Source: Bradyrhizobium guangzhouense (lineage in GTDB: Bacteria > Pseudomonadota > Alphaproteobacteria > Rhizobiales > Xanthobacteraceae). Taken from it: DNA of 64,000 nucleotides. The notes beneath the pieces are model-generated. The model saw only the letters and a program-made list of their open reading frames with translations. It was not told the origin of the DNA and did not search any database. The stretch is taken from NCBI RefSeq assembly GCF_004114955.1, contig NZ_CP030053.1, positions 1,364,001-1,428,000 on the forward strand, given 5' to 3'. This document shows, piece after piece, positions 1 through 64,000 of the stretch; positions within the stretch are counted from its first letter, which is position 1, and each line of letters opens with the position of its first letter. Position numbers and translations under genes: made by a program.

Positions 1-1
1 T

Positions 2-196
2 CCGATTTACGATCAGTCGGAGACCCATCCCGGCGCCTTCGTCGCCTGCTGCCATTCCGGCGTGACGCTCGCCTCCAACCATGCCTTCGAGATCGCGCGC
101 ATGGTGGCGCAGGGCGCGCTCGAGCCTGAGCTGGTCGGCGCGTTTTCCGCGAGCCGTTTTGGCGGTGCGGGCGCGGCAAACAACAGCGGCTATTAG
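2..196 (+). CDS. FAD-dependent oxidoreductase (DAO family), C-terminal part only
   Basis: The window opens inside a gene; 64 codons remain before the TAG. The peptide begins PIYDQSETHPGAFVACCHSG and continues with a helix ending in ARMVAQGALEPE. That is the end of a DAO-type flavoprotein: a conserved HSG-type loop near the flavin, then an amphipathic helix. The N-terminal dinucleotide-binding fold lies outside the window, so substrate and length cannot be given. It lies 28 bases before the 2Fe-2S subunit gene and probably heads the same operon, making it a second DAO-like protein beside the complete one at 1933-3054. Family assignment is moderately safe; the function is inferred from context. 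Confidence 0.7.
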   Translation, partial: PIYDQSETHPGAFVACCHSGVTLASNHAFEIARMVAQGALEPELVGAFSASRFGGAGAANNSGY

Positions 197-224
197 AAAT
201 TCTGGGGGGAGCCACGAGGCATCC

Positions 225-521
225 ATGTTTAGACGATCCGAACAGGACAAACGTCCGCAAGTGCAGATCTTCGTCGACGGCGTCGCCGTCGCGGCGCGCC
301 AGGGCGACACCGTCTCTGCCGCATTGCTGGCCTCCGGCCAAGATGCAAGGCGCTCTACAGCAGTGAGCGGTGCGCCGCGTTTGCCCTATTGCATGATGGG
401 CGTGTGCTTCGACTGCCTCGTCACCATCGACGGCGTCGGCAATCGCCAGGGCTGCCTCGTTCCCGTCGCCGAGGGTATGCAGGTCGAGATCCAGAAGGGC
501 AAGCGGGAGATCGGACGATGA
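225..521 (+). CDS. (2Fe-2S)-binding small subunit of an HcnA/opine-oxidase-like dehydrogenase
   Basis: A 98-residue ferredoxin-like protein of the Fer2_4 type. The cluster ligands are Cys56, Cys61, Cys64 and Cys77 (C-x4-C-x2-C-x12-C). Proteins of this size are the small electron-transfer subunit of three-part dehydrogenases such as hydrogen cyanide synthase (HcnA), opine oxidase and D-hydroxyproline dehydrogenase. They pass electrons from the flavin subunits. The ATG at 225 has a GAGG purine stretch just upstream; an earlier in-frame start would lie inside the previous gene. Its TGA overlaps the ATG of the next gene by four bases (ATGA), so translation is probably coupled. The family is clear; the substrate is not. 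Confidence 0.9.
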   Translation: MFRRSEQDKRPQVQIFVDGVAVAARQGDTVSAALLASGQDARRSTAVSGAPRLPYCMMGVCFDCLVTIDGVGNRQGCLVPVAEGMQVEIQKGKREIGR

Positions 522-1936
522 GTGTGGCTCCCAAGCGCGAAGACTACGACGTCGTGGTGATCGGTGCAGGGCCCGCGGGCCTCGCGGCCGCTGCGACCTC
601 TGCCGAAGCCGGCCTATCGACGCTGCTGCTCGACGAGAATATCGGTCCGGGCGGGCAGGTGTTCCGCGCTATTTCGTCCACGCCGGTGATCGATCGCAGC
701 CAGCTCGGCGCGGACTATTGGGTCGGTGCCGATCTCGTGCAGTCGCTCCGTGCGAGCAGTGCCGAAGTCATTCATCGTGCGACGGTGTGGAGCCTCGACC
801 GCAATCTCGACATCGCCGTCTCGATCGGCGGTGCCTCCGCCTTCGTCAAAGCCAAGCGCGTGATCCTTGCGACCGGCGCGCTGGAGCGCCCGTTCCCGAT
901 TCCCGGCTGGACGCTGCCGGGCGTGATGACCGCGGGTGCCGCGCAGACCATGCTGAAGTCCTCGGCGCTGGTGCCGGACGGCCGCACCGTGATCGCAGGG
1001 CAGGGGCCGCTGCTCTGGCTGCTCGCCGCACAGATCCTGCGCCTCGGCGGCCGCATCGATCGCATCCTCGATACCACCGAGCGCGGCAATTATTTCGCCG
1101 CGCTGCCTCATGCCTTCGCTTTCCTGACATCGCCCTATTTCGCCAAGGGCCTGTCGATGATGCGCGAGGTGAAGGCCAAGGTGCAGGTTGTCTCCGGTGT
1201 TACCGAGCTTTCTGCATCCGGCGACGGCCAGCTTGCGAGCGTGAGCTATGTCGCGGGTGGAAGGCGCGAGACCATTCCTGCGGATTTGCTGCTGCTGCAT
1301 CAGGGCGTCGTGCCCAACGTCAATTTGGCGATGGCAGCCGGCATCGAGCATCGCTGGGATGATCTGCAATTGTGCTGGTCGCCCGTGCTGGATGCGAACG
1401 GTCGTTCATCGGTCGCGGGCATCGCGATCGCCGGCGATGGTGCCGGTATCGGCGGCGCGAATGCCGCGGTGGTGCGTGGCCGCATCGCGGCCCGTGCGGC
1501 GGTGGAAGCACTGGCGCCCGCGGTTGCGGCAAAGCTGCCCGCGATGGCAATGCTCCGCGCCGATCTCGCCAAGGCCGAACGCGGCCGCGTCTTCCTCGAC
1601 ACGCTGTTCCGCCCCGCGCCGCAATTCCGCATTCCCTCTGGCGATACCATCGTTTGTCGCTGCGAGGAGGTCACCGCCAAGGACGTGCTCGACTCCGTCG
1701 CGATCGGCGCGACCGGGCCGAACCAGCTCAAGGCCTATCGCCGCACCGGCATGGGTCCGTGCCAAGGCCGGCTCTGCGGCCTTACCGTCACCGAGCTGAT
1801 GGCGCAGGCGCGCGGTAAGACCCCGCAGGAGATCGGCTACTACCGGCTGCGTGCACCGGTGAAGCCGATCACCCTCGCCGAGCTCGCCGCCGTCCCGAAA
1901 ACGGAAGACGACGTCAAGGCCGTGGTGCGCGGATGA
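518..1936 (+). CDS. FAD/NAD(P)-binding subunit with BFD-like [2Fe-2S] tail (HcnB-like)
   Basis: A 472-residue flavoprotein. The N-terminus has the FAD-binding glycine motif GAGPAG at residues 16-21, and a pyridine-nucleotide-disulfide-oxidoreductase fold fills the middle. The tail carries a BFD-like [2Fe-2S] domain with Cys380, Cys382, Cys415 and Cys420 (CRCEE and CQGRLC). This arrangement is that of the HcnB/OoxA/D-hydroxyproline dehydrogenase alpha subunit. The start at 518 is chosen because it overlaps the upstream stop and begins the flavin motif correctly. Downstream, the ATG of the DAO subunit overlaps its TGA. It should form a membrane-linked amino- or imino-acid dehydrogenase with its neighbours. 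Whether the substrate is glycine, an opine, proline or hydroxyproline cannot be told. Confidence 0.9.
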   Translation: MSVAPKREDYDVVVIGAGPAGLAAAATSAEAGLSTLLLDENIGPGGQVFRAISSTPVIDRSQLGADYWVGADLVQSLRASSAEVIHRATVWSLDRNLDIAVSIGGASAFVKAKRVILATGALERPFPIPGWTLPGVMTAGAAQTMLKSSALVPDGRTVIAGQGPLLWLLAAQILRLGGRIDRILDTTERGNYFAALPHAFAFLTSPYFAKGLSMMREVKAKVQVVSGVTELSASGDGQLASVSYVAGGRRETIPADLLLLHQGVVPNVNLAMAAGIEHRWDDLQLCWSPVLDANGRSSVAGIAIAGDGAGIGGANAAVVRGRIAARAAVEALAPAVAAKLPAMAMLRADLAKAERGRVFLDTLFRPAPQFRIPSGDTIVCRCEEVTAKDVLDSVAIGATGPNQLKAYRRTGMGPCQGRLCGLTVTELMAQARGKTPQEIGYYRLRAPVKPITLAELAAVPKTEDDVKAVVRG

Positions 1937-3054
1937 CTGCGAATGTGGATGCGATCGTCATCGGCGGCGGCATCCACGGATGCTCGACGGCGCTCCATCT
2001 GTGTCTCGCCGGCCTGAAGCCGGTGCTGATCGAGAAGGACTATGCCGGCCGCCACGCCTCCGGCGTCAATGCTGGCGGCGTGCGCCAGCTCGCCCGGCAT
2101 ATCCCGGAGATTCCGCTGTCGATCCGCTCGATGGGGATCTGGGAGAAGATTTCAGATCTTCTCGACGACGATTGCAGCTTCGAGAGCCATGGCCAGGTTC
2201 TGGTCGCGGAGAACGAGGACGAACTCGCCGTCTGCCGCGCGCGCGTGGCCGAGCTCAATGCGCTGGGCTTTACCCATGAAGAGCTGATCGATGCGGTCGA
2301 GCTGCGGCGCCTCGTGCCCGCGGTGGCCGAGACCTGCCCCGGCGGCGTGGTTTCGCGCCGCGACGGCGCGGCCAATCCGGCGCAGACGACGACGGCGTTC
2401 CGGCGCAAAGCCGAGCTGCTCGGCGCCACGGTGCGCGAAGGCGTAGCCGCCGGCAATATCCGGCATAGCGACGGCCTTTGGCGCGTCGATGTCGGCTCGG
2501 AGAGCTTTGCCGCGCCAGTACTGGTGAATGCCGCCGGCGCCTGGGCCGGCAAGATCGCCGCCGCGCTCGGCGAGCCCGTCCCGGTCGAGACCGTGGCGCC
2601 GATGCTGATGATCACCTCGCGCGTACCGCATTTCATCGACCCTGTCGTGATCCTGCGTGGTCGGAAACTCTCCTTCAAGCAATTCAAGAACGGTACCGTG
2701 CTGATTGGCGGCGGCCACCTGGCAACGCCCTACCAGGACCGCAACGAGACGGTGCTGGACTGGAAGAGCCTCGCCATCAGTGCCCGCACCGTGTTCGAGC
2801 TGTTCCCGGTGATGCGCAGCGCCACTATCGTCCGTGCCTGGGCTGGCATCGAGGCGAAGATGAAGGACGACATCCCGGTGTTCGGACCGAGCAGCCGCCA
2901 CAAGGGGCTCTATCACCAGTTCGGCTTCTCGCTGCACGGTTTTCAGCTCGGCCCCGGCGCCGGCGCCGTGATGGCGGAGCTGATCGTCAATGGCGGCACC
3001 CAGACCCGCATCAACGATCTCGGCATCGATCGCTTCCATCCTTCCGCGCCTTAA
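1933..3054 (+). CDS. FAD-dependent oxidoreductase, DAO family (HcnC/OoxB-like subunit)
   Basis: A 373-residue DAO-type flavoprotein with the N-terminal GGGIHG motif at residues 11-16 and the usual C-terminal ending (FQLGPGAGAVMAELI). It corresponds to the catalytic beta subunit that oxidises the C-N bond of an amino or imino acid. The ATG overlaps the previous stop by four bases, completing a tightly coupled three-gene unit with the 2Fe-2S and HcnB-like subunits. About 160 bases separate it from the ABC-F gene, so the operon probably ends here. The family is secure; the substrate is unknown. Confidence 0.9.
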   Translation: MTANVDAIVIGGGIHGCSTALHLCLAGLKPVLIEKDYAGRHASGVNAGGVRQLARHIPEIPLSIRSMGIWEKISDLLDDDCSFESHGQVLVAENEDELAVCRARVAELNALGFTHEELIDAVELRRLVPAVAETCPGGVVSRRDGAANPAQTTTAFRRKAELLGATVREGVAAGNIRHSDGLWRVDVGSESFAAPVLVNAAGAWAGKIAAALGEPVPVETVAPMLMITSRVPHFIDPVVILRGRKLSFKQFKNGTVLIGGGHLATPYQDRNETVLDWKSLAISARTVFELFPVMRSATIVRAWAGIEAKMKDDIPVFGPSSRHKGLYHQFGFSLHGFQLGPGAGAVMAELIVNGGTQTRINDLGIDRFHPSAP

Positions 3055-3214
3055 GGCAAAATCATCGGCGTCGCCGATCTCGGCGGCCTCGCCAGGGACC
3101 CGGCTTGATCTTGCCGCCCGACCGGACTATGAGCAGGGCTCTCATCAAGGATATCAACAGTCATGGATTTTACCCCGATCGCAACGCCCAACCGCATTGC
3201 TCACGGGGAATTCC

Positions 3215-4807
3215 ATGCCTGCTTCCATCATCCTGTCACGCCTGTCGCTGTCCACACCTGACGGCCGTTCGCTCCTCTCCAACATCGATCTGACCTTCGG
3301 CGCGGAACGCGCCGGCCTCGTCGGCCGCAACGGCGTCGGCAAGACGACGCTGCTTGTTGCGATCACGGGCGAGCACGTTCCGCAATCCGGACGCATCGTC
3401 GTCAACGGCACCGTTGGGCTCCTGCGCCAGGAGGCGCAGCTGCGCGCGGGGACAAGGGTCGTCGACCTCTTTGGCGCGCGCCATGCCCTGAATCTGCTTC
3501 GCCGGGCGGAACGTGGCGAGGCCTCGGCCGGGGATGTCGCCGAGGTCGACTGGACCCTCGAGACGCGGCTCGCGTCCGCTCTTGCGCGCGTCGGCTTCGA
3601 TATCGCGCCCGACACGGAACTGGATCAATTGTCCGGCGGGCAGATTACGCGCATTCGTCTCGCGGCGCTGCTGTTTGTCGAGCCGGATTTCCTGCTGCTG
3701 GACGAACCCACCAACAATCTCGATCGGGACGGGCGACGTGCCGTGATTGATCTGCTCGCCGCCTGGCGTGGCGGCGCAATCGTCGTCAGCCATGACCGGG
3801 CTCTGCTGGAGACCATGGACAGCATCGTCGAGCTGACCTCGCTTGGCGCGACGTGTTACGGCGGCAACTGGCGCAGCTATCGCGCGCAGAAGGCCGTCGA
3901 GCTCGCCGCCGTCAGGCACGACCTCGCACATGCCGAGAAGCATTTATCAGAGATCGAGGGCAAGGCGCAGGAAGCGGCCGAGCGCAAGGCGCGCAAGGAC
4001 AGCGGTGGCAAGAAGAAGCGCGCCAAGGGCGACATGCCACGGATCCTTGCGGGCGCGCGCAAGGACCGCAGCGAAGACAGCGGCGGCAAGGCCGCAGAGA
4101 TCGCCGAGCGGCGGCGCGCGGAGGCTCTGGATGCGGTCGACGCCGCACGTCGCCGCGTCGAGATCCTTCAGCCGTTGTCCGTAAAACTGCCATCGGCCCA
4201 GCTGCCAGCGGGCAGGGAAGTGGTCTGGCTTGACCGCGCCAGTGCGGGGTATCACCCGGAGCGACCGATCCTGCGCGATCTATCGCTTGCCATCGTCGGG
4301 CCGGAGCGCGTCGCGATTGTCGGGCCCAACGGCTCCGGCAAGACAACCCTGCTGAAGCTCATCGCCGGTGAGCTGCGCCCTGTCGCGGGCACGGTGCGAG
4401 TCAGGCCAGGCTTCGCACTGTTCGACCAGAAGGTCAGCCTGCTCGATCCTGCGATCTCGATCCTCGACAATTTTGGGCGTCTCAATCCGAGAGCGGGGGT
4501 GAATGAATGCCATGCCGCGCTGGCTCGTTTCATGTTTCGCGCGGATGCGGCGCTGCAGCTCGTCGGCAGCCTGAGCGGCGGCCAGCTGTTTCGCGCGGGC
4601 CTCGCCTGCGTGCTGGGGGGATCGATGCCGCCATCGTTGCTGATCCTGGACGAGCCGACCAATCACCTTGACCTCGACTCCATCGAAGCCGTCGAAGCGG
4701 GCCTGCGAGCCTATGATGGCGCGCTGCTCGTCGTCAGTCACGATGAGACGTTCCTGGAGGCCATTGGGATCACACGCCGGCTCGATCTGGCCGATCGTTC
4801 CGGCTGA
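3215..4807 (+). CDS. ABC-F family ATPase (duplicated ATP-binding cassettes)
   Basis: A 530-residue protein with two ABC cassettes and no membrane segments, as in ABC-F translation factors that act in the ribosomal E site. Cassette 1 has Walker A GRNGVGKT at residues 37-44, LSGGQ and LLLDEPTNN. Cassette 2 has GPNGSGKT near residue 370, LSGGQ and LILDEPTNHLDLDS. The linker between them is Lys/Arg/Ala-rich and charged, like the P-site tRNA-interaction motif region. The start is the ATG at 3215, preceded by ACGGGGAA; a longer in-frame reading back to about 2990 overlaps the flavoprotein gene and lacks family similarity. It could be a housekeeping Uup/EttA-like factor or an antibiotic-resistance type; the sequence alone does not decide. 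Confidence 0.92.
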   Translation: MPASIILSRLSLSTPDGRSLLSNIDLTFGAERAGLVGRNGVGKTTLLVAITGEHVPQSGRIVVNGTVGLLRQEAQLRAGTRVVDLFGARHALNLLRRAERGEASAGDVAEVDWTLETRLASALARVGFDIAPDTELDQLSGGQITRIRLAALLFVEPDFLLLDEPTNNLDRDGRRAVIDLLAAWRGGAIVVSHDRALLETMDSIVELTSLGATCYGGNWRSYRAQKAVELAAVRHDLAHAEKHLSEIEGKAQEAAERKARKDSGGKKKRAKGDMPRILAGARKDRSEDSGGKAAEIAERRRAEALDAVDAARRRVEILQPLSVKLPSAQLPAGREVVWLDRASAGYHPERPILRDLSLAIVGPERVAIVGPNGSGKTTLLKLIAGELRPVAGTVRVRPGFALFDQKVSLLDPAISILDNFGRLNPRAGVNECHAALARFMFRADAALQLVGSLSGGQLFRAGLACVLGGSMPPSLLILDEPTNHLDLDSIEAVEAGLRAYDGALLVVSHDETFLEAIGITRRLDLADRSG

Positions 4808-4895
4808 CGGAACAATGATACCGGCTCGCGGCCGGCGGCGCCTACCAATGCTGACGATGCAAACCTTGACAGCGCAGATCGCCTGACAATTCTTC

Positions 4896-4928
4896 AAAAA
4901 CCCGACGCTCTGCCCCCAGCGCGTCGGG
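4896..4928 (-). terminator. Rho-independent terminator downstream of dctA
   Basis: On the minus strand the arms CCCGACGC (4928-4921) and GCGTCGGG (4908-4901) enclose a 12-base loop. A run of five T follows (complement of AAAAA at 4896-4900). It lies about 130 bases past the dctA stop. On the plus strand no T-run follows, so it would mainly serve dctA. Confidence 0.65.
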
Positions 4929-5057
4929 TGGAATGGATGAGTATCAATCCGTGATCCCAACCCTGGTGTTGTGACTCCAGTCCTACCGATTTTCTACTCC
5001 GGGAAACTACCGCAACGGAACCGGGCGGCGTCTGCCTTCGATCTTCGCGCGGCGACT

Positions 5058-6386
5058 CTACACACCACCGCCGGGCTCCAGCGCTTCGCCGAGCTCCAGC
5101 GGATGCGCCATGGTCGCGTGCAGCGCCTCGCGGTCGAGCTCGCCTTCCGAGATGCTGATGACGACACAGGCGACACCATTGCCGATGAGGTTGGTCAGCG
5201 CACGGCACTCGCTCATGAACTTGTCGATGCCGACCAGGATCGCGATCGACTGGATCGGGATGTCAGGCACGATCGACAGCGTCGCTGCAAGCGTGATGAA
5301 GCCCGCGCCTGTCACCCCGGATGCGCCCTTCGAGGTGATCATCGCGATGCCGAGAATGCCGAGCTCCTGCCAGATCGTCAGATGCGTGTTGGTCGCCTGC
5401 GCCAGGAACAGCGTCGCCAGCGTCATATAGATGTTGGTGCCGTCGAGGTTGAAGCTGTAGCCGGTCGGGATCACGAGGCCGACCACCGAGCGCGAGGCGC
5501 CGAGATGCTCCATCTTCTGGATCATCTGCGGCAGCACTGTCTCCGACGAGGAGGTGCCGAGCACGATCAGGAGCTCGTCCTTGATATAAGCGATGAAGCG
5601 AATGATGGAGAAGCCGGCAAGCCGCGCGATCGAACCCAGCACGATCAGCACGAACAGGATGCTGGTGAGATAGAATGTGCCGATCAGGGCGGCGAGGTTG
5701 AGCAGCGAACCGAGGCCGTATGCGCCGACGGTGAACGCCATCGCGCCGAACGCGCCGATCGGTGCCGCGCGCACGATGATGCGGATGATGCCGAAGAACA
5801 TCTTGGCGGCCTTGTCGATCGCTTCCGCGATCGGCTCGCCTGATTTCCCGAGGAAGGCGATGGCGAATCCGGAGAGGATCGAGACCAGCAGCACCTGCAA
5901 GAGATCGCCGCGCGCGATCGCGCCCACATAGCTGTCGGGAATGATCGCCATCAAATGGGCGACGATGCCGTCTTCATGCGCCTTGGACACATAGGTCGCG
6001 ACCGATTTCGGATCGATGGTGGCGGGATCGATGTTGAAGCCGTGCCCGGGCTGGAGAATCTCGCCCACCAAGAGACCTATGGCGAGCGCGACGGTCGAGA
6101 CCGTCTCGAAATAGATCAGCGATTTCAGTCCGACCCGGCCGACGCGCTTGAGATCGCCCATCGAGGAGATGCCGTGCACGACGGTGCAGAAGATGACAGG
6201 CGCAATCATCATCTTGATCAGCGCGATGAAGGCGTCGCCGAGCGGCTTCAGGGATTTGCCGAGGTCCGGATAGAAATAGCCGATGAGCACCCCGAGCACG
6301 ATCGCGATCAGCACCTGGACATAGAGGATCTTGTACCAGGGCTGGTGCCGGCGGTGGACGGCTGGCTGGATCGCAATCTGTGCCAT
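5058..6386 (-). CDS. dctA: C4-dicarboxylate:cation symporter DctA
   Basis: A 442-residue member of the DAACS (glutamate/dicarboxylate symporter) family, close to the usual DctA length. Diagnostic motifs are GTSSSE (re-entrant hairpin), GYSFNLDGT (substrate and cation site) and [11 protein letters not shown], with eight or so hydrophobic segments. DctA imports succinate, fumarate and malate, the main carbon supply of rhizobia in nodules. The chosen start is MAQIAIQP at 6386; an upstream in-frame start would add 11 residues with no family support. The gene is divergent from the nucleobase permease, with 125 bases between the starts. I see no adjacent dctBD pair and no clear sigma-54 box in the intergenic DNA. 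Confidence 0.96.
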
Positions 6387-6426
6387 AAAATTTAATCCCG
6401 AAACGCATTGATCTTGCATGATTTAC

Positions 6427-6439
6427 ATCATCTGATGAT
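6427..6439. promoter_or_regulatory. Inverted repeat between dctA and the nucleobase permease
   Basis: ATCATC-T-GATGAT is a perfect palindrome with 6-bp arms and a one-base centre. It lies in the 125-base divergent intergenic region, 41 bases upstream of the dctA ATG. The size suits a dimeric repressor site, for example of the GntR/FCD class. No regulator gene is adjacent, so the assignment is only positional. Confidence 0.35.
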
Positions 6440-6511
6440 CACAGCATAAGCAACAATCACATTTTTGTCGGATCGCACGAACATCAATCGCTGCGCCGCA
6501 ATGGGGGGAAC

Positions 6512-7831
6512 ATGTCGAACGCATCAGGCGCGGACGAGCAATCGCAACGCTATTTTCCGCGTTGGAAGCTGAAGACCTCGGGTGTGATCATGCCCGGGGA
6601 GCGGTTGCCATGGGGACAGACCGTCGTCTCCGGCCTCCAGCATTGCGTTGCAATGTCTGGCTCGACGATCATCGCGCCGCTGTTGATGGGATTCGATCCC
6701 AATGTTGCGGTCCTGTTCTCCGGCATCGGCACTCTGATCTTCTTCGTCATCGTCGCGGGGCGCGTGCCGAGCTATCTCGGCTCCAGCTTCGCGTTCATCG
6801 CCGTCGTCCTCGCCGCCACCGGCTACACCGGGCACGGACCGAATCCGAACATCTCGGTCGCGCTCGGCGGTATCGTCGGGGCCGGGGTGCTCTATGGCGT
6901 GATCGCACTGATCGTGATGTGGTCGGGCATCGGTTGGGTCGAGCGCCTGATGCCGCCGGCTGTCACCGGCGCCGTGGTCGCCGCGATCGGCCTCAACCTT
7001 GCGCCGGTGGCGGTCAAGGCGGTGAGCGCGAACGCGTTCGAGACCTGGATCGGGCTTGCGACCGTTCTGATGATCGGCGTGGTTGCGGTGGCCGCCCCTG
7101 GCCTATGGCGCCGCTTGCCGATCATCCTGGGCGCAATCGGCGGATATCTGTTGTACCTGCTGTTCGCGAACGGCCTCGGCTTCGGTAAGCCGATCGACTT
7201 CGCGCAGCTCTCGGCCGCGCCGTGGTTCGGCCTGCCGAATTTCACCACGCCGACCTTCCGGGCGGATGCCATCTTCCTGATCGCGCCGGTTGCGGTCGTC
7301 CTCGTCGCCGAGAACCTCGGTCACATCAAGGCCGTCGGTGCGATGACGGGCCGCAGCCTCGATGCCTATCTCGGCCGCGCTTTGCTTGCTGACAGCCTTG
7401 CAACGATCGTGGCGGCCTGCGGCGGCGGCACCGGTGTCACCACCTATGCCGAGAACATCGGCGTCATGGCGGCGACGAAGGTCTATTCGACCCTGCTGTT
7501 TGCGTTCGCGGCCACCGTGTCGGTCCTGCTCGGCTTCTCGCCGAAATTCGGCGCGCTGATCCTGTCGATTCCGGGGCCCGTCATCGGCGGGCTTTCGATC
7601 GTGCTGTTCGGATTGATCGCGGCGATGGCGGGCCGGATCTGGGTCGAGAACAAGGTTGACTTTGCCAATCCGGCGAATTTGATCACCGTCGCTGTGGCGC
7701 TGACCGCAGGGGCCGGCGATCTCACGCTCAAATTCGGCGCGTTCACGATCGGCGGAATCGGCACCGCGACCTTCGGCGCGATTATCCTGTATCAGATCCT
7801 GACCTCGCCGATCGCGCGCCGCGCGGAATGA
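6512..7831 (+). CDS. NCS2 uracil/xanthine-type permease (RutG/UraA-like)
   Basis: A 439-residue membrane protein with about 14 hydrophobic segments. The N-terminal signature QHCVAMSGSTIIAPLLMGFD resembles the QH-motif region of UraA/RutG pyrimidine transporters. The segment VAENLGHIKAVGAMTGR carries the conserved Glu, and GGGTGVTTYAENIGVMA is the second substrate motif. The likely role is proton-coupled uptake of uracil or xanthine across the inner membrane. The ATG at 6512 follows a strong GGGGGGAA ribosome site by a short spacer. No rut or purine catabolic genes are adjacent, so the specificity is open. Confidence 0.92.
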   Translation: MSNASGADEQSQRYFPRWKLKTSGVIMPGERLPWGQTVVSGLQHCVAMSGSTIIAPLLMGFDPNVAVLFSGIGTLIFFVIVAGRVPSYLGSSFAFIAVVLAATGYTGHGPNPNISVALGGIVGAGVLYGVIALIVMWSGIGWVERLMPPAVTGAVVAAIGLNLAPVAVKAVSANAFETWIGLATVLMIGVVAVAAPGLWRRLPIILGAIGGYLLYLLFANGLGFGKPIDFAQLSAAPWFGLPNFTTPTFRADAIFLIAPVAVVLVAENLGHIKAVGAMTGRSLDAYLGRALLADSLATIVAACGGGTGVTTYAENIGVMAATKVYSTLLFAFAATVSVLLGFSPKFGALILSIPGPVIGGLSIVLFGLIAAMAGRIWVENKVDFANPANLITVAVALTAGAGDLTLKFGAFTIGGIGTATFGAIILYQILTSPIARRAE

Positions 7832-7904
7832 ATCCCAGCGATGCGCGGACAGGGTGGAACAAAACCTCGGTTCCATCCATGATGATGCATCCCGGAGAAT
7901 ACTC

Positions 7905-8741
7905 ATGCCACAAACCGATCTCTCACCTGCCTTTCCTTCGCGCCTCATTGGCCGCTATGCGCTGGTGACCGGCGCCTCCCAGGGCATCGGCCGTGCCGTT
8001 GCGATCAGGCTCGCCCAGGAAGGCGCGACCGTCGCCATCAATTATTTTGATCATCGCGGGAGGGCTGAGGAAACGCTTGCGCTGGCCACGACCGGATCGA
8101 GCGATCGCGGCCACGGCAAGCTCGACCATGTCATCGTCAAGGCCGACGTCAGCAACGAACAGGAGGTCACTGCGATGTTCGAGACGATCCTGGCGCGCTG
8201 GAAGCGTCTCGACTGTCTCGTCAACAATGCCGGCTTTCAGCAGGAATCGCCCAGCGAGGCGCTCGACATCGAGGCCTATCGCCGCATCATCGACGTCAAT
8301 CTCAACGGCGCCGTGCTCTGCGCGCAGAAGACACTGGCGCATTTCGTCGCGCGCGGTGGGGCTGGCTGCATCATCAACTGCTCCAGCGTCCACCAGATCA
8401 TTCCCAAGCCCGGCTATCTCGCCTATTCGATCAGCAAGGGCGGGATGGCCAATCTGACGCGTACGCTGGCGCTGGAGTTTGCCGGCCGCGGCATTCGCGT
8501 CAATGCGGTTGGCCCCGGCGCGATCGACACGCCGATCAACGCGGCCTGGACCGGCGATGCCGAGAAGCGGGGCACCGTCACCAGCCACATTCCGCTCGGC
8601 CGCGTCGGCAAGCCGGAGGAGATGGCCGCCGTATTCGCCTTCCTCGCCTCCGACGATGCCAGCTACATCACCGGGCAAACCATCTATGCCTGCGGTGGTC
8701 TGACCTTGTTTCCGGAGTTTCGGGACAACTGGGCGAGCTAG
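7905..8741 (+). CDS. SDR family oxidoreductase (glucose 1-dehydrogenase-like)
   Basis: A 278-residue classical short-chain dehydrogenase. The nucleotide motif TGASQGIG is at residues 22-29 and NNAG follows in the expected place. The catalytic set is Ser160/161 with Tyr174-x3-Lys178 (YSISK). The C-terminal NAVGPGAIDTPI loop and ITGQTIYACGG end are typical. GGAGAA precedes the ATG at 7905, which gives the normal length; a longer start upstream is unlikely. It lies 74 bases after the permease and 45 before the sirtuin, both co-directional. NAD(P)H-dependent reduction or oxidation of a sugar or alcohol is expected; the substrate is unknown. Confidence 0.93.
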   Translation: MPQTDLSPAFPSRLIGRYALVTGASQGIGRAVAIRLAQEGATVAINYFDHRGRAEETLALATTGSSDRGHGKLDHVIVKADVSNEQEVTAMFETILARWKRLDCLVNNAGFQQESPSEALDIEAYRRIIDVNLNGAVLCAQKTLAHFVARGGAGCIINCSSVHQIIPKPGYLAYSISKGGMANLTRTLALEFAGRGIRVNAVGPGAIDTPINAAWTGDAEKRGTVTSHIPLGRVGKPEEMAAVFAFLASDDASYITGQTIYACGGLTLFPEFRDNWAS

Positions 8742-8786
8742 AGGCGTGATCTGGCAAAATGCCGCGGCGCGGACTACATCTGCGGC

Positions 8787-9593
8787 ATGACAAACCGACC
8801 CCTCCAGGATTTCGTCGGCCGGCACGAAAATCTATTCGTGTTGACCGGTGCCGGCTGCAGCACCAATTCGGGCATCCCTGATTATCGCGACAGCCATGGC
8901 AACTGGAAGCGGACCCAGCCGGTCAACTTCCAGGCCTTCATGTCGGAAGAGCGCACACGCCAGCGCTACTGGGCGCGCAGCCTGATCGGCTGGCGGCGGT
9001 TCGGCCAGGCGAGGCCGAACGATGCGCATCATGCGCTGGCCCGGCTCGAGGCCAGTGGGCGCTGCGAGATGCTGTTGACGCAGAATGTCGACCGGCTGCA
9101 TCAATCCGCCGGCCACCGGCAGGTGATCGATTTGCACGGCCGGCTCGATCTGGTCCGCTGCATGGGCTGCGGGGCCAAGATGCCCCGCAATGAATTCCAG
9201 AATGCGCTGGGCTGCGCCAACGCGGAATGGCTGGCGCTCGACGCTGCCGACGCGCCCGACGGCGACGCCGATCTGGAGCACGCGGATTTCTCGTCATTCA
9301 AGGTGCCGGCTTGCGAGGCCTGCGGCGGCATCCTCAAGCCCGACGTAGTGTTCTTCGGCGAGAACGTTCCCCGCGACGTTGTCGCCACCGCGCAGGACCA
9401 TCTGGCGCAGGCCGATGCGATGCTGGTCGTCGGCTCGTCGCTGATGGTCTATTCCGGCTTCCGCTTTGTGAAGGCGGCCGCAGAGCTGCAGATACCGATC
9501 GCCGCGGTCAATCTCGGGCGTACCCGCGCCGACGATCTTCTGACGCTCAAGGTCGAGGAGCGCTGCGAGGCGGCGCTGGCATTCCTGCTCTGA
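8787..9593 (+). CDS. Sir2-family NAD-dependent protein deacetylase (sirtuin)
   Basis: A 268-residue sirtuin. It has the NAD-binding GAGCSTNSGIPDYR loop, TQNVDRLHQSAG, the catalytic His in DLHGRLD, a zinc site formed by two Cys pairs (CMGC and CEAC) and the GSSL segment. The 50 residues between the Cys pairs are longer than in many bacterial sirtuins. It would remove acyl groups from lysines using NAD+. The start (ATGACAAACCG) gives a standard length with the Rossmann fold near residue 18. Partner substrates cannot be read from the neighbours, an SDR before it and hyuA after it. Confidence 0.94.
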   Translation: MTNRPLQDFVGRHENLFVLTGAGCSTNSGIPDYRDSHGNWKRTQPVNFQAFMSEERTRQRYWARSLIGWRRFGQARPNDAHHALARLEASGRCEMLLTQNVDRLHQSAGHRQVIDLHGRLDLVRCMGCGAKMPRNEFQNALGCANAEWLALDAADAPDGDADLEHADFSSFKVPACEACGGILKPDVVFFGENVPRDVVATAQDHLAQADAMLVVGSSLMVYSGFRFVKAAAELQIPIAAVNLGRTRADDLLTLKVEERCEAALAFLL

Positions 9594-9735
9594 TGTGGTG
9601 CCGGGCGAACAATTCTTGCCTATTGCGGAGGTGCCGAGCAGAATAGCCGGGTACAACATTTTCGTTGTGCTCGATGGCACGGAAATTGCTGCATCTTCGC
9701 CCTCAGTTCTTGACGATCAGCCGGAGAGTTTTGGA

Positions 9736-11820
9736 ATGCTTGAAGGAGCCGAAGTGCGGCTTGCCGTGGATATCGGTGGCACGTTCACCGATATCGTGCT
9801 GGACGTGGGCGAGGTGCGCAAGACGCGCAAGGTGCTGACCACGCCGCAACGTCCGGAGCAGGCGGTGCTGGACGGCATACGACTCATCCTCGCCGACGCA
9901 CGCGCGCATATCAGCGACATCGACGTCTTCATTCACGGCACGACGCTCGCGACCAATGCCATCATCGAGCGGCGTGGCGCCAAAACGGCCCTGATCGCGA
10001 CGGAGGGCTTTCGCGACGTGCTCGATATCGGCACCGAGAGCCGTTACGACCAGTACGATCTCAGCATCGACAAGCCGAAGCCGCTCGCGCCGCGCAGCCT
10101 GCGTTTCACCGTGCCCGAGCGCATCGATGCGCATGGTGCCGTCCGTCTCCCGCTGGACGAAGCTGCCGTCCGCGCACTCGCGCCGAAACTGCAAGCGCTG
10201 AATGTCGAAAGCGTTGCGGTCGCGTTCCTGCACTCCTATGCCAACCCCGATCATGAGCGCCGCGCAGCCGCGATCGTCGCCGAGGAGATGCCGGGCATTT
10301 CGGTGACGGTGTCATCGGCCGTGTGTCCGGAAATTCGCGAATATGAGCGAACGTCAACGGCCGTCGCCAACGCCTATGTGCAGCCGCTCATCGACGGCTA
10401 TCTCGCCCGCATGGCCGATGCTTTGCAGGTCGAGCAATTCCGCGGCGCCATCTATCTCGTCACGTCGGGCGGCGGCGTGACCTCGATTGAGACGGCGCGA
10501 CGCTTCCCGGTGCGCCTCGTCGAATCCGGTCCTGCCGGCGGCGCGATCTTCGCGGCGCAGATCGCAGCAAGACTTGGCGAAAGCAAGGTGCTGTCCTTCG
10601 ACATGGGCGGCACCACGGCAAAAATCTGCTTGATCGAGCAGTATCAGCCCGAGACCTCGCGCGTGTTCGAGGTCGATCGTGCTGCGCGCTTCCTGAAAGG
10701 CTCAGGCCTGCCGGTGCGCATCCCCGTCATCGAGATGGTCGAGATCGGCGCCGGTGGCGGCTCGATCGCCCATGTCGACGCCATGAAGCGCGTGACCGTC
10801 GGCCCGGAGAGTGCGTCTTCCGAGCCGGGCCCCGCCTGCTACGGCCGTGGCGGACAGCGTCCTGCGGTGACGGATGCGGACGTTGCACTCGGCATGATCG
10901 ATCCGGATGCCTTTGCGGGCGGCACGATCAAGCTCGATCCGGAGCTTTCCAAGCAGGCCCTGCTGAGCAGCGTCGGTACGCCGCTCGGCCTGTCGGCGGA
11001 AACCGCGGCCTATGCCGTGCACGAGGTGGTCTGCGAGAACATGGCGAGCGCGGCACGCGTGCATGCGGTCGAACGCGGGGAAATCGTCGGCCAGCACACG
11101 CTGATCGCCTTCGGCGGCGCTGCCCCGCTGCATGCGGCGCGCGTTGCCGAGAAGATCGGCGTCTCCCGGGTGATCGTGCCGTCGAATGCCGGCGTCGGTT
11201 CTGCGGTCGGATTCCTCGCCGCGCCAATCGCTTATGAGCTCGTGCGCAGCCGTCATGTCCGCCTCGACGATTTCGACACCGAGGCCGTCTCTGATCTGTT
11301 GCGGGAAATGGTGACTGAAGCCCGTGCGCTGGTCGAGCCCGGCGCTGCCGGTGCGGCGGTGCGCGAGCGCCGCGCAGCGTTCATGCGTTATGTCGGCCAG
11401 GGCCACGAGATCACCGTCGAATTGCCGAACCGGCCGCTGACGTCCGCGGATCTTGTTGGCCTGCGCCGGAAATTCGAGGCGGACTATTCCGCGATGTTTG
11501 AGCGCCCGATTCCGGGCGCGGCGATCGAGGTGCTGAGCTGGTCGGTGCTCGCGACCACGGAGGCGCGCAATCCGCCCACCGTTGCGGCCGTCACGCGCAA
11601 GCCCGCGGGCAAGGCGTCAGGCAGCCGCAAATTCTTCGACGGCCGCGCCGGCGAGGTGATCGAGATCCCGCTCTATCGCCGCGAGGACATGGCGCCAGGC
11701 GCGACCATTGCAGGTCCCGCCGTGATTGCGGAGGACGAGACCTCCACCTTCGTCTCCACGAGTTTTGATGCCCATATCGACGGTGCCGGCAGCATCGTCA
11801 TGGAACGGAAGGCGGCCTGA
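9736..11820 (+). CDS. Hydantoinase/oxoprolinase subunit A (HyuA-like)
   Basis: A 694-residue HyuA-type ATPase subunit. It begins with the actin-like ATP-binding motif DIGGTFTD near residue 12 and carries a second phosphate loop, DMGGTTAK. Such proteins pair with HyuB to open cyclic amides (N-methylhydantoin, 5-oxoproline) or, in acetone carboxylase, to activate substrates with ATP. The start at 9736 (MLEGAEVRLAVDIGG) is chosen because GGAGAG lies seven bases upstream and the length matches the family; about 47 further in-frame codons upstream have no family similarity. The HyuB gene follows after two bases. Substrate unknown. Confidence 0.93.
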   Translation: MLEGAEVRLAVDIGGTFTDIVLDVGEVRKTRKVLTTPQRPEQAVLDGIRLILADARAHISDIDVFIHGTTLATNAIIERRGAKTALIATEGFRDVLDIGTESRYDQYDLSIDKPKPLAPRSLRFTVPERIDAHGAVRLPLDEAAVRALAPKLQALNVESVAVAFLHSYANPDHERRAAAIVAEEMPGISVTVSSAVCPEIREYERTSTAVANAYVQPLIDGYLARMADALQVEQFRGAIYLVTSGGGVTSIETARRFPVRLVESGPAGGAIFAAQIAARLGESKVLSFDMGGTTAKICLIEQYQPETSRVFEVDRAARFLKGSGLPVRIPVIEMVEIGAGGGSIAHVDAMKRVTVGPESASSEPGPACYGRGGQRPAVTDADVALGMIDPDAFAGGTIKLDPELSKQALLSSVGTPLGLSAETAAYAVHEVVCENMASAARVHAVERGEIVGQHTLIAFGGAAPLHAARVAEKIGVSRVIVPSNAGVGSAVGFLAAPIAYELVRSRHVRLDDFDTEAVSDLLREMVTEARALVEPGAAGAAVRERRAAFMRYVGQGHEITVELPNRPLTSADLVGLRRKFEADYSAMFERPIPGAAIEVLSWSVLATTEARNPPTVAAVTRKPAGKASGSRKFFDGRAGEVIEIPLYRREDMAPGATIAGPAVIAEDETSTFVSTSFDAHIDGAGSIVMERKAA

Positions 11821-11822
11821 TC

Positions 11823-13481
11823 ATGAGCAAGGCAAACGGCGCGAGCCTGATCGACCTCCAGATCATGTGGCACCGGCTGATCGCCGTGGTCGAGGAGCAG
11901 GCGCAGGTGCTGCTGCGCACCGCATTCAGCCCTATCGTGCGCGAATGCGGCGATCTCTCCGCCGGCGTGTTCGACCTCAAGGGGCGGATGCTGGCGCAGG
12001 CGGTCACCGGCACGCCCGGTCACGTCAACTCGATGGCGGAATCGGTCAAGCACTTCATCGATCATTTCCCGCTCAAGACGATGAAGCAGGGCGATGCCTA
12101 CATCACCAACGATCCCTGGATGGGCACCGGCCACCTCAACGACTTCGTCGTCACCACGCCCTGCTTCAAGGACGGCAAGATCGTCGCGCTGTTCTCCTGC
12201 ACCAGCCATCTCATGGATATCGGCGGCATCGGCTTCGGTCCTGATGCCACCGACGTGTTCATGGAGGGGCTCTACATCCCGATGCTGAAGCTGATCGACC
12301 AGGGCGTCGTCAACGAGACGCTGATGGCGATGATCCGCACCAACACGCGGCTGCCGATCGATACGGAAGGCGACACCTATTCGCTCGCCGGCTGCAACGA
12401 TGTCGGCTGCGAGCGGCTGGTCGAGATGATGACCGAGTTCGGCATCGACACGCTCGACGCGCTCGGCGACTACATTTGCGACCGCTCGCGCGAGGCCGTG
12501 CTGGCCGAGATCGCAAAGCTGCCGAAGGGCAGCTGGCGCAATACCATGGTGGTTGACGGCTATGATGCGCCCGTCACGCTCGCGGCTACCCTGACGATTT
12601 CGGATGCGGGCATCCACGTCGATTTCGACGGCACGTCGGCGGCCTCGAAGTTCGGCATCAACGTGCCCTTGTCCTACACCACGGCCTACACCGTGTTCGG
12701 CCTTGGTTGCGTCGTCGCCTCGCAGATTCCGAACAATGCCGGCTCGCTCTCGCCACTGACGGTGTCGGCGCCTGCGGGGGCGATCCTCAATGCGCCGAAG
12801 CCGGCGCCGGTCGCCTCGCGCCACATCATCGGCCAGATGCTGCCCGACGTCGTGTTCGGCTGCCTGCGCCAGATCATTCCCGAGCGCGTGCCCGCCGAAG
12901 GCACTTCGTGCCTGTGGAATCTCAACGTGCGCGGACAGACGCGTTCCGGCGTTGGCGGCAATTACGGGTTCTCGATGGCCGTGACGTCCAACGGCGGCAC
13001 CGGCGCGCGCTTTGCGAAGGATGGGCTGTCGGCGACCGCCTATCCCAGCGGCGTGCGCGGCACGCCGGTCGAGATCGCGGAGACGCAGACGCCGCTGATC
13101 TTCTGGCGCAAGGAGCTGCGCCCGGATTCCGGCGGGGCAGGGCGCACCCGCGGCGGCCTCGGCCAGATCATCGAGGTCGGCAGCGGCGTCGATGCTCCCT
13201 TCGATATCCTGGCGGCGTTCGACCGCATCGATCATCCGCCGCGCGGCCGCGACGGTGGCAAGAACGGCGAGGCCGGCTATGTCGGCCTCAAGTCCGGCAC
13301 GAAGCTGCGCGGCAAGGGTTTCCAGCAGGTGCCGCCGGACGACCGGCTGGTGGTGCACACGCCCGGCGGGGCCGGAATCGGTGCGCCCACCGAACGCGAC
13401 CGCGCCGCGGTCAAGGACGATGTGGAGAGCGGGCTGGTGTCGTCGGACAACGCGGCCGCGGTGTACGGCTACGCAGGGTGA
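11823..13481 (+). CDS. Hydantoinase/oxoprolinase subunit B (HyuB-like)
   Basis: A 552-residue HyuB subunit starting two bases after hyuA, so the pair is surely co-transcribed and translationally coupled. Family features seen are the N-terminal metal-site region (VVEEQAQVLLRTAFSPIVRE), GHVNSM, NDPWMGTGHLNDF and the Gly-rich C-terminal PGGAGIG. With HyuA it should hydrolyse a cyclic amide in the cytoplasm at the cost of ATP. The length is normal. No hydantoin racemase or carbamoylase is adjacent, so an oxoprolinase-type role is also possible. Confidence 0.93.
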   Translation: MSKANGASLIDLQIMWHRLIAVVEEQAQVLLRTAFSPIVRECGDLSAGVFDLKGRMLAQAVTGTPGHVNSMAESVKHFIDHFPLKTMKQGDAYITNDPWMGTGHLNDFVVTTPCFKDGKIVALFSCTSHLMDIGGIGFGPDATDVFMEGLYIPMLKLIDQGVVNETLMAMIRTNTRLPIDTEGDTYSLAGCNDVGCERLVEMMTEFGIDTLDALGDYICDRSREAVLAEIAKLPKGSWRNTMVVDGYDAPVTLAATLTISDAGIHVDFDGTSAASKFGINVPLSYTTAYTVFGLGCVVASQIPNNAGSLSPLTVSAPAGAILNAPKPAPVASRHIIGQMLPDVVFGCLRQIIPERVPAEGTSCLWNLNVRGQTRSGVGGNYGFSMAVTSNGGTGARFAKDGLSATAYPSGVRGTPVEIAETQTPLIFWRKELRPDSGGAGRTRGGLGQIIEVGSGVDAPFDILAAFDRIDHPPRGRDGGKNGEAGYVGLKSGTKLRGKGFQQVPPDDRLVVHTPGGAGIGAPTERDRAAVKDDVESGLVSSDNAAAVYGYAG

Positions 13482-13538
13482 GCCGCTGAAAGAGTTCGTC
13501 CCAGCCTCACCGGCCGGGACGATGCCTCTGGTCTGACG

Positions 13539-14183
13539 TTACGCCGCCACCTTCCTTCGCGCCTGCTCGGCCTTGTACAGTTCGAACTCCTCCGCAACCG
13601 CCCTGGCGAACGACGGCCGGTGGCGCAGGCGCTCGTAATAGGCCTTCACGTTCGGCCATTTCGCGAGCTCGATCGGCGGCGTTGCCATGGTCCAGTTGAT
13701 CACAGTGGCGAGATAAGCGTCCGCCACGCTGAAATGGTCGAGCAGGAACTCGCGGCCTTTCAGGTAATTGTCGAGATAGTCGAGCCGCGACAGGTTCTTC
13801 TCAAGCGCGTAGGCCTTGGTCTCCTGCGGCGCCTTGCGGTCGAGCACAGGGATGAACAGACCCTTGTGCAGCTCGGTGCCGATGAAGCAGAGCCATTGGT
13901 GCAGCCGCGTGCGCTCGATGCCTTGCGTGGCGCCGAGCCCGGATTGCGGAAAGCGGTCCGCGACATATTGCAGGATCGCTGCGTTCTCGGTCAGCACCAC
14001 GCCCTCGTCGGTGCGTAGCGTCGGCACCAGGCCGATTGGGTTCACCGCGCGGAAATCGGAACCGTCCTTCAGCACCGTCTTGGTCGGGGAATCGACTTCG
14101 AGATAGTTCGCATCGGCGCCGGCTTCATAGAGCGCAACGCGCGTCGCCATGGAGCAGGCGAGTGGCGAGAAATAAAGATCCAT
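13539..14183 (-). CDS. Glutathione S-transferase family protein
   Basis: A 214-residue GST. The N-terminal thioredoxin-like half contains the cis-Pro region VPTLRTDEG and the glutathione-binding LTENAAILQY; the helical C-terminal half contains the N-cap region FSVADAYLAT. The two start candidates are adjacent ATGs (14186 and 14183). The second has the better spacing from AAGGAGG, so it is used here. It is divergent from a TetR regulator, and a perfect inverted repeat flanks the promoters, so it is probably the regulated target. Conjugation or reduction of an electrophile with glutathione is expected; the inducer and substrate are unknown. Confidence 0.93.
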   Translation of the reverse strand: MDLYFSPLACSMATRVALYEAGADANYLEVDSPTKTVLKDGSDFRAVNPIGLVPTLRTDEGVVLTENAAILQYVADRFPQSGLGATQGIERTRLHQWLCFIGTELHKGLFIPVLDRKAPQETKAYALEKNLSRLDYLDNYLKGREFLLDHFSVADAYLATVINWTMATPPIELAKWPNVKAYYERLRHRPSFARAVAEEFELYKAEQARRKVAA

Positions 14184-14237
14184 CATGGGCCTCCTTGGGC
14201 AAGTCCTCTCGTGAGTGTCGCTCAACCTGGCCAGATT

Positions 14238-14303
14238 GATTTTTGTACCATCTTGCATAATATGGAGCAGGTCAAGGATTAATTGCGAAATGGTACAAAA
14301 ATC
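14238..14303. promoter_or_regulatory. Spaced perfect inverted repeat, putative TetR operator pair
   Basis: GATTTTTGTACCAT at 14238-14251 is repeated in inverted form as ATGGTACAAAAATC at 14290-14303: 14-bp perfect arms, 38 bases apart, about 52 bp centre to centre. Each arm contains the palindromic core GTAC. The right arm covers the first codons of the tetR gene; the left lies between candidate -35 (TTGATT, 14236) and -10 (TAATAT, 14258) boxes for tetR and just downstream of a TTGACC box (14275-14270, minus) for gst. The layout suits repression of both genes by one TetR protein. Confidence 0.6.
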
Positions 14304-14952
14304 GAAGCCGCCAACTGCTGCCAACAAGCCCGAGCGCCGCGACGAGCCGAAACGACGCGGCCGGCCGCGTGCCTATGAGCCCGAAATTGCGCTCGGCAAG
14401 GCGCTCGATCTGTTCCGCAAGCAGGGCTTTGCCGCGACCTCGCTCGACGATCTCAGCGAAGCCACCGGCATGAACCGGCCGAGCCTTTATGGCGCCTTCG
14501 GCGACAAGCGCGAGCTCTACATCAAGAGCTACCAGCGCTACCGCGAGGACGCCCGTGCGTCGATGGTCGAGATCTTTCGCCAGGAGATGCCGGTGCGCCA
14601 GCGGCTGGAGCGGATCTATGCCGCCGCGCTGAACATCTATCTCTCGGGCGAGACCGGCCCGCGCGGCTGCTTCACCGTGGTGACGGCAGCCTCCGAAGCG
14701 GTCAGCGATCCCGAGATACGCGCCATGGTGATCGAGGGACTCACCGAGCTCGACAAGGCTTTTGCAAACTGCTTCCGCCGCGCCAAGGAGAAGGGCGAAC
14801 TGCCTGAGAGTGCCGATCCCGCTGCACTGGCGCAGCTCGCCTCAGCTACCATTCACACCATCGCCATCCGCTCCCGCGCGCGCGTGCCGCGCAAGGAGCT
14901 GGAAGCGATCGTCAAGGGCGCGATCGACGTGATGGTGGGCGGTAAGGGGTAA
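14290..14952 (+). CDS. TetR/AcrR family transcriptional regulator
   Basis: A 220-residue regulator. After a basic N-terminal tail (PKRRGRPRAYEPE) comes the helix-turn-helix around residues 45-85, with LDDLSEATGMNRPSLYGAFG as the recognition part, then a helical ligand domain. The ATG at 14290 is preferred; a GTG 25 codons upstream would run through the putative operator. It is divergent from the GST gene with 106 bases between starts, and the inverted repeat there makes autoregulation and control of gst likely. The inducer is probably an electrophile or drug handled by the GST, which is inference. Confidence 0.93.
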   Translation: MVQKSKPPTAANKPERRDEPKRRGRPRAYEPEIALGKALDLFRKQGFAATSLDDLSEATGMNRPSLYGAFGDKRELYIKSYQRYREDARASMVEIFRQEMPVRQRLERIYAAALNIYLSGETGPRGCFTVVTAASEAVSDPEIRAMVIEGLTELDKAFANCFRRAKEKGELPESADPAALAQLASATIHTIAIRSRARVPRKELEAIVKGAIDVMVGGKG

Positions 14953-14998
14953 GCAGTCGTCGCGGCACCAGGGAGCGTGGCGCGATCTATCTCCCCAA

Positions 14999-15026
14999 CG
15001 TCGTCCTGGCGAAGGCCAGGACGACG
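14999..15026. repeat. Short palindromic repeat (family A hairpin) between convergent genes
   Basis: CGTCGTCCTGG and CCAGGACGACG form a perfect 11-bp stem around CGAAGG. It lies between the convergent tetR and chemoreceptor genes and may serve as a bidirectional terminator, although no T-run follows. The motif GTCGTCC-GGCGAAGGCC recurs at 17150-17270 and, with variation, at 57440-57465, so it is a dispersed repeat. Confidence 0.7.
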
Positions 15027-15048
15027 ATGCCGCGCGATCTCGCCCAGC

Positions 15049-17016
15049 CTACGCCGCGCGAATCTGCTGGAGGAAGCGATCCACTTCATCGCGCAGGCGC
15101 TGCGACTGCTTCGACAGCTCGATCGCCGAGACCAGCACTTCTTCCGCGGCCGTGCCGGTCGCCGCGATGCCGTCGGTGACGCCGGCAATGTTTTGCGAGA
15201 CCTCGCCGGTGCGGGCGGCGGCCTGCTGGACGTTCTGCGCGATCTCCTGCGTCGCCGTGCCCTGCTGGCCGACCGCGGCGGCGATCGCGGCCGAGATTTC
15301 GTCGACCTGCTGAATCGTGGCGCAGATCGACTGGATGCCTTCGACCGCACCCGATGTCTCGCCCTGGACGGCTGTCACCTGTGCGCCGATTTCCTCCGTC
15401 GCCTTCGCGGTCTGGGTCGCGAGCGCCTTGACCTCGGAGGCGACAACCGCAAAGCCGCGGCCGGCTTCGCCGGCGCGCGCCGCCTCGATCGTCGCATTCA
15501 GCGCCAAGAGATTGGTCTGTCCGGCAATGCCATTGATGAAAGAGACGACGTCGCCGATCTTCTGCGCGGCATCCGCGAGGCTCTGGACGCGCGCATTCGA
15601 CGCCTGTCCGTCGCTCGCGGCCTTGCCCACCACCTCGGTCGCATGCGCGAGCCGCCGGCTGATCTCGGTCATCGACGAGGACAATTCTTCCGCCGCAGCC
15701 GCCACCGTCTGCACGTTCTCCGAGGCGAGCGCCGAAGCCGACGACACCGTGCGGGTCTGCTGCCGCGACTGTTCGACGATGGCGGACATCGAGCGTGCCG
15801 TGTGCTCCATCTCGACGGCCGCGGAGGAGACTGTGGTGACGACGTCGCGGATGCTGGCCTCGAAATTGTCGGCGAGCGCGGCGAAGGCGCGCCGTTTCTC
15901 CGCCTCCGATTGCGCTTTGGCCTCGAGCTGCCCAGCCTGGAGCTTGCTGAAATTGACGGCATTGTCGCGGAACACCGCGACCGCCTTCACCATCGCGCCG
16001 ACTTCGTCGTTGGATTTGCTTTCGGGAATGGCAACGTCGAGATGGCCATCGGCGAGCTCGCGCATCACCGATGTGATCGACAGAATCGGACGCGAGATTC
16101 CGCGGGCGATGAGATAGCCGACGATGGCGGCGAGGATCAGCCCGAGGGCGGCGATGCCGATTGCGAGCATCCAGGCACGGTCGGCCGAGGACACGTAATC
16201 GGCGTTGTCCATCACCAGCTCGACGGCGCCGAGCGGTTTTCCGGAGAAGTCCTTGATCGGCCCGAGCAGCGCAGCGACCGGCCGGGTGTCGAGTTTCGAC
16301 TGCCGTACCGTAAAATCGCCACCGGTGGCGCGACCGTAATCGGCGGCATCGAAGAAGCTCTGGCCCTTCAGCGTGCCGCCGAACAGCTTGAAGCCCGTGC
16401 CATCGGCGAGATGGAAGGCAATGTCGACGTGGCGGTTGGCCTTGAAATCGTCGAGGAAGGACTGGCCGAAGGTCAGGCCGAATTCCACCGAGCCGAGATG
16501 CTTGCCCGCTTGCGCGATCGGCACCACGCCGCGGATGCCGAGCCCGGCGACGCCGCCTTCGAGTCCGACAATGACCTTGCGCTCCTGATTGGCGTCGAGG
16601 ACGGTCTTGCGGAAGCTCGAGAGGTCGTCGCCGAACTTCGCCGGCTGGTGCACGCGCAGGAAGGACGTCGCGGGAGGCGTATGGAACTGGAACTGCTCGA
16701 CGCCGTACTCGGACTTGGTCGCCGCGAACACCGGTCCGAACAGGCGCATCAAGGCGTCGCGATCCTGCTTGGCCATCGCCTCCTGCGTCGCCGGCATCGC
16801 GGCCACGACCGTGCTCATGGCGGCGGCGCGGTGGGACTCTTCGGAGATGCGCGACAGCAGCGCATCATAATGGCTGCGCAACTCGCGCTGGTCGGCGCGG
16901 TCGATGATGCCCGCGATGATCCACATGGCGCCGAGCACGGCAATCAGCGCGGTCGCCGCCGCCGTCAGCGCCAGCGCCACCGTGATCCGCATCCTGAGGC
17001 CAAGGCTCGCTCGCAT
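15049..17016 (-). CDS. Methyl-accepting chemotaxis protein with dCache_3-like sensor
   Basis: A 655-residue chemoreceptor. The order is a short basic N-terminus, TM1 (about 10-36), a large periplasmic sensor, TM2 ([20 protein letters not shown]), HAMP and a methyl-accepting signalling domain. The sensor contains [18 protein letters not shown] and [19 protein letters not shown], resembling dCache_3. The signalling domain has the hairpin tip [20 protein letters not shown]. It would report a small-molecule signal to CheA/CheW. The start at MRASLGLRM (17016) places TM1 correctly; a longer frame reads into the palindromic repeat upstream. The ligand is unknown. Confidence 0.93.
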
Positions 17017-17149
17017 GTCCAACTCGTTCGTTGCGCATCGATTAACAATGCCTATCAACTTCTCGCTAAAAGAGGGTGAACAGATACCGGCGGAACGAGA
17101 ATTATGCGGGGGCGGCGAGAGACGGACGGTGGGGACTAAAAAACTCGTC

Positions 17150-17270
17150 GTCGTCCCGGCGAAGGCCGGAACCCATAGCCACCCAGCGCGATTTGGCGAA
17201 GATGGGCCATGACCATCTCGGACCATAAATCCGTCTGCGGAGTATGGGTCCCGGCCTTCGCCGGGACGAC
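17150..17270. repeat. Palindromic repeat element, family A
   Basis: Two 28-base arms, 17150-17177 and 17243-17270, are inverted copies with one mismatch. Each begins or ends with GTCGTCCCGGCGAAGGCC and reaches CCCATA; each arm also holds an internal CCGGC/GCCGG hairpin. The element lies between the chemoreceptor start and the end of the hydroxyacid dehydrogenase gene. Short open frames through it are artefacts. Confidence 0.8.
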
Positions 17271-17308
17271 ACTGAAAGACGGGGCGCCCGTGTTCGCGAA
17301 ATCCCGAG

Positions 17309-18274
17309 CTAATACCCTCTCCGCCGATCCACCACGTTCTCCAGCGCGCCGCCTGCCTCGAACCGCGCGATCTGCTCGGCGACGTAGGCCGAGATCGCGT
17401 CCGCGTCGGTGTCGGCGGCGTTGTGCGGGGTCAGCACCACCTTGGGATGGGTCCAGAACCGGCTGTCCGCGGGCTGCGGTTCCTGCACGAAAACGTCGAG
17501 CGAGGCGGCGCCCAGCGTGCCGTCGTCGAGACAGGCCAGGATGTCGGCTTCGTTCTGCAAGGCCCCGCGGCCGGCATTGATCAGCACCGGCGCGCCGAGC
17601 GGGCTGGTGTGGTTGAGCTTGGTGAAGACCTCGCGGTTGAGAATGCCGTTTGTATCAGGCGTCAGCGGCAGCAGAGACACCAGGATGTCGGTCTTGCGCA
17701 GGAACGCATCCATGCCTGCGGTGCCGTGAAAACACTCGACGCCCGTAATGCTGCGCGGGCTGCGGCTCCAGCCGGCGACGCGGAAGCCGAGCCGCCGCAG
17801 CACGTCGGCCGCATCGGCGCCGAGCGTGCCGAGGCCCATGACGCCGACCGTGACCGCGCTCGCCGGCCACTGGTATTTCGGCTCCCAGCGCTTCGCACGC
17901 TGCGAGTCGCGCAAGTAAAGCTCCTGGCGGTGGTGCATCAGCACGTGCAGCACGACATATTCGGTCATGCGGTTGGTGAGGTCGGGCACCGCGACGCGCA
18001 CCAGCGGCACGTTGGGCACGCTGTTGTCGGCCATCAGTGCGTCGACGCCGGCGCCGAGATTGAAGATCGCGCGCAGATTGGGGAAGGAGCCGAGGTCGCC
18101 CGGCACCGGCTTCCACACCGCGGCGTAATGCACCTCGGCCGGATCGAGGGAGGCATTCGGCAACAGCACCACGCGGCGGCCGTCGCAGACCGCATCGAAC
18201 CGGGCCTTCCAGCGCTCCGGCAGCCAGTTCTGCTGTGTGCTGTTGATCAGGACGGCCAGTGTGCCCACGGTCAT
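17309..18274 (-). CDS. D-2-hydroxyacid dehydrogenase, glyoxylate/hydroxypyruvate reductase A type
   Basis: A 321-residue NAD(P)-dependent 2-hydroxyacid dehydrogenase. The Rossmann motif GVMGLGTLG is followed by INAGRG (substrate Arg), the QEP segment (catalytic Glu region) and TPHNAAD (catalytic His). The overall pattern, including [10 protein letters not shown] and the [15 protein letters not shown] helix, matches GhrA. It reduces glyoxylate or hydroxypyruvate. The start at MTVGTLAVL (18274) gives the normal length; an upstream frame enters the leader of the divergent YciI gene. No neighbour points to a specific pathway. Confidence 0.92.
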
Positions 18275-18418
18275 TCGAAGTGCCTCTTTTGGTTCCGCTT
18301 TTTCAGGCCCTCCTTGGCACGATCCGGCGGATTTTTCCCGCAAATTTTTTCCGCAGCCCTGTCGGGGCGAGGCATAGTGGATCGTCTTCAAAACAAGCGT
18401 TCCCGGAAGGTGCTGCCC

Positions 18419-18787
18419 ATGCTTTATGCGATCCTTTGCTATCATGACGAGGACTTCGTCGGCTCCTGGAGCAAGGACCAGGACGAGGCCGTGATGAAAA
18501 AGCTCGCCGTGGTGCAGGACAAGCTCACGAGCCAAGGCCGTCTCGGCCCGGTGGCTCGGCTGCTGCCGACCACCGCGGCGGCGACGCTGCGCAAGGAAGA
18601 CCCCCCGCTGGTGCTCGACGGCCCCTATGCCGAGACCAAGGAGCAGCTGCTCGGCTTCTATATCGTCGACTGCAAGAATCTCGACGAGGCGCTCGACGTC
18701 GCGCGCGACCTCGGCGCGGCCAATCCCGGCGGCGCCTATGAGGTGCGTCCTGTCGGCGTGTTCAGGCCCGGAGGAATTTCGGCGTGA
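18419..18787 (+). CDS. YciI/DGPF-domain protein, partner of ECF42-type sigma factor
   Basis: A 122-residue YCII-related protein with the signature DGPYAETKEQLLGFYIVDC near residues 67-85. GGAAGG precedes the ATG at 18419 by eight bases. The last codons overlap the GTG start of the sigma factor gene (GTGA), so the two are translationally coupled. Genes of this DGPF family are the regular neighbours and likely targets of ECF42 sigma factors. The biochemical role is unknown; some relatives are thought to act as small enzymes with a ferredoxin-like fold. Confidence 0.9.
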   Translation: MLYAILCYHDEDFVGSWSKDQDEAVMKKLAVVQDKLTSQGRLGPVARLLPTTAAATLRKEDPPLVLDGPYAETKEQLLGFYIVDCKNLDEALDVARDLGAANPGGAYEVRPVGVFRPGGISA

Positions 18788-20079
18788 ACGAGGCCGACAC
18801 CGGCTGGATCGAGACCGCGCTGACCTCGGCGCGCCCCCAGGCGGTCGGCGCGCTGCTGCGCTATTTCCGCGATCTCGACACGGCCGAGGAAGCCTTCCAG
18901 AACGCGTCCCTGCGCGCGCTCAAGAACTGGCGGGAGAATGGACCGCCGCGCGACGCCGCGGCCTGGCTGATCATGGTCGGCCGCAACGTCGCCATCGACG
19001 AGGTTCGCCGCAACCGCAAGCAGCAGCCGCTGCCGGAGGACGACCAGGCGATCTCCGATCTCGACGACGCCGAAGGCGCGCTGGCCGAGCGTCTCGACGG
19101 TTCGCACTATCGCGACGACATTTTGCGGCTGATGTTCATCTGCTGCCATCCGCAATTGCCGGCGACGCAGCAGATCGCGCTGGCGCTGCGTATCGTCTCC
19201 GGTCTCACGGTCAAGCAGATCGCGCGCGCCTTCCTGGTTTCGGAAGCGGCGATGGAGCAGCGCATCACCCGCGCCAAGGCCAGGGTCGCGGACGCCGGCA
19301 CGCCGTTCGAGACGCCCGGCGCGGTCGAGCGCTCGGAGCGGCTCGCCGGCGTCGCCGCGATGATCTATCTGATCTTCAACGAAGGCTATTCTGCGAGCGG
19401 CGATACCGCGGAGATCCGCAAGCCGCTCTGCGAGGAGGCGATCCGGCTGGCGCGACTGTTGTTGCGCCTGTTCCCGAGTGAACCCGAGATCATGGGGCTG
19501 ACCGCACTGATCCTGTTGCAGCACGCCCGCAGTGCCGCGCGCTTTGCCGAAGATGGATCGCTGATCCTGCTGGAAGACCAGAACCGCGCGGTGTGGAACG
19601 GCACCATGATCGCCGAAGGCCTTGCCTTGATCGACAAGGCGATGCGCCACCGCCGCAGCGGACCTTACCAGATCCAGGCTGCGATCGCCGCGCTGCATGC
19701 GCGCGCGGCAGCACCTGACGAGACCGACTGGGCCCAGATCGACCTGCTCTATGGTGCGCTCGAGATCGTGCAGCCTTCGCCGGTGGTGACGCTCAACCGG
19801 GCGGTCGCGGTGGCCAAGGTGCGCGGGCCCCAGGCCGCGCTCGATCTGATCGAGCCGCTGGCGCCCAAGCTTGCCAATTACTTCCATTTCTACGGCGTGC
19901 GCGGCGCCTTCTTGATGCAGCTCGGCCGCAACGACGAAGCACGAATCGCCTTTGATCGCGCCATCGCGCTCGCCAACACCTCCGCCGAAGCCGCCCACAT
20001 CCGCATGCACATCGATCGTCTGATCCGGGATAGCCAGCCGAAGAATGGCAGCACCCGGCAGGAGGCGAAGGCGAAATAG
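18784..20079 (+). CDS. ECF42-type RNA polymerase sigma factor with TPR-like C-terminal extension
   Basis: A 431-residue ECF sigma factor. Sigma-2 (LRYFRDLDTAEEAFQNASLR) and sigma-4 (SGLTVKQIARAFLVSEAAME) occupy the first 180 residues. The remaining 250 form a helical, TPR-like extension with the GYSASGDTAEIRKPLCEEAI region seen in ECF42 members. No anti-sigma gene is present, as is usual for this group, where the C-terminal extension is thought to control activity. GTG start, overlapping the DGPF gene stop. It probably drives its own operon and other DGPF genes; those at 25805 and 26263 are candidates. Confidence 0.92.
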   Translation: MNEADTGWIETALTSARPQAVGALLRYFRDLDTAEEAFQNASLRALKNWRENGPPRDAAAWLIMVGRNVAIDEVRRNRKQQPLPEDDQAISDLDDAEGALAERLDGSHYRDDILRLMFICCHPQLPATQQIALALRIVSGLTVKQIARAFLVSEAAMEQRITRAKARVADAGTPFETPGAVERSERLAGVAAMIYLIFNEGYSASGDTAEIRKPLCEEAIRLARLLLRLFPSEPEIMGLTALILLQHARSAARFAEDGSLILLEDQNRAVWNGTMIAEGLALIDKAMRHRRSGPYQIQAAIAALHARAAAPDETDWAQIDLLYGALEIVQPSPVVTLNRAVAVAKVRGPQAALDLIEPLAPKLANYFHFYGVRGAFLMQLGRNDEARIAFDRAIALANTSAEAAHIRMHIDRLIRDSQPKNGSTRQEAKAK

Positions 20080-20209
20080 GTCCGTCTGCTTCCGGACGGT
20101 TACGCCCCGCCATGACGTGGGGTGGGGCGTGCGCCAAAAAAAATGTTTCGCCAATTGTCGGCCCGCGTCGCTCCCCCTTCGTCTTAATCTCGTATCAGGG
20201 GAGCCATTC

Positions 20210-20746
20210 ATGCTGAAAGCTGTTGCCATTATCGCTGTCGTACTCGTGGTCGGGATCGCGGGCACCGTCGTCTTCGCCCTTACAAAGCCCGATACGTTCC
20301 GAGTCGAGCGTTCGCTCGCGCTGAAGGCGCCGGCCGACGCGATCTATCCGATGGTCGCCGATTTTCACTTCTGGACCAGCTGGTCACCTTATGAAAACCG
20401 GGATCCCGCCATGAAGCGCACCTATGGCGGAACCGCCGCAGGCAAGGGCGCCACCTATGCCTGGGACGGCAACAGCAATGTCGGCGCGGGCCATATGGAG
20501 ATCCTCGAGGCGAACACGCCGTCGAAGCTCCGCATCAAGCTCGATTTCGAGCGGCCCTTCGAGGGGCACAATACCGCCGAGTTCACTTTTGTGCCGCAAG
20601 GCGATGCTACGCTGGTCACATGGGCGATGTATGGTCCGGCGCCCTTCATGTCCAAGCTGATGCAGGTCTTCGTCAACATGGACACCATGATCGGCAAGGA
20701 CTTTGAGGTCGGCCTCGCCAGCCTCAAGAAGCTCACCGAGAAGTAA
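20210..20746 (+). CDS. SRPBCC family protein with N-terminal membrane anchor
   Basis: A 178-residue protein. Residues 4-25 are hydrophobic (AVAIIAVVLVVGIAGTVVFAL) and probably anchor it. The rest is a START/polyketide-cyclase-like fold: RVERSLALKAPADAIYPMVA, then WSPYENRDPAM, ending GLASLKKL. Such proteins bind hydrophobic ligands in a cavity. The ATG at 20210 follows AGGGGAG. It lies 130 bases after the sigma factor gene and before a PhnB-like VOC gene; all three could be one stress-related transcription unit, but the gaps leave that open. Confidence 0.88.
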   Translation: MLKAVAIIAVVLVVGIAGTVVFALTKPDTFRVERSLALKAPADAIYPMVADFHFWTSWSPYENRDPAMKRTYGGTAAGKGATYAWDGNSNVGAGHMEILEANTPSKLRIKLDFERPFEGHNTAEFTFVPQGDATLVTWAMYGPAPFMSKLMQVFVNMDTMIGKDFEVGLASLKKLTEK

Positions 20747-20806
20747 CCCCGGCTGCCGTCCAAGACCGGCCAGGAAACGGTCGGGGAAGTGGAGAGGAGA
20801 GAAACG

Positions 20807-21226
20807 ATGCTCAGTTCTTATTTGTTCTATCAGGACACCTGCGAAGCGGCCTTCAACTATTACGCCAAGGTCCTCGGCGGCAAGATCGATGCCATGATGC
20901 GCCTTTCGGAAGCGCCGGCATCGGATATGCCGCCTGGCCCGCCCGGCCGCGAGAAGACGATCATGCATGCACGGATGACGTTGCCCGGCGGTGGCGTGCT
21001 GATGGCCTCCGACACGCCGGCGGAGCACTTTCACAAACCGCAGGGCTTTTCGATCTCGCTCACCGTCATGGATCCCGCTGAGGGCGAGCGCAAATTCAAC
21101 GCGCTCGCCGACGGCGGGACGGTCACGATGCCCTACAGCAAGACGTTCTGGGCCAAGGGCTTCGGCATGTGCGTCGACAAGTTCGGCATCCCCTGGATGG
21201 TAAATTGCCCGGCCGAGGGAATGTGA
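20807..21226 (+). CDS. VOC family protein (PhnB-like)
   Basis: A 139-residue protein of the glyoxalase/bleomycin-resistance fold, PhnB/3-demethylubiquinone-methyltransferase-like subgroup. Features are YLFYQDTCEAAFNYYAKVLGG at the start, HARMTLPGGGVLMASD in the middle and DKFGIPWMVN at the end. The purine-rich GGAGAGGAG precedes the ATG at 20807. Proteins of this type often sit beside SRPBCC and ECF42 genes, as here. No enzymatic activity can be assigned. Confidence 0.9.
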   Translation: MLSSYLFYQDTCEAAFNYYAKVLGGKIDAMMRLSEAPASDMPPGPPGREKTIMHARMTLPGGGVLMASDTPAEHFHKPQGFSISLTVMDPAEGERKFNALADGGTVTMPYSKTFWAKGFGMCVDKFGIPWMVNCPAEGM

Positions 21227-21294
21227 TCGTGTCGTTCCGCTGATACACCGCGCTGCGCCTTCCTCTCTTGATTACAGAGAGAGGAGGGCGCATG

Positions 21295-21642
21295 TCAGCG
21301 GATCGATCCGGTCGTCTCTTCGTTCGGCGGCCGTGCCATGCAGCTGCGGCAGATCACGAGCTTCGAGCCGAGCTGCCTGTCGTTCTCGGCCTCGATCTCG
21401 TCCTGCACGGCCCACCATGCGTCGGAATAGGGACGCAACGTGGCCAGCACCCTTTGTCTCTCGAGATTGGGATCGGTTTCCGGCGCTGCGCGACCGGCAA
21501 CGCGACGCTTTGCGACGTCGGGACGATTTGGATCCTGACCCAGCCCGTCCCATGCGATTGATCGCCGCTCCGCCGCCGGAGCGGCCGCGCATCCCGCGAG
21601 CACTGCGCAAAAACTAAGCAAGACGAAGATGTGTCGCATCAT
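21295..21642 (-). CDS. Small predicted lipoprotein, unknown function
   Basis: About 115 residues. The N-terminus MMRHIFVLLSFCAVLAGC is a lipoprotein signal with lipobox LAGC (Cys18), so the mature part should be attached to a membrane. The remainder is hydrophilic, with PNLERQRVLATLRPYSDAWW and a CRSC pair near the end. The start is at the ATG pair 21642/21639. It is convergent with the VOC gene, 68 bases away. I do not recognise the family. The lipobox and normal codon pattern make it a real gene in my judgement. Confidence 0.75.
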   Translation of the reverse strand: MMRHIFVLLSFCAVLAGCAAAPAAERRSIAWDGLGQDPNRPDVAKRRVAGRAAPETDPNLERQRVLATLRPYSDAWWAVQDEIEAENDRQLGSKLVICRSCMARPPNEETTGSIR

Positions 21643-21941
21643 GTCGGACTTTCGGTGCTCCGCGCGACAGGCCAAAGCTGCGCAGGACGTTCTGCATCGC
21701 GCCGTCAAATGGAACCCAAAAGAAATGACACCGTCGGAGAGCTGAATCTGAAAGAGGCTGAATCTGAAATCTTGATTCGCACAACATTGCGAGAGCAGTG
21801 AGGCCGCTTCGTGAAATGAAGCGGATCGCAATGCACAACAACTGGCGCAATATTAGGCTGTGCACGTCGCGCGAGAATCCGCTAATAATTCCTTCATAAA
21901 ATAAAAACCCAGGGTGGACGTAACTCGGAAGGGAGCGACCG

Positions 21942-22034
21942 ATGGCGGCGGCGCTGCAAATCAACTTTGCACTGTGGGGAATGCTCATTTGCGCGAGCCT
22001 CGAGCTGGCGCAAACGATTGAAAGATTCTTCTAG
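21942..22034 (+). CDS. Possible 30-residue single-helix membrane peptide
   Basis: A short frame ATG-TAG encodes MAAALQINFALWGMLICASL followed by ELAQTIERFF. GGGAG precedes the ATG by six bases. The middle is hydrophobic enough for one membrane helix, and the ends are an amphipathic tail. It stands alone in an otherwise empty 490-base gap between the lipoprotein gene (minus, starting at 21642) and a minus-strand secreted protein gene. Similar tiny membrane peptides are common in this group of bacteria, which is recollection rather than a search. The function is unknown. Confidence 0.45.
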   Translation: MAAALQINFALWGMLICASLELAQTIERFF

Positions 22035-22132
22035 GCATCACATTGGTCAGTTCGCGAGCGATGCCGCGAACGAAAATGGCCTGTGCGACGACAATCTCGC
22101 GGTAGCGACGATGCGCGCCCGATGGTCGCTCC

Positions 22133-22570
22133 TTACCGGCAGCGCGGATAGATTGCTGCGAGGTCGCGCCCCTTGAGCAAGAGCAAACGAGAGGTGAGGC
22201 CGCCGCGGCGGCTGATCCAGTCACGCACCGGGCCCGGATAGGCTTCGAGCACGGCTTCGGATGCTTCCGGTTCGGCGTAGAAGCGTCCGCGCCGGTCGAC
22301 CGAACGCGCGGCATGGAAACCGAGCACGGCGCGCCTGGTGACGCAAATGCGCTCGCCCGGCACGATGCTGAGCACCAGCGTGCAGGCGGACAGGCAGGGT
22401 CCGTCGATCACGACACGCTCGCCGCTCGCGCGCACCTTCTCGAACAGATCAAGGAACGGTCCGACCTGCCCGCCTGGGCTCTGGATGATGCGGATCTCGG
22501 CGGCTGCAGGTGCGGCGGCGAGCAGTGCGGATGCGAGCATCAGGGCACTGAAGAAAGTGACGCGTCGCAT
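22133..22570 (-). CDS. Predicted periplasmic Ser/His protein, ClpP-class-like
   Basis: A 145-residue secreted protein. The first 24 residues (MRRVTFFSALMLASALLAAA then PAAAE) form a signal peptide. The mature part has the pattern DGPCLSACTLVLSIVPGERI then AVLGFHAAR, where the Ser in LSAC and the His in GFHAA sit as in predicted periplasmic proteins of the COG3904 type, related to the ClpP/crotonase fold. That would fit a small serine hydrolase or a degenerate relative. The start is the ATG at 22570. It follows, on the same strand, a palindromic repeat that separates it from the SDR gene. Activity is not established. Confidence 0.75.
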   Translation of the reverse strand: MRRVTFFSALMLASALLAAAPAAAEIRIIQSPGGQVGPFLDLFEKVRASGERVVIDGPCLSACTLVLSIVPGERICVTRRAVLGFHAARSVDRRGRFYAEPEASEAVLEAYPGPVRDWISRRGGLTSRLLLLKGRDLAAIYPRCR

Positions 22571-22594
22571 GAAGCACTCCACGAATTCGGTAAC

Positions 22595-22729
22595 GTAGGG
22601 TGGGTTAGCCCTGCAGATGCGCGAAGCGCATCGGCAGGGCGTAACCCACCATCTTTCACATCGCGCGAGAAGAGGTGGGTTACGCCCCGCGGCCGCGCTT
22701 TGCGCAGCCGCGACGCTAACCCACCCTAC
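22595..22729. repeat. Palindromic repeat element, family C
   Basis: Outer arms GTAGGGTGGGTTAGC (22595-22609) and its exact inverse (22715-22729), 15 bp each. Inside are two further hairpin blocks that each repeat GGTGGGTTA- or TAACCCACC-type sequence next to GCGC-rich stems. The element fills most of the gap between two minus-strand genes. Its regular structure marks it as a dispersed intergenic repeat; a role in mRNA 3'-end stability is possible. Confidence 0.75.
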
Positions 22730-22734
22730 AAAGC

Positions 22735-23523
22735 CTACCCGTTCCGTCGTTGCCCTCGCAACGTCGGCAGCCCGATGCCCGCCGCATCGAAGCCGCCATC
22801 GACGGCCAAAATTTGGCCGGTGATGTAGCTCGCGCGATCCGAGCACAGGAAGTAGATCGCCTCCGCCAGTTCCTCCTCCAGGCCATAGCGGTTGAGCGGG
22901 ATGGCGTCGTGATAATCCGCACGGATTTCCTGGGTGTGAACCTGCTTTGCCATGGCGGTGTCGACCGGCCCTGGCGCGACCGCGTTGACGCGGATGCTGA
23001 GCGAGGCGAGCTCGACCGCGAGCTGTTTTGTCAGGTGCGCGAGCCCCGCCTTGCTGGTGCCGTAGGCCGAGCGCAAGGTCGAGGCACGAACGGCCGAGAT
23101 CGAAGTGATGTTGACGATGGCGCCGCCGTCGGCCTCGCGCATCAGCGGCACCGCCGCCCTGGTGCAGAGGAACGGTCCGGTGAGATTGACCTCAAGCACG
23201 CGGCGCCAGTCGGCCTCAGACGTCTCCATCAGCGGTGCGAACACTGCAATGCCGGCATTGTTGACCAGCGCATCGAGCCGGCCGAAGCGCTGCGCGAGCG
23301 CCGTCATCGCGGCGTCGACCGCAGTGGCGTCCGAGACATCGCAGGTGAGCGCCAGCGTATCGTCGCCCCTGCCGATGCCGGCGACGGCCTTGGCGAGCAG
23401 CTCGCCCTCGATGTCGAGCAGCCCCACGCGCCAACCCTCGGCCAGGAATTTTCGGGCGGTCGCAAGCCCGATGCCGCGCGCGGCTCCGGTGACGAGGGCG
23501 ACTTTCTGCGGAGAGGTGGGCAT
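22735..23523 (-). CDS. SDR family oxidoreductase
   Basis: A 262-residue classical short-chain dehydrogenase: TGAARGIG nucleotide motif at the N-terminus, NNAGIAVF, catalytic Ser in NITSISA, and Tyr-x3-Lys in YGTSK. The end YITGQILAVDGGF is typical of FabG-like members. The ATG at 23523 gives the usual length. It is the first of two minus-strand genes, with the secreted Ser/His protein downstream across a repeat. The substrate is not evident, and FabG-like activity in fatty-acid synthesis is not supported by the context. Confidence 0.92.
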   Translation of the reverse strand: MPTSPQKVALVTGAARGIGLATARKFLAEGWRVGLLDIEGELLAKAVAGIGRGDDTLALTCDVSDATAVDAAMTALAQRFGRLDALVNNAGIAVFAPLMETSEADWRRVLEVNLTGPFLCTRAAVPLMREADGGAIVNITSISAVRASTLRSAYGTSKAGLAHLTKQLAVELASLSIRVNAVAPGPVDTAMAKQVHTQEIRADYHDAIPLNRYGLEEELAEAIYFLCSDRASYITGQILAVDGGFDAAGIGLPTLRGQRRNG

Positions 23524-23716
23524 GGGTTGTTCAGTCCTGTGGAGAAGAAAGGCGCGCCTGAGCGCGCGCTCGTTCTACCTCGCTTTGGTCCAGGGGAGGA
23601 AGGGCCGGTGATCGCACAAGATGTGCACGATGCTGCGGCATTGACCGTGAGCTCTCTCTCCCGCTTACGGGCGAGGCTGAGCCCGCGGATGCCGTGCAGT
23701 CTACTTCGGAGAGCCC

Positions 23717-25453
23717 CTACGACAGCTCCGCCGATGCCCGCTGCATGTTGGCCGACATGTCCGCGGTCACCGCGCTCTGCTCCTCGACCGCGGCGGCGGT
23801 GGTGGCGATGAACTCGTTGACGCCGGCGATCGCGGCCTTGATCGCGGTGAGCGAGCTTGCGACGTCGCCCGAGATGGTGTTCAGCGCGTCGATTTCGGAG
23901 GTGATGGTGTCGGTGGCCTGCTTGGCCTGGTTGGCGAGGTTCTTCACCTCGGAGGCGACCACCGCGAAGCCCCGTCCGGCTTCGCCCGCGCGTGCCGATT
24001 CGATCGTGGCGTTGAGCGCCAGCAGATTGATCTGGCTGGTGATGCCGGCGATCATCTCGACGATCCCGCTCATGGCCTGCGCGGCCGCGTTCAGCCGCTG
24101 CGCCTGGCCGTCGGCGGCTTCGACCCTGGAGGCCGCGACCTTGGAGTTCTCGCGCGACTTCGCCATGGTCTCGGAAATCTCGCGGATCGATGCGCTCATC
24201 TCTTCACTGCCGGCCGCGACCGCCTCGATCAGTCCGCGCGCATTGTCGGCTTTCTTGCGGCCGATGACCTGCGCTGTGACGTCGGTGGCGTATTTCACCA
24301 CCTTGTAGGGTTTGCCGTTGAGATCGAAGATCGGATTGTAGGACGCCTGGATCCAGATCTCGCGCCCGCCCTTGGCGATGCGTTTGTATTCGGCGGCCTG
24401 GAATTCGCCGCGGCCAAGCGTTTCCCAGAACTGGCGGTAGGCCGGCGAGCTCTTCTCGTTCGGCTCGACGAACATGGAGTGGTGCTGGCCCTTGATCTCG
24501 GCCAGCGAATAGCCCGTCGCCTTCAGGAAATTCTGGTTCGCGGTGCGGATCGTGCCGTCCATGTTGAACTCGATCACCGCCTGCGATTTCTGGATCGCGG
24601 CGAGTTGGCCGTCATTGTCGGCCGCCTTCATCTTCTGCGCGGTGACGTCGGTTGCGAACTTGACCACCTTGAACGGCTTGCCGGTCTCGTCGAGGATCGG
24701 ATTGTAGCTGGCGAGAATCCAGATCTCGCGGCCGCCCTTGGCGATCCGCTTGAATTCGGCGGCCTCGAACTCGCCGCGGTTCAGCTTGGCCCAGAGCGCG
24801 CCATAGGCCGCGCCGGCGCGGTCCTCCGGCGTCACGAACATGCTGTGGTGCTTGCCCTTGATCTCGTCGAGCGTATAGCCCATCGCACCGAGGAAATTCT
24901 CGTTGGCGGTGATGATGGTGCCATCCATCTGGAACTCGATGACGGCCTGGGCGCGGTTGATCGCGGCGATCTTGCCGGCATCCTCCATGGTCCTGATCTT
25001 GGAGGCCGTGATGTCGGTGGCGAATTTGATGAATGAGACCACCTTGCCGTTCTCGTCGCGCAGCGGCGCGTAGGAGGCGTGGACCCAGACTTCCTTGCCG
25101 TTCTTGCCGAACCGCTTGTACTGCGTGGTCTGGAACTCACCGCGGTTGAGGCTGGCCCAAAAATCACGATAGCGGGCGCTCTCGCGCTCGGTCGGGCTGA
25201 CGAAGATGCTGTGGTGCTTGCCTTTGATTTCGGCGAGCGAATAGCCGCTCATCTTCAGCAGGTTTTCGTTGGCATCGAGAATGGTACCGTCGAGACCGAA
25301 CTCGATCACCGCCTGCGACCGATCGAGCGCCTCGACCTCTGCGACCGCGTGCCTGACCTTCTTGCTTTGAAAATTGAACACTTTGCCCCGCAACGTTCCC
25401 AACGCGTTTCGGCAGGATTGCCATACCGTTTGTCCTGTTCCGAAAAGTTGCAT
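23717..25453 (-). CDS. Cytoplasmic chemoreceptor with three tandem PAS domains
   Basis: About 578 residues, no membrane segment. Three PAS modules of roughly 120 residues each repeat the phrases [25 protein letters not shown] and REIWI-ASYNPI, each followed by a PAC segment ([11 protein letters not shown]). A short methyl-accepting domain with [17 protein letters not shown] ends the protein. It would sense an intracellular signal through bound cofactor and pass it to CheA. I place the start at ATG 25453 (MQLFGTGQ); a TTG 15 bases upstream is the alternative. The near-identity of the PAS modules suggests recent internal duplication. Confidence 0.92.
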
Positions 25454-25804
25454 GCGCTCATTGAGCAACTGTAAACATTTGCAGCGAGCCTCATCGGTTC
25501 CGGAATTGGGCGTGCTCCGGCCATGTCACTCAGCGCGCATACGTTCCCGATTCATATGCACGGCGGAGTTCATTGGCCGGCACGTATTTGTACGGAGCTT
25601 CATGCGCATTATTTTTCGGAGCGTGCTGCCGCAGTGCGCTCCTGACGGCATTGCCGGCGCGGCCGCACGAACGCCTCCTCCATGTACGGCATTGGCTCCG
25701 GGTCACGACGTCCGAAATAATTTTCTCGGCCGTGTCGGCCTCGTAGGAGGCCGTTCGTCTTAGAAGTAAGCGCGGACAGAACGCCCGCTTTCGTGAGGAA
25801 CCGC
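25454..25804. other. 351-base gene-free region between divergent genes
   Basis: This stretch separates the PAS chemoreceptor (minus) from the YciI gene (plus), so both promoters must lie here. AGTTGC (25446-25451) and its inverse (25465-25470) bracket the chemoreceptor start. I see no convincing coding frame, terminator or strong promoter consensus in the rest. Confidence 0.5.
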
Positions 25805-26209
25805 ATGCGATTCATGATGCTGATGATTCCGCTCGGCTACGAGACCGCGCCGGCGGATGTGCAACTCGATCCCGAACGCGTCGCCGCGATGATGCGCTAC
25901 AACGAGGCGCTGAAGGATGCCGGCGTGCTGATCACGCTGGACGGGCTGCATCCGCCGTCGATGGGCGCGCGCGTCTCGTTTACGACCGGCGTGCCTGTCG
26001 TAACCGACGGCCCCTTCACCGAAGCCAAGGAAGTGCTGGGCGGTTATTGGATGATCGAGGTCGGCTCGCGCGAGGAGGCGATTGCCTGGGCGAAGAGGTG
26101 CCCGGCTTCCGCCAACGAAATCATCGAGATTCGCCAGGTGCAGGAAATGTCCGACTTTCCCCCCGACGTCCAGGCCGCCGCTGCCGGCTTCGAAAATCTG
26201 AAGAACTAG
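25805..26209 (+). CDS. YciI-family protein (DGPF domain)
   Basis: A 134-residue YCII-related protein. The signature VTDGPFTEAKEVLGGYWMIE is intact near residues 67-86, followed by EAIAWAKRCP. It starts at ATG 25805 after GTGAGGAA. Compared with the protein at 18419 it is a separate subgroup (PhnB-neighbour type) but carries the same DGPF motif. It is a plausible target of the ECF42 sigma factor about 7 kb upstream. A second YCII-like gene follows after 53 bases. Confidence 0.9.
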   Translation: MRFMMLMIPLGYETAPADVQLDPERVAAMMRYNEALKDAGVLITLDGLHPPSMGARVSFTTGVPVVTDGPFTEAKEVLGGYWMIEVGSREEAIAWAKRCPASANEIIEIRQVQEMSDFPPDVQAAAAGFENLKN

Positions 26210-26262
26210 CCGTCCCGAAAGACTTCGCGGCTTCGTCAATCCGTCAGCAAGGGAGCAAACCG

Positions 26263-26625
26263 ATGAGCAATGATACCTATCTCGCCGTCTTCCTCGGCAG
26301 CAAGAACAGTCCGAAAATGGCTGCGTGGAATGCGATGTCCGACGCCGAGCGCAAGGCGAGGGAGATGGAGGGCATTGCGGCCTGGAAGGGCTGGGTCGAG
26401 AAGCACCAAGGCGCGATCCAGGCGATGGGTGGTCCGCTCGGCAAGACCAAGAAGGTCGACGGCAAGGGTGTCGCCGACATCGCCAACGAGATGGGTGCGT
26501 TCACTGTGGTTCGCGCCGCCTCGCACGAGGCGGCCGCAAAAATGTTCGAGAACCACCCGCATTTCGCGATCTTCCCCGGCGAGCGTGTCGAGATCATGCC
26601 GGTGCTGCCGATTCCGGGCGGCTAG
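26263..26625 (+). CDS. Small YCII-related protein
   Basis: A 120-residue protein, start ATG 26263 after AAGGGAG. The sequence (YLAVFLGSKNSPKMAAWNAM, then EKHQGAIQAMGGPLGKTKKV, ending MPVLPIP) resembles YCII-related proteins of alphaproteobacteria but lacks the DGPF signature of its neighbour. It probably adopts the ferredoxin-like fold. Co-directional with the preceding gene and separated by 53 bases, so likely one operon. A family A/B-type intergenic repeat follows. Function unknown. Confidence 0.85.
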   Translation: MSNDTYLAVFLGSKNSPKMAAWNAMSDAERKAREMEGIAAWKGWVEKHQGAIQAMGGPLGKTKKVDGKGVADIANEMGAFTVVRAASHEAAAKMFENHPHFAIFPGERVEIMPVLPIPGG

Positions 26626-26633
26626 GCCCCATC

Positions 26634-26711
26634 GTCATTCCGGGGCGGTCCGCAGGACCGAACCCGGAATCTCGAGCTTCCGGTTCGATGCTGGCGCATC
26701 GCCCGGAATGA
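26634..26711. repeat. Cloverleaf-folding palindromic repeat, family B, copy 1
   Basis: Outer arms GTCATTCCGGGGC (26634-26646) and GCCCGGAATGA (26701-26711) pair with one bulge. Between them are three hairpins: GGTCC-GCA-GGACC, GAACCCGGAA with TTCCGGTTC, and GATGC-TGGC-GCATC. The same architecture with different hairpin sequences occurs at 56942-57019. It lies between a YCII-like gene and a tetR gene. Confidence 0.8.
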
Positions 26712-26744
26712 AGGAGAGGGCCTAGTGACCTTCACGCTTAGCTC

Positions 26745-26763
26745 ATGTAAAGATCGTTCACAT
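26745..26763. promoter_or_regulatory. TetR operator overlapping the tetR start codon
   Basis: ATGTAAAGATCGTTCACAT is a 19-bp near-palindrome (ATGTAAA-N5-TTCACAT), matching the operator at 27570-27588 in length and half-sites. A wider perfect repeat AGCTCATGT...ACATGAGCT (26740-26748 and 26760-26768) overlies it. It reaches into the ATG of the tetR gene, so bound repressor would block initiation; the transcript may be leaderless or have a very short leader. Confidence 0.6.
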
Positions 26764-27502
26764 GAGCTGGCGCAAGGAGCAGCGCCGCGCCGAGCGCGGC
26801 TATCACCACGGCAATCTGAAGGAAGCACTTCTGCAGGCCGCCCTCGGGCTGATCGCCGAGAAGGGTGCGGCCGGTTTCACCTTCGCCGATGCCGCGCGCA
26901 TGGCCGGCGTCAGCGCCGCCGCGCCTTACCGGCATTTTCGCGACCGCGACGAACTGTTGTCCTCGATCGCCCAGCGCGGTTTTGAGCAGTTCGAATCCCG
27001 CCTGACCGATGCCTGGGACGACGGGCGTCCCGACACCGTCACCGCGTTCGAGCGCGTCGGCCGGGCCTATCTCGCCTTCGCCCGCGAGGAGCCGGCCTTC
27101 TACAACGCCATGTTCGAATCCGGCCTGCCGGTTGATGCCAATGCCGCGCTTCAGGCCGCGAGCGAGCGCGCTTTCAACGTCATTCGCGCGGCTGCCGAGC
27201 GTCTCGCAGCGCTCGCCCCGCCCGGCACGCCGCGACCGCCGGCGATGATGATGGCGCTGCACATCTGGTCGATGGCCCATGGCGTCGCCTCGCTGTTCTC
27301 GCGCGGTGATGCCGCGCGCCGAAAACTGCCGATGTCGCCGGACGAACTGCTCGAGGCCGAGGTGCTGATCTATCTGCGCGGCCTCGGCTTCCCGACCGAC
27401 CGCCGGTCCCAGGCGAAGAGCGCCGAGCCGCCGCCGGTGCCGCCGGAGGCATCCTCCGGTTCTGGGGTGCCGCCGGGCGGGCCCTGGGGCAAACCGAAAT
27501 AA
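26762..27502 (+). CDS. TetR/AcrR family regulator (WHG-domain type)
   Basis: A 246-residue regulator. The helix-turn-helix region is YHHGNLKEALLQAALGLIAE followed by FADAARMAGVSAAAPYRHFR (residues about 14-60). The ligand domain ends with MMMALHIWSMAHGVASLFS, the WHG-type region. The last 35 residues are Pro/Gly/Ser-rich and probably disordered. A matching operator overlaps its own start and another lies upstream of the DUF2852 gene, so it most likely represses itself and that gene. The ligand may be a fatty acid or similar hydrophobic molecule, judging only by the family. Confidence 0.93.
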   Translation: MSWRKEQRRAERGYHHGNLKEALLQAALGLIAEKGAAGFTFADAARMAGVSAAAPYRHFRDRDELLSSIAQRGFEQFESRLTDAWDDGRPDTVTAFERVGRAYLAFAREEPAFYNAMFESGLPVDANAALQAASERAFNVIRAAAERLAALAPPGTPRPPAMMMALHIWSMAHGVASLFSRGDAARRKLPMSPDELLEAEVLIYLRGLGFPTDRRSQAKSAEPPPVPPEASSGSGVPPGGPWGKPK

Positions 27503-27542
27503 AGTTGCGCGAATAATCACGCGGGCGTGTCGGGCGGCCAGC

Positions 27543-27571
27543 TTGACAAAATCGCGGGATGGTCTAGCTAT
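27543..27571 (+). promoter_or_regulatory. Consensus-like promoter of the DUF2852 gene
   Basis: TTGACA at 27543-27548 is followed 17 bases later by AGCTAT (27566-27571), or after 16 by TAGCTA. The -10 region abuts the TetR operator at 27570-27588, so the repressor would cover the transcription start. The -35 is a perfect consensus box. Confidence 0.55.
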
Positions 27572-27588
27572 GTAAATGTTATTTACAT
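27570..27588. promoter_or_regulatory. TetR operator upstream of the DUF2852 gene
   Basis: ATGTAAAT-GTT-ATTTACAT is a perfect palindrome with 8-bp arms. It shares the 19-bp length and ATGTAAA half-site with the site over the neighbouring tetR start, and it lies just downstream of a strong promoter and 35 bases before the DUF2852 ATG. Confidence 0.7.
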
Positions 27589-27623
27589 TCACAACGGCGC
27601 TGATGCCGTGATGGAGAAGGGAA

Positions 27624-28118
27624 ATGGCCTACACCGCTGATGTCAATCGCTGGCGCGGCCCCTCGGACCAACACCAACAGTACGAGCGGCCCCACATGCT
27701 CGATACGCCCTGGCATCCTGGCTGGATTGCCGTGACCATTCTCGGCTTCATCATCTGGTGGCCGATTGGACTCGCCCTTCTCTTTTTCACACTCGGGAGC
27801 AGAAGAATGTCGTGCTGGAGCAACTCTGATCGCTGGCAGAACAAGATGGAGCGGATGCAGTACAAGATGGACCGCATGCGCGACCGCATGGAGCGCCGTG
27901 GCTTCGGCGGCTTTGGCTTCGGCCCGCCGTCCTCCGGCAACCGCGCCTTCGACGAGTACCGCAGTGAAACGCTGCGCCGCCTCGAGGAAGAGCAGGTCGA
28001 GTTCAAGAACTTCCTCGACCGTCTGCGCCACGCCAAGGACAAGGAAGAGTTCGACCAGTTCATGGCCCAGCACAAGACGCGTCCGACCCCGCCGCCGACC
28101 GACCAGCCGCAGGGTTGA
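27624..28118 (+). CDS. DUF2852 membrane protein
   Basis: A 164-residue protein. Residues 34-58 form one membrane helix (GWIAVTILGFIIWWPIGLAL), preceded by a short Trp/Pro-rich segment. After it come a Met/Arg/Lys-rich amphipathic helix (KMERMQYKMDRMRDRMER), a Gly/Phe patch and a charged helical end; the pattern matches DUF2852 of alphaproteobacteria. GGAGAAGGG precedes the ATG. It is controlled by the adjacent TetR, judging from the operator. A strong terminator lies 57 bases downstream. Function unknown; the Met-rich helix could bind metal or membrane. Confidence 0.92.
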   Translation: MAYTADVNRWRGPSDQHQQYERPHMLDTPWHPGWIAVTILGFIIWWPIGLALLFFTLGSRRMSCWSNSDRWQNKMERMQYKMDRMRDRMERRGFGGFGFGPPSSGNRAFDEYRSETLRRLEEEQVEFKNFLDRLRHAKDKEEFDQFMAQHKTRPTPPPTDQPQG

Positions 28119-28175
28119 TCCCGACACCTCTCAAAGCCTTCAGGCGCATGCCCCCAAAGTCCTGATGGCCCCGAG

Positions 28176-28213
28176 CCGCCCGCTTGCGCACCGCGCAGGC
28201 GGGCGGTTTGGTT
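28176..28213 (+). terminator. Rho-independent terminator after the DUF2852 gene
   Basis: CCGCCCGCTTGCGC and GCGCAGGCGGGCGG pair over 14 bp with one G-U and an ACC loop, then TTTGGTTTT. It is among the strongest terminators in the window. Confidence 0.8.
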
Positions 28214-28266
28214 TTCACCTCGCTCCGCGAGCGGGGAGCGAACCGGCGACCGGTTCGCCGACACCA

Positions 28267-28434
28267 ATGCCCATGGACCTCACCACTCGCGTGCTGCTTG
28301 GCGCGACCGCGCTCGCTGTGCTGGGCTATATCAGCTTCGTCTATGGCAGTTGCATGGGCGATCCCGACTGCCATGTCCGCACCTGCGGCCGCCACTTGTG
28401 CGGTGTCGTCTACGACCATCGCCCGGCGCTCTAA
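28267..28434 (+). CDS. Small Cys-rich single-helix membrane protein
   Basis: About 55 residues from ATG 28267 (or 53 from 28273). An N-terminal hydrophobic helix (VLLGATALAVLGYISFVYG) is followed by four Cys in the pattern CMGDPDC and CGRHLC. The C-terminal part could bind metal or form disulfides outside the membrane. It lies between the DUF2852 terminator and the flavodoxin gene. No clear Shine-Dalgarno is seen, so the start is uncertain. The family is not recognised. Confidence 0.6.
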   Translation: MPMDLTTRVLLGATALAVLGYISFVYGSCMGDPDCHVRTCGRHLCGVVYDHRPAL

Positions 28435-28636
28435 ATGAAAATGACCAACTGCCCCGAGCCGCTCCCCGGCGGCGTGACGGGCGGATCTGATCATCCCGCA
28501 GCTTTCAATCGCGGGAGACGAAGCTTCAGGTTCTTTCGCGCAAGTGACCCACTCGATTGCCACTTGTTGAGGAGGATCAAACCGCCCTCACCACAATCGA
28601 GATGTAGTCCCTCGTGCACGAGGGAGGAGCGCGTCA

Positions 28637-29170
28637 ATGGCGGATGCAAGGATTCTCGTGGTCTACTATTCTCGGACCGGAACCACACGCAAGGTTGCCA
28701 AATCACTCGCGGCTGCCTTGCGCTGCGACAGCGAAGAAGTCGTCGAGACAAGCAGCCGGAGCGGGATGTTCGGCTATCTGAGGTCCGTGATTGATGCGCG
28801 GCGGCAGGTTCCATCGCGCATCGCTGCGGGAGCGAGAGATCCATCGCTCTACGATCTCATCGTGATCGGGACTCCGGTCTGGGCTTGGTCACTATCTTCG
28901 CCCGTCCGGACCTACCTGTCGGCAAACAAGCCAAGACTCCCTGCCGTGGCGTTCTTTTGTACGCTCGGCGGGGCCGGCAGCGATCGGGCCTTCGGCCAGA
29001 TGCAGGAGGTCGTCGGCAAGCGTCCCGTCGGCTGTCTCTCCATCACGGCCCGCGACGTGGCGTCCGAGGCATATGCGCCGCAGCTCGCAACCTTCGTTGA
29101 ATCATTGCAACGGACGCTCGCGGAAGATGGCGGCACAGCGACGAGCGCGGCCCTCGTCGGGTCCAGTTAG
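28637..29170 (+). CDS. Flavodoxin family protein
   Basis: A 177-residue protein with the FMN phosphate loop YYSRTGTTRKVA at residues 9-20, the isoalloxazine-flanking WAWSLSSPVRTYLS segment and FCTLGGAGSDRAF. It is the short-chain flavodoxin/NAD(P)H-quinone-oxidoreductase-like type, probably a soluble electron carrier or FMN reductase. GGAGGAG precedes the ATG at a workable distance. It stands alone between a small membrane protein and the tol operon. No redox partner is visible. Confidence 0.9.
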   Translation: MADARILVVYYSRTGTTRKVAKSLAAALRCDSEEVVETSSRSGMFGYLRSVIDARRQVPSRIAAGARDPSLYDLIVIGTPVWAWSLSSPVRTYLSANKPRLPAVAFFCTLGGAGSDRAFGQMQEVVGKRPVGCLSITARDVASEAYAPQLATFVESLQRTLAEDGGTATSAALVGSS

Positions 29171-29608
29171 ATCTCCAAATCGAGTTCCGGTCCCGGCCGG
29201 CCGGGCCTTGGAGCACGATGCCATGCACAGGGGGCCGCGGGATCGCTGCAATCGCACCCGCGCCAGCGGCGGAATTGCTGGCGGGCGATGCCCCGGCCCA
29301 TCCCCCTGCGCCGCCTGTCTTTTCCCCGGCCAAATTGATCCCCGGTAACCCGGCATTAACCATCGCCGGGCTCTGGTAATTATGGACAATCGCGCCCGGA
29401 GCTGTCGTCGAGGCCCATAGTTTTGACATCTTGGCAGGGAATGCAGGCGGCGGCTTGAACGAGCCCCTGCACCCCAGAAAGACAAGGCTTTGAGCGGGCT
29501 TGCCGGCCGCGCCGGTGTTAGCGCGGCCATCGGGGGAACCGGCCGCCATAGCGGGCCGGGACATAGGTAACGATCGCCAAAAACGGTCGTCTTGAGAGGA
29601 TATTTCTG
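29171..29608. other. 438-base gene-free region upstream of tolQ
   Basis: It must hold the tol operon promoter. The perfect 14-bp palindrome CCCGGCCGGCCGGG lies at 29192-29205 just after the flavodoxin gene, without a T-run. A near-inverted pair ACGATCG/CGGTCGT lies close to tolQ. No credible coding frame is seen, and the ybgC gene that often precedes tolQ is absent here. Confidence 0.55.
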
Positions 29609-30325
<717 letters not shown>

Positions 30326-30368
30326 CGGGCGGCATGTATAGTGTGAAGGCGAGATTGGGCATCAAGCC

Positions 30369-30821
30369 ATGGGCATGAACGTAGCCAGTTCGTCCGGAGG
30401 CGGCGGGCGCCGCAGCCGGCGCAAGCCGGTCATGGCCGAGATCAACGTCACGCCGATGGTCGACGTGATGCTGGTGTTGCTCATCATCTTCATGGTGTCG
30501 GCGCCGCTGCTCACCGTGGGCGTGCCGCTCGACCTGCCGCAGACCCAGGCCAAGAGCCTCGATCAAACCGACCAGAAGCCGATCCAGATGTCGGTCGACA
30601 TCAATGGCAAGGTGTTCATCGCCGACGCAGAGATCGCGATCAACGAGCTGATCCCGAAGCTGAAGGCAATCACGGACGCGCGCGGCGGGCTCGAGGAGCG
30701 CATTTATCTCCGCGCCGACAAGAAGGCGGATTACGGCACGGTCGCCAAGGTGATGGGGCTGCTGTCGGGCGCGGGATTCAAGAAGCTGGCGCTCGTCACG
30801 GAAGCGGATCAGGGGTCCTAG
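30369..30821 (+). CDS. tolR: Tol-Pal system protein TolR
   Basis: A 150-residue ExbD/TolR protein. A short Arg/Gly-rich cytoplasmic N-terminus (SGGGGRRSRRKPVMAEINV) leads to one membrane helix (MVDVMLVLLIIFMVSAPLL) that carries the conserved Asp at VDVML, the proton site. The periplasmic domain follows. It is the partner of TolQ, 43 bases downstream of it and five bases before tolA. The start ATG 30369 or a second in-frame ATG at 30375 are both possible. Confidence 0.96.
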   Translation: MGMNVASSSGGGGRRSRRKPVMAEINVTPMVDVMLVLLIIFMVSAPLLTVGVPLDLPQTQAKSLDQTDQKPIQMSVDINGKVFIADAEIAINELIPKLKAITDARGGLEERIYLRADKKADYGTVAKVMGLLSGAGFKKLALVTEADQGS

Positions 30822-30825
30822 GCCA

Positions 30826-31791
30826 GTGAAGGTGAAGGTCGACAAGACACTCGTTGCGTCGATTGCCCTCCACGTCCTCGTGCTGGGCTGGGGCCTGCTC
30901 ACCTTTAGCAGCAAGGCCTATATCGCGCCGGAGGAGTCGCTTCCGGTCGACATCATCTCGACCGATCAGCTCGCGCAGATGATGTCCGGGCAGAAGACCG
31001 GCGACAAGAAGGAGCCGAAGCCCAAGGTCGAGAAGATCGCAGAGGCCAAGCCCGAGGAAGATTCCGTCGGCAAGGTCACCGAGAAGAAAGAGCTGATCAA
31101 GACCAATTCGACCCCCGACACGCCGCCGCCGCCGAAGCCTGTCGAAAAGCCGGTCGAGAAGAAGCCCGAGCCGCCCAAGCCGGTCGCGGAGACCAAGCCG
31201 AAGGAAGAGCCGAAGCCGCAGGAGAAGAAGCCTGACCCGGCCAAGGAAGATCCGATCGCAGAGCTCCAGAAGAAACTCGATACCAAGAAGCCGCCGCCGA
31301 AGCCGGTCGAGCAGAAAGTCGCGGCGGTCCAGCCGCAGCAGCAGCCGAAGCCCAAGGAGCGCACCTTCGATCCCGCGCAGATTGCCCGAGACCTCGACAA
31401 GCGGGCTGCGACACGGCACGAGCTCACGGGATCGGCGCTGAATGCGTCGGCGTCGTTGGGGTCCACATCAGGAACCGCCGCAAACAACGTCGCGACCTGG
31501 CAAGGTGCATTCCAGGGAGCCGTCAAGCGCTGCTTCACGCCGACCTATAACGGACAGGACGCCAACCTGTACGAAGCCGACATCGACATTCCCATGAGGA
31601 TCGACGGATCGCTGGCGTCCGAGCCCGTCATCGTTGCAGTGCGCGGACCGTCGCGGTCGATCGCACAGGCCGTGGCGGAGAGCGCCAAGCGGGCCATCGT
31701 GCAGTGTCAGGTCTATTCGTTCCTGCCGAAGCAGCAATACGACAGCTGGAAGGTCATTCCGATGACTTTCGGCCTGAAAGACATGTTGTGA
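30826..31791 (+). CDS. tolA: Tol-Pal system protein TolA (TonB-like)
   Basis: A 321-residue protein with one N-terminal membrane helix (LVASIALHVLVLGWGLLTF), a long Lys/Pro/Glu-rich periplasmic stretch (about 45-180) and a C-terminal TonB/TolA-like domain (FQGAVKRCFTPTYNGQDANL onward, with two Cys). It links the inner-membrane motor to Pal/TolB at the outer membrane. GTG start, five bases after the tolR stop. The repetitive KP/EK region is diagnostic even though primary similarity of TolA proteins is low. Confidence 0.93.
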   Translation: MKVKVDKTLVASIALHVLVLGWGLLTFSSKAYIAPEESLPVDIISTDQLAQMMSGQKTGDKKEPKPKVEKIAEAKPEEDSVGKVTEKKELIKTNSTPDTPPPPKPVEKPVEKKPEPPKPVAETKPKEEPKPQEKKPDPAKEDPIAELQKKLDTKKPPPKPVEQKVAAVQPQQQPKPKERTFDPAQIARDLDKRAATRHELTGSALNASASLGSTSGTAANNVATWQGAFQGAVKRCFTPTYNGQDANLYEADIDIPMRIDGSLASEPVIVAVRGPSRSIAQAVAESAKRAIVQCQVYSFLPKQQYDSWKVIPMTFGLKDML

Positions 31792-31815
31792 CATCCGAAC
31801 AAAAGAATTTTTGCA

Positions 31816-33195
31816 ATGAATGACGTTCGATCGATGAACCGCCGCCGCTTCATGACCTTGACCGGGACGACGCTCGCGTTAGCCGGGGGCGGACAGCTCT
31901 TCGCCCAGCAGGCGCAGGCGCAGGGGCAGGGCCGCATTCGCATCGATCCTACCGAATTCCGCCCGATCCCGATCGCGATCACCAATTTCGTCCCGGGCTC
32001 GCCGGCCGACGGCGATGTCAGCAACGGCGTCACGCAGGTCATCACCAACAATCTGAACCGCTCGGGCCTGTTTGCGCCGATCGACCAGGCCGCCTTCATC
32101 GAGCGCATCAGCAACATCGACGTCGCGCCCAATTTCCAGAACTGGAAGACGCTCAACGCGCAGGCCCTCGTCACCGGCCGCATGACGCGGCAGCAGGACG
32201 GCCGGCTCAAGGCCGAATTCCGCCTCTGGGACGTGGTCACCGGCCAGCAGCTCGCCGGCCAGCAATATTTCACCTCGCCGGAATATTGGCGCCGGATCGC
32301 CCACATCATCTCCGACCAGATCTACACCCAGATGACCGGCGAAAAAGGCTATTTCGACAGTCGCGTCGTGTTCGTCGACGAGTCCGGGCCGAAGGAGCGC
32401 CGTGTCAAGCGGCTCGCCATGATGGACCAGGACGGCGCCAATGTGCGCTACCTGACGCGCGGCTCAGACCTCGTGCTGACGCCGCGGTTTTCGCCGAACT
32501 CGCAAGAGATCACCTATATGGAGTTCGGGCAGGGTGATCCGAAGGTCTATCTCTTCAACATCGAGACCGGCCAGCGCGAGATCGTCGGCAATTTCCCCGG
32601 CATGACCTTTGCGCCACGCTTCTCGCCGGATGGCCAGCGCGTCATCATGAGCCTGCAGCAGGGCGGCAATTCCAACCTGTTCGTGATGGATCTGCGCTCG
32701 CGCTCGACCACACGCCTCACCGACACGCCGGCGATCGATACGTCTCCGTCCTACTCGCCGGATGGCACCCGCATCTGTTTCGAGTCCGATCGCGGCGGCC
32801 GCTCGCAGATCTACGTGATGGCGGCCGGCGGCGGACAGGCGCAGCGCATCTCCTTCTCCAAGGACGACAACAACGCCACCTATTCGACGCCAGTGTGGTC
32901 GCCGCGCGGCGACTACATCGCGTTCACCAGACAGGGCGGCGGGCAGTTCTCGATCGGCGTCATGAAGCCTGATGGCTCCGGCGAACGACTGCTGACGTCA
33001 GGCTTTCACAATGAAGGCCCGACCTTCTCGCCGAACGGCCGCGTGCTGATGTGGTTCCGCGATCCCGGCGGCAATTCCGGACCATCGTTGTTCTCCGTCG
33101 ATATTTCCGGTCGCAACGAGTTGAAAGTGCCGACGCCGGGCTTCGCCTCCGATCCGGCATGGTCCCCGCTGCTGTCCGCGACCGCGGGCCAATAG
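31816..33195 (+). CDS. tolB: Tol-Pal system beta-propeller protein TolB
   Basis: A 459-residue periplasmic protein. The N-terminal domain ([20 protein letters not shown]) precedes a six-bladed propeller with WD40-like PD40 repeats ([39 protein letters not shown]). The signal region is odd: NRRRFMT at residues 8-14, then a hydrophobic stretch and QAQAQ, which fits a twin-arginine (Tat) signal better than a Sec one. TolB binds Pal. The ATG could be 31816 or 31834 (MNRRRF). A terminator follows directly. Confidence 0.96.
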
Positions 33196-33197
33196 CT

Positions 33198-33228
33198 CGA
33201 TCGCGCGTTTCGCCACGCGCGATCTTTT
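33198..33228 (+). terminator. Rho-independent terminator after tolB
   Basis: GATCGCGCG (33199-33207) and CGCGCGATC (33216-33224) pair perfectly around TTTCGCCA and are followed by TTTT. It should end the tolQRAB transcript, so pal has its own promoter. Confidence 0.8.
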
Positions 33229-33441
33229 CGAAAAAAAAACGCGAAGTTTTCGACTTTCTGCGCGCGCGGCAAGCTTTCCTTCACCTTGTGCCCGGCAAGG
33301 CTTGCCTAGTTGCTTGATTTCTCAGCAGAAACGGTTTCGCTATTGCCGAAAAACAACTCGACTTTAACGATGTTCCCTCAGAAAGACTTCATCTGCTGTG
33401 GGTAAAAGTACGCGCCAAACAGGACGCGCGTACAAACCAAA

Positions 33442-35769
33442 ATGCAATTCGCAGACCAGACCGGCGGGATTGATCAAAAGCCGACGAAGCTTTCGGCGGC
33501 GCTGATCGATTCGCTGTTTGAAGCGTCCGGCCCGTTGCTTGCGGGCATCGTCTTCGTCGCGTTTGCAGCAGGCATGACCGCGCTGAAGACGGGACAAAGC
33601 CTGCTCTGGGGATGCGTCCTGTTTCTTGTCGTTGCGGGCGCGATCCGCGTGTTCGATCTCAGGCGCTTCGATCCCCGCAAATCGGATCTCACGGCCGAGG
33701 AAGCCGGCAAGTGGCAGCAGCGCTATCGCATCGGAGCGCTGATTCAGGCGGCCGCGATCGGCACCTGGTGCTCGACCGCCCTGTTGAGCAACGACGATGC
33801 CGTCGTCCACCTCATCGCGCTGTCCGTCACGACCGGCATCGTGGCGGGAGGCGCGGGCAGGGCGTATGGACGGCCATCGATCTTTCACCAGCAGGCTCTG
33901 CTTCAATTCGGTCCCGCGGTGATCGCTTTGGCGATCCGCGGCACGCCCTACTACATCGCGATGGCGTTCGTGAGCGCGGCTTTCCTGCTGGCGATCATGC
34001 AGCTTTCGGCCAATCTGCACAAAATCTTCATGCGGGCCGTCGTGGCCCGTGAACGCGAGGCGGCGCTCGCCGGTCAGTTCGATACCGCCCTGAACAACAT
34101 GCCGCACGGCCTGTGCATGTTCCGCGTCGACCGACAGCTCGCAGTGATGAATCACCGGTTCGGCGAGATGCTGGATCTGCCGGCGGATCTCGTTCGCAGC
34201 GGCTCGACCGCGCGTGACATCCTGTCCGCGTGCGTCAGCTCGGGCGCCATCTCGGCCGCAAGCGGCGAGATGATCGTCGCCGAGATCGAGAACGCGCATG
34301 CAAACCAGATCGTGACCGTCGATCCCGACGCGGAGAGAAACCGGTCGTTGTCCTGGACGGTCCAGCCGATGGCCGACGGAGGCGCGGTGGTCCTGCTCGA
34401 GGACGTGACCGAGCGGCGCAATGCCGAGGCCAAGATCACCCATCTGGCCCGTTACGACGAATTGACGGCGCTGCCCAATCGCGTGCATTTCCGCAACGAG
34501 ATCGAATCCCTGCTGGCGGCGTCGCACCATAGTGCGCGGCTGTCCGCGCTGCTGTTCATCGATCTCGACCAGTTCAAGCAGGTCAACGACACGCTCGGCC
34601 ATCCCTGTGGCGACCAGCTGCTCTGTGCGGTTGCCAACCGCCTGCGCGAGATGCTGCGGCCGGAGGATTTCGTCGCCCGCTTCGGCGGGGACGAGTTTGT
34701 CGTCTTCCAGCAGAATCTCAGCGCGCCCGAGGATGCCGCGAGCCTTGCCCGCCGTATCGTCGAACGCCTGAGCGAGCGCTATCGCATCGACAATCACCTG
34801 GTCGAGATCGGCGCCAGCGTCGGCATCGCACTGACCTCGCCGGAGGGCGCCAGCGCCGATACGCTGCTCAAGAACGCCGACATGGCGCTCTATCGCGCCA
34901 AGGCCGACGGCCGCGGCACGTTCTGCTTCTTCCGCGACGAGATGGCGGCAACCGCCGAAGCGCGACGCATCCTCGAGCTCGACCTGCGCAAGGCGCTCGC
35001 CAACGAGGAATTCGAGCTGTTCTACCAGCCGCTGGTCAATCTGAAGTCCGGCAAGATCTCCACCTGCGAGGCGCTGCTGCGCTGGAATCATCCGGTACGC
35101 GGCACGGTCTCGCCGGTCGACATCATCCCTGTCGCCGAGGACATGGGCCTGATCGTCGATCTCGGCCGCTGGATCCTGCGCCGCGCCTGCATGGAGTGCA
35201 TGAAGTGGCCGGAGGGCGTCAGTGTCGCCGTCAACTTCTCGCCGCAGCAATTCCACCAGCGCGACGTCTTGAGCGAGATTCGCTACGCGCTCGAAGTGTC
35301 GGGCCTGCCGGCGCACCGGCTCGAGATCGAGATCACCGAATCGTCGCTGCTGCGCAACACGCAGCTCACGCACGACATCCTCTCGCAGCTGCATGCGCTC
35401 GGCGTGCGCATCTCGCTGGACGATTTCGGCACGGGCTATTCGAGCCTCAGCTATCTGCACAACTTCCCGATGCAGAAGGTCAAGATCGACCGCTCCTTCC
35501 TGGAAGGGATCGACACCGACCGGCCGCTGACGCTGTTGCGCGGCGTGGCGCGGCTGTCGGCCGACCTCGGCATGGCCGTGGTTGTCGAGGGCATCGAGAC
35601 CAACGAGCAGCTCGAGCTGATCAGCGCCGATGGCACCGTGTCCGAAGGGCAGGGCTATCTGTTCAGCCGTCCGGTTCCGGCCGTCCGTATCAGGCAATTG
35701 CTCGGAGCCTCGCACGGCAAGCGCGTGCAGGAGCAGCTGATCGTCATCTCCTCGCGATCGCTCGCGTAA
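33442..35769 (+). CDS. PAS-GGDEF-EAL c-di-GMP signalling protein
   Basis: A 775-residue protein. The N-terminus has several membrane helices (about 25-200). A PAS_7-like segment follows (NMPHGLCMFRVDRQLAVMNH). The GGDEF site is intact at residues 415-419 with an RPED inhibitory site at 406-409, so it can synthesise and be feedback-inhibited by c-di-GMP. The EAL domain is complete: EAL 543-545, EITESSLL, DDFGTGYSSLSYL, KIDRSFL, EGIET, GQGYLFSRP. Both activities are chemically possible. It sits alone between tolB and a FeeM-like gene. A large antisense open frame across it is a GC-bias artefact. Confidence 0.95.
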   Translation: MQFADQTGGIDQKPTKLSAALIDSLFEASGPLLAGIVFVAFAAGMTALKTGQSLLWGCVLFLVVAGAIRVFDLRRFDPRKSDLTAEEAGKWQQRYRIGALIQAAAIGTWCSTALLSNDDAVVHLIALSVTTGIVAGGAGRAYGRPSIFHQQALLQFGPAVIALAIRGTPYYIAMAFVSAAFLLAIMQLSANLHKIFMRAVVAREREAALAGQFDTALNNMPHGLCMFRVDRQLAVMNHRFGEMLDLPADLVRSGSTARDILSACVSSGAISAASGEMIVAEIENAHANQIVTVDPDAERNRSLSWTVQPMADGGAVVLLEDVTERRNAEAKITHLARYDELTALPNRVHFRNEIESLLAASHHSARLSALLFIDLDQFKQVNDTLGHPCGDQLLCAVANRLREMLRPEDFVARFGGDEFVVFQQNLSAPEDAASLARRIVERLSERYRIDNHLVEIGASVGIALTSPEGASADTLLKNADMALYRAKADGRGTFCFFRDEMAATAEARRILELDLRKALANEEFELFYQPLVNLKSGKISTCEALLRWNHPVRGTVSPVDIIPVAEDMGLIVDLGRWILRRACMECMKWPEGVSVAVNFSPQQFHQRDVLSEIRYALEVSGLPAHRLEIEITESSLLRNTQLTHDILSQLHALGVRISLDDFGTGYSSLSYLHNFPMQKVKIDRSFLEGIDTDRPLTLLRGVARLSADLGMAVVVEGIETNEQLELISADGTVSEGQGYLFSRPVPAVRIRQLLGASHGKRVQEQLIVISSRSLA

Positions 35770-35879
35770 CCTCCCGCGCGTCCCGACCCTCGCGATTTTC
35801 CCAATATTTCCAAGCATTTCCCCAGGGGGTTGCGGACCGCAACCCTTAACCCTAACGGTTCTAACCCTTTGCAATTGTG

Positions 35880-35894
35880 TTAAGGAACCTTTAA
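35880..35894 (+). promoter_or_regulatory. CtrA-type site TTAA-N7-TTAA
   Basis: TTAAGGAACCTTTAA matches the full alphaproteobacterial CtrA consensus TTAA-N7-TTAA. It lies 46 bases upstream of the FeeM-like ATG, in place for activation or repression. The preceding DNA (CTTAACCCTAACGG) holds further TTAA-like words. Confidence 0.5.
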
Positions 35895-35940
35895 TCTTTT
35901 GCGTACTCGCGGAAGTTGATTTGGAAGTTTGGAGTATCGG

Positions 35941-36681
35941 ATGTCGTCTCAAGCCGAGCTACGCAGGCCGTCGCAGATGCGCGGAGCAGCGTTGTTCGAT
36001 CGCACCGACTACCGGCTGATCGAGGCTCCCGAAGACAGAGATGAGATCTACCGTCTGCGCTACAAGGCGTATCTGAATGGTGGGTTGATCTTGCCATCCG
36101 AGACAGGCCAGGTCCGCGACGTCTATGATGATGCGCCCAATGTCTGGATCTTCGGCGTTTACGTCGATGGACAGCTCTGCAGCTCGGTCCGCATTCATGT
36201 GCTGACGAGCGAATGCCGGATGTCCTATTCGACCGAATTGTATGGTGATCATCTGCACCCGCGGCTCGATCGGGGCGAGGTTTTCGTCGATCCGGCGCGG
36301 CTTGCCGCCGATCCCGAGAAGGCCAGGCGGCTTCCGGAACTGCCCTATCTCACCCTGCGGCTGGCCTATCTGGCTTGCGAATATTTCAACGCCGATACCG
36401 GCCTTGCGATGGTGCGGCCCGATCACCAGCCGTTTTACCGGCGCGTGTTCCTGCATGAACCCGTCGCCGAGCCACGCGCGTTTCCGGGCTGGCACACCAT
36501 GAAGACGTCGTTGATGGCGTCCGATTTCAAGAACCTTCGGGAAAAGGTGCTGACGCGCTTTCCCATCATGCGCTCGAGCGCGTTCGAACGGCGCATGCTG
36601 TTCGAGCGCAATAGCCAGCCCCAGGCCTTGTCCCGGCCGGTGCTCGTCCAAGCGCCGCTCAGCCCCGCCGGCTTGGTCTGA
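35941..36681 (+). CDS. FeeM-like N-acyl amino acid synthase / autoinducer-synthase-type GNAT
   Basis: A 246-residue protein of the GNAT superfamily. YRLIEAPEDRDEIYRLRYKAY at residues 23-43 aligns with the start of FeeM and LuxI-type acyltransferases, and the segment SYSTELYGDHLHPRLDRGEV then EVFVDPARLAA fits the catalytic core. It would join an acyl group to an amine or amino acid. GGAG lies six bases before ATG 35941; an earlier TTG is less likely. It has its own CtrA-like site and no luxR neighbour. Product unknown; it could also be a plain acetyltransferase. Confidence 0.8.
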   Translation: MSSQAELRRPSQMRGAALFDRTDYRLIEAPEDRDEIYRLRYKAYLNGGLILPSETGQVRDVYDDAPNVWIFGVYVDGQLCSSVRIHVLTSECRMSYSTELYGDHLHPRLDRGEVFVDPARLAADPEKARRLPELPYLTLRLAYLACEYFNADTGLAMVRPDHQPFYRRVFLHEPVAEPRAFPGWHTMKTSLMASDFKNLREKVLTRFPIMRSSAFERRMLFERNSQPQALSRPVLVQAPLSPAGLV

Positions 36682-36946
36682 TCGACGCCGGTTCCGGCCA
36701 GTCACCGCCTTCCGCAGCCGCCAGAGCCCGTAAAGGCCCGGAATTTGGTGATTTTGCCGGCTCGCGCCGCTTGCCTTCACCCTCGCGCCACATTTACAAC
36801 CCATTAACCACGATGGGTGCTTTTCGCTGGTTTGGGGGCATTTGACCGGCTGAGGCAAGGTTCCGATAAGGTTGACGGAACGTTCGCTTAACCAACCCCC
36901 TGTAGACCGGACGGCAGTGGACGAACGTGAGCGTGGAGGCTCCGGA

Positions 36947-37435
36947 ATGAAATATCCTATGCGTATCCTCCAGGGATTGAAGCTGGCCGCGGTGGTTGCC
37001 ATCGCGCTGTCGATGGGTGCCTGCGCCAAAACGAACGCGGGTCTGGACGCCAATGCGAGTGCGGCGACCCCGGGCAGCCAGCAGGATTTCGTGGTGAACG
37101 TGGGCGACCGCGTGTTCTTCGAGAGCGACCAGACCGATCTGACCCCGCAGGCGATCGTGACCCTGGAGAAGCAGGCGCAGTGGCTGCAGACCTATCCGCG
37201 CTACTCCTTCACCATCGAAGGTCACGCCGACGAGCGCGGCACCCGCGAGTACAACATCGCGCTTGGCGCCCGCCGTGCCCAATCGGTGCGCTCCTTCCTC
37301 GCCTCGCGCGGCATCGACCCGAACCGGATGCGCACGATCTCCTACGGCAAGGAGCGCCCGGTCGCCGTGTGTAACGACATCTCCTGCTGGTCGCAGAACC
37401 GTCGTGCTGTGACCGTGCTGAACGCGAGCTCCTGA
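36947..37435 (+). CDS. pal: Peptidoglycan-associated lipoprotein Pal
   Basis: A 162-residue OmpA-family lipoprotein. The lipobox MGAC places the lipidated Cys at residue 26. The OmpA-like domain contains VFFESDQTDLTPQA, IEGHADERGTREYN and LGARRAQSVRSFLASRGI, the residues that bind diaminopimelate in peptidoglycan. A strong GGAGG precedes the ATG. Pal tethers the outer membrane to the wall and binds TolB. It is set apart from tolB here by two signalling genes, and a terminator follows. Confidence 0.96.
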   Translation: MKYPMRILQGLKLAAVVAIALSMGACAKTNAGLDANASAATPGSQQDFVVNVGDRVFFESDQTDLTPQAIVTLEKQAQWLQTYPRYSFTIEGHADERGTREYNIALGARRAQSVRSFLASRGIDPNRMRTISYGKERPVAVCNDISCWSQNRRAVTVLNASS

Positions 37436-37475
37436 CCGCCGGTCAGCCGCTGTTCATCTTCGGAAACCGAATATG

Positions 37476-37504
37476 CCGGCGCCCTCACGGGCGCCGGTTT
37501 CGTT
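37476..37504 (+). terminator. Rho-independent terminator after pal
   Basis: CCGGCGCC (37476-37483) pairs with GGCGCCGG (37490-37497), with one further C-G pair and a TCAC loop. TTTCGTTTC follows. Confidence 0.75.
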
Positions 37505-37619
37505 TCAGCGAACTGTGACAGAAACCCGGTGGTGCCAGTCACACTTTTGGCGTAGTGCGTTTCAATGTGTGGCGCCTCGAATGTTCCGTCGCAGATTTCG
37601 CTTTCGTCGTCAGGGCAAG

Positions 37620-38657
37620 ATGTCATCCAGATCCAAGGGAATTACCGGCGTCGTGGCATTGGCCGCGCTGCTCTCTTTGTGCGCGCCCGCATTCGCGCAG
37701 ACCGACGACGATCCCGAGATGCGGATCGAGCGGCTGGAGAACCAGCTGCGCCAGCTCACCGGCCAGAACGAAGAGCTGCAATATCGCAATCGCCAGCTCG
37801 AGGATCGCATCCGGCAGCTCGAGGGCGGCGCGCAAGGTGCTGCGCCCGGCCAGCCACCGGCCCAGCCCAATGTCGCAGCCGTCCCGCCCGCTCAGGTCAC
37901 CCCCGGCTATCGCCAGCAGCCGCCGCAGCAACAGGCCGTGCAGCAGCCGAACTACCAGCAACCGAACTACCAGCAGGGCCAGGTCGGGGCGCCCGCGCCG
38001 ATCGTTCAGGAGCAGCCGGGCCCAGGTGCTCCCGGCACGCGCCGCCGCGGCGATGCGTTCGACCCCAGCCAGAGCCCCAATGCGCCCGGTGCGCCGCGCG
38101 CGCTCGGCGGCGGCCAGCAGCCGATGCCGGTCGGTGCGCCGCTCGATCTGTCCAACAACGGCGGACAATATCCGCAAGGAGCAGCTCCCGCTCAGCCCGG
38201 CTATCCGCCGGCGCAGCAGCAGGGCTATCCCGCGCAAGGTGGCGGTCCTGCGCTCGCCACCCTGCCGCCCTCGGCCACGCCCCGCGACGAGTTCGACCTC
38301 GGCATCGGCTACATGCAGCGCAAGGACTATGCGCTCGCCGAGCAGACCATGAAGAACTTTGCCGCGAAATATCCGAACGATCCGCTGCTTGGGGATGCGC
38401 AATACTGGCTCGGCGAAAGCTATTTCCAGCGCCAGCAATATCGCGATTCCGCCGAGGCCTTCCTCGCCGTCACCACCAAATATGACAAATCGGCCAAGGC
38501 GCCGGATGCGCTGCTGCGGCTCGGCCAGTCGCTCGCCGCGCTGAAGGAGAAGGAAGCCGCCTGCGCCGCCTTCGGCGAGGTCGGCCGCAAATATCCGCGC
38601 GCCTCCGCCGGCGTGAAGGCCGCGGTCGACCGCGAGCAGAAGCGGGTGAAGTGCTAG
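37620..38657 (+). CDS. cpoB: Tol-Pal system protein CpoB (YbgF)
   Basis: A 345-residue periplasmic protein. A signal peptide (residues 1-26, ending APAFAQ) leads to an N-terminal coiled coil (RIERLENQLRQLTGQNEELQ), a 150-residue Pro/Gln-rich disordered linker and a C-terminal TPR domain (FDLGIGYMQRKDYALAEQTM; DALLRLGQSLAALKE; VDREQKR). CpoB coordinates peptidoglycan synthesis with outer-membrane constriction through TolA. The ATG at 37620 is chosen for the signal peptide; an ATG at 37581 would add a basic tail. Confidence 0.93.
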   Translation: MSSRSKGITGVVALAALLSLCAPAFAQTDDDPEMRIERLENQLRQLTGQNEELQYRNRQLEDRIRQLEGGAQGAAPGQPPAQPNVAAVPPAQVTPGYRQQPPQQQAVQQPNYQQPNYQQGQVGAPAPIVQEQPGPGAPGTRRRGDAFDPSQSPNAPGAPRALGGGQQPMPVGAPLDLSNNGGQYPQGAAPAQPGYPPAQQQGYPAQGGGPALATLPPSATPRDEFDLGIGYMQRKDYALAEQTMKNFAAKYPNDPLLGDAQYWLGESYFQRQQYRDSAEAFLAVTTKYDKSAKAPDALLRLGQSLAALKEKEAACAAFGEVGRKYPRASAGVKAAVDREQKRVKC

Positions 38658-38670
38658 AAGCCGTGCGGTT

Positions 38671-38811
38671 GTTTCACCTCTCCCCAGCGGGGAGAGGTCG
38701 AATTGCGCAGCAATTCGGGTGAGGGGGCGCGGCACCCAGTGAGACCAGATCCCCTCACCCGGATTGCATCTTTCGATGCAATCCGACCTCTCCCTATGGG
38801 AGAGGTGAAAC
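38671..38811. repeat. 141-bp nested inverted repeat element, family D
   Basis: Outer arms GTTTCACCTCTCCC and GGGAGAGGTGAAAC (38671-38684 and 38798-38811) are exact. Further pairs lie inside (GAGAGGTCG/CGACCTCTC, CGGGTGAGGGG/CCCCTCACCCG), and small hairpins decorate each arm. It lies between cpoB and tilS and may affect mRNA processing there. Confidence 0.8.
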
Positions 38812-38914
38812 ACCGCGGCGGTTCTGGTGGCCGATCGCATGACGGGGGACACTGACAATGCAGATGATGCTGCGCTAAAATGCGTGCCATCCGCTGCGAT
38901 TGCCGGGCCGCGTC

Positions 38915-40000
38915 ATGTCAGACGACGACAATTCTCCGATCTCCGTGCGCGCGGCGAAGCAGCTCTTCGCCGAGCTCAGAGGCGCGCGGGCGCTTGTGCT
39001 CGCGGTCTCCGGCGGACCTGACTCGGTGGCGCTGATGTGGCTGGCGGCGCGCTGGCGGCATAGTCTCGCGCGCGGCCCCGATATCACCGTCGTCACCGTC
39101 GATCACGGGCTGCGCAAGGAGGCGGCGCGCGAAGCGCGCGAGGTCAAGCGGCTCGCCACTGGACTTGGCCTTGCGCACCGGACCCTGCGCTGGCGCGGCG
39201 CGAAGCCCAACGCAGGATTGCCCGCCGCCGCGCGCGAGGCCCGCTATCGGCTGCTGGCGCAGGCCGCGCGCGCCGCAGGCGCAAGCCACGTGCTGACTGC
39301 GCATACCCGCGACGACCAGGCCGAGACGCTGCTGATGCGGCTCTTCCGCGGCAGCGGCATCGCCGGATTGTCGGCGATGGCGCGCCTCTCCACGCGCGAC
39401 GGCCTCGTGCTGGCGCGCCCGTTGCTCGATGTTCCGAAATCGCAACTGATCGCGACCCTGAAGCGGGCCGGGATCGGCTTTGCTGAAGATCCCACCAACC
39501 GCGATCCGGCCTTCACGCGGCCGCGGCTTCGCGCGCTGCTGCCGCAGCTTGCCGCCGAGGGCGGTGACATCAGGACCCTGGTGCGGCTGGCGGGCAGGCT
39601 CGCCCGCGCCAACGCGGCGGTCGAGGTGCTGACCGACGGTGCCGAGCGCTTCCTCCGCCTGCGGGATCGCGGCCATCAGCCGCAGCCGGGCGTTCGCAGC
39701 TTCGAGGCCTCGGCCTTCGCCACCCTGCCGGAGGAAGTCCGGCTGCGGCTCTTGCTGCGGGCCATCGACGCAACAGGGCACGAAGGGCCGGCGGAACTCG
39801 GCAAGGTCGAAACCCTGCTCGCCACACTCGATCAGGCGATGACCGCACCTGCGAATGGCCGTGCCATCCTGAAGCAGACCCTTCTCAAGCAGACCCTTGC
39901 GGGAGCCTTGATCAGCCTTGCCGGGGGGCGTATCCACATCGCGCCTGCGCCGGTCCGGCGGCCCCCAAGGAGACTTCAAAGGGATGAAAAGGGCGGATGA
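38915..40000 (+). CDS. tilS: tRNA(Ile)-lysidine synthase TilS
   Basis: A 361-residue enzyme that modifies C34 of tRNA-Ile(CAU) to lysidine, needed to read AUA. The PP-loop SGGPDS is at residues 32-37; VDHGLRKEA, GLPAAAREARYRLL and HTRDDQAETLLMRLFRGSG are all present. The C-terminal substrate domains are short compared with E. coli TilS, as usual in this group. The start ATG 38915 (MSDDDNSP) has no strong ribosome site; a TTG 15 bases upstream is an alternative. The order pal-cpoB-tilS-ftsH is a common alphaproteobacterial arrangement. Confidence 0.94.
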   Translation: MSDDDNSPISVRAAKQLFAELRGARALVLAVSGGPDSVALMWLAARWRHSLARGPDITVVTVDHGLRKEAAREAREVKRLATGLGLAHRTLRWRGAKPNAGLPAAAREARYRLLAQAARAAGASHVLTAHTRDDQAETLLMRLFRGSGIAGLSAMARLSTRDGLVLARPLLDVPKSQLIATLKRAGIGFAEDPTNRDPAFTRPRLRALLPQLAAEGGDIRTLVRLAGRLARANAAVEVLTDGAERFLRLRDRGHQPQPGVRSFEASAFATLPEEVRLRLLLRAIDATGHEGPAELGKVETLLATLDQAMTAPANGRAILKQTLLKQTLAGALISLAGGRIHIAPAPVRRPPRRLQRDEKGG

Positions 40001-40135
40001 GGGCGGATCATGACACCGGCCATTTGCCAGATTTGCCGTCAGGACACCTTAACCAGGCAGGAAAAACCCCGGCTTCGATGCCATTATTTCAGCGGGAATC
40101 GCTCTAAGATGGGCTAAATAGTCCTATCTCGTTCC

Positions 40136-40164
40136 CTTGGCAGCGAGCGGGGCGGCACCTAAAT
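40136..40164 (+). promoter_or_regulatory. Possible RpoH (sigma-32) promoter of ftsH
   Basis: CTTG at 40136-40139, 18 bases, then CCTAAAT at 40158-40164 resembles the alphaproteobacterial heat-shock promoter pattern CTTG-N16-20-CyTATnT, with one mismatch. The ftsH ATG is 92 bases downstream. Confidence 0.3.
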
Positions 40165-40187
40165 TGTATACGTCTAACGATGAGGAT

Positions 40188-40219
40188 TCCTTGGGGATTT
40201 CCTCGTACTGCCCCAAGGA
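40188..40219 (+). other. Hairpin in the ftsH 5' leader
   Basis: TCCTTGGGG (40188-40196) and CCCCAAGGA (40211-40219) form a perfect 9-bp stem with a 14-base loop, 36 bases before the ATG. No T-run follows, so it is not a terminator. Confidence 0.45.
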
Positions 40220-40255
40220 TGAGGCCGCGATCCGCGCGACCACGAAGGAAGATCG

Positions 40256-42178
<1,923 letters not shown>

Positions 42179-42190
42179 CCGCAAACGCGT

Positions 42191-42610
42191 ATGGCCGGAT
42201 ATTCCGGCAAACCCTTAGTGCAAAAGCTCGGCATCAAGCCGGGCTTTTGTATTTTCGTGGACGGCCTTGGCGCGCCCTATCGCGACATCGTTGGCGAGCT
42301 CCCTGACGGCGTGGCGATCGCGAAGACCGCCAAGGCGCCGCTCGACATGGTGCATCTGTTCGCGGCCGAGGCCAAAGGCCTCGCCGCCAAACTGCGCCTC
42401 TACCGCAAGGCGATCGCGCCCGACGGAATGATCTGGGCATCGTGGCCGAAGAAAGCGTCGGGCGTTGCAACTGACGTCACCGAAGCCCTGGTGCGCGAGA
42501 CCGCGCTTGCGAACGGCCTCGTCGATATCAAGATCTGCGCGGTCAGCGACGTCTGGTCCGGCCTCAAGCTCGTGATCCCCGTGAAGGATCGCGCGAAGGT
42601 CGCGAAATAG
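42191..42610 (+). CDS. DUF3052 family protein
   Basis: A 139-residue soluble protein. The sequence MAGYSGKPLVQKLGIKPG, the central PDGMIWASWPKKASG and the end VSDVWSGLKLVIPV match DUF3052. The gene starts 12 bases after ftsH, so it may be read through from it. No catalytic motif is apparent. The nearest fold could be methyltransferase-like without cofactor residues, but this is weak. It is convergent with the next gene. Confidence 0.9.
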   Translation: MAGYSGKPLVQKLGIKPGFCIFVDGLGAPYRDIVGELPDGVAIAKTAKAPLDMVHLFAAEAKGLAAKLRLYRKAIAPDGMIWASWPKKASGVATDVTEALVRETALANGLVDIKICAVSDVWSGLKLVIPVKDRAKVAK

Positions 42611-42691
42611 CTCCGCTCTCGTGGGGTGGCACACCATCGCAATGACGATGTGGATGCAGTTGCGCTCGCAACAAAGGCAGTGATGCCTTGC

Positions 42692-43015
42692 TCACGACGC
42701 CAGCCGGAGCCACACGTCCTTGCTCGCCAGCGTACCGTCAGGCGTTGCGATCTCCAGGTCCACGACGTGCAGGGAGTGGTCTCCGTAGACATATTTCAGG
42801 TGCCATATCAGCCCGAGGTCCGGCGTGATGACGAAGTCGTCGAGCCCGTCGGTCATCGCCCGAACGGCCTCGCGATGCGTCAGCGGTGCCGAAAACATCG
42901 CATCGATCAGATCGGCGAGGCTCATGCCTTCGACCAGCATCATGCGGGCGATGTCGTCACCATGGACGTGGCGGAGGGCTGAGACGATGACGGCGATGGC
43001 GTCGGGATTTTTCAT
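42692..43015 (-). CDS. Hypothetical protein (107 aa)
   Basis: A soluble protein starting at MKNPDAIAVIVSALRHVHGD, with MSLADLIDAMF and FVITPDLGLIWHLKYVYGDH further on. Coding constraint looks normal. It is convergent with the DUF3052 gene and lies 96 bases past the end of the membrane protein gene on the same strand. I do not recognise the family. The start at 43015 is chosen because it begins the compact domain; 16 more in-frame codons lie upstream with no clear ribosome site. Confidence 0.7.
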   Translation of the reverse strand: MKNPDAIAVIVSALRHVHGDDIARMMLVEGMSLADLIDAMFSAPLTHREAVRAMTDGLDDFVITPDLGLIWHLKYVYGDHSLHVVDLEIATPDGTLASKDVWLRLAS

Positions 43016-43110
43016 GACACGGTTGACTTCGGGGCCATTTGCCTCGCCCCGATCCGGCTGCATTGAACTGCGTTAGTCCCGAAGAGACAAGGCTGCTTGC
43101 GGGCCCGTCC

Positions 43111-44580
43111 TCACTTCGACGCTGCGGCCTGATTGTCCCGCACATGCACCACGGCGATCTTGTCCGTGTAGATCCGCTTCCAGCCCGCGACATGATCCAG
43201 CATCTGGGCCGCAGGTGAATCCGCCGTGAGCAGCGTCGCATCGATCTTGTTCTCGTCGAGCATGCGCAACAGGCCCGCCACGTCGCGGCCGTCCTCGGCG
43301 GCGAAATAGTCCATCAGGAATTTCTCGCCGTAGAGTTCCGATCGTCCGTCGACGAAAGGCCTGATGTCGCGAACGATGAGGTAGCCGCCGAAACCGTAGG
43401 AATTGAAGATGCGGGCGGCCTTGCGCTCAGCCAGCACATCGACGGCCGCAACCGGCGTCTGCGTCGCGGAGAATGCGAACGAATGGCGGGCCGCAAAGGC
43501 TGCGCTCGCGCTGGCGGCCGCAAGCATGATGGCCACCGCGGCCAGCGCCCCAGGGGCGCCGGGGGCCATCCGCAAGCCGCGCGATGCGTCGGGGACTGAC
43601 CTGAACCAGCCGCTCAGCGGCTGCGCCAGCACCAGAGGAACGATCACGCCAAAGGTCTCGATGCTGCGGACATGCGCGAGCGCCATCCAGGTGGTGCCGA
43701 GGATCAGCAGCACGCGCGGCGGCGACAGCGTCAGGCTACGCGTCAGCGCGAGCCCGAGCAGGCCGAGCAGGGCGCCCGCAAACGGGTTGAAGGCGCTGAA
43801 ATCGGCCGGACGCCATTCGGCGATGACGGAAAAGGATTTGCCGAGGCTGAGGATGCGGGCGGCACCGAGCAGCGTATCCACGCCATAGGGCGTGCAGCAA
43901 CTCGCCGCCAGCGCGCCAACCCCGAATGCGGCCCAGCGCAGCATGAGCGCCGGCCGTCGCGCCGGCGCGGCACACCAGAGCGCCTCCAAGCCGATCGCGC
44001 CGACGAGTGCGAGCCCGAGCACGAAGCCGCCGTGAAGATTGGCCCACAGCACCATCAGCGGCAGCAGCAGGAAGGAGGGCGCGCGGCCGCGGTCGGCTGC
44101 CGTCATAAGGGCCCCGCTCCAGGCGACCATGACCGGCAGTGCCAGCACATGCGGACGGGCCAGCAGGTGCGGCGCCGCCAGCGTCATCGCCAGCAGGCAG
44201 AACACGAGCGCGTAGGGAAGATCGAGATGTCGCTGCAGGAAGGCCAGCAGCAATCCCATCGCCAGCGCGATGGCCGCGGCGGTCAGGATGACGGGCCCCG
44301 CCCATCCCCAATGCGAATAAGTCGTCGCGAACAGCACCTGCGACAGCCAGGACGTCGAAAGCCAGACCTCGCCCTGACGGGTCAGCGAATAGAAATCGGT
44401 CCACGGCACGGCGTGATGGTCGAGGATCCACTGGCCGACCTTGATCTGCCAGAGCGTATCGGGATCGTGCAGCAGGCTGTCGCCGCTCACCAGCAGCAGC
44501 AGGAAACTCGCGGCCGCCACGCAGAGCGGCGCCAGATTGCGCTGGGCGCGCGCAACCGGAAGGCTCGCGGCGATGCTCAT
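43111..44580 (-). CDS. Polytopic membrane protein, GT-C-like, copy 2 of a tandem pair
   Basis: A 489-residue protein with about 10-12 hydrophobic segments and a C-terminal soluble domain. The first loop has LLHDPDTLWQIKVGQWILDH and the segment PWTDFYSLTRQGEVWLSTSW, the pattern seen in uncharacterised GT-C-like membrane proteins that use lipid-linked sugars. The C-terminal end has FNSYGFGGYLIVRD and FVDGRSELYGEKF. It is clearly a paralogue of the next gene and its ATG overlaps that gene's stop (ATGA), so both are co-translated. Sugar-transferase activity is inference only. Confidence 0.88.
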   Translation of the reverse strand: MSIAASLPVARAQRNLAPLCVAAASFLLLLVSGDSLLHDPDTLWQIKVGQWILDHHAVPWTDFYSLTRQGEVWLSTSWLSQVLFATTYSHWGWAGPVILTAAAIALAMGLLLAFLQRHLDLPYALVFCLLAMTLAAPHLLARPHVLALPVMVAWSGALMTAADRGRAPSFLLLPLMVLWANLHGGFVLGLALVGAIGLEALWCAAPARRPALMLRWAAFGVGALAASCCTPYGVDTLLGAARILSLGKSFSVIAEWRPADFSAFNPFAGALLGLLGLALTRSLTLSPPRVLLILGTTWMALAHVRSIETFGVIVPLVLAQPLSGWFRSVPDASRGLRMAPGAPGALAAVAIMLAAASASAAFAARHSFAFSATQTPVAAVDVLAERKAARIFNSYGFGGYLIVRDIRPFVDGRSELYGEKFLMDYFAAEDGRDVAGLLRMLDENKIDATLLTADSPAAQMLDHVAGWKRIYTDKIAVVHVRDNQAAASK

Positions 44581-46076
44581 GGCTTGGCTGGCGTGGCCGC
44601 GCCTGCCGCGTCATCCCGCACATGGATCACGGCGATGTTGTCGGCGTAGAGCCGCTTCCAGCCCTTGATGTGATCGAGCACCTGGGCGGCGGGGCTGTCG
44701 GCGACCAGTAGCGTGGCGTCGATCTTGTGCTCTTCGAGCAGCCGCGTCAAATTATCGAGCTTCTTGACCTCGATCGCCTTGAAGAAGTCCATCACGAACT
44801 TCTCGCCATAGAGCTCGGCGCGGCCGTCGACGAAAACAGGAATGTCGCGCGAGATCAGGTAGCCGCCGAATTGATAGGCGTTGAAGATGCGCTGCGCCTT
44901 GCGCTGCTGCAGCAGGTCGACGGCGGCGACAGGCGTCTGGTCCATCGTGAAGGTGAAGCGATGATGCGACATGTAGATCGAGGTCGAGGTCCAGGCCGCG
45001 GCCGCGATCATCAGCGCGCCCATCACCGTAACGTAACGCGCCGCCGGGCTCCCGGTGCCCTGCTCAGTATCTTGCGCGAGCTGCGGCAGCGGCGACTTCT
45101 CACCGAGCGGCTTGGCCAGCACCAGCGGCACCAGGAAGGCAAAGGCCTCGATGCTCCGGACATGGGTGAGCCCCATCCAGGTGAACAGCAGGATCAGCAG
45201 GATGCGCGGCGGCGACAGCGTGAGGCCGCGAAACAGCCCGAGGGCAATGAGGCCGAGGATCGCGCCTTCGAACGCGGAGAACGAGGCGAAATTCGCCGGC
45301 ATCCATTCCGAGATCACCGACAGCAATTCGCCGAGATTGAGGATGTTGGTCGCGCCCAGCAACGTGCGCCAGCCATAGGGCGTGACGCAGGCAGCCAGCA
45401 TCGCGGCGAGGCCGAACAGAAACCAGCGGAAGAGCAGGCGGATCTGCTTGGGCTGATCGAGCGTCCAGATCGCCTCTAACGCCATCGGGCCGATCAGCGC
45501 GAGGCCCAGCACGAAGCCGCCGTGCAAATTCGCCCACAGCGACATCAGCGGCAGCCAGACCCAGGACGGTGTCACCTTGCGGTCGGCCGCATTCATCAGC
45601 ACGCCGACCCACGCGATCATCACCGGCAGCGCCAGGATGTGCGGCCGCGCCAGGATATGATGGAGCGAGAGCAGCACCGCCAGCATCGCGAACAGCACCG
45701 AGCGCGGAATTTCGAGATGGGCGTCGAGCAGGTAGACGAAGATCGCGACCGAGGCGGCAATCGCAAGCGCGGTCACGACCACCGGTCCGGCCCAGTCCCA
45801 TTGCGCATAGGTGATGGCGTACAGAATCTGCGACAGCCAGGACGTCGAGATCCAGGGCTGTCCTGATCGCGTGAAGGAATAGAAGTCGGTGTATGGCAGG
45901 GCGTGGTGATCGAGGATCCATTGTCCGATCTTGATCTGCCAGAACGAGTCGGAATCCTGAAGCAGCGTGTCGCCGACATAAAGGAAGAAGAGATAGGCGC
46001 CCGCCCCTGCGCACAGCGGCACCAGCGCTCGCGCGCGGCTCTGCACGGTGATGCTGTTGGTGAAGGAGAGCGACAT
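44577..46076 (-). CDS. Polytopic membrane protein, GT-C-like, copy 1 of a tandem pair
   Basis: A 499-residue membrane protein with the same layout and motifs as its downstream paralogue: LLQDSDSFWQIKIGQWILDH, PYTDFYSFTRSGQPWISTSW, LARPHILALPVMIAWVGVL, and a C-terminal FNAYQFGGYLISRD with FVDGRAELYGEKF. The Asp-containing first loop fits GT-C glycosyltransferases; the C-terminal soluble part could bind acceptor. The start MSLSFTNSI at 46076 follows CGAGG. Its stop overlaps the ATG of the copy at 43111-44580. The pair arose by tandem duplication and has diverged considerably. Confidence 0.88.
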   Translation of the reverse strand: MSLSFTNSITVQSRARALVPLCAGAGAYLFFLYVGDTLLQDSDSFWQIKIGQWILDHHALPYTDFYSFTRSGQPWISTSWLSQILYAITYAQWDWAGPVVVTALAIAASVAIFVYLLDAHLEIPRSVLFAMLAVLLSLHHILARPHILALPVMIAWVGVLMNAADRKVTPSWVWLPLMSLWANLHGGFVLGLALIGPMALEAIWTLDQPKQIRLLFRWFLFGLAAMLAACVTPYGWRTLLGATNILNLGELLSVISEWMPANFASFSAFEGAILGLIALGLFRGLTLSPPRILLILLFTWMGLTHVRSIEAFAFLVPLVLAKPLGEKSPLPQLAQDTEQGTGSPAARYVTVMGALMIAAAAWTSTSIYMSHHRFTFTMDQTPVAAVDLLQQRKAQRIFNAYQFGGYLISRDIPVFVDGRAELYGEKFVMDFFKAIEVKKLDNLTRLLEEHKIDATLLVADSPAAQVLDHIKGWKRLYADNIAVIHVRDDAAGAATPAKP

Positions 46077-46365
46077 GCCGCCTCGTCTTGTTCTTGGGTG
46101 TATTGGCCGAGCGGGCGGCATTGGACCACGGCGGTCATAACTTCCCGTAAATCGGCGACGGCCTTGCCACGCGCCCGCGCAATTTAACCGATTGTTTTCA
46201 AATTCGGTTTACCATCGGCCAATACATGCAAACCGTTCCCTGTTTACGCAGTCGAATTAACTGCGGCGCAAGTCTTTGCGCTTACGTTGAGTTCCATGGT
46301 CGGGCGGCGCTGGGAAGCCGAAGAGACCAGACCATTGAAGCCTCGTGTACCTTTTGGAGCAGTCT

Positions 46366-46530
46366 ATGAAGAACCTCGTTTCGCGTTTCGTGAAGGACGA
46401 ATCCGGCGCCACCGCCATCGAATACGGCCTGATCGCCGCCGGCATCGCGCTGGCGATCATCACCGTGGTCAACAACCTCGGCTCGACGCTGAACACCAAG
46501 TTCGGCTCGATCTCGTCCAGCCTCAAGTAA
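46366..46530 (+). CDS. Flp/Fap-type IVb pilin
   Basis: A 54-residue prepilin. A charged leader (MKNLVSRFVKDESG) is followed by ATAIEYGLIAAGIALAIITV, with the Glu five residues after the likely prepilin peptidase cleavage at Gly14. It should form the thin Flp/Tad pilus used for surface attachment. GGAG lies six bases before the ATG and a strong terminator follows. No tad/cpa assembly genes are in the window, so it depends on a locus elsewhere. Upstream, TTAA-N7-TTTT at 46184-46198 is only a near-match to a CtrA site. Confidence 0.93.
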   Translation: MKNLVSRFVKDESGATAIEYGLIAAGIALAIITVVNNLGSTLNTKFGSISSSLK

Positions 46531-46554
46531 GCTAGCGACGAATTCAGAGTTCAG

Positions 46555-46584
46555 AGAGCCCCGTCCTCGGACGGGGCTCTTTTC
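46555..46584 (+). terminator. Rho-independent terminator after the Flp pilin gene
   Basis: AGAGCCCCGT (46555-46564) and ACGGGGCTCT (46571-46580) pair perfectly around CCTCGG, followed by TTTT. A strong stem suits a highly expressed small gene. Confidence 0.85.
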
Positions 46585-46661
46585 GTTGTGGGGTGCGGCA
46601 TCGTCAGCAAACTCGCTCATCGTCCCGTCTTCCCCGCGCAATGGCGAAGCCATTGTCGCTG

Positions 46662-46772
46662 GAGGTGCTCGCCTCTTCGGCGAGCCTCGAAGGGCGACGG
46701 CCCGGCTGCATCTCGGCCGTTCATCCTTCGAGGCTCGGCGCACGTTGCTTCGCACCGCGCGCCTCGCACCTC
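46662..46772. repeat. Palindromic repeat element, family E
   Basis: CGAGCCTCGAAGG (46681-46693) is inverted exactly at 46725-46737, and outer words GAGGTGC/GCACCTC (46662-46668 and 46766-46772) also pair. The sequence has the look of a dispersed Bradyrhizobium-type intergenic repeat (…CCTCGCACCTCAGGATGACG…). Confidence 0.7.
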
Positions 46773-46865
46773 AGGATGACGGATGAACGCTGGATTTGTT
46801 AACTGAGCTGCGACGAAGAATATGAGAGTCGCGGTTGCGAGCGGTGTGATGCACCGCTCGCGCGC

Positions 46866-47852
46866 TTATTCCGCGAGACTCGGCTGCCACACCACCGCCG
46901 GTGCAGCCGCCGCTGCCGAAACCCGCGCCGTGCGGCTCATCCATTCCAGATAGGCCTTCGCGGCAAAGATCGAGCCTGCCGCCAGCGCAATACCGCCAGC
47001 GACATCGACGATGTAATGCGCGCCGATGACGGGCGTTGCGGCGATCATCATGAGGTTGAGCGCCGCCGCGATGCCGCCGATGCGCCGCACCGGCCACAGG
47101 GCCCACATGTAGAGCACCGCGGACGCGGCGTGGAAGCTCGGGAACGAGACGATGCCGGAGAGCTTGAACAGTTGCAGCTCGTGCAGGCTGCCGTCGCGCA
47201 GGGCCAGGATATCGCGCAACTGTCCGGCGTAGACGGCGGTGTTGATGTCGGGGACCTGGGCGGCCGGCAATTGCAGTCCGTAATAGGTGCCGATCGCCGG
47301 CACGAGTGCCGAGACCGCGATGGTGACGGCAAGCGCAAGGCTCATCGCCAGCATGAACAATTGCAGCCGCACGTAACGCGCCGTCAGCGTCAGCACGACG
47401 GGGGTGAAGAGCAGGGGCCATTTGATCAGGCCGTAGCTGCGCGACAGGACGTCCGCGAGCCAGGGGTGATCGTTGACGAAGCGCGCGATCGGCTCGGGAT
47501 CGAGGCCGAGCGCGCGATCGACCGCGAGCAGCGCCTGGTCCTGCAGCGGCCAGCCCATCCTGCCGGCGACGTAGCTCAGAGGCCCGACGATGGCGCAGGT
47601 GATGATCACCTGGCCGATCGTGCCAAGCGAGAAGATCAGTTTCGGATCGGCGCAATCGCCTTTGGCGATGCGGTGGCGGTAGGCGATGACGACGAAGAAC
47701 GCGGCGATTGCCAGCGTAATGCCGTAGGCGACCGGCTCGAGCCTGAGGCCGGTGACATCAAGGCCGAGCGCCAGCAGGCTGCCCATGATCGCGATGGGAA
47801 GCCAGTTCAATTGGTAAAGCCGCCAGGCGGTTTTGGCGTCCGTGTCGACCAT
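46866..47852 (-). CDS. PAP2 superfamily membrane phosphatase/phosphotransferase
   Basis: A 328-residue protein with about six to eight hydrophobic segments. The PAP2 active-site segments are visible: SFPSFHAASAVLYMWAL (His motif) and GAHYIVDVAGG (His and Asp). The pattern is closer to the inositol-phosphorylceramide-synthase-like PAP2_3 group than to simple phosphatidate phosphatases. It would act on a lipid phosphate at the membrane. The start MVDTDAKTAW at 47852 is chosen; 55 more in-frame codons upstream have no family similarity. It is divergent from a TetR gene. Confidence 0.88.
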   Translation of the reverse strand: MVDTDAKTAWRLYQLNWLPIAIMGSLLALGLDVTGLRLEPVAYGITLAIAAFFVVIAYRHRIAKGDCADPKLIFSLGTIGQVIITCAIVGPLSYVAGRMGWPLQDQALLAVDRALGLDPEPIARFVNDHPWLADVLSRSYGLIKWPLLFTPVVLTLTARYVRLQLFMLAMSLALAVTIAVSALVPAIGTYYGLQLPAAQVPDINTAVYAGQLRDILALRDGSLHELQLFKLSGIVSFPSFHAASAVLYMWALWPVRRIGGIAAALNLMMIAATPVIGAHYIVDVAGGIALAAGSIFAAKAYLEWMSRTARVSAAAAAPAVVWQPSLAE

Positions 47853-48022
47853 GCTGCACCGAGTTGGATCGCAGCCACCGTGGCCGCTCCGCTTTAAGAC
47901 CGCGGTAAGAAGTGTGGTCAGCCGTTTACCAATGGATTCCCTGCAATTTGAATGGTTTGCAGTGCAGCGACGCAAGTGACCTCCAGGAGCGGCACATGCG
48001 TATTTGCTTCTTGTCATCCTCC

Positions 48023-48038
48023 CTGAATAGTTGTTCAG
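48023..48038. promoter_or_regulatory. Weak palindrome upstream of the tetR gene at 48125
   Basis: CTGAATAGTTGTTCAG has 5-bp perfect arms and lies 87 bases upstream of the TetR start in the divergent gap with the PAP2 gene. A plausible repressor site, but short. Confidence 0.25.
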
Positions 48039-48124
48039 TCCTTGCGGGGCGATTTGCAGCGAATTCAGTGACGAAGCGTTCGGCCGCGGGCGTGCGGCAG
48101 GCGTGGTGGGACAGGAAGCGCGCC

Positions 48125-48811
48125 ATGGTTTATCGGCGGACGCATCAAGTGGTTAAGCGCCTTGCGGCTCGGCGCAGCGCCATCCTGGCGGCGGCAAGGG
48201 AAGCCGCAGCCGAAGGCGGCATGGCGGCGGTGCAGATTGCGCCGGTTGCGGTCAGGGCCAATGTGGCGGCCGGCACGGTCTACCGCTACTTCCCCTCCAA
48301 GGCCGAGCTGATTTCCGAGCTGATCTCCGAAGTCTCCCGTGACGAGCTCGCGGCCATCAGGCGCGCGGCCGATGCCGCGCCGGGACCGTCCTCGGCGTTG
48401 GCGGCGGCCGTGACCACGGTGGCGGTCCATACCCTGTCGCAGCGGCGGCTCGCCTGGGGCATCCTGGCCGAGCCCGTCGATGTCGATGTCAGCGCCTCCA
48501 GGCTGGCCAGCCGCCGCGAGATCGCGGGTGAGATCGCCGCGCGGATCGACGCTGCGGTGCGCGCGGGCCATCTGCCGGCGCAGGACACGGCGCTCGCCGC
48601 CACCGCGCTGCTGGGCGCGCTGCATGAGGCCCTGGTCGGCCCGCTCGCGCCCGACAATCTCGAAGATCCCGTCAAGATGCGCGACGCCGTCCAGACCGTG
48701 ACGCTGCTGGCGCTGCGCGCCGTCGGCGTCATGGACGCCCGCGCGCGAGGTCTGGTGGTGCAGCAGACGTTGCTGCCGACGACCAAGGCGCTGGTCGGGG
48801 CTGCGGGCTGA
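48125..48811 (+). CDS. TetR/AcrR family transcriptional regulator
   Basis: A 228-residue regulator. The helix-turn-helix is IAPVAVRANVAAGTVYRYFP (about residues 38-60), after an Arg/Lys-rich N-terminus. The ligand domain ends PTTKALVGAAG. AGGAAG lies before ATG 48125. It is divergent from the PAP2 gene and convergent with the TOMM operon (20 bases from the dehydrogenase stop). It could regulate the PAP2 gene; a link with the TOMM operon is possible but not supported by an operator I can see there. Confidence 0.92.
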   Translation: MVYRRTHQVVKRLAARRSAILAAAREAAAEGGMAAVQIAPVAVRANVAAGTVYRYFPSKAELISELISEVSRDELAAIRRAADAAPGPSSALAAAVTTVAVHTLSQRRLAWGILAEPVDVDVSASRLASRREIAGEIAARIDAAVRAGHLPAQDTALAATALLGALHEALVGPLAPDNLEDPVKMRDAVQTVTLLALRAVGVMDARARGLVVQQTLLPTTKALVGAAG

Positions 48812-48831
48812 GTTGATCGATCGGACATGCT

Positions 48832-50304
48832 CTAGCCCGGGATCGGCCGTTGCGCGCTACGTCCCAGCGCGAACTGACCGACCGGTCCCTCGACGTGGAG
48901 TTCGAGCCCCGTCATTCTTGCGAACAGGTCAATGTTGCTGGTGCCGATCGCGCAGCCGCCAAGGCTCATGTCGGCCGCCGTCAGGTAGAACGTCTGGATC
49001 ATGCAGCCGACATCCTTCAGGACCAGCGAATATGCAATCGAGCTGTATTTCCAGGCGATCCGCCCGAAACGCGCGGCGATCGTGATCAGGATCTGCGGTG
49101 GCCCCGATGCGTCCATGGCAAACTCGGCCGTCGCGAGAAGCGCCCGGATCTGCTCGGGAGAGGCATCGAGCGAGACAAGCGCGTGGCGGCCCGCATCGTA
49201 GTGGTAAAATCCGCGGGCCAGACCCTCGCAGTTGGAGACCGCCAGATACAGCTCCAGCTCATACGCGCTGCCGGCCGCAGGATACGGCCGCGAGGTGTAG
49301 GTGACCTCGCCGCCTCCGCCGACATCGTCGCCGCTCTTCCATTCCGACAACACGCGGGCGGTCGTGCCGAGAAACTGCGCGAGCTCGGGAAGCGTGACGG
49401 GATTCCGGTCGTCGAAATCCCGCGTCGAATGGCGGGCGTGCAGCAGCCTGGTGAACGGCGATGCTGGCGCGGCCGAGACGAATTTGTCGAGGGAGACCGA
49501 CTTGCCGGTCCAGGACGGGCGCAATGCGGGCAGCGAGGGAACGGCGGCAGCATAGGCGTACGCGCCGCCAACCGGTTCGGAATGCCGGCCCTCCGTGCTG
49601 CGCGTGTGAAAAACGAGATCGTGGAAATCCCACAGAACGAGATTGCCGTCGCCTTCGTTTACTCGAAGTCCGTCTCCGTGTTTCGGATCGAGCTTGATCA
49701 ACATCCCGCCGTCGAGCAGCAATCCGAGCAACTCGATGTCCAGCGCTGCCGCCCGCCTGCGAAGGTTGCTGATCTTCTGAGGCCGTGACAGGCTCGCGAG
49801 CGTGGCGGCGATGGCGGGATCACCAATCCGGAACAGCGCGCCGGCGCGGGGCGATTCCAGCACCATCTCGTTGCCGCGCCGGCGCAGATAGGCGAAGCGC
49901 GACAAGACGAGGATATCGCCGTTCGACAGTTTTGCAGGCTCCGGCCAATATTCCGCGACCTGTGGCTCGATGACGACCATGTCTTGCGCGTCACGGGGCG
50001 AGAACAGCCGATAGTCGAGCAGCCCGTGCCATGCCAGCCGTCGCACCAGGACATGCACCTGCCTCGCGACGATACTTCGGCCGGCAAGGGAGGCAAGCGG
50101 CAAGCCGGTGGCGAGCGGGCCCGCGCGCTCGATCGCCGCGCGGCTGTATTGTCCGAGGTTGAGCGAATGATCGCCGGACACGGCGGCAACGCTTCCGTCG
50201 GCCTGCATGTGCAGGGAGAAACGGCCGTTCAGCCGGGCGGTGATGACGGATGCGACGTTCCTGGCCAACTTTTTCCGGGAGGTGCGCACGGAAATAGCCT
50301 TCAA
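48832..50304 (-). CDS. SagB-type FMN dehydrogenase of the TOMM (azole/azoline peptide) locus
   Basis: A 490-residue protein. The C-terminal half (about 260-490) is the SagB/ThcOx nitroreductase-like domain: LLHARHSTRDFDDRNPVTLP, RPYPAAGSAYELELYLAVSN, GFYHYDAGRHALVSLD, LKDVGCMIQTFYLTAADMSL and FALGR. It would oxidise azolines to azoles using FMN on a modified precursor peptide. The N-terminal 230 residues have no clear family and could bind the leader. Its ATG overlaps the cyclodehydratase stop by four bases (ATGA). It is the last gene of the minus-strand operon. Confidence 0.9.
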   Translation of the reverse strand: MKAISVRTSRKKLARNVASVITARLNGRFSLHMQADGSVAAVSGDHSLNLGQYSRAAIERAGPLATGLPLASLAGRSIVARQVHVLVRRLAWHGLLDYRLFSPRDAQDMVVIEPQVAEYWPEPAKLSNGDILVLSRFAYLRRRGNEMVLESPRAGALFRIGDPAIAATLASLSRPQKISNLRRRAAALDIELLGLLLDGGMLIKLDPKHGDGLRVNEGDGNLVLWDFHDLVFHTRSTEGRHSEPVGGAYAYAAAVPSLPALRPSWTGKSVSLDKFVSAAPASPFTRLLHARHSTRDFDDRNPVTLPELAQFLGTTARVLSEWKSGDDVGGGGEVTYTSRPYPAAGSAYELELYLAVSNCEGLARGFYHYDAGRHALVSLDASPEQIRALLATAEFAMDASGPPQILITIAARFGRIAWKYSSIAYSLVLKDVGCMIQTFYLTAADMSLGGCAIGTSNIDLFARMTGLELHVEGPVGQFALGRSAQRPIPG

Positions 50305-52541
50305 GTGTGCGGCAGGAACGGGGTCAGTTCGCTTTCCAGGCGCGGGCGATCCAGCAGTCCTAGCTTCACGGGCACATCGTAAAGCCGGCCGGGCCCGAAG
50401 CGACGATAGAAATGCCGCAAGCCAGGGACGAGCACCCTGACGACGGGGACCTCGACGTCGGGCCGCGTCTGGTCGAGCACGAGGAAATCGTATCCGGCGC
50501 GGACCGCGATCTCGACGCAGGCATTGACCTGGTCACGCGTATTGTCGTGAAGCTGGATGTCGGGCGCCGGTGGGACAATCGGGTTGTCGCTGGGAATCAA
50601 GAACGGATAATCGTCCAGCCGCAGCGGCGTGACACCGTCGAGCGATGGCTTCTCGCCGCTCCCGCCGCCCATCAAGCCGATCGACATGAACTGGGTGAGC
50701 TCGGTGAGCGAACGCAGCAGGGCGATGCGGCGATCGAAATGCGAACCGGACCCGAACTCGATGTTCTCGTGTCCATTTTGCATCCAGTGCATGATCGCAA
50801 CATAGGAGGGAATGCCGAGATCGCTGGTGATGTCGAGGACCCAGAGCCGGCGTCCCGCGTCGGCGAACTGGCGCTGCAGATCCCGTACGTAGGAATCCTC
50901 GAATTGCGCCAGATCGACTTCCGCACGCTGCACCCGGTTGTACCACCAGATCGCATAGGCATCGCGTTCGACCAGTTCGAGGAAGCCTTGAACGATGGCT
51001 TCCTCGCGTGTGTTGCCGGCCGCGCAACCGTTCGAATCCGTGTGGAAGCCGCCGTAGAAGAAATACAACAGGCCGGTCGGGAGATATTTGAATCGCTTGT
51101 CGCGCAGTGACCAGACCGGCGACCATTCGGTTTTCATCGCGGGATCGAAGGGCTCGGGAACCGGATGTGAATCGTCAGGCAGCGGGATATGCCTGTTTTG
51201 GAATTGCAGGTCGCTGAAGAACTGGACGTCGTTGGGCAGAAGTGCGTCACCGGGAGCGAAATCGGCGAAGCGTCGCGTCGTCCTGATCTCGTCACCCTGG
51301 AAAATGCCGGAATAGCGTTCGATCGCCTCCATCAGCGCGCTGGCCTCGCCCTGTTCGGCCGTGGAGCCCTTGCCGAAGCTGCCGCCGCTCAGGCCGGACC
51401 TGAGCTGGTCGACATTCCACGCCGGCGCAGAGAAATTGTGGTAGGCGAAAAAATTGGTGTTCATCGGCAGGTCCGCTTCGATCCGCTCGAGCCTGGACAC
51501 CACGCCGGTCAGTGGACTGACATGTTTGCGGTATCGCGCCACGGTGGCCCGCGACGTCACGGTGCGGTATCCGCCGCTGGTCATGACGAGACGTTTGCCT
51601 TCGGCAATCTCGATCGGCACGGCCGCCCGCCGCGGATTCCTCAGCTTCTTGCTGCCGCAGGTCGCGCATTGCGGACGTTTCGCAACGTAATGCTTGGCGA
51701 TGGCGGCCCCGGTGAGGTCGACGCTTGCGATGTGATCGCTGAGGTCAGTGCGAAATCCTGATGCAATCGCCTTCGCAATCTCAGTGGCAGCGAAGTGGAC
51801 CGCGGTCTGTCCCACACTGTCGCTGACCAGGGGCGATGTTGCGACCGCTTGCGCCGCCCCGCGATGGAGAAATCCCTTGATCTCGCGATTGCGGATCATG
51901 CGATCGTGCAGGCAGGTCCAGCAGGCGCTTTCGCCCGGCTTGAACACCGGGCCCACCAACGGAAAAACCCCGGAGGGCTGGACCAGCAGCCAAGGCGTTC
52001 CGTCGGCCACGCGGTCCCCGTTCAATTCGGCGAGCGCGGGTTCGAGGTAATCGTTCACGAGCGTGACGATGAGTTTTGGCGACCGCTTGGTGATTTGAAC
52101 TCCGAGCTTGGCGAGCGCCGCGCTCAGCTCGCCGGCGCCCTTGACGTCGATCGATTCCACCCGAACCGGCCAGTTGCGCAGGTTCTCTTCGGCGATTTCG
52201 GCAGGCAGGCCGAGGCTTGCCCAATATCCATCAATGGGGCTCGCCTGCGATGCTCCGCTGACAACGTAGCGGCGCTCCAGCAGACGCCGGATCGCTTCCT
52301 CGATCTCGGCCACGGGAAAGTGTTTCGAGAGCTGGCGGATGATGTCCCGGGCCGCGCGGCCATTCTTTCCGATCGCGGCCGCCACTGCGCAATAGAGCTC
52401 TCCGTGCAGGAAGAATTTGCGGTTCTCCGAATAGAGGCAGACCACATTGGGAGGAAGCAGATAGGCGGTGAAGTTCGGCGCGAAACGCAAAATGCTCTTG
52501 CGGATCGGCCTTGCGGTGCGGCGCTTTCGCTTTGATGTCAT
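50301..52541 (-). CDS. Fused leader-binding / YcaO cyclodehydratase (TOMM synthase)
   Basis: A 746-residue enzyme. The first 350 residues are the ThiF/E1-like leader-recognition part, with two zinc Cys pairs (CWTC near 210, CATC near 295). The rest is YcaO, with ATP/Mg motifs GKGSTAEQGEASALMEAIER and AAGNTREEAIVQGFLELVER. The combination installs thiazoline/oxazoline rings on Cys and Ser/Thr of a precursor by backbone phosphorylation. The C-terminus ends TPFLPHT rather than the classical PxPxP. It lies 249 bases after the precursor gene, beyond a terminator-like hairpin. Confidence 0.93.
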   Translation of the reverse strand: MTSKRKRRTARPIRKSILRFAPNFTAYLLPPNVVCLYSENRKFFLHGELYCAVAAAIGKNGRAARDIIRQLSKHFPVAEIEEAIRRLLERRYVVSGASQASPIDGYWASLGLPAEIAEENLRNWPVRVESIDVKGAGELSAALAKLGVQITKRSPKLIVTLVNDYLEPALAELNGDRVADGTPWLLVQPSGVFPLVGPVFKPGESACWTCLHDRMIRNREIKGFLHRGAAQAVATSPLVSDSVGQTAVHFAATEIAKAIASGFRTDLSDHIASVDLTGAAIAKHYVAKRPQCATCGSKKLRNPRRAAVPIEIAEGKRLVMTSGGYRTVTSRATVARYRKHVSPLTGVVSRLERIEADLPMNTNFFAYHNFSAPAWNVDQLRSGLSGGSFGKGSTAEQGEASALMEAIERYSGIFQGDEIRTTRRFADFAPGDALLPNDVQFFSDLQFQNRHIPLPDDSHPVPEPFDPAMKTEWSPVWSLRDKRFKYLPTGLLYFFYGGFHTDSNGCAAGNTREEAIVQGFLELVERDAYAIWWYNRVQRAEVDLAQFEDSYVRDLQRQFADAGRRLWVLDITSDLGIPSYVAIMHWMQNGHENIEFGSGSHFDRRIALLRSLTELTQFMSIGLMGGGSGEKPSLDGVTPLRLDDYPFLIPSDNPIVPPAPDIQLHDNTRDQVNACVEIAVRAGYDFLVLDQTRPDVEVPVVRVLVPGLRHFYRRFGPGRLYDVPVKLGLLDRPRLESELTPFLPHT

Positions 52542-52716
52542 CGGGGTCGCACGCTGATCCTGTTTGCGCCATGTTCGATCGTTGGCTTACGATGAACGCC
52601 TTGCCGGCCCGACCTTTCGTCGAGCACCACCGGATTTCTTGATATGAGTTGGAACACACTCGTTCGCCATCGGCAAGCCGAGCAGGAGAGCGAGGCGAAC
52701 GCGGTGGCCGCGACAG

Positions 52717-52749
52717 AAAATTGACCGGGTCGTGTGCGAGCCCGGCCAA
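52717..52749 (-). terminator. Terminator/attenuator between the TOMM precursor and enzyme genes
   Basis: On the minus strand TTGGCCGGG (52749-52741) and CCCGGTCAA (52729-52721) form a 9-bp stem with one G-U pair and an 11-base loop, then TTTTC. It lies 42 bases after the precursor stop. Partial termination here would make far more precursor mRNA than enzyme mRNA. Confidence 0.6.
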
Positions 52750-52790
52750 TGAAATTGCATCATGTCGATGTTGATTCAGATGCTTCTAGC

Positions 52791-53258
52791 CTAGCACCAG
52801 CGGCAGCGTCCCCATGATGCGCAGCACCCCGTGCAGGCTACTGGCACCGGCAACGGCAGCGGCAAGCCGATCCAGCCAACGCCACAGCCGCCACAGCCAC
52901 CGCAACCGACGCCGCAGCGACAGGCTCGACAACCTGCGCAACCTCTGCAGCCGCCACACCCTCTGCAGCCTCCGCAGCCGTGACAACCACCGCATCCTCG
53001 CGCCAGCAGCACCTGGCTCAATTCTTTCTTGTCGTAGGCAAGATGAAAGGTGGCGAGGCTGACGTCCGCGAGCTCTTCCTCGCTGAGCGCCGTATACCGA
53101 CCGGAATTGGAGTTCGGTCTTTGTTGGATCTCGTCGGTCTGCAACGCGGACGCTGCCGCGCTTCCAGCCAGTGAAAACGTCAGCCCGGCGAGGCCTAGCG
53201 CCGGTATCGCGGTTTTGGTTTTTCGGTTCTTTTTCGAAGCTTGTCTCGTCCGCCGCAT
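52791..53258 (-). CDS. TOMM/RiPP precursor peptide with Gly/Cys-rich core
   Basis: A 155-residue precursor. Residues 1-37 look like a Sec signal: a basic start (KKNRKTKT), a hydrophobic run (AIPALGLAGLTFSLAG) and ASA. Residues 38-87 are a leader with the acidic/hydrophobic block ALSEEELADVSLATFHLAYD. The core has Cys at 89, 92, 95, 98, 101, 104, 107, 110, 113, 115, 119, 122 and 125, then a Pro/Leu run (LPLPLPVPV) and Cys 142, 145, 146, 152 and 155 beside Trp and Arg. This resembles microcin B17 in composition. GGAGG precedes ATG 53258; a TTG 15 bases earlier is rejected. It is upstream of the modifying enzymes on the same strand. Confidence 0.88.
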   Translation of the reverse strand: MRRTRQASKKNRKTKTAIPALGLAGLTFSLAGSAAASALQTDEIQQRPNSNSGRYTALSEEELADVSLATFHLAYDKKELSQVLLARGCGGCHGCGGCRGCGGCRGCAGCRACRCGVGCGGCGGCGVGWIGLPLPLPVPVACTGCCASWGRCRWC

Positions 53259-53341
53259 GGCCGCATCCTCCAAGGCTTCAAGAAGGCTTCAGGTCCGATC
53301 GCCGTGCAGTGATCCTACGCCGGGCAAAAAGGGCGGGCAAG

Positions 53342-53380
53342 ATTCGCACGTACACAAAAGAGTAAGAGCCTATTCGCACG
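53342..53380. promoter_or_regulatory. Direct repeat upstream of the TOMM precursor gene
   Basis: ATTCGCACG occurs at 53342-53350 and 53372-53380, in direct orientation and 30 bp apart (about three turns). It lies 84-122 bases upstream of the precursor ATG and could bind an activator. It is also 104 bases or more from the VOC gene start. Confidence 0.35.
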
Positions 53381-53483
53381 CATTCATCTTCATGAACGAC
53401 ATCGCGGCAATTTCTTGTCGATATCGATGGACGGCCGTGATGCGGTGCGCAATCGTCAGGGAAGCTCAACCGGAGAGGCGAGC

Positions 53484-54353
53484 GTGGCCGAACAATTTGG
53501 ACGCTTCGTTTGGTACGAGCTTCTGACGACGGACGTGCCGTCGGCCGCAGCTTTTTACGCCGAGATTGTCGGCTGGGCCGTGAAGGATGCCTCGAGCCCG
53601 GAACTTGCCTACACGCTGCTGACGGCGGGGGCAGCTCCGGTCGTCGGGCTCATGGATCTCCCCGAGGAGGGAGTGCGGATGGGGGCCACGCCGAGATGGC
53701 TCGGCTATGTCGGCGTCGATGACATGGTTGCGACGGTCGCGCAGGTCCTCCGACTGGGAGGCGCCATCCTGGTATCGCCGACCGACAGCAATATCGGCCG
53801 CATTTCGGTGGTCGCCGATCCGCAAGGAGCGACGTTTGCGTTGGTCACCCGGCTGGCCTTTGGCCCGGCGCAAACGAGCGGGTCGTATCAGCCCGGACGC
53901 GTGGGCTGGCACGAGTTGCTGGCTGAACACCGAGGCGAGGTCTTTCCATTTTATGGCAAGCTTCTCGGCTGGCGACAGTCCTCAGCCGAAGTGGATCCGG
54001 CCAGCGTGTATGATTTGTTTTCGGTGGCCGGGAAGACGATCGGCGGCATGCTCACCAAGCTCCCGAGCGTATCGCACGCCTCTTGGCTTCATTACTTCAA
54101 TGTCGAGGACGTCGGCGCCGCGGCCCGGCGGGTCAACACCGGCGGGGGCCGCGTCCTTCACCAGCCGATCGAGTTGCCCGATGGCGGCTGGATCGTGCGA
54201 TGTGTCGACCCTCAAGGCGCCCTCTTTGCACTCCAGGGCGCCTGGGATCACAAGGGCGGCGAAAAATCCTCCAGCCCGGAACTCAGCTGGTCCTCCGAAT
54301 GGGGCGGCATTGCTTCGCGGGGCAGGATGGTGATCCACAAGACCAGGCGTTAA
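53484..54353 (+). CDS. VOC family protein with two tandem glyoxalase-like domains
   Basis: A 289-residue protein. The first VOC domain begins FGRFVWYELLTTDVPSAAAF and the second GRVGWHELLAEHRGEVFPFY, each ending in a D-PQG-F-L type strand (DPQGATFALV, DPQGALFALQ). Such proteins are often annotated as glyoxalase or hydroxylase-like. GGAGAGG lies five bases before GTG 53484, so that start is preferred over upstream TTG or ATG codons. It is divergent from the TOMM precursor. Function unknown. Confidence 0.88.
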   Translation: MAEQFGRFVWYELLTTDVPSAAAFYAEIVGWAVKDASSPELAYTLLTAGAAPVVGLMDLPEEGVRMGATPRWLGYVGVDDMVATVAQVLRLGGAILVSPTDSNIGRISVVADPQGATFALVTRLAFGPAQTSGSYQPGRVGWHELLAEHRGEVFPFYGKLLGWRQSSAEVDPASVYDLFSVAGKTIGGMLTKLPSVSHASWLHYFNVEDVGAAARRVNTGGGRVLHQPIELPDGGWIVRCVDPQGALFALQGAWDHKGGEKSSSPELSWSSEWGGIASRGRMVIHKTRR

Positions 54354-54419
54354 ACGCGGCCAACCGGCTACTGTGCATGGGGTTGTTTTCGCGTTTTGGT
54401 CGGCGGCCGGCCGGCCGCC

Positions 54420-55856
54420 TCAGATGTTCGCGTCGCCCTCAGGGCCGACGGAGGCAATGCGCACCATGTTGGTGGTGCCGGGAATGCCGAGCGGCACGCC
54501 GGCGACGATGATGACGCGCTGGCCGGCGCGGACGAAACCGTCGCGGAAAGCGATCTGGCCGGCGCGGTTCACCATGTCGTCCTGGTCGCGCGCATCTTCC
54601 GCCACCACGCAATGCACGCCCCAGACCACCGCGAGCCGGCGTCCGGCCGTGATATTCGGCGTGATCGCCACGATCGGCGGCTTCGGCCGCTCGCGCGCCA
54701 CGCGCACGGCGGTCGAGCCGGAACTGGTCCAGCAGATCAGGGCAGGCAGGTCGAGCGTCTCGGCGATCTGCCGGGCGGCGTCCGCGATGGCGTCGCCGGC
54801 GGTGGATTCCGGCGCGGGCCGCTGGGCCATGATCACGTCTCGATAGATCGGGTCGCGCTCGACCTCCTCGCCGATGCGGTTCATGGTCGAAACAGCCTCG
54901 ACCGGGAATTTGCCGGCCGCCGATTCCGCCGACAGCATGATGGCGTCGGCGCCCTCATAGACGGCGGTGGCGACGTCGGAGACTTCGGCGCGGGTCGGCA
55001 CCGGCGACTGGATCATCGATTCCAGCATCTGGGTCGCGACCACCACCGGCTTGCCGGCGCGGCGCGCCATGCGCGTCATCTGCTTCTGCAGGCTCGGCAC
55101 GCGCTCCAGCGGCAGCTCGACGCCGAGGTCGCCGCGCGCCACCATCAGCGCGTCGGAGGCCTCGATGATGTCGGCGAGGCGGTCGATCGCCTGCGGCTTC
55201 TCGATCTTGGCCATCACGGCGGCGCGGCCGCGGATCATTTTCTTGGCTTCGATCACGTCGTCGGCGCGCTGCACGAAGGACAGCGCGATCCAGTCGACGC
55301 CGGTGACCAGCGCAGCCTCGAGGTCGGCGCGGTCCTTCGGCGTCATCGCCGAGACCGGCAGGTCGGTGTCCGGAAGGCTGACGCCCTTGCGGTCACTCAT
55401 CTTGCCGCCGACCACGACCCGCGTCACCGCGTGCTCCTTGGTGGTTTCCTCCGCGATCAGCCGCACCTTGCCGTCGTCGAGCAGCAGCGCGTGGCCGGGC
55501 CGCAGGGCTGCCAGAATCTCCGGATGGGGAAGGTTGACGCGGGTGGCGTCACCAGGCGTCTTGTCGGAATCGAGCGTGAAGGTCTGGCCGTTCTGGAGCT
55601 GCACCGCGCCTTCGGCGAACGCGCCGAGCCGGAGCTTGGGGCCCTGGAGATCGACCAGGATGCCGATCGGGCGGCCGTAGCTGCTTTCGACATTGCGGAT
55701 CGTCGCCACCAGCTCCCGCATCTTGTCGTGCGGGGTGTGGCTCATGTTGATGCGGAACACGTCGGCGCCGGCCTCGAACAGGCGGCGGATCATCGCGAGG
55801 TCCGAGGAGGCAGGTCCAAGGGTCGCGAGAATCTTGATACGGCGAAGACGCCTCAT
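54420..55856 (-). CDS. pyk: Pyruvate kinase
   Basis: A 478-residue enzyme that converts phosphoenolpyruvate and ADP to pyruvate and ATP. Motifs: KILATLGPASSD at the start, FRINMSHT, DLQGPKLRLG, the active-site MAKIEKPQAIDRLADII, ARGDLGVELPLERVP and MLESMI. The C-terminal domain is complete. The ATG overlaps the stop of the upstream DUF1036 gene by four bases. A GGCGGCCGGCCGGCCGCC palindrome follows the gene but has no T-run. Length is typical. Confidence 0.97.
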   Translation of the reverse strand: MRRLRRIKILATLGPASSDLAMIRRLFEAGADVFRINMSHTPHDKMRELVATIRNVESSYGRPIGILVDLQGPKLRLGAFAEGAVQLQNGQTFTLDSDKTPGDATRVNLPHPEILAALRPGHALLLDDGKVRLIAEETTKEHAVTRVVVGGKMSDRKGVSLPDTDLPVSAMTPKDRADLEAALVTGVDWIALSFVQRADDVIEAKKMIRGRAAVMAKIEKPQAIDRLADIIEASDALMVARGDLGVELPLERVPSLQKQMTRMARRAGKPVVVATQMLESMIQSPVPTRAEVSDVATAVYEGADAIMLSAESAAGKFPVEAVSTMNRIGEEVERDPIYRDVIMAQRPAPESTAGDAIADAARQIAETLDLPALICWTSSGSTAVRVARERPKPPIVAITPNITAGRRLAVVWGVHCVVAEDARDQDDMVNRAGQIAFRDGFVRAGQRVIIVAGVPLGIPGTTNMVRIASVGPEGDANI

Positions 55857-56455
55857 GGCTTATTTCCAGACGGTGGTGGCGAGGAAGCTGGCGGGAGGCC
55901 AGGTGCGGCGGGGGGCGTACCACCGGGCGGACTATTGGGCAAACCCGGAACGCCGCCACCAGGCCCAACAGGGCCGGGCATGCCGGGGACACGCGGTTGC
56001 GCGGAAGGCTGCTCATTGGCGTCGGTGAGCTGCACCGTCCAGGCCCGCTGCTCGCCGGTGTCGACCTCGAAATAGCCGGTCCGGTCATAGCCGCGCGCCA
56101 GGCAGTCTTCGGTGCCGCGGATGGTGAACTCCTTGTCGCGCGAGCACATGAAGGCCTGCCCCGACCATTCGCCGCCGCGGTCGTAGTCGATCGCGTAGAT
56201 GTAATAATAGCGGGCGATCAGCGTTCCCCGTAGCAGGGTCTCGCAGGAGCGGGACGAGATGTTCCACCAGCCTTCGGTGGTCCAGCCGTCGGCGTCCTTG
56301 TAGCCGAGCGCGATGCCGACCCGGCTTGAGGTGTTGTTGCAGAGCCGGAAATCGGCCGAGGCTGGGCTGGCCCAGAAGCAAAACAGGCCAACCGCGAGCA
56401 CCGGGACCAACCGGGCGAGCAGGCGAAGGGGGGAGCGGGGAGATTCGGCGATCAT
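55853..56455 (-). CDS. DUF1036 secreted protein
   Basis: A 200-residue protein. A signal or membrane segment (LARLVPVLAVGLFCFWASPA, residues about 12-32) precedes the DUF1036 domain: DFRLCNNTSSRVGIALGYKD, GWTTEGWWNISSRSCETLL, YYYIYAIDYDRGGEWSG. The last 50 residues are Pro/Gly-rich. It is usually found next to pyk in this group and here overlaps the pyk ATG (ATGA), so the two are co-translated. The function is unknown; some relatives are periplasmic. The ATG at 56455 gives a clean signal region. Confidence 0.88.
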   Translation of the reverse strand: MIAESPRSPLRLLARLVPVLAVGLFCFWASPASADFRLCNNTSSRVGIALGYKDADGWTTEGWWNISSRSCETLLRGTLIARYYYIYAIDYDRGGEWSGQAFMCSRDKEFTIRGTEDCLARGYDRTGYFEVDTGEQRAWTVQLTDANEQPSAQPRVPGMPGPVGPGGGVPGLPNSPPGGTPPAAPGLPPASSPPPSGNKP

Positions 56456-56623
56456 TGTCGCGGAACGTATACCAGATGATTGACGATTTGGCGTAGGGCC
56501 GGGGAACTGCCCATTGATCGGCCCAGCGGCCGTTTGCGCCGCGATATGGCAAAATCTGTGACACGACCCCACCTGATCCCGTAAGGGTGACTACCATCAA
56601 GGGCGCAGCCGAGGATTCCTGCC

Positions 56624-56929
56624 ATGGCCATCGACGACAAAACCAGAACGGAGCTCGAGGCGGCCGCCTTCCGGCGGCTGATCGATCATTTGAAGACGCG
56701 AACCGACGTCCAGAACATCGATCTGATGAATCTGGCCGGCTTCTGCCGTAACTGCCTGTCGAACTGGCTCAAGGACGCCGCGGACGCCCAAGGCGTGAGC
56801 TTGAGCAAGGATGAGAGCCGGGAAGCCGTCTACGGCATGCCCTACGAGGCCTGGAAGGCGAAGTACCAGGGCACGGCGAGCCCCGAACAGCTCGAGGCGA
56901 TGAAGAAGGTCCATCCCCACAATCACTAA
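56624..56929 (+). CDS. DUF1244 family protein
   Basis: A 101-residue protein matching DUF1244: AAFRRLIDHLKTRTDVQNID, then LMNLAGFCRNCLSNWL with its Cys pair, and MPYEAWKAKYQ. Members are small, helical and conserved across alphaproteobacteria without an assigned role. The two Cys (FCRNC) may bind metal. ATG 56624 follows GATTCCTGCC without a strong ribosome site. A cloverleaf repeat follows the gene. Confidence 0.92.
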   Translation: MAIDDKTRTELEAAAFRRLIDHLKTRTDVQNIDLMNLAGFCRNCLSNWLKDAADAQGVSLSKDESREAVYGMPYEAWKAKYQGTASPEQLEAMKKVHPHNH

Positions 56930-56941
56930 GTCGTTTTCCCT

Positions 56942-57019
56942 GTCATTCCGGGGCGATGCAAAGCATCGAACCCGGAATCTCGAGATTCCGGGTTCACCCT
57001 TCGGGTGCCCCGGAATGAC
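56942..57019. repeat. Cloverleaf-folding palindromic repeat, family B, copy 2
   Basis: Outer arms GTCATTCCGGGGC (56942-56954) and GCCCCGGAATGAC (57007-57019) are perfect. Inside are GATGC-AAA-GCATC, a 28-bp perfect palindrome at 56968-56995, and ACCC-TTC-GGGT. The fold is a four-way junction like that of copy 1 at 26634-26711, with different hairpin sequences. It is not a tRNA: there is no acceptor CCA end or T-loop. Confidence 0.85.
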
Positions 57020-57159
57020 AGCGTCTTCTTCTGTGGGCGCGCTGTGGACGAGCGCGATGCTTGCTTGAACGGAGCAGGCGCCAACCCTAAGGGTCTACCC
57101 AGCACGCGCGGTGGATGCCGGCGTCACCTCGTTTTGCCAGTTCCATTGGGAGTACCAAG

Positions 57160-57432
57160 ATGGCCACCTCCGCCGCCGTCCGCGACGACGAGCCCGCGAC
57201 GAAATTTGCCAAGGACCAGCTCAAATCCATCATCGAGCGCATCGAGCGGCTGGAGGAAGAGAAGAAGGCGATCTCCGACGACATCCGCGACGTCTATGCC
57301 GAGAGCAAGGGCAACGGCTACGACGTCAAGGCGCTGCGCACCATCGTACGCCTGCGCAAGCAGGACCCCAACGAGCGCGCCGAGGCCGAGACCATTCTCG
57401 AGACCTATATGCAGGCGCTGGGAATGATCTGA
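57160..57432 (+). CDS. gapR: GapR (DUF2312) chromosome-structuring DNA-binding protein
   Basis: A 90-residue protein. The conserved helical core is [20 protein letters not shown], then [20 protein letters not shown] and a second helix ending [10 protein letters not shown]. GapR tetramers encircle overtwisted DNA ahead of replication and transcription forks. GGGAGTACC precedes ATG 57160; longer in-frame readings upstream are not supported. Length and sequence match the family closely. It stands alone between the repeat and the DUF1801 gene. Confidence 0.95.
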
Positions 57433-57439
57433 GGCCTCT

Positions 57440-57465
57440 GTCGTCCTGGCGAACGCCAGGGCGAC
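57440..57465. repeat. Short palindrome, family A variant
   Basis: GTCGTCCTGGC-GAAC-GCCAGGGCGAC: 11-base arms with one mismatch, directly after gapR. It matches the GTCGTCC-GGCGAA motif seen at 14999 and 17150. It could help end the gapR transcript, but no T-run follows. Confidence 0.6.
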
Positions 57466-57498
57466 ACCGGTGGTGTGGAAGCATCGAGGGAGACGTCA

Positions 57499-57924
57499 GT
57501 GACTGCGCCGCCGCTGCCGCGTGAGGTGATCAGTGCTTTCGGCGCTCTTCCGGTGCCGATCGGCAAACGGTTGCTCCAGGTCCGCGACCTGATTTTTGCG
57601 ATCGCGGCGGCGGATGACAATGTCGGCTGTCTCACCGAGACGCTGAAATGGGGCGAGCCTGCTTACCTCACCGATGAGACCGGCAGCGGCTCGACGATCC
57701 GGCTTGGCCGGCTCAAGGACTCCGACCACGCCGCCATTCTGTTCAACTGCAAGACGACATTGGTCGACACGTTTCGCGAGCGCTTTCCCGATCAGTTCGA
57801 ATACCGGCAGACCCGGGCGCTTTTGCTGCCGGCGGCCGGCAAGCTGCCGAAGCAGGCGCTGTCAGTCTGCCTGTCGCTGGCGCTGACCTATCATCTGGAT
57901 CGGCGGGGAAAGAGGGCTCGCTAG
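57499..57924 (+). CDS. DUF1801 domain protein
   Basis: A 141-residue protein. It starts at GTG 57499 after GAGGGAG; a GTG 24 bases upstream would add eight residues. The DUF1801 pattern is LPVPIGKRLLQVRDLIFAIA, then LKWGEPAYLTDETGSGSTIR and CLSLALTYHLDR. The fold is that of YdhG/iron-chaperone-like proteins, with no assigned role here. It is convergent with the DUF882 peptidase gene (10 bases between ends). Confidence 0.88.
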   Translation: MTAPPLPREVISAFGALPVPIGKRLLQVRDLIFAIAAADDNVGCLTETLKWGEPAYLTDETGSGSTIRLGRLKDSDHAAILFNCKTTLVDTFRERFPDQFEYRQTRALLLPAAGKLPKQALSVCLSLALTYHLDRRGKRAR

Positions 57925-57934
57925 GCGATCTGCT

Positions 57935-59569
57935 TCAGCGCAGCGCGGCCGTGCGCATGACGAACGACGTCGTCTCGATCTTCGTGGTCGCGCTGCCCGA
58001 GAAACTGTCGCACGACAGGCCGTGCATCGGGTCGTCGGTGAAGCCCATTGCGACCACGGCTTGCGGCTTGACGAAATAGGCGCGCATCGCGGCCATATCG
58101 AGCTCGCCCATCAACGTGACAGACATCGCGCGGCTGGCGCTCGGCGACAGCATCACGATCTTGAGCCAGATGCTGTCGCCCTTGGCGGCGGAGAGCCGCG
58201 TTGCGGTTGCGATCATGCCGTCGCTGCTCTTGCCGACGACGGTGTTGATCTCGGTGGCCGGCGCGCCGTTGCGGGCCGTAGACACCGGACGCGCGCCGCG
58301 CGGAATCGGCGCTGAGGCGGCGACGACACGGGCGCGGTCGACTGGCGATGCGGACGCGGGCGCAAAGGCCAGCGCCTGATAGGCGGCGTTGGAGACACTG
58401 GCGGTGGCCTGCGGATCTGTCGCGGCGGCCAGTGCCTGGCGTGCCCTGAGCGCTGCGATCTGCGCCGGCGTCGCCTGCTGCGGCGTCGCCGGAGTATCCC
58501 AGAAGCCGCGGGCATTGATGATGTCGGCCGGGGACTCGAACTTGCCGGCTGCCGGCTTGTCAGCCACGGGCTCGGCTTTCGGCTCGGCTTTCGACTTGGG
58601 CGGCGCAACGAGCTGGGCATCGGCCGAGGCGAGCTGGATGGCGGAAGCGACCGACGGTTTCGCGCGCGGCGTCGGCACGGGATCGGCGGGTTTGGCTGCC
58701 GAGGCGACCACGGTGGGCGTGACGGGCTTGGCGGCCGGGGCGGGAGCGCCCTCGTCATCCTCATCGGCACTGGCTGCCGGGGCCTGCTTGCCCTTGAACA
58801 GGGCGGCGAAGAAGCTCGGCTTGCCGGCACCGCCATCGTCTTCGCCGCGGCGCTCGATGTCGGCCTTGGCGAGCTCATAGCCCTTCAGCGGCACGCCGTC
58901 GGTCGGGATATGCACCGTGCGTTCGTCCGGGAAGACGCGGACGAGCTGGTCATGCGTCATGCGCGGCCAGTGCCGCACATTGCCGGTGTCCAGATGCACG
59001 AAGGGCGACCCGGAGGTCGGGTAGAAGCCGACGCCGCCGCGCTGCAAGCGCAGGCCGGCAAAGCGGATCTGCTCCAGCGGCACGCCCGGAATGTAGAAAT
59101 CCATCGCGTGGCCCAGCATGTGCTGGCTGAAGCGCGCCACGCCGGTATGGGCGGAGCGGCGGCGCAGCATGGCGTTGGTGGCCGGGGAGCGATAGGAGGA
59201 GATGATCTGGATCGGCTGCTTGCCGTCGACGTCGCGATAGACTTCCCAGAGGATGTCGAACAGGTGACGGTCCATCACCGTCTCGTCCTGGGTGCGCCAG
59301 TCGCGCAGGAAATGGTTGAGCGTCTTCAGCGCGGCTTCGTCATAGCGGCCATCGCGCTTGAAGGTAACGGTGAGGTCTTCGCCGGAGTGCGTGTGGTGGA
59401 AGGAGAGCGTCTTGGTTTCGTTCAGCGCAGCGGCGTTATGAACCGAGCCGGCAGCCGCAAGCAGCACCAGTGAAGCGAGGCCGATCCGAGATCCGACCTT
59501 CACTCCCGCATGGGACAACGACAACGCAGCGAATTTGCGTGCGAAACCAGTCAGCACGTATGAGCCCAC
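57935..59569 (-). CDS. DUF882 / M15-type zinc peptidase with long C-terminal extension
   Basis: About 544 residues. A membrane or signal segment (IGLASLVLLAAAGSVHNAAA) is followed by the DUF882 peptidase (about 55-220): SSYRSPATNAMLRRRS, then SQHMLGHAMDFYIPG and FVHLDTG, which supply the zinc His and Asp. It should cleave peptidoglycan cross-bridges or stem peptides in the periplasm. Beyond residue 250 lie an Ala/Pro/Lys-rich linker and a C-terminal domain of about 100 residues that I do not recognise. The start is a GTG at 59569 with no strong ribosome site, so it is uncertain. It is followed upstream by the L,D-transpeptidase. Confidence 0.9.
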   Translation of the reverse strand: MGSYVLTGFARKFAALSLSHAGVKVGSRIGLASLVLLAAAGSVHNAAALNETKTLSFHHTHSGEDLTVTFKRDGRYDEAALKTLNHFLRDWRTQDETVMDRHLFDILWEVYRDVDGKQPIQIISSYRSPATNAMLRRRSAHTGVARFSQHMLGHAMDFYIPGVPLEQIRFAGLRLQRGGVGFYPTSGSPFVHLDTGNVRHWPRMTHDQLVRVFPDERTVHIPTDGVPLKGYELAKADIERRGEDDGGAGKPSFFAALFKGKQAPAASADEDDEGAPAPAAKPVTPTVVASAAKPADPVPTPRAKPSVASAIQLASADAQLVAPPKSKAEPKAEPVADKPAAGKFESPADIINARGFWDTPATPQQATPAQIAALRARQALAAATDPQATASVSNAAYQALAFAPASASPVDRARVVAASAPIPRGARPVSTARNGAPATEINTVVGKSSDGMIATATRLSAAKGDSIWLKIVMLSPSASRAMSVTLMGELDMAAMRAYFVKPQAVVAMGFTDDPMHGLSCDSFSGSATTKIETTSFVMRTAALR

Positions 59570-59770
59570 CCAGTCGACGAGCGTTCAAAATGGACTCTCC
59601 CGCCAACCCCGTTAGCGCGCGAAAGAGGATGAACGCTTTCTTAAAGCGAGAAGGTTAATCCGAGGTTGACCTTCCCGCCCCCAAACCAAGTCAGACTACA
59701 ATCCTAAGCGGTTGAGTGTGGCAAAAAAACGCCAGCCGCCCGGCCTCGGGCGGAGAATGGTTAACGTTAA

Positions 59771-59797
59771 GCGACCCTATCCAGGAGACAGGGTCGC
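59771..59797 (-). terminator. Hairpin downstream of the L,D-transpeptidase gene
   Basis: GCGACCCT (59771-59778) pairs with AGGGTCGC (59790-59797) around an 11-base loop. It lies 47 bases past the stop at 59844. The minus-strand tail after the stem is TTAACGTTAA, so the T-run is weak. Confidence 0.4.
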
Positions 59798-59843
59798 TGA
59801 TTTTACTGAAGAAATTCAGGAGTTGAGGCGCGGGGCCTGGATC

Positions 59844-62117
59844 TCAGCGGGTAAATACCCGCTGCGGCCGACGGCCGACCGGCGCCGGCGGTGGGGTCGG
59901 GGCCCCGCCACCGAACAACCGCTCGAAGAAGTTCAGTCCGGACGAGGCGCCATTGTTGGCAAACGCCACGCCTGACGGCAGCGTCGTTGCCGGGCGCGAA
60001 TAGCTCGGCTGCGCGTGGGCGACGACGGTCTCGAGGTCCTTGCCGCGGCTGTTCTTCAGGATGTTGATCATGGTCGCGTCGCGGCCATAGACGTCCTTGC
60101 GGAATTGCAGCTTGCCGCCGTCGTCAACGAATGCGGTCTGGTAGGTGATGTTGACCGGGATCGGGGTCGGGAATTTCAGGTCGACCTCACCCGAGCCGTA
60201 CATGCTCCGGACGCGCTCAGGGGTGTAGTGCTCGTTCGGCACGGCGATGTTGAGCAGGACCGAGGCGTACTGATCCGGATATTGCACGCGCATGCAGCCA
60301 TGGCTGAAGGCGCGCTCGTCCTTGGCGAACAGGTACTTGTCCGGCGTGTCGTGCTGATAGACCAGGAACTTGTTCGGGAAGTTGAAGCGGATGCGGCCGA
60401 GCGCGTTGGCTTCACCGGGCGGCTGCGAGATGTGCACCGAGCCGTCGCGATTTTGCTCGAGCTTCAGGCCCATGCGCTGAAGCACGGTCGGATCCTGCTG
60501 CAGCGCCGGCAGATACTCGCCATAGACGATGGACGGCGGCACGTTCCAGGTCGGGTTGACCGTGATGTACTTCATCGTCTCGGTGAGCAGCGGGGTCGCG
60601 TGCTGGCCAGGCTTGCCGGTGACGACGCGGGTGGTCCAGACCTGCTGTCCGTGCTGCATCACCTTCAGCGTGTAGTCGGGAATGTTGAGGATGACATAGG
60701 CATCGCCGAGCGAGGGCGCGCCGAGGTCGCGCGGCAGCCAGCGCCAGCGCTCCATGTTCACCAGCACGGTGTCGATCTGCTTGTCGCGCTTCGGGCTGTT
60801 CAGCGCCTTCACGGTCGGCGCGTCGAGGACGCCGGTCGCCTTCATCTCGACGCCGTCCTGGAATTTGCGCACGGCTGCCGCGACCGTTGCGTCGTAGTGA
60901 TCGTCGCTGGCGTTCTCGGTGATGCCGAGCTTGGCGCGCAGCTGCGGCACGCGCGGATCCTGCACGACGATTTCCGCCTGCTTCTTGCCCTTGGCCGGCG
61001 TGTATTTCAGCGCGGGACCGTCGGTGATCTCGATCACCGGGCCGTCGCCCTGGCCGCGGAGCTTGGCGAGCTGCGCCTTCAGCTCCTTGTAGAGCTTCTG
61101 CGGCGGGTTGTAGCTGTCGAGCGCGGCGGAGGCGTCGGCCGCGGTCGTGACCTTGGTGAGCACCTCGTTCGGATCGACCGGATGCTCGGGATAGAGAATG
61201 TCGGCGCTCACCTGCGACCAGTGCATGCGGCCGCTCTGCGCCTGGCGCGCATAGTCGAACATGCTGGCGGTGAGCTTCAGCTCGGCATCGGCCAGCGCAT
61301 CGGGCGTGGTGGCGGCGGCGAAGTCGGGCACCGGATAGTCGGCGGGGTTGAGACCGTCGGAGGCCGCATCCTTCAGCCGCGCGATTACGCCCTTGGCTGC
61401 AGCGGTCAGGCTGCCGGCCTGTGTCCAGACCGGCGCGAAGTCACGGGCGCCGTAAAACTTCTCGGCGGCGGCACGCTCGTTCTTGCGGTCGAAATGGCGC
61501 GAGGTTTTGGAGCCGAGGATGTCCTTGATCTTGTCGGCGACCGGCTGGTCGGCGGCGGGAACGTTGCTCGCGGCCTTCACAGGCTCGGCGGCCGGCTCCT
61601 TGGCGGCGTCCTTTGGCGGCTCGGCCGAGGTCGCTGCAGCGGCCGCCGGTGCGGCGGGCGTGGTCGGCGTTGCGGTTGCAGTGTCGGCTTTCGAAGGCTC
61701 GGTCTTCGCAGGATCCGTCTTCGCCGGGTCTGTCGTCGCTGGGACTGTCTTGGCGGGTTCGGTCGCGGCCGTCTCGCTCTTCGGCGTGTCGGCTGCAGGG
61801 GTCACGGCGACGTCGGCAGGCTTGGTCTCGACCTTCTCTGCGGCCGGGGCGGCTTCGGCCTTCACGGGCTCCTTGGAAGCATCCTTCGGGGCGTCCTGGA
61901 CCGTGGCAGTGGTGTCGAGCTTGATGTCGGATGCGGTCGGGGGCGGAACGTTTGCGGGCTCGGGACGCGGGATTGCGGCTTCGATTGCAAGTTCTGCAGC
62001 GCTGCTGCGCGCCTGATCCTGTGCCAGCGCCGAGCCGGCCGACACCGTGAGGAAGGTCGCTGCGACCGCCGCCAGAACGCGGTCAAAGCCTGCACGGTGG
62101 TTCAAACAGTCACGCAT
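59844..62117 (-). CDS. L,D-transpeptidase of the YcbB/LdtD type
   Basis: A 757-residue periplasmic enzyme. A signal peptide (FDRVLAAVAATFLTVSAGSALA) leads to an Ala/Thr/Lys/Pro-rich linker (about 50-190), a scaffold domain, a peptidoglycan-binding domain (YDATVAAAVRKFQDGVEMKA) and the YkuD catalytic domain. The catalytic motif is AFSHGCMRV, with Cys608. It forms 3-3 cross-links in peptidoglycan. The ATG at 62117 follows GGGG and gives a proper signal peptide. The tail is Pro/Arg-rich. A 347-base gene-free gap lies upstream, and the M15/DUF882 peptidase gene downstream suggests joint wall remodelling. Confidence 0.94.
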   Translation of the reverse strand: MRDCLNHRAGFDRVLAAVAATFLTVSAGSALAQDQARSSAAELAIEAAIPRPEPANVPPPTASDIKLDTTATVQDAPKDASKEPVKAEAAPAAEKVETKPADVAVTPAADTPKSETAATEPAKTVPATTDPAKTDPAKTEPSKADTATATPTTPAAPAAAAATSAEPPKDAAKEPAAEPVKAASNVPAADQPVADKIKDILGSKTSRHFDRKNERAAAEKFYGARDFAPVWTQAGSLTAAAKGVIARLKDAASDGLNPADYPVPDFAAATTPDALADAELKLTASMFDYARQAQSGRMHWSQVSADILYPEHPVDPNEVLTKVTTAADASAALDSYNPPQKLYKELKAQLAKLRGQGDGPVIEITDGPALKYTPAKGKKQAEIVVQDPRVPQLRAKLGITENASDDHYDATVAAAVRKFQDGVEMKATGVLDAPTVKALNSPKRDKQIDTVLVNMERWRWLPRDLGAPSLGDAYVILNIPDYTLKVMQHGQQVWTTRVVTGKPGQHATPLLTETMKYITVNPTWNVPPSIVYGEYLPALQQDPTVLQRMGLKLEQNRDGSVHISQPPGEANALGRIRFNFPNKFLVYQHDTPDKYLFAKDERAFSHGCMRVQYPDQYASVLLNIAVPNEHYTPERVRSMYGSGEVDLKFPTPIPVNITYQTAFVDDGGKLQFRKDVYGRDATMINILKNSRGKDLETVVAHAQPSYSRPATTLPSGVAFANNGASSGLNFFERLFGGGAPTPPPAPVGRRPQRVFTR

Positions 62118-62464
62118 TGTATCGCACCCCTCGGGTGAACTGTCCCTCGTGGAACAGCTTTCGTTATCGCCTAATTGAGCTTCGGCTAAATCGCGCCGGC
62201 CTCTCGAAAGTTGCACGCCTGCACGCAACGATTCATACGCAGACGATATACAGGCCCCGTTTTCGCAGCTAGCGCTACCCCGGGAAACTCACGACAAACT
62301 GACTTCAACACAGCCCGTTTGCAACGGATTGTGCGGCTTCAACACGCGCTTTTCCCACCGTATGTCACTTCCAAGTCACGGTTCCGGCCGGAGCCGAATT
62401 TTGCCGTAATTCAACGGGTTGCGGGCAGCTCACAAATGCGCGCGAACCACCATTCGCACGAGGT
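62118..62464. other. 347-base gene-free region upstream of the L,D-transpeptidase
   Basis: It holds the promoter of the L,D-transpeptidase (minus) and the 3' end of the sigma-54 regulator gene. I see no terminator, palindrome of note, or short coding frame with a credible start. Confidence 0.5.
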
Positions 62465-63961
62465 TCAGTGCGTCTCCTCGCCGCTTTTCCCGCCATGTCC
62501 GGGAACCCCGGCTTCGTCGAGTTTGCGGTACAGTGTGGACCTGCCGATCTTGAGTCGACGCGCCACCTCGGACATCTGTCCGCGGTAATGCGAGATCGCG
62601 AAGCGGATGATCTCGTTCTCCATGTCCTCCAGCGGGCGGATGTCCCCGGTCGGGGTGAGCATCGAGAGCGACCCTGCCTGAGCCAGCGGCGCGATGGGTA
62701 TTTCGCTACCCGATACCACCGAGGGCGCTGCGATCGGCTCGATCATCAGCGGCGCGGTCGGAATCTCGGTCGCGGAATGGGGATGCGAGGCCAGCAGCGG
62801 GAAATCGTCGAGGCCGAGCTGGTCGCCCTCGCTCATCACCACCGCGCGGTAAACCGCGTTTTCGAGCTGGCGGATGTTGCCGGGCCAGTCGAGCTGGGCG
62901 AGATGCGCGACGGCCTCGCCAGTGACGCCGGAGATCGTGCGGTTCTCCTCGGCGGCAAAGCGCGCCAGGAAATGCCTGAGCAGATGCGGGATGTCCTCGC
63001 GGCGGGCCCTGAGCGAGGGGATCGTCAGCGGCAGCACGTGCAGGCGATAGAACAGATCTTCCCGGAAATGGCCCTGCTTGACCCGCTCCAGCAATTTGCG
63101 ATTGGTCGCAGAGATGATGCGAACGTCGACCTTGACCGGTTTGCGGCCGCCGACGGCCTCGACTGCGCCTTCCTGCAGTGCGCGCAGGAGCTTGACCTGT
63201 GCAGTCAGCGGCAGCTCGCTGACCTCGTCCAGAAACAGCGTGCCGCCATGGGCCTCGAGAAATTTGCCGGTATGGCGCTCGGTCGCGCCGGTAAAGGCGC
63301 CCTTCTCGTGGCCGAACAGGATGGACTCGACGAGATTGTCGGGGATCGCACCGCAATTGACCGCAACGAAAGGCTTGGCCTTGCGCTCGCCGCTGCCATG
63401 GATGGCGCGCGCGAACATTTCCTTGCCGACGCCGGACTCGCCTTCGATCAGCACGGGAATCGACGAGTTTGCCGCCTTCTGGGCCGCGCGCATCACAGGT
63501 GCCATCGCTTCGGCGCGCGTGATGATGTCGGAGAAGGTCAGCCGGCCCTCGCGGCTGTGACGGATGCGCTGCAGTTCGCCCTTGAGTGCCGAGGCATTCA
63601 GCGCGTTGCGAAGCGAGACCTGGAGCCGCTCCATTCCGACCGGCTTGACCACGAAGTCGGCCGCGCCGGCGCGCATCGCCGAGATCACGTTGTCGATGCC
63701 GCCATGGGCGGTTTGCACGATGACGGGGACGCTGAGGCCCGCCTCGCGGATTTTCGCCAATACGCCCATGCCGTCGAGGCCGGGCATCACGAGATCGAGG
63801 ATCACTGCGTCGATCGCGGGTGCGTCGGGGGCGGTGAGGGTCGCGATCGCAGCGTCGCCGGACTCGACGACGAGCGTCTCATAGCCGCATTTCTGCACCA
63901 TGTTCTCGACCAGACGGCGGGCTACGGCGTCGTCGTCAGCGATCAAAATACTGGCAGCCAT
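62465..63961 (-). CDS. NtrC-family sigma-54-dependent response regulator
   Basis: A 498-residue regulator. The receiver domain has the acidic pair Asp10/Asp11, phospho-acceptor Asp56 (VILDLVMPG) and the KPVG lysine region. The AAA domain has GESGVGKE, the sigma-54 contact loop GAFTGA, TLFLDEVSELPL and the Arg-finger region LFYRLHVLPL. A Fis-type helix-turn-helix (MSEVARRLKIGRSTLYRKLD) ends the protein. It should activate sigma-54 promoters when phosphorylated. No histidine kinase lies beside it in the window; it may be cut off by the window end, since the ATG is at 63961. Confidence 0.95.
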   Translation of the reverse strand: MAASILIADDDAVARRLVENMVQKCGYETLVVESGDAAIATLTAPDAPAIDAVILDLVMPGLDGMGVLAKIREAGLSVPVIVQTAHGGIDNVISAMRAGAADFVVKPVGMERLQVSLRNALNASALKGELQRIRHSREGRLTFSDIITRAEAMAPVMRAAQKAANSSIPVLIEGESGVGKEMFARAIHGSGERKAKPFVAVNCGAIPDNLVESILFGHEKGAFTGATERHTGKFLEAHGGTLFLDEVSELPLTAQVKLLRALQEGAVEAVGGRKPVKVDVRIISATNRKLLERVKQGHFREDLFYRLHVLPLTIPSLRARREDIPHLLRHFLARFAAEENRTISGVTGEAVAHLAQLDWPGNIRQLENAVYRAVVMSEGDQLGLDDFPLLASHPHSATEIPTAPLMIEPIAAPSVVSGSEIPIAPLAQAGSLSMLTPTGDIRPLEDMENEIIRFAISHYRGQMSEVARRLKIGRSTLYRKLDEAGVPGHGGKSGEETH

Positions 63962-64000
63962 GGTGCTCCCCGCACGCTACTACTATCTGTCTCGAATCGG

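Follow-up and report, generated by a model that had tools for sequence, protein, structure and literature searches.

A predicted azole-peptide (TOMM/LAP) cassette with a Gly/Cys-rich precursor and a linked VOC gene in Bradyrhizobium

Organization of the locus and its enzymes

The window, by which we mean the whole 64,000-nucleotide stretch of Bradyrhizobium guangzhouense DNA analyzed here (NZ_CP030053.1, positions 1,364,001 to 1,428,000), harbors three minus-strand genes for a precursor peptide, a fused leader-binding/YcaO cyclodehydratase and a SagB-type dehydrogenase, located exactly where the original prediction had put them, and a VOC gene on the opposite strand (Table 1). The TTG at 50304, a candidate start of the dehydrogenase gene, abuts the stop of the YcaO gene, and the start of the VOC gene, a GTG, was picked according to the length of its homologues (about 289 aa). 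A profile scan of eight proteins from the locus and its flanks (window 46869–56572) identified VOC, TetR, PAP2, pyruvate kinase and DUF1036 proteins as the other neighbors; no transporter or protease, and specifically no PatA/PatG subtilisin protease, was found among these eight proteins. A 61-residue reading frame at window 46345–46530 (+) resembles a Flp/Fap-type pilin by eye.

Table 1. Coordinates of the genes, precursor regions and candidate promoter of the locus (positions in the window).
Feature	Position	Strand	Remarks
Precursor gene, 155 aa	52794..53258	−	ATG at 53258, stop 52793–52791
Fused leader-binding/YcaO cyclodehydratase, 746 aa	50301..52541 including stop (coding 52541–50304)	−	LynD/TruD-like over residues 17–741
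SagB/ThcOx-type FMN dehydrogenase, at most 490 aa	48832..50304 including stop (coding 50304–48835)	−	start uncertain
Tandem-domain VOC protein, Rv0577/AbxF-like	53484..54353	+	divergent from the precursor gene; linked partner
Precursor residues 1–38	53145..53258	−	basic start, Gly/Ala/Leu-rich hydrophobic segment, AxA-type site; signal-peptide-like (putative role)
Precursor residues 58–73, LSEEELADVSLATFHL	53040..53087	−	conserved leader motif; putative docking site
Precursor residues 89–125	52884..52994	−	Gly/Cys repeat core, 13 Cys
Precursor residues 142–155, CTGCCASWGRCRWC	52794..52835	−	conserved C-terminal motif, 5 Cys
Sigma-70-like promoter TTGCCC-N17-TAGGAT	53312..53340	−	spotted by eye, 54 nt upstream of the precursor ATG

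The fused enzyme matched the YcaO profile PF02624 with 298.6 bits (cut-off 25.7) and TIGR03882 with 156.2 bits (cut-off 36.9), whereas its 215.6 bits against TIGR03604 narrowly miss the cut-off of 219.25. The dehydrogenase matched TIGR03605 with 175.6 bits (cut-off 78.4) and the ThcOx profile PF22767 with 112.1 bits (cut-off 27.7). The four matches above cut-off bear out the YcaO, leader-binding and SagB-type families named in the original prediction. The closest solved relatives of the fused enzyme are LynD, TruD and MusD, the first two being cyanobactin heterocyclases, with LynD aligned over residues 17–741 (E 1e-142), and by this sequence relationship the enzymes are of the cyanobactin type. 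LynD shares both CxxC pairs as well as the stretches GKG...E..ER and N..AAGNT.EEAI...ELVERD, all of which we take to be the zinc- and ATP-binding elements of LynD-type enzymes. They are largely invariant in 51 aligned enzymes, including that of the window (one sequence with an internal stop, L083, and those under 85% length were left out), and the enzyme families are intact. The enzyme of Bradyrhizobium zhengyangense is 96% identical to that of the window.

The locus thus combines the features by which TOMM/LAP systems are recognized: a YcaO enzyme with a leader-binding domain, a neighboring SagB-type dehydrogenase, which members of the class may lack, and a precursor with a conserved leader and a Cys-rich core. 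Other YcaO enzymes were also encountered: in two genomes of the genus (G061 and G094; loci L111 and L112), a 38–39% identical YcaO adjoins a PatG-like subtilase (PatG_C, PatG_D) in cyanobactin-like clusters, and in G082:C3 (L113) a second YcaO enzyme, 35% identical, is followed by a Peptidase_S41-domain protein.

The precursor and its family

The precursor contains 18 Cys residues, at positions 89, 92 and so on to 113 (nine in an exact 3-residue step), 115, 119, 122, 125, 142, 145, 146, 152 and 155; our recount reproduced the predicted number and spacing exactly. Gly directly precedes 12 of the 18. The calculated mass of the full precursor is 15878.6 Da without modification and 15518.1 Da with 18 thiazoles. 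Shuffling residues 87–125 yielded a step-3 run of at least nine Cys in 11 of 200,000 trials.

At an E-value of 0.001 or better, a protein search with the precursor returned 3910 relatives, a number that the low-complexity core may have raised, and the best 120 were used together with the query; some of these 121 proteins appear by eye to be truncated or frameshifted. Alignment of 19 diverse members resolved four parts: a basic start that leads into a conserved hydrophobic stretch, the leader motif, a Gly/Cys core whose length varies, and a tail. Leader residues E62, D65, V66, L68 and F71 are invariant across the 19 rows, and the leader motif pattern occurs in 111 of the 121 proteins (the query and the best 120 of 3910). 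The predicted Cys/Trp/Arg tail proved conserved as well, with a strict CC..WG.CR.C C-terminus in 106 proteins of the same set. Within the 19-row alignment, many members carry this tail or a near form of it, and it is missing in the Methylocystis-type rows and in L089 and L092. The Pro/Leu run before the tail is without counterpart in most relatives among the matches listed. In Methylocystis-type relatives, the hydrophobic segment persists, the leader is a related one and the repeats are Cys-Arg-Gly, and in the loci of this type (L073–L075 and L108) the core is a pure repeat of the Cys-Arg-Gly/Cys-Gly-Gly type.

The conserved motif LSEEELADVSLATFHL is the probable docking site for the leader-binding domain of the enzyme. 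Its acidic element presumably resembles cyanobactin recognition sequence I. A leader fragment gave no match when compared with solved structures, and none of the NCBIfam models matched by the window precursor (E up to 10) or by the 19 members (E up to 1) was a cyanobactin precursor model.

A hydrophobic stretch followed by AxA was found by a simple pattern in 100 of the 121 proteins (query and best 120 of 3910), and a similarly simple pattern for a Tat-type motif matched none of them. Judged by the hydrophobic stretch and AxA site, the N-terminal segment is perhaps a Sec-type export signal. However, this reading is a weak one: in the window precursor, the segment is only moderately hydrophobic, with a best 19-residue Kyte–Doolittle mean of 1.49, and it is conserved beyond the needs of an ordinary signal peptide, with L21, G25, S29 and G32 maintained in the 19-row alignment, and therefore may be a helix bound by the enzyme, instead of or besides an export signal.

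The precursor frame is under purifying selection, with dN/dS ratios of 0.06–0.28 in eight pairwise comparisons, two of them on only 73 codons; about six are independent, because two pairs are near-identical in their figures and probably represent the same genomes. The same eight comparisons gave 0.08–0.12 for the fused enzyme, 0.25–0.30 for the dehydrogenase and 0.20–0.33 for the VOC gene, with some of the precursor and VOC comparisons spanning only part of the gene.

Distribution of the cassette and scattered precursor genes

Among 146 genomes sampled from the genus, the precursor (E 1e-8), the YcaO enzyme (E 1e-60) and the VOC protein (E 1e-40) were detected in an identical set of 60, which includes the genome of the window. 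The other 86 genomes contained neither precursor nor VOC gene, and a distant YcaO occurred in only two of them. We compared the surroundings of loci with a precursor, SagB and VOC gene and flanks of at least 1 kb: sequences beyond the VOC gene fell into 15 clusters (42 loci) and those beyond sagB into 21 (41 loci). The cassette is a travelling one, a conserved unit in changing flanks. The compact three-gene locus of the original prediction has a neighborhood conserved in relatives but understates the size of the unit: since the VOC gene shares the genome distribution of the precursor and YcaO genes while the flanking DNA differs, it belongs to the unit too.

A class-wide search with the precursor alignment recovered the genome of the window and no other among 385; because no more than 10 candidates per genome were scored, it may have overlooked distant relatives. 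An order-wide YcaO search was positive in 6 of 249 genomes, three of them of the same genus as the window. Around the YcaO gene of one of the six, G280 (39% identical), a Cys-rich reading frame of the kind sought was absent in 12 kb. Several single loci deserve mention. Two Methylocystis-type loci (L073 and L108) have the precursor, YcaO and SagB genes flanked by genes for a carbamoyltransferase and an amidase. A record titled Frankia sp. RB7 (L037) contains a Bradyrhizobium-type locus with a 91% identical enzyme, and the assembly is probably mislabelled or contaminated. In G352 (L083/L109), an internal stop interrupts the YcaO gene while the reading frames for the precursor, SagB and VOC proteins appear open; the locus is perhaps decaying. 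We also considered plasmid carriage, which was rejected after a tblastn search of 72,556 plasmid records had given no match, and a role in anti-phage defence, rejected likewise as the precursor, the VOC protein and the YcaO enzyme gave no model match at E 0.001.

Further precursor genes, defined by a position on another contig or a distance of some 20 kb or more from the enzyme locus, were counted by hand at 39 places in 18 of the 60 locus-bearing genomes, many of which are drafts, with up to six in a single genome (G053). We fetched stretches of 5–7 kb around 20 of the 39; no YcaO or SagB match (E 1e-4) was present in them. The distant precursors of these 20 stretches combine a similar leader with a different core. 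In L089 and L090, near-identical copies from one genome, the Cys core is nearly gone and the protein ends in a Pro/basic tail; the usual tail is also missing from L092, L093 and L097. A close VOC gene accompanied a distant precursor only at L086, as a second copy in that genome, and a weak, partial one was seen at L105. Conserved flanks of the distant precursors were rejected, as only two pairs among the 20 stretches share at least 150 nt outside the precursor region. Because the further precursor genes sit apart from the enzymes, one enzyme set probably serves several precursors in trans.

The two kinds of precursor genes also differ upstream. A loose sigma-70-like pattern precedes 35 of 47 locus-type precursors vs 1 of 20 distant ones, duplicate or too-short upstream regions having been left out of the survey. 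An EcfG stress promoter was discarded as a rule: a regular expression found it in 2 of the 67 upstream regions, both belonging to distant precursors.

Predicted product and comparison with known systems

Taken together, the locus is likely to produce a linear polyazole (TOMM/LAP) peptide by docking, cyclization and oxidation, perhaps followed by Sec export, with a VOC protein as partner and neighboring bacteria as the target. The precursor would dock through its leader motif on the N-terminal leader-binding domain of the fused cyclodehydratase, which would use ATP to convert many core Cys residues, preferably those after Gly, into thiazolines, and the SagB/ThcOx FMN dehydrogenase would oxidize these to thiazoles. 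Related species would probably use these enzymes to mature the further precursors encoded elsewhere in the genome as well. Maturation would take place in the cytoplasm, after which the N-terminal segment with its AxA site may direct the peptide into the general export pathway and so across the inner membrane; as no exporter or protease was found among the scanned neighbors, this signal-like segment is the leading candidate for an export device. The glyoxalase-like VOC protein, a constant partner of the pathway, would bind the azole peptide in the producer. Activity against neighboring bacteria appears the most likely function because of the patchy presence, variable cores and changing positions of the system.

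The predicted fold of the VOC protein is a tandem VOC, with a mean pLDDT of 36.2 from the single sequence vs 79.5 with 28 aligned sequences. The ligand of VOC bleomycin-binding proteins carries a bithiazole, and by analogy with these proteins, binding of the azole peptide in the producer, as a form of immunity, is the most likely role, ranked above tailoring or regulation. Bleomycin-resistance proteins were not among the 50 matches listed for the VOC protein, which says nothing against an immunity role. A tailoring or regulatory function in place of immunity is a sizable but lesser possibility, as the likeness of the VOC protein to known proteins is one of fold and remote sequence and the KbpA cut-off is far from reached; we know of no relative that acts on a peptide. 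It is improbable that the VOC gene is a passenger neighbor without a role in the pathway. VOC genes are common, and no VOC match (E ≤ 1e-5) was obtained around the Methylocystis-type loci L073–L075 or in the 5.2 kb stretch of L082, but the gene follows the cassette identically over the 60 genomes amid changing flanks, lies on the other side, after sagB, in the more distant relatives L081 and L109, and recurs beside the distant precursor L086.

The main rival to an antibacterial polyazole is a periplasmic or secreted metal-binding peptide that works like a bufferin and receives its azoles from YcaO and SagB. The signal-peptide-like N-terminus, the very high Cys content, a conserved five-Cys tail that may be left free and the relatives in Methylocystis fit such a product, yet we regard it as unlikely: no metal transporter or metal-responsive gene occurs among the eight locus and flank proteins scanned, the promoter looks housekeeping-like (the loose sigma-70 pattern), and azole formation should use up many of the Cys residues. 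Bufferins, which are MNIO-modified RiPPs, resemble the present system in their Cys-rich precursor and possibly in a Sec signal peptide; their example demonstrates the use of such signals by RiPP precursors, a feature that their authors term highly unusual in the available text (PMC12452194). They differ in the class of enzyme, and no MNIO/DUF2063 match was found among the eight scanned proteins.

Assignment to the heterocycloanthracin (HCA/sonorensin) systems, the name given by UniRef to one homologue (P0007), is very doubtful. The Cys-Xaa-Xaa repeats and the separation of precursors and enzymes, a trait known of HCA (Haft 2009, PMC2674419), speak for it, as does a core match to TIGR03601, but this match is weak: its 20.5 bits fall below the cut-off of 35, and it covers residues 86–128, the repeat core only, leaving the leader without a match. 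Among the 19 aligned members, 8 gave any TIGR03601 match (E up to 1; best E 0.00054). HCA cyclodehydratases are described in the available text of Cox 2015 (PMC4603692) as lacking about 100 N-terminal residues and depending on a separate F protein; here, in contrast, the leader-binding region lies within the enzyme itself, whose N-terminal region aligns with that of LynD and is not truncated. The F protein model TIGR03693 gave no match in the genome of the window, and 14 control genomes were equally without one. We rejected membership in this family on the missed TIGR03601 cut-off and the full-length, LynD-like enzyme.

Other known systems share single traits with the locus. Microcin B17 relies on separate B, C and D enzymes and on export and immunity genes. 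Its Gly-rich core and the expectation of many azoles are common to the window precursor, as the original prediction had it; however, the comparison breaks down at the enzymes, where the C and D parts form a single protein whose closest solved relatives are LynD, TruD and MusD, and no exporter or pentapeptide immunity protein was present among the eight proteins scanned. The cyanobactin systems of those three enzymes likewise have a fused cyclodehydratase and a ThcOx domain in the oxidase, whereas the window locus has a Cys-Gly repeat core in place of short cassettes, a long signal-like N-terminus and a VOC partner, and no PatA/PatG-like protease in the scan. Prochlorosins provide the case of one enzyme set acting on several scattered precursors with a common leader; they are lanthipeptides, of another chemistry. 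In the available text of Cox 2015 (PMC4603692), they are mentioned among precursors that lie elsewhere.

The kind of precursor described here has been known since a proposal of 2008: Lee et al. 2008, as quoted in Haft 2009 (PMC2674419), put forward a B. japonicum precursor with Cys-Arg-Gly repeats, which, going by this quotation, has the same genus and repeat type in common with the window precursor and is probably a member of its family. The original claim that no product with such a core had been described thus agrees with full-text literature searches and needs amending as to the precursor, which had already been proposed in Bradyrhizobium. New is the anatomy of the window locus. Haft 2009 (PMC2674419) does not take up the anatomy, the VOC link, the multiple precursors or the tail motif; the string "rhizob" is absent from the main text of Cox 2015 (PMC4603692) as available; the TfuA-linked Bradyrhizobium clusters differ from the window locus according to the available part of PMC8120280. 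Full-text searches for Bradyrhizobium azole RiPPs, assessed mostly by titles and the beginnings of abstracts, brought up no paper recognizable as a description of the precursor family, the VOC partner or the scattered copies.

A more specific version of the preferred reading would be a family of Sec-exported polythiazoles with scattered precursors, one enzyme set per genome and a tandem VOC immunity protein that binds the peptide. We put this forward tentatively and hold it to be rather unlikely in full; to our knowledge, neither a Sec-exported member nor a VOC immunity protein is known for the azole RiPP class.

Bradyrhizobium is a major genus of soil bacteria and legume symbionts, and the cassette occurs in 60 of its 146 sampled genomes. 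With two enzymes, one partner and many natural precursors, it is a compact system for asking how one LynD-like enzyme handles diverse core lengths and Cys patterns, whether azole peptides may be exported by a general route, and which task a VOC protein has next to a polyazole. Should the product prove antibacterial, it would bear on the competition of rhizobia in soil and nodules.
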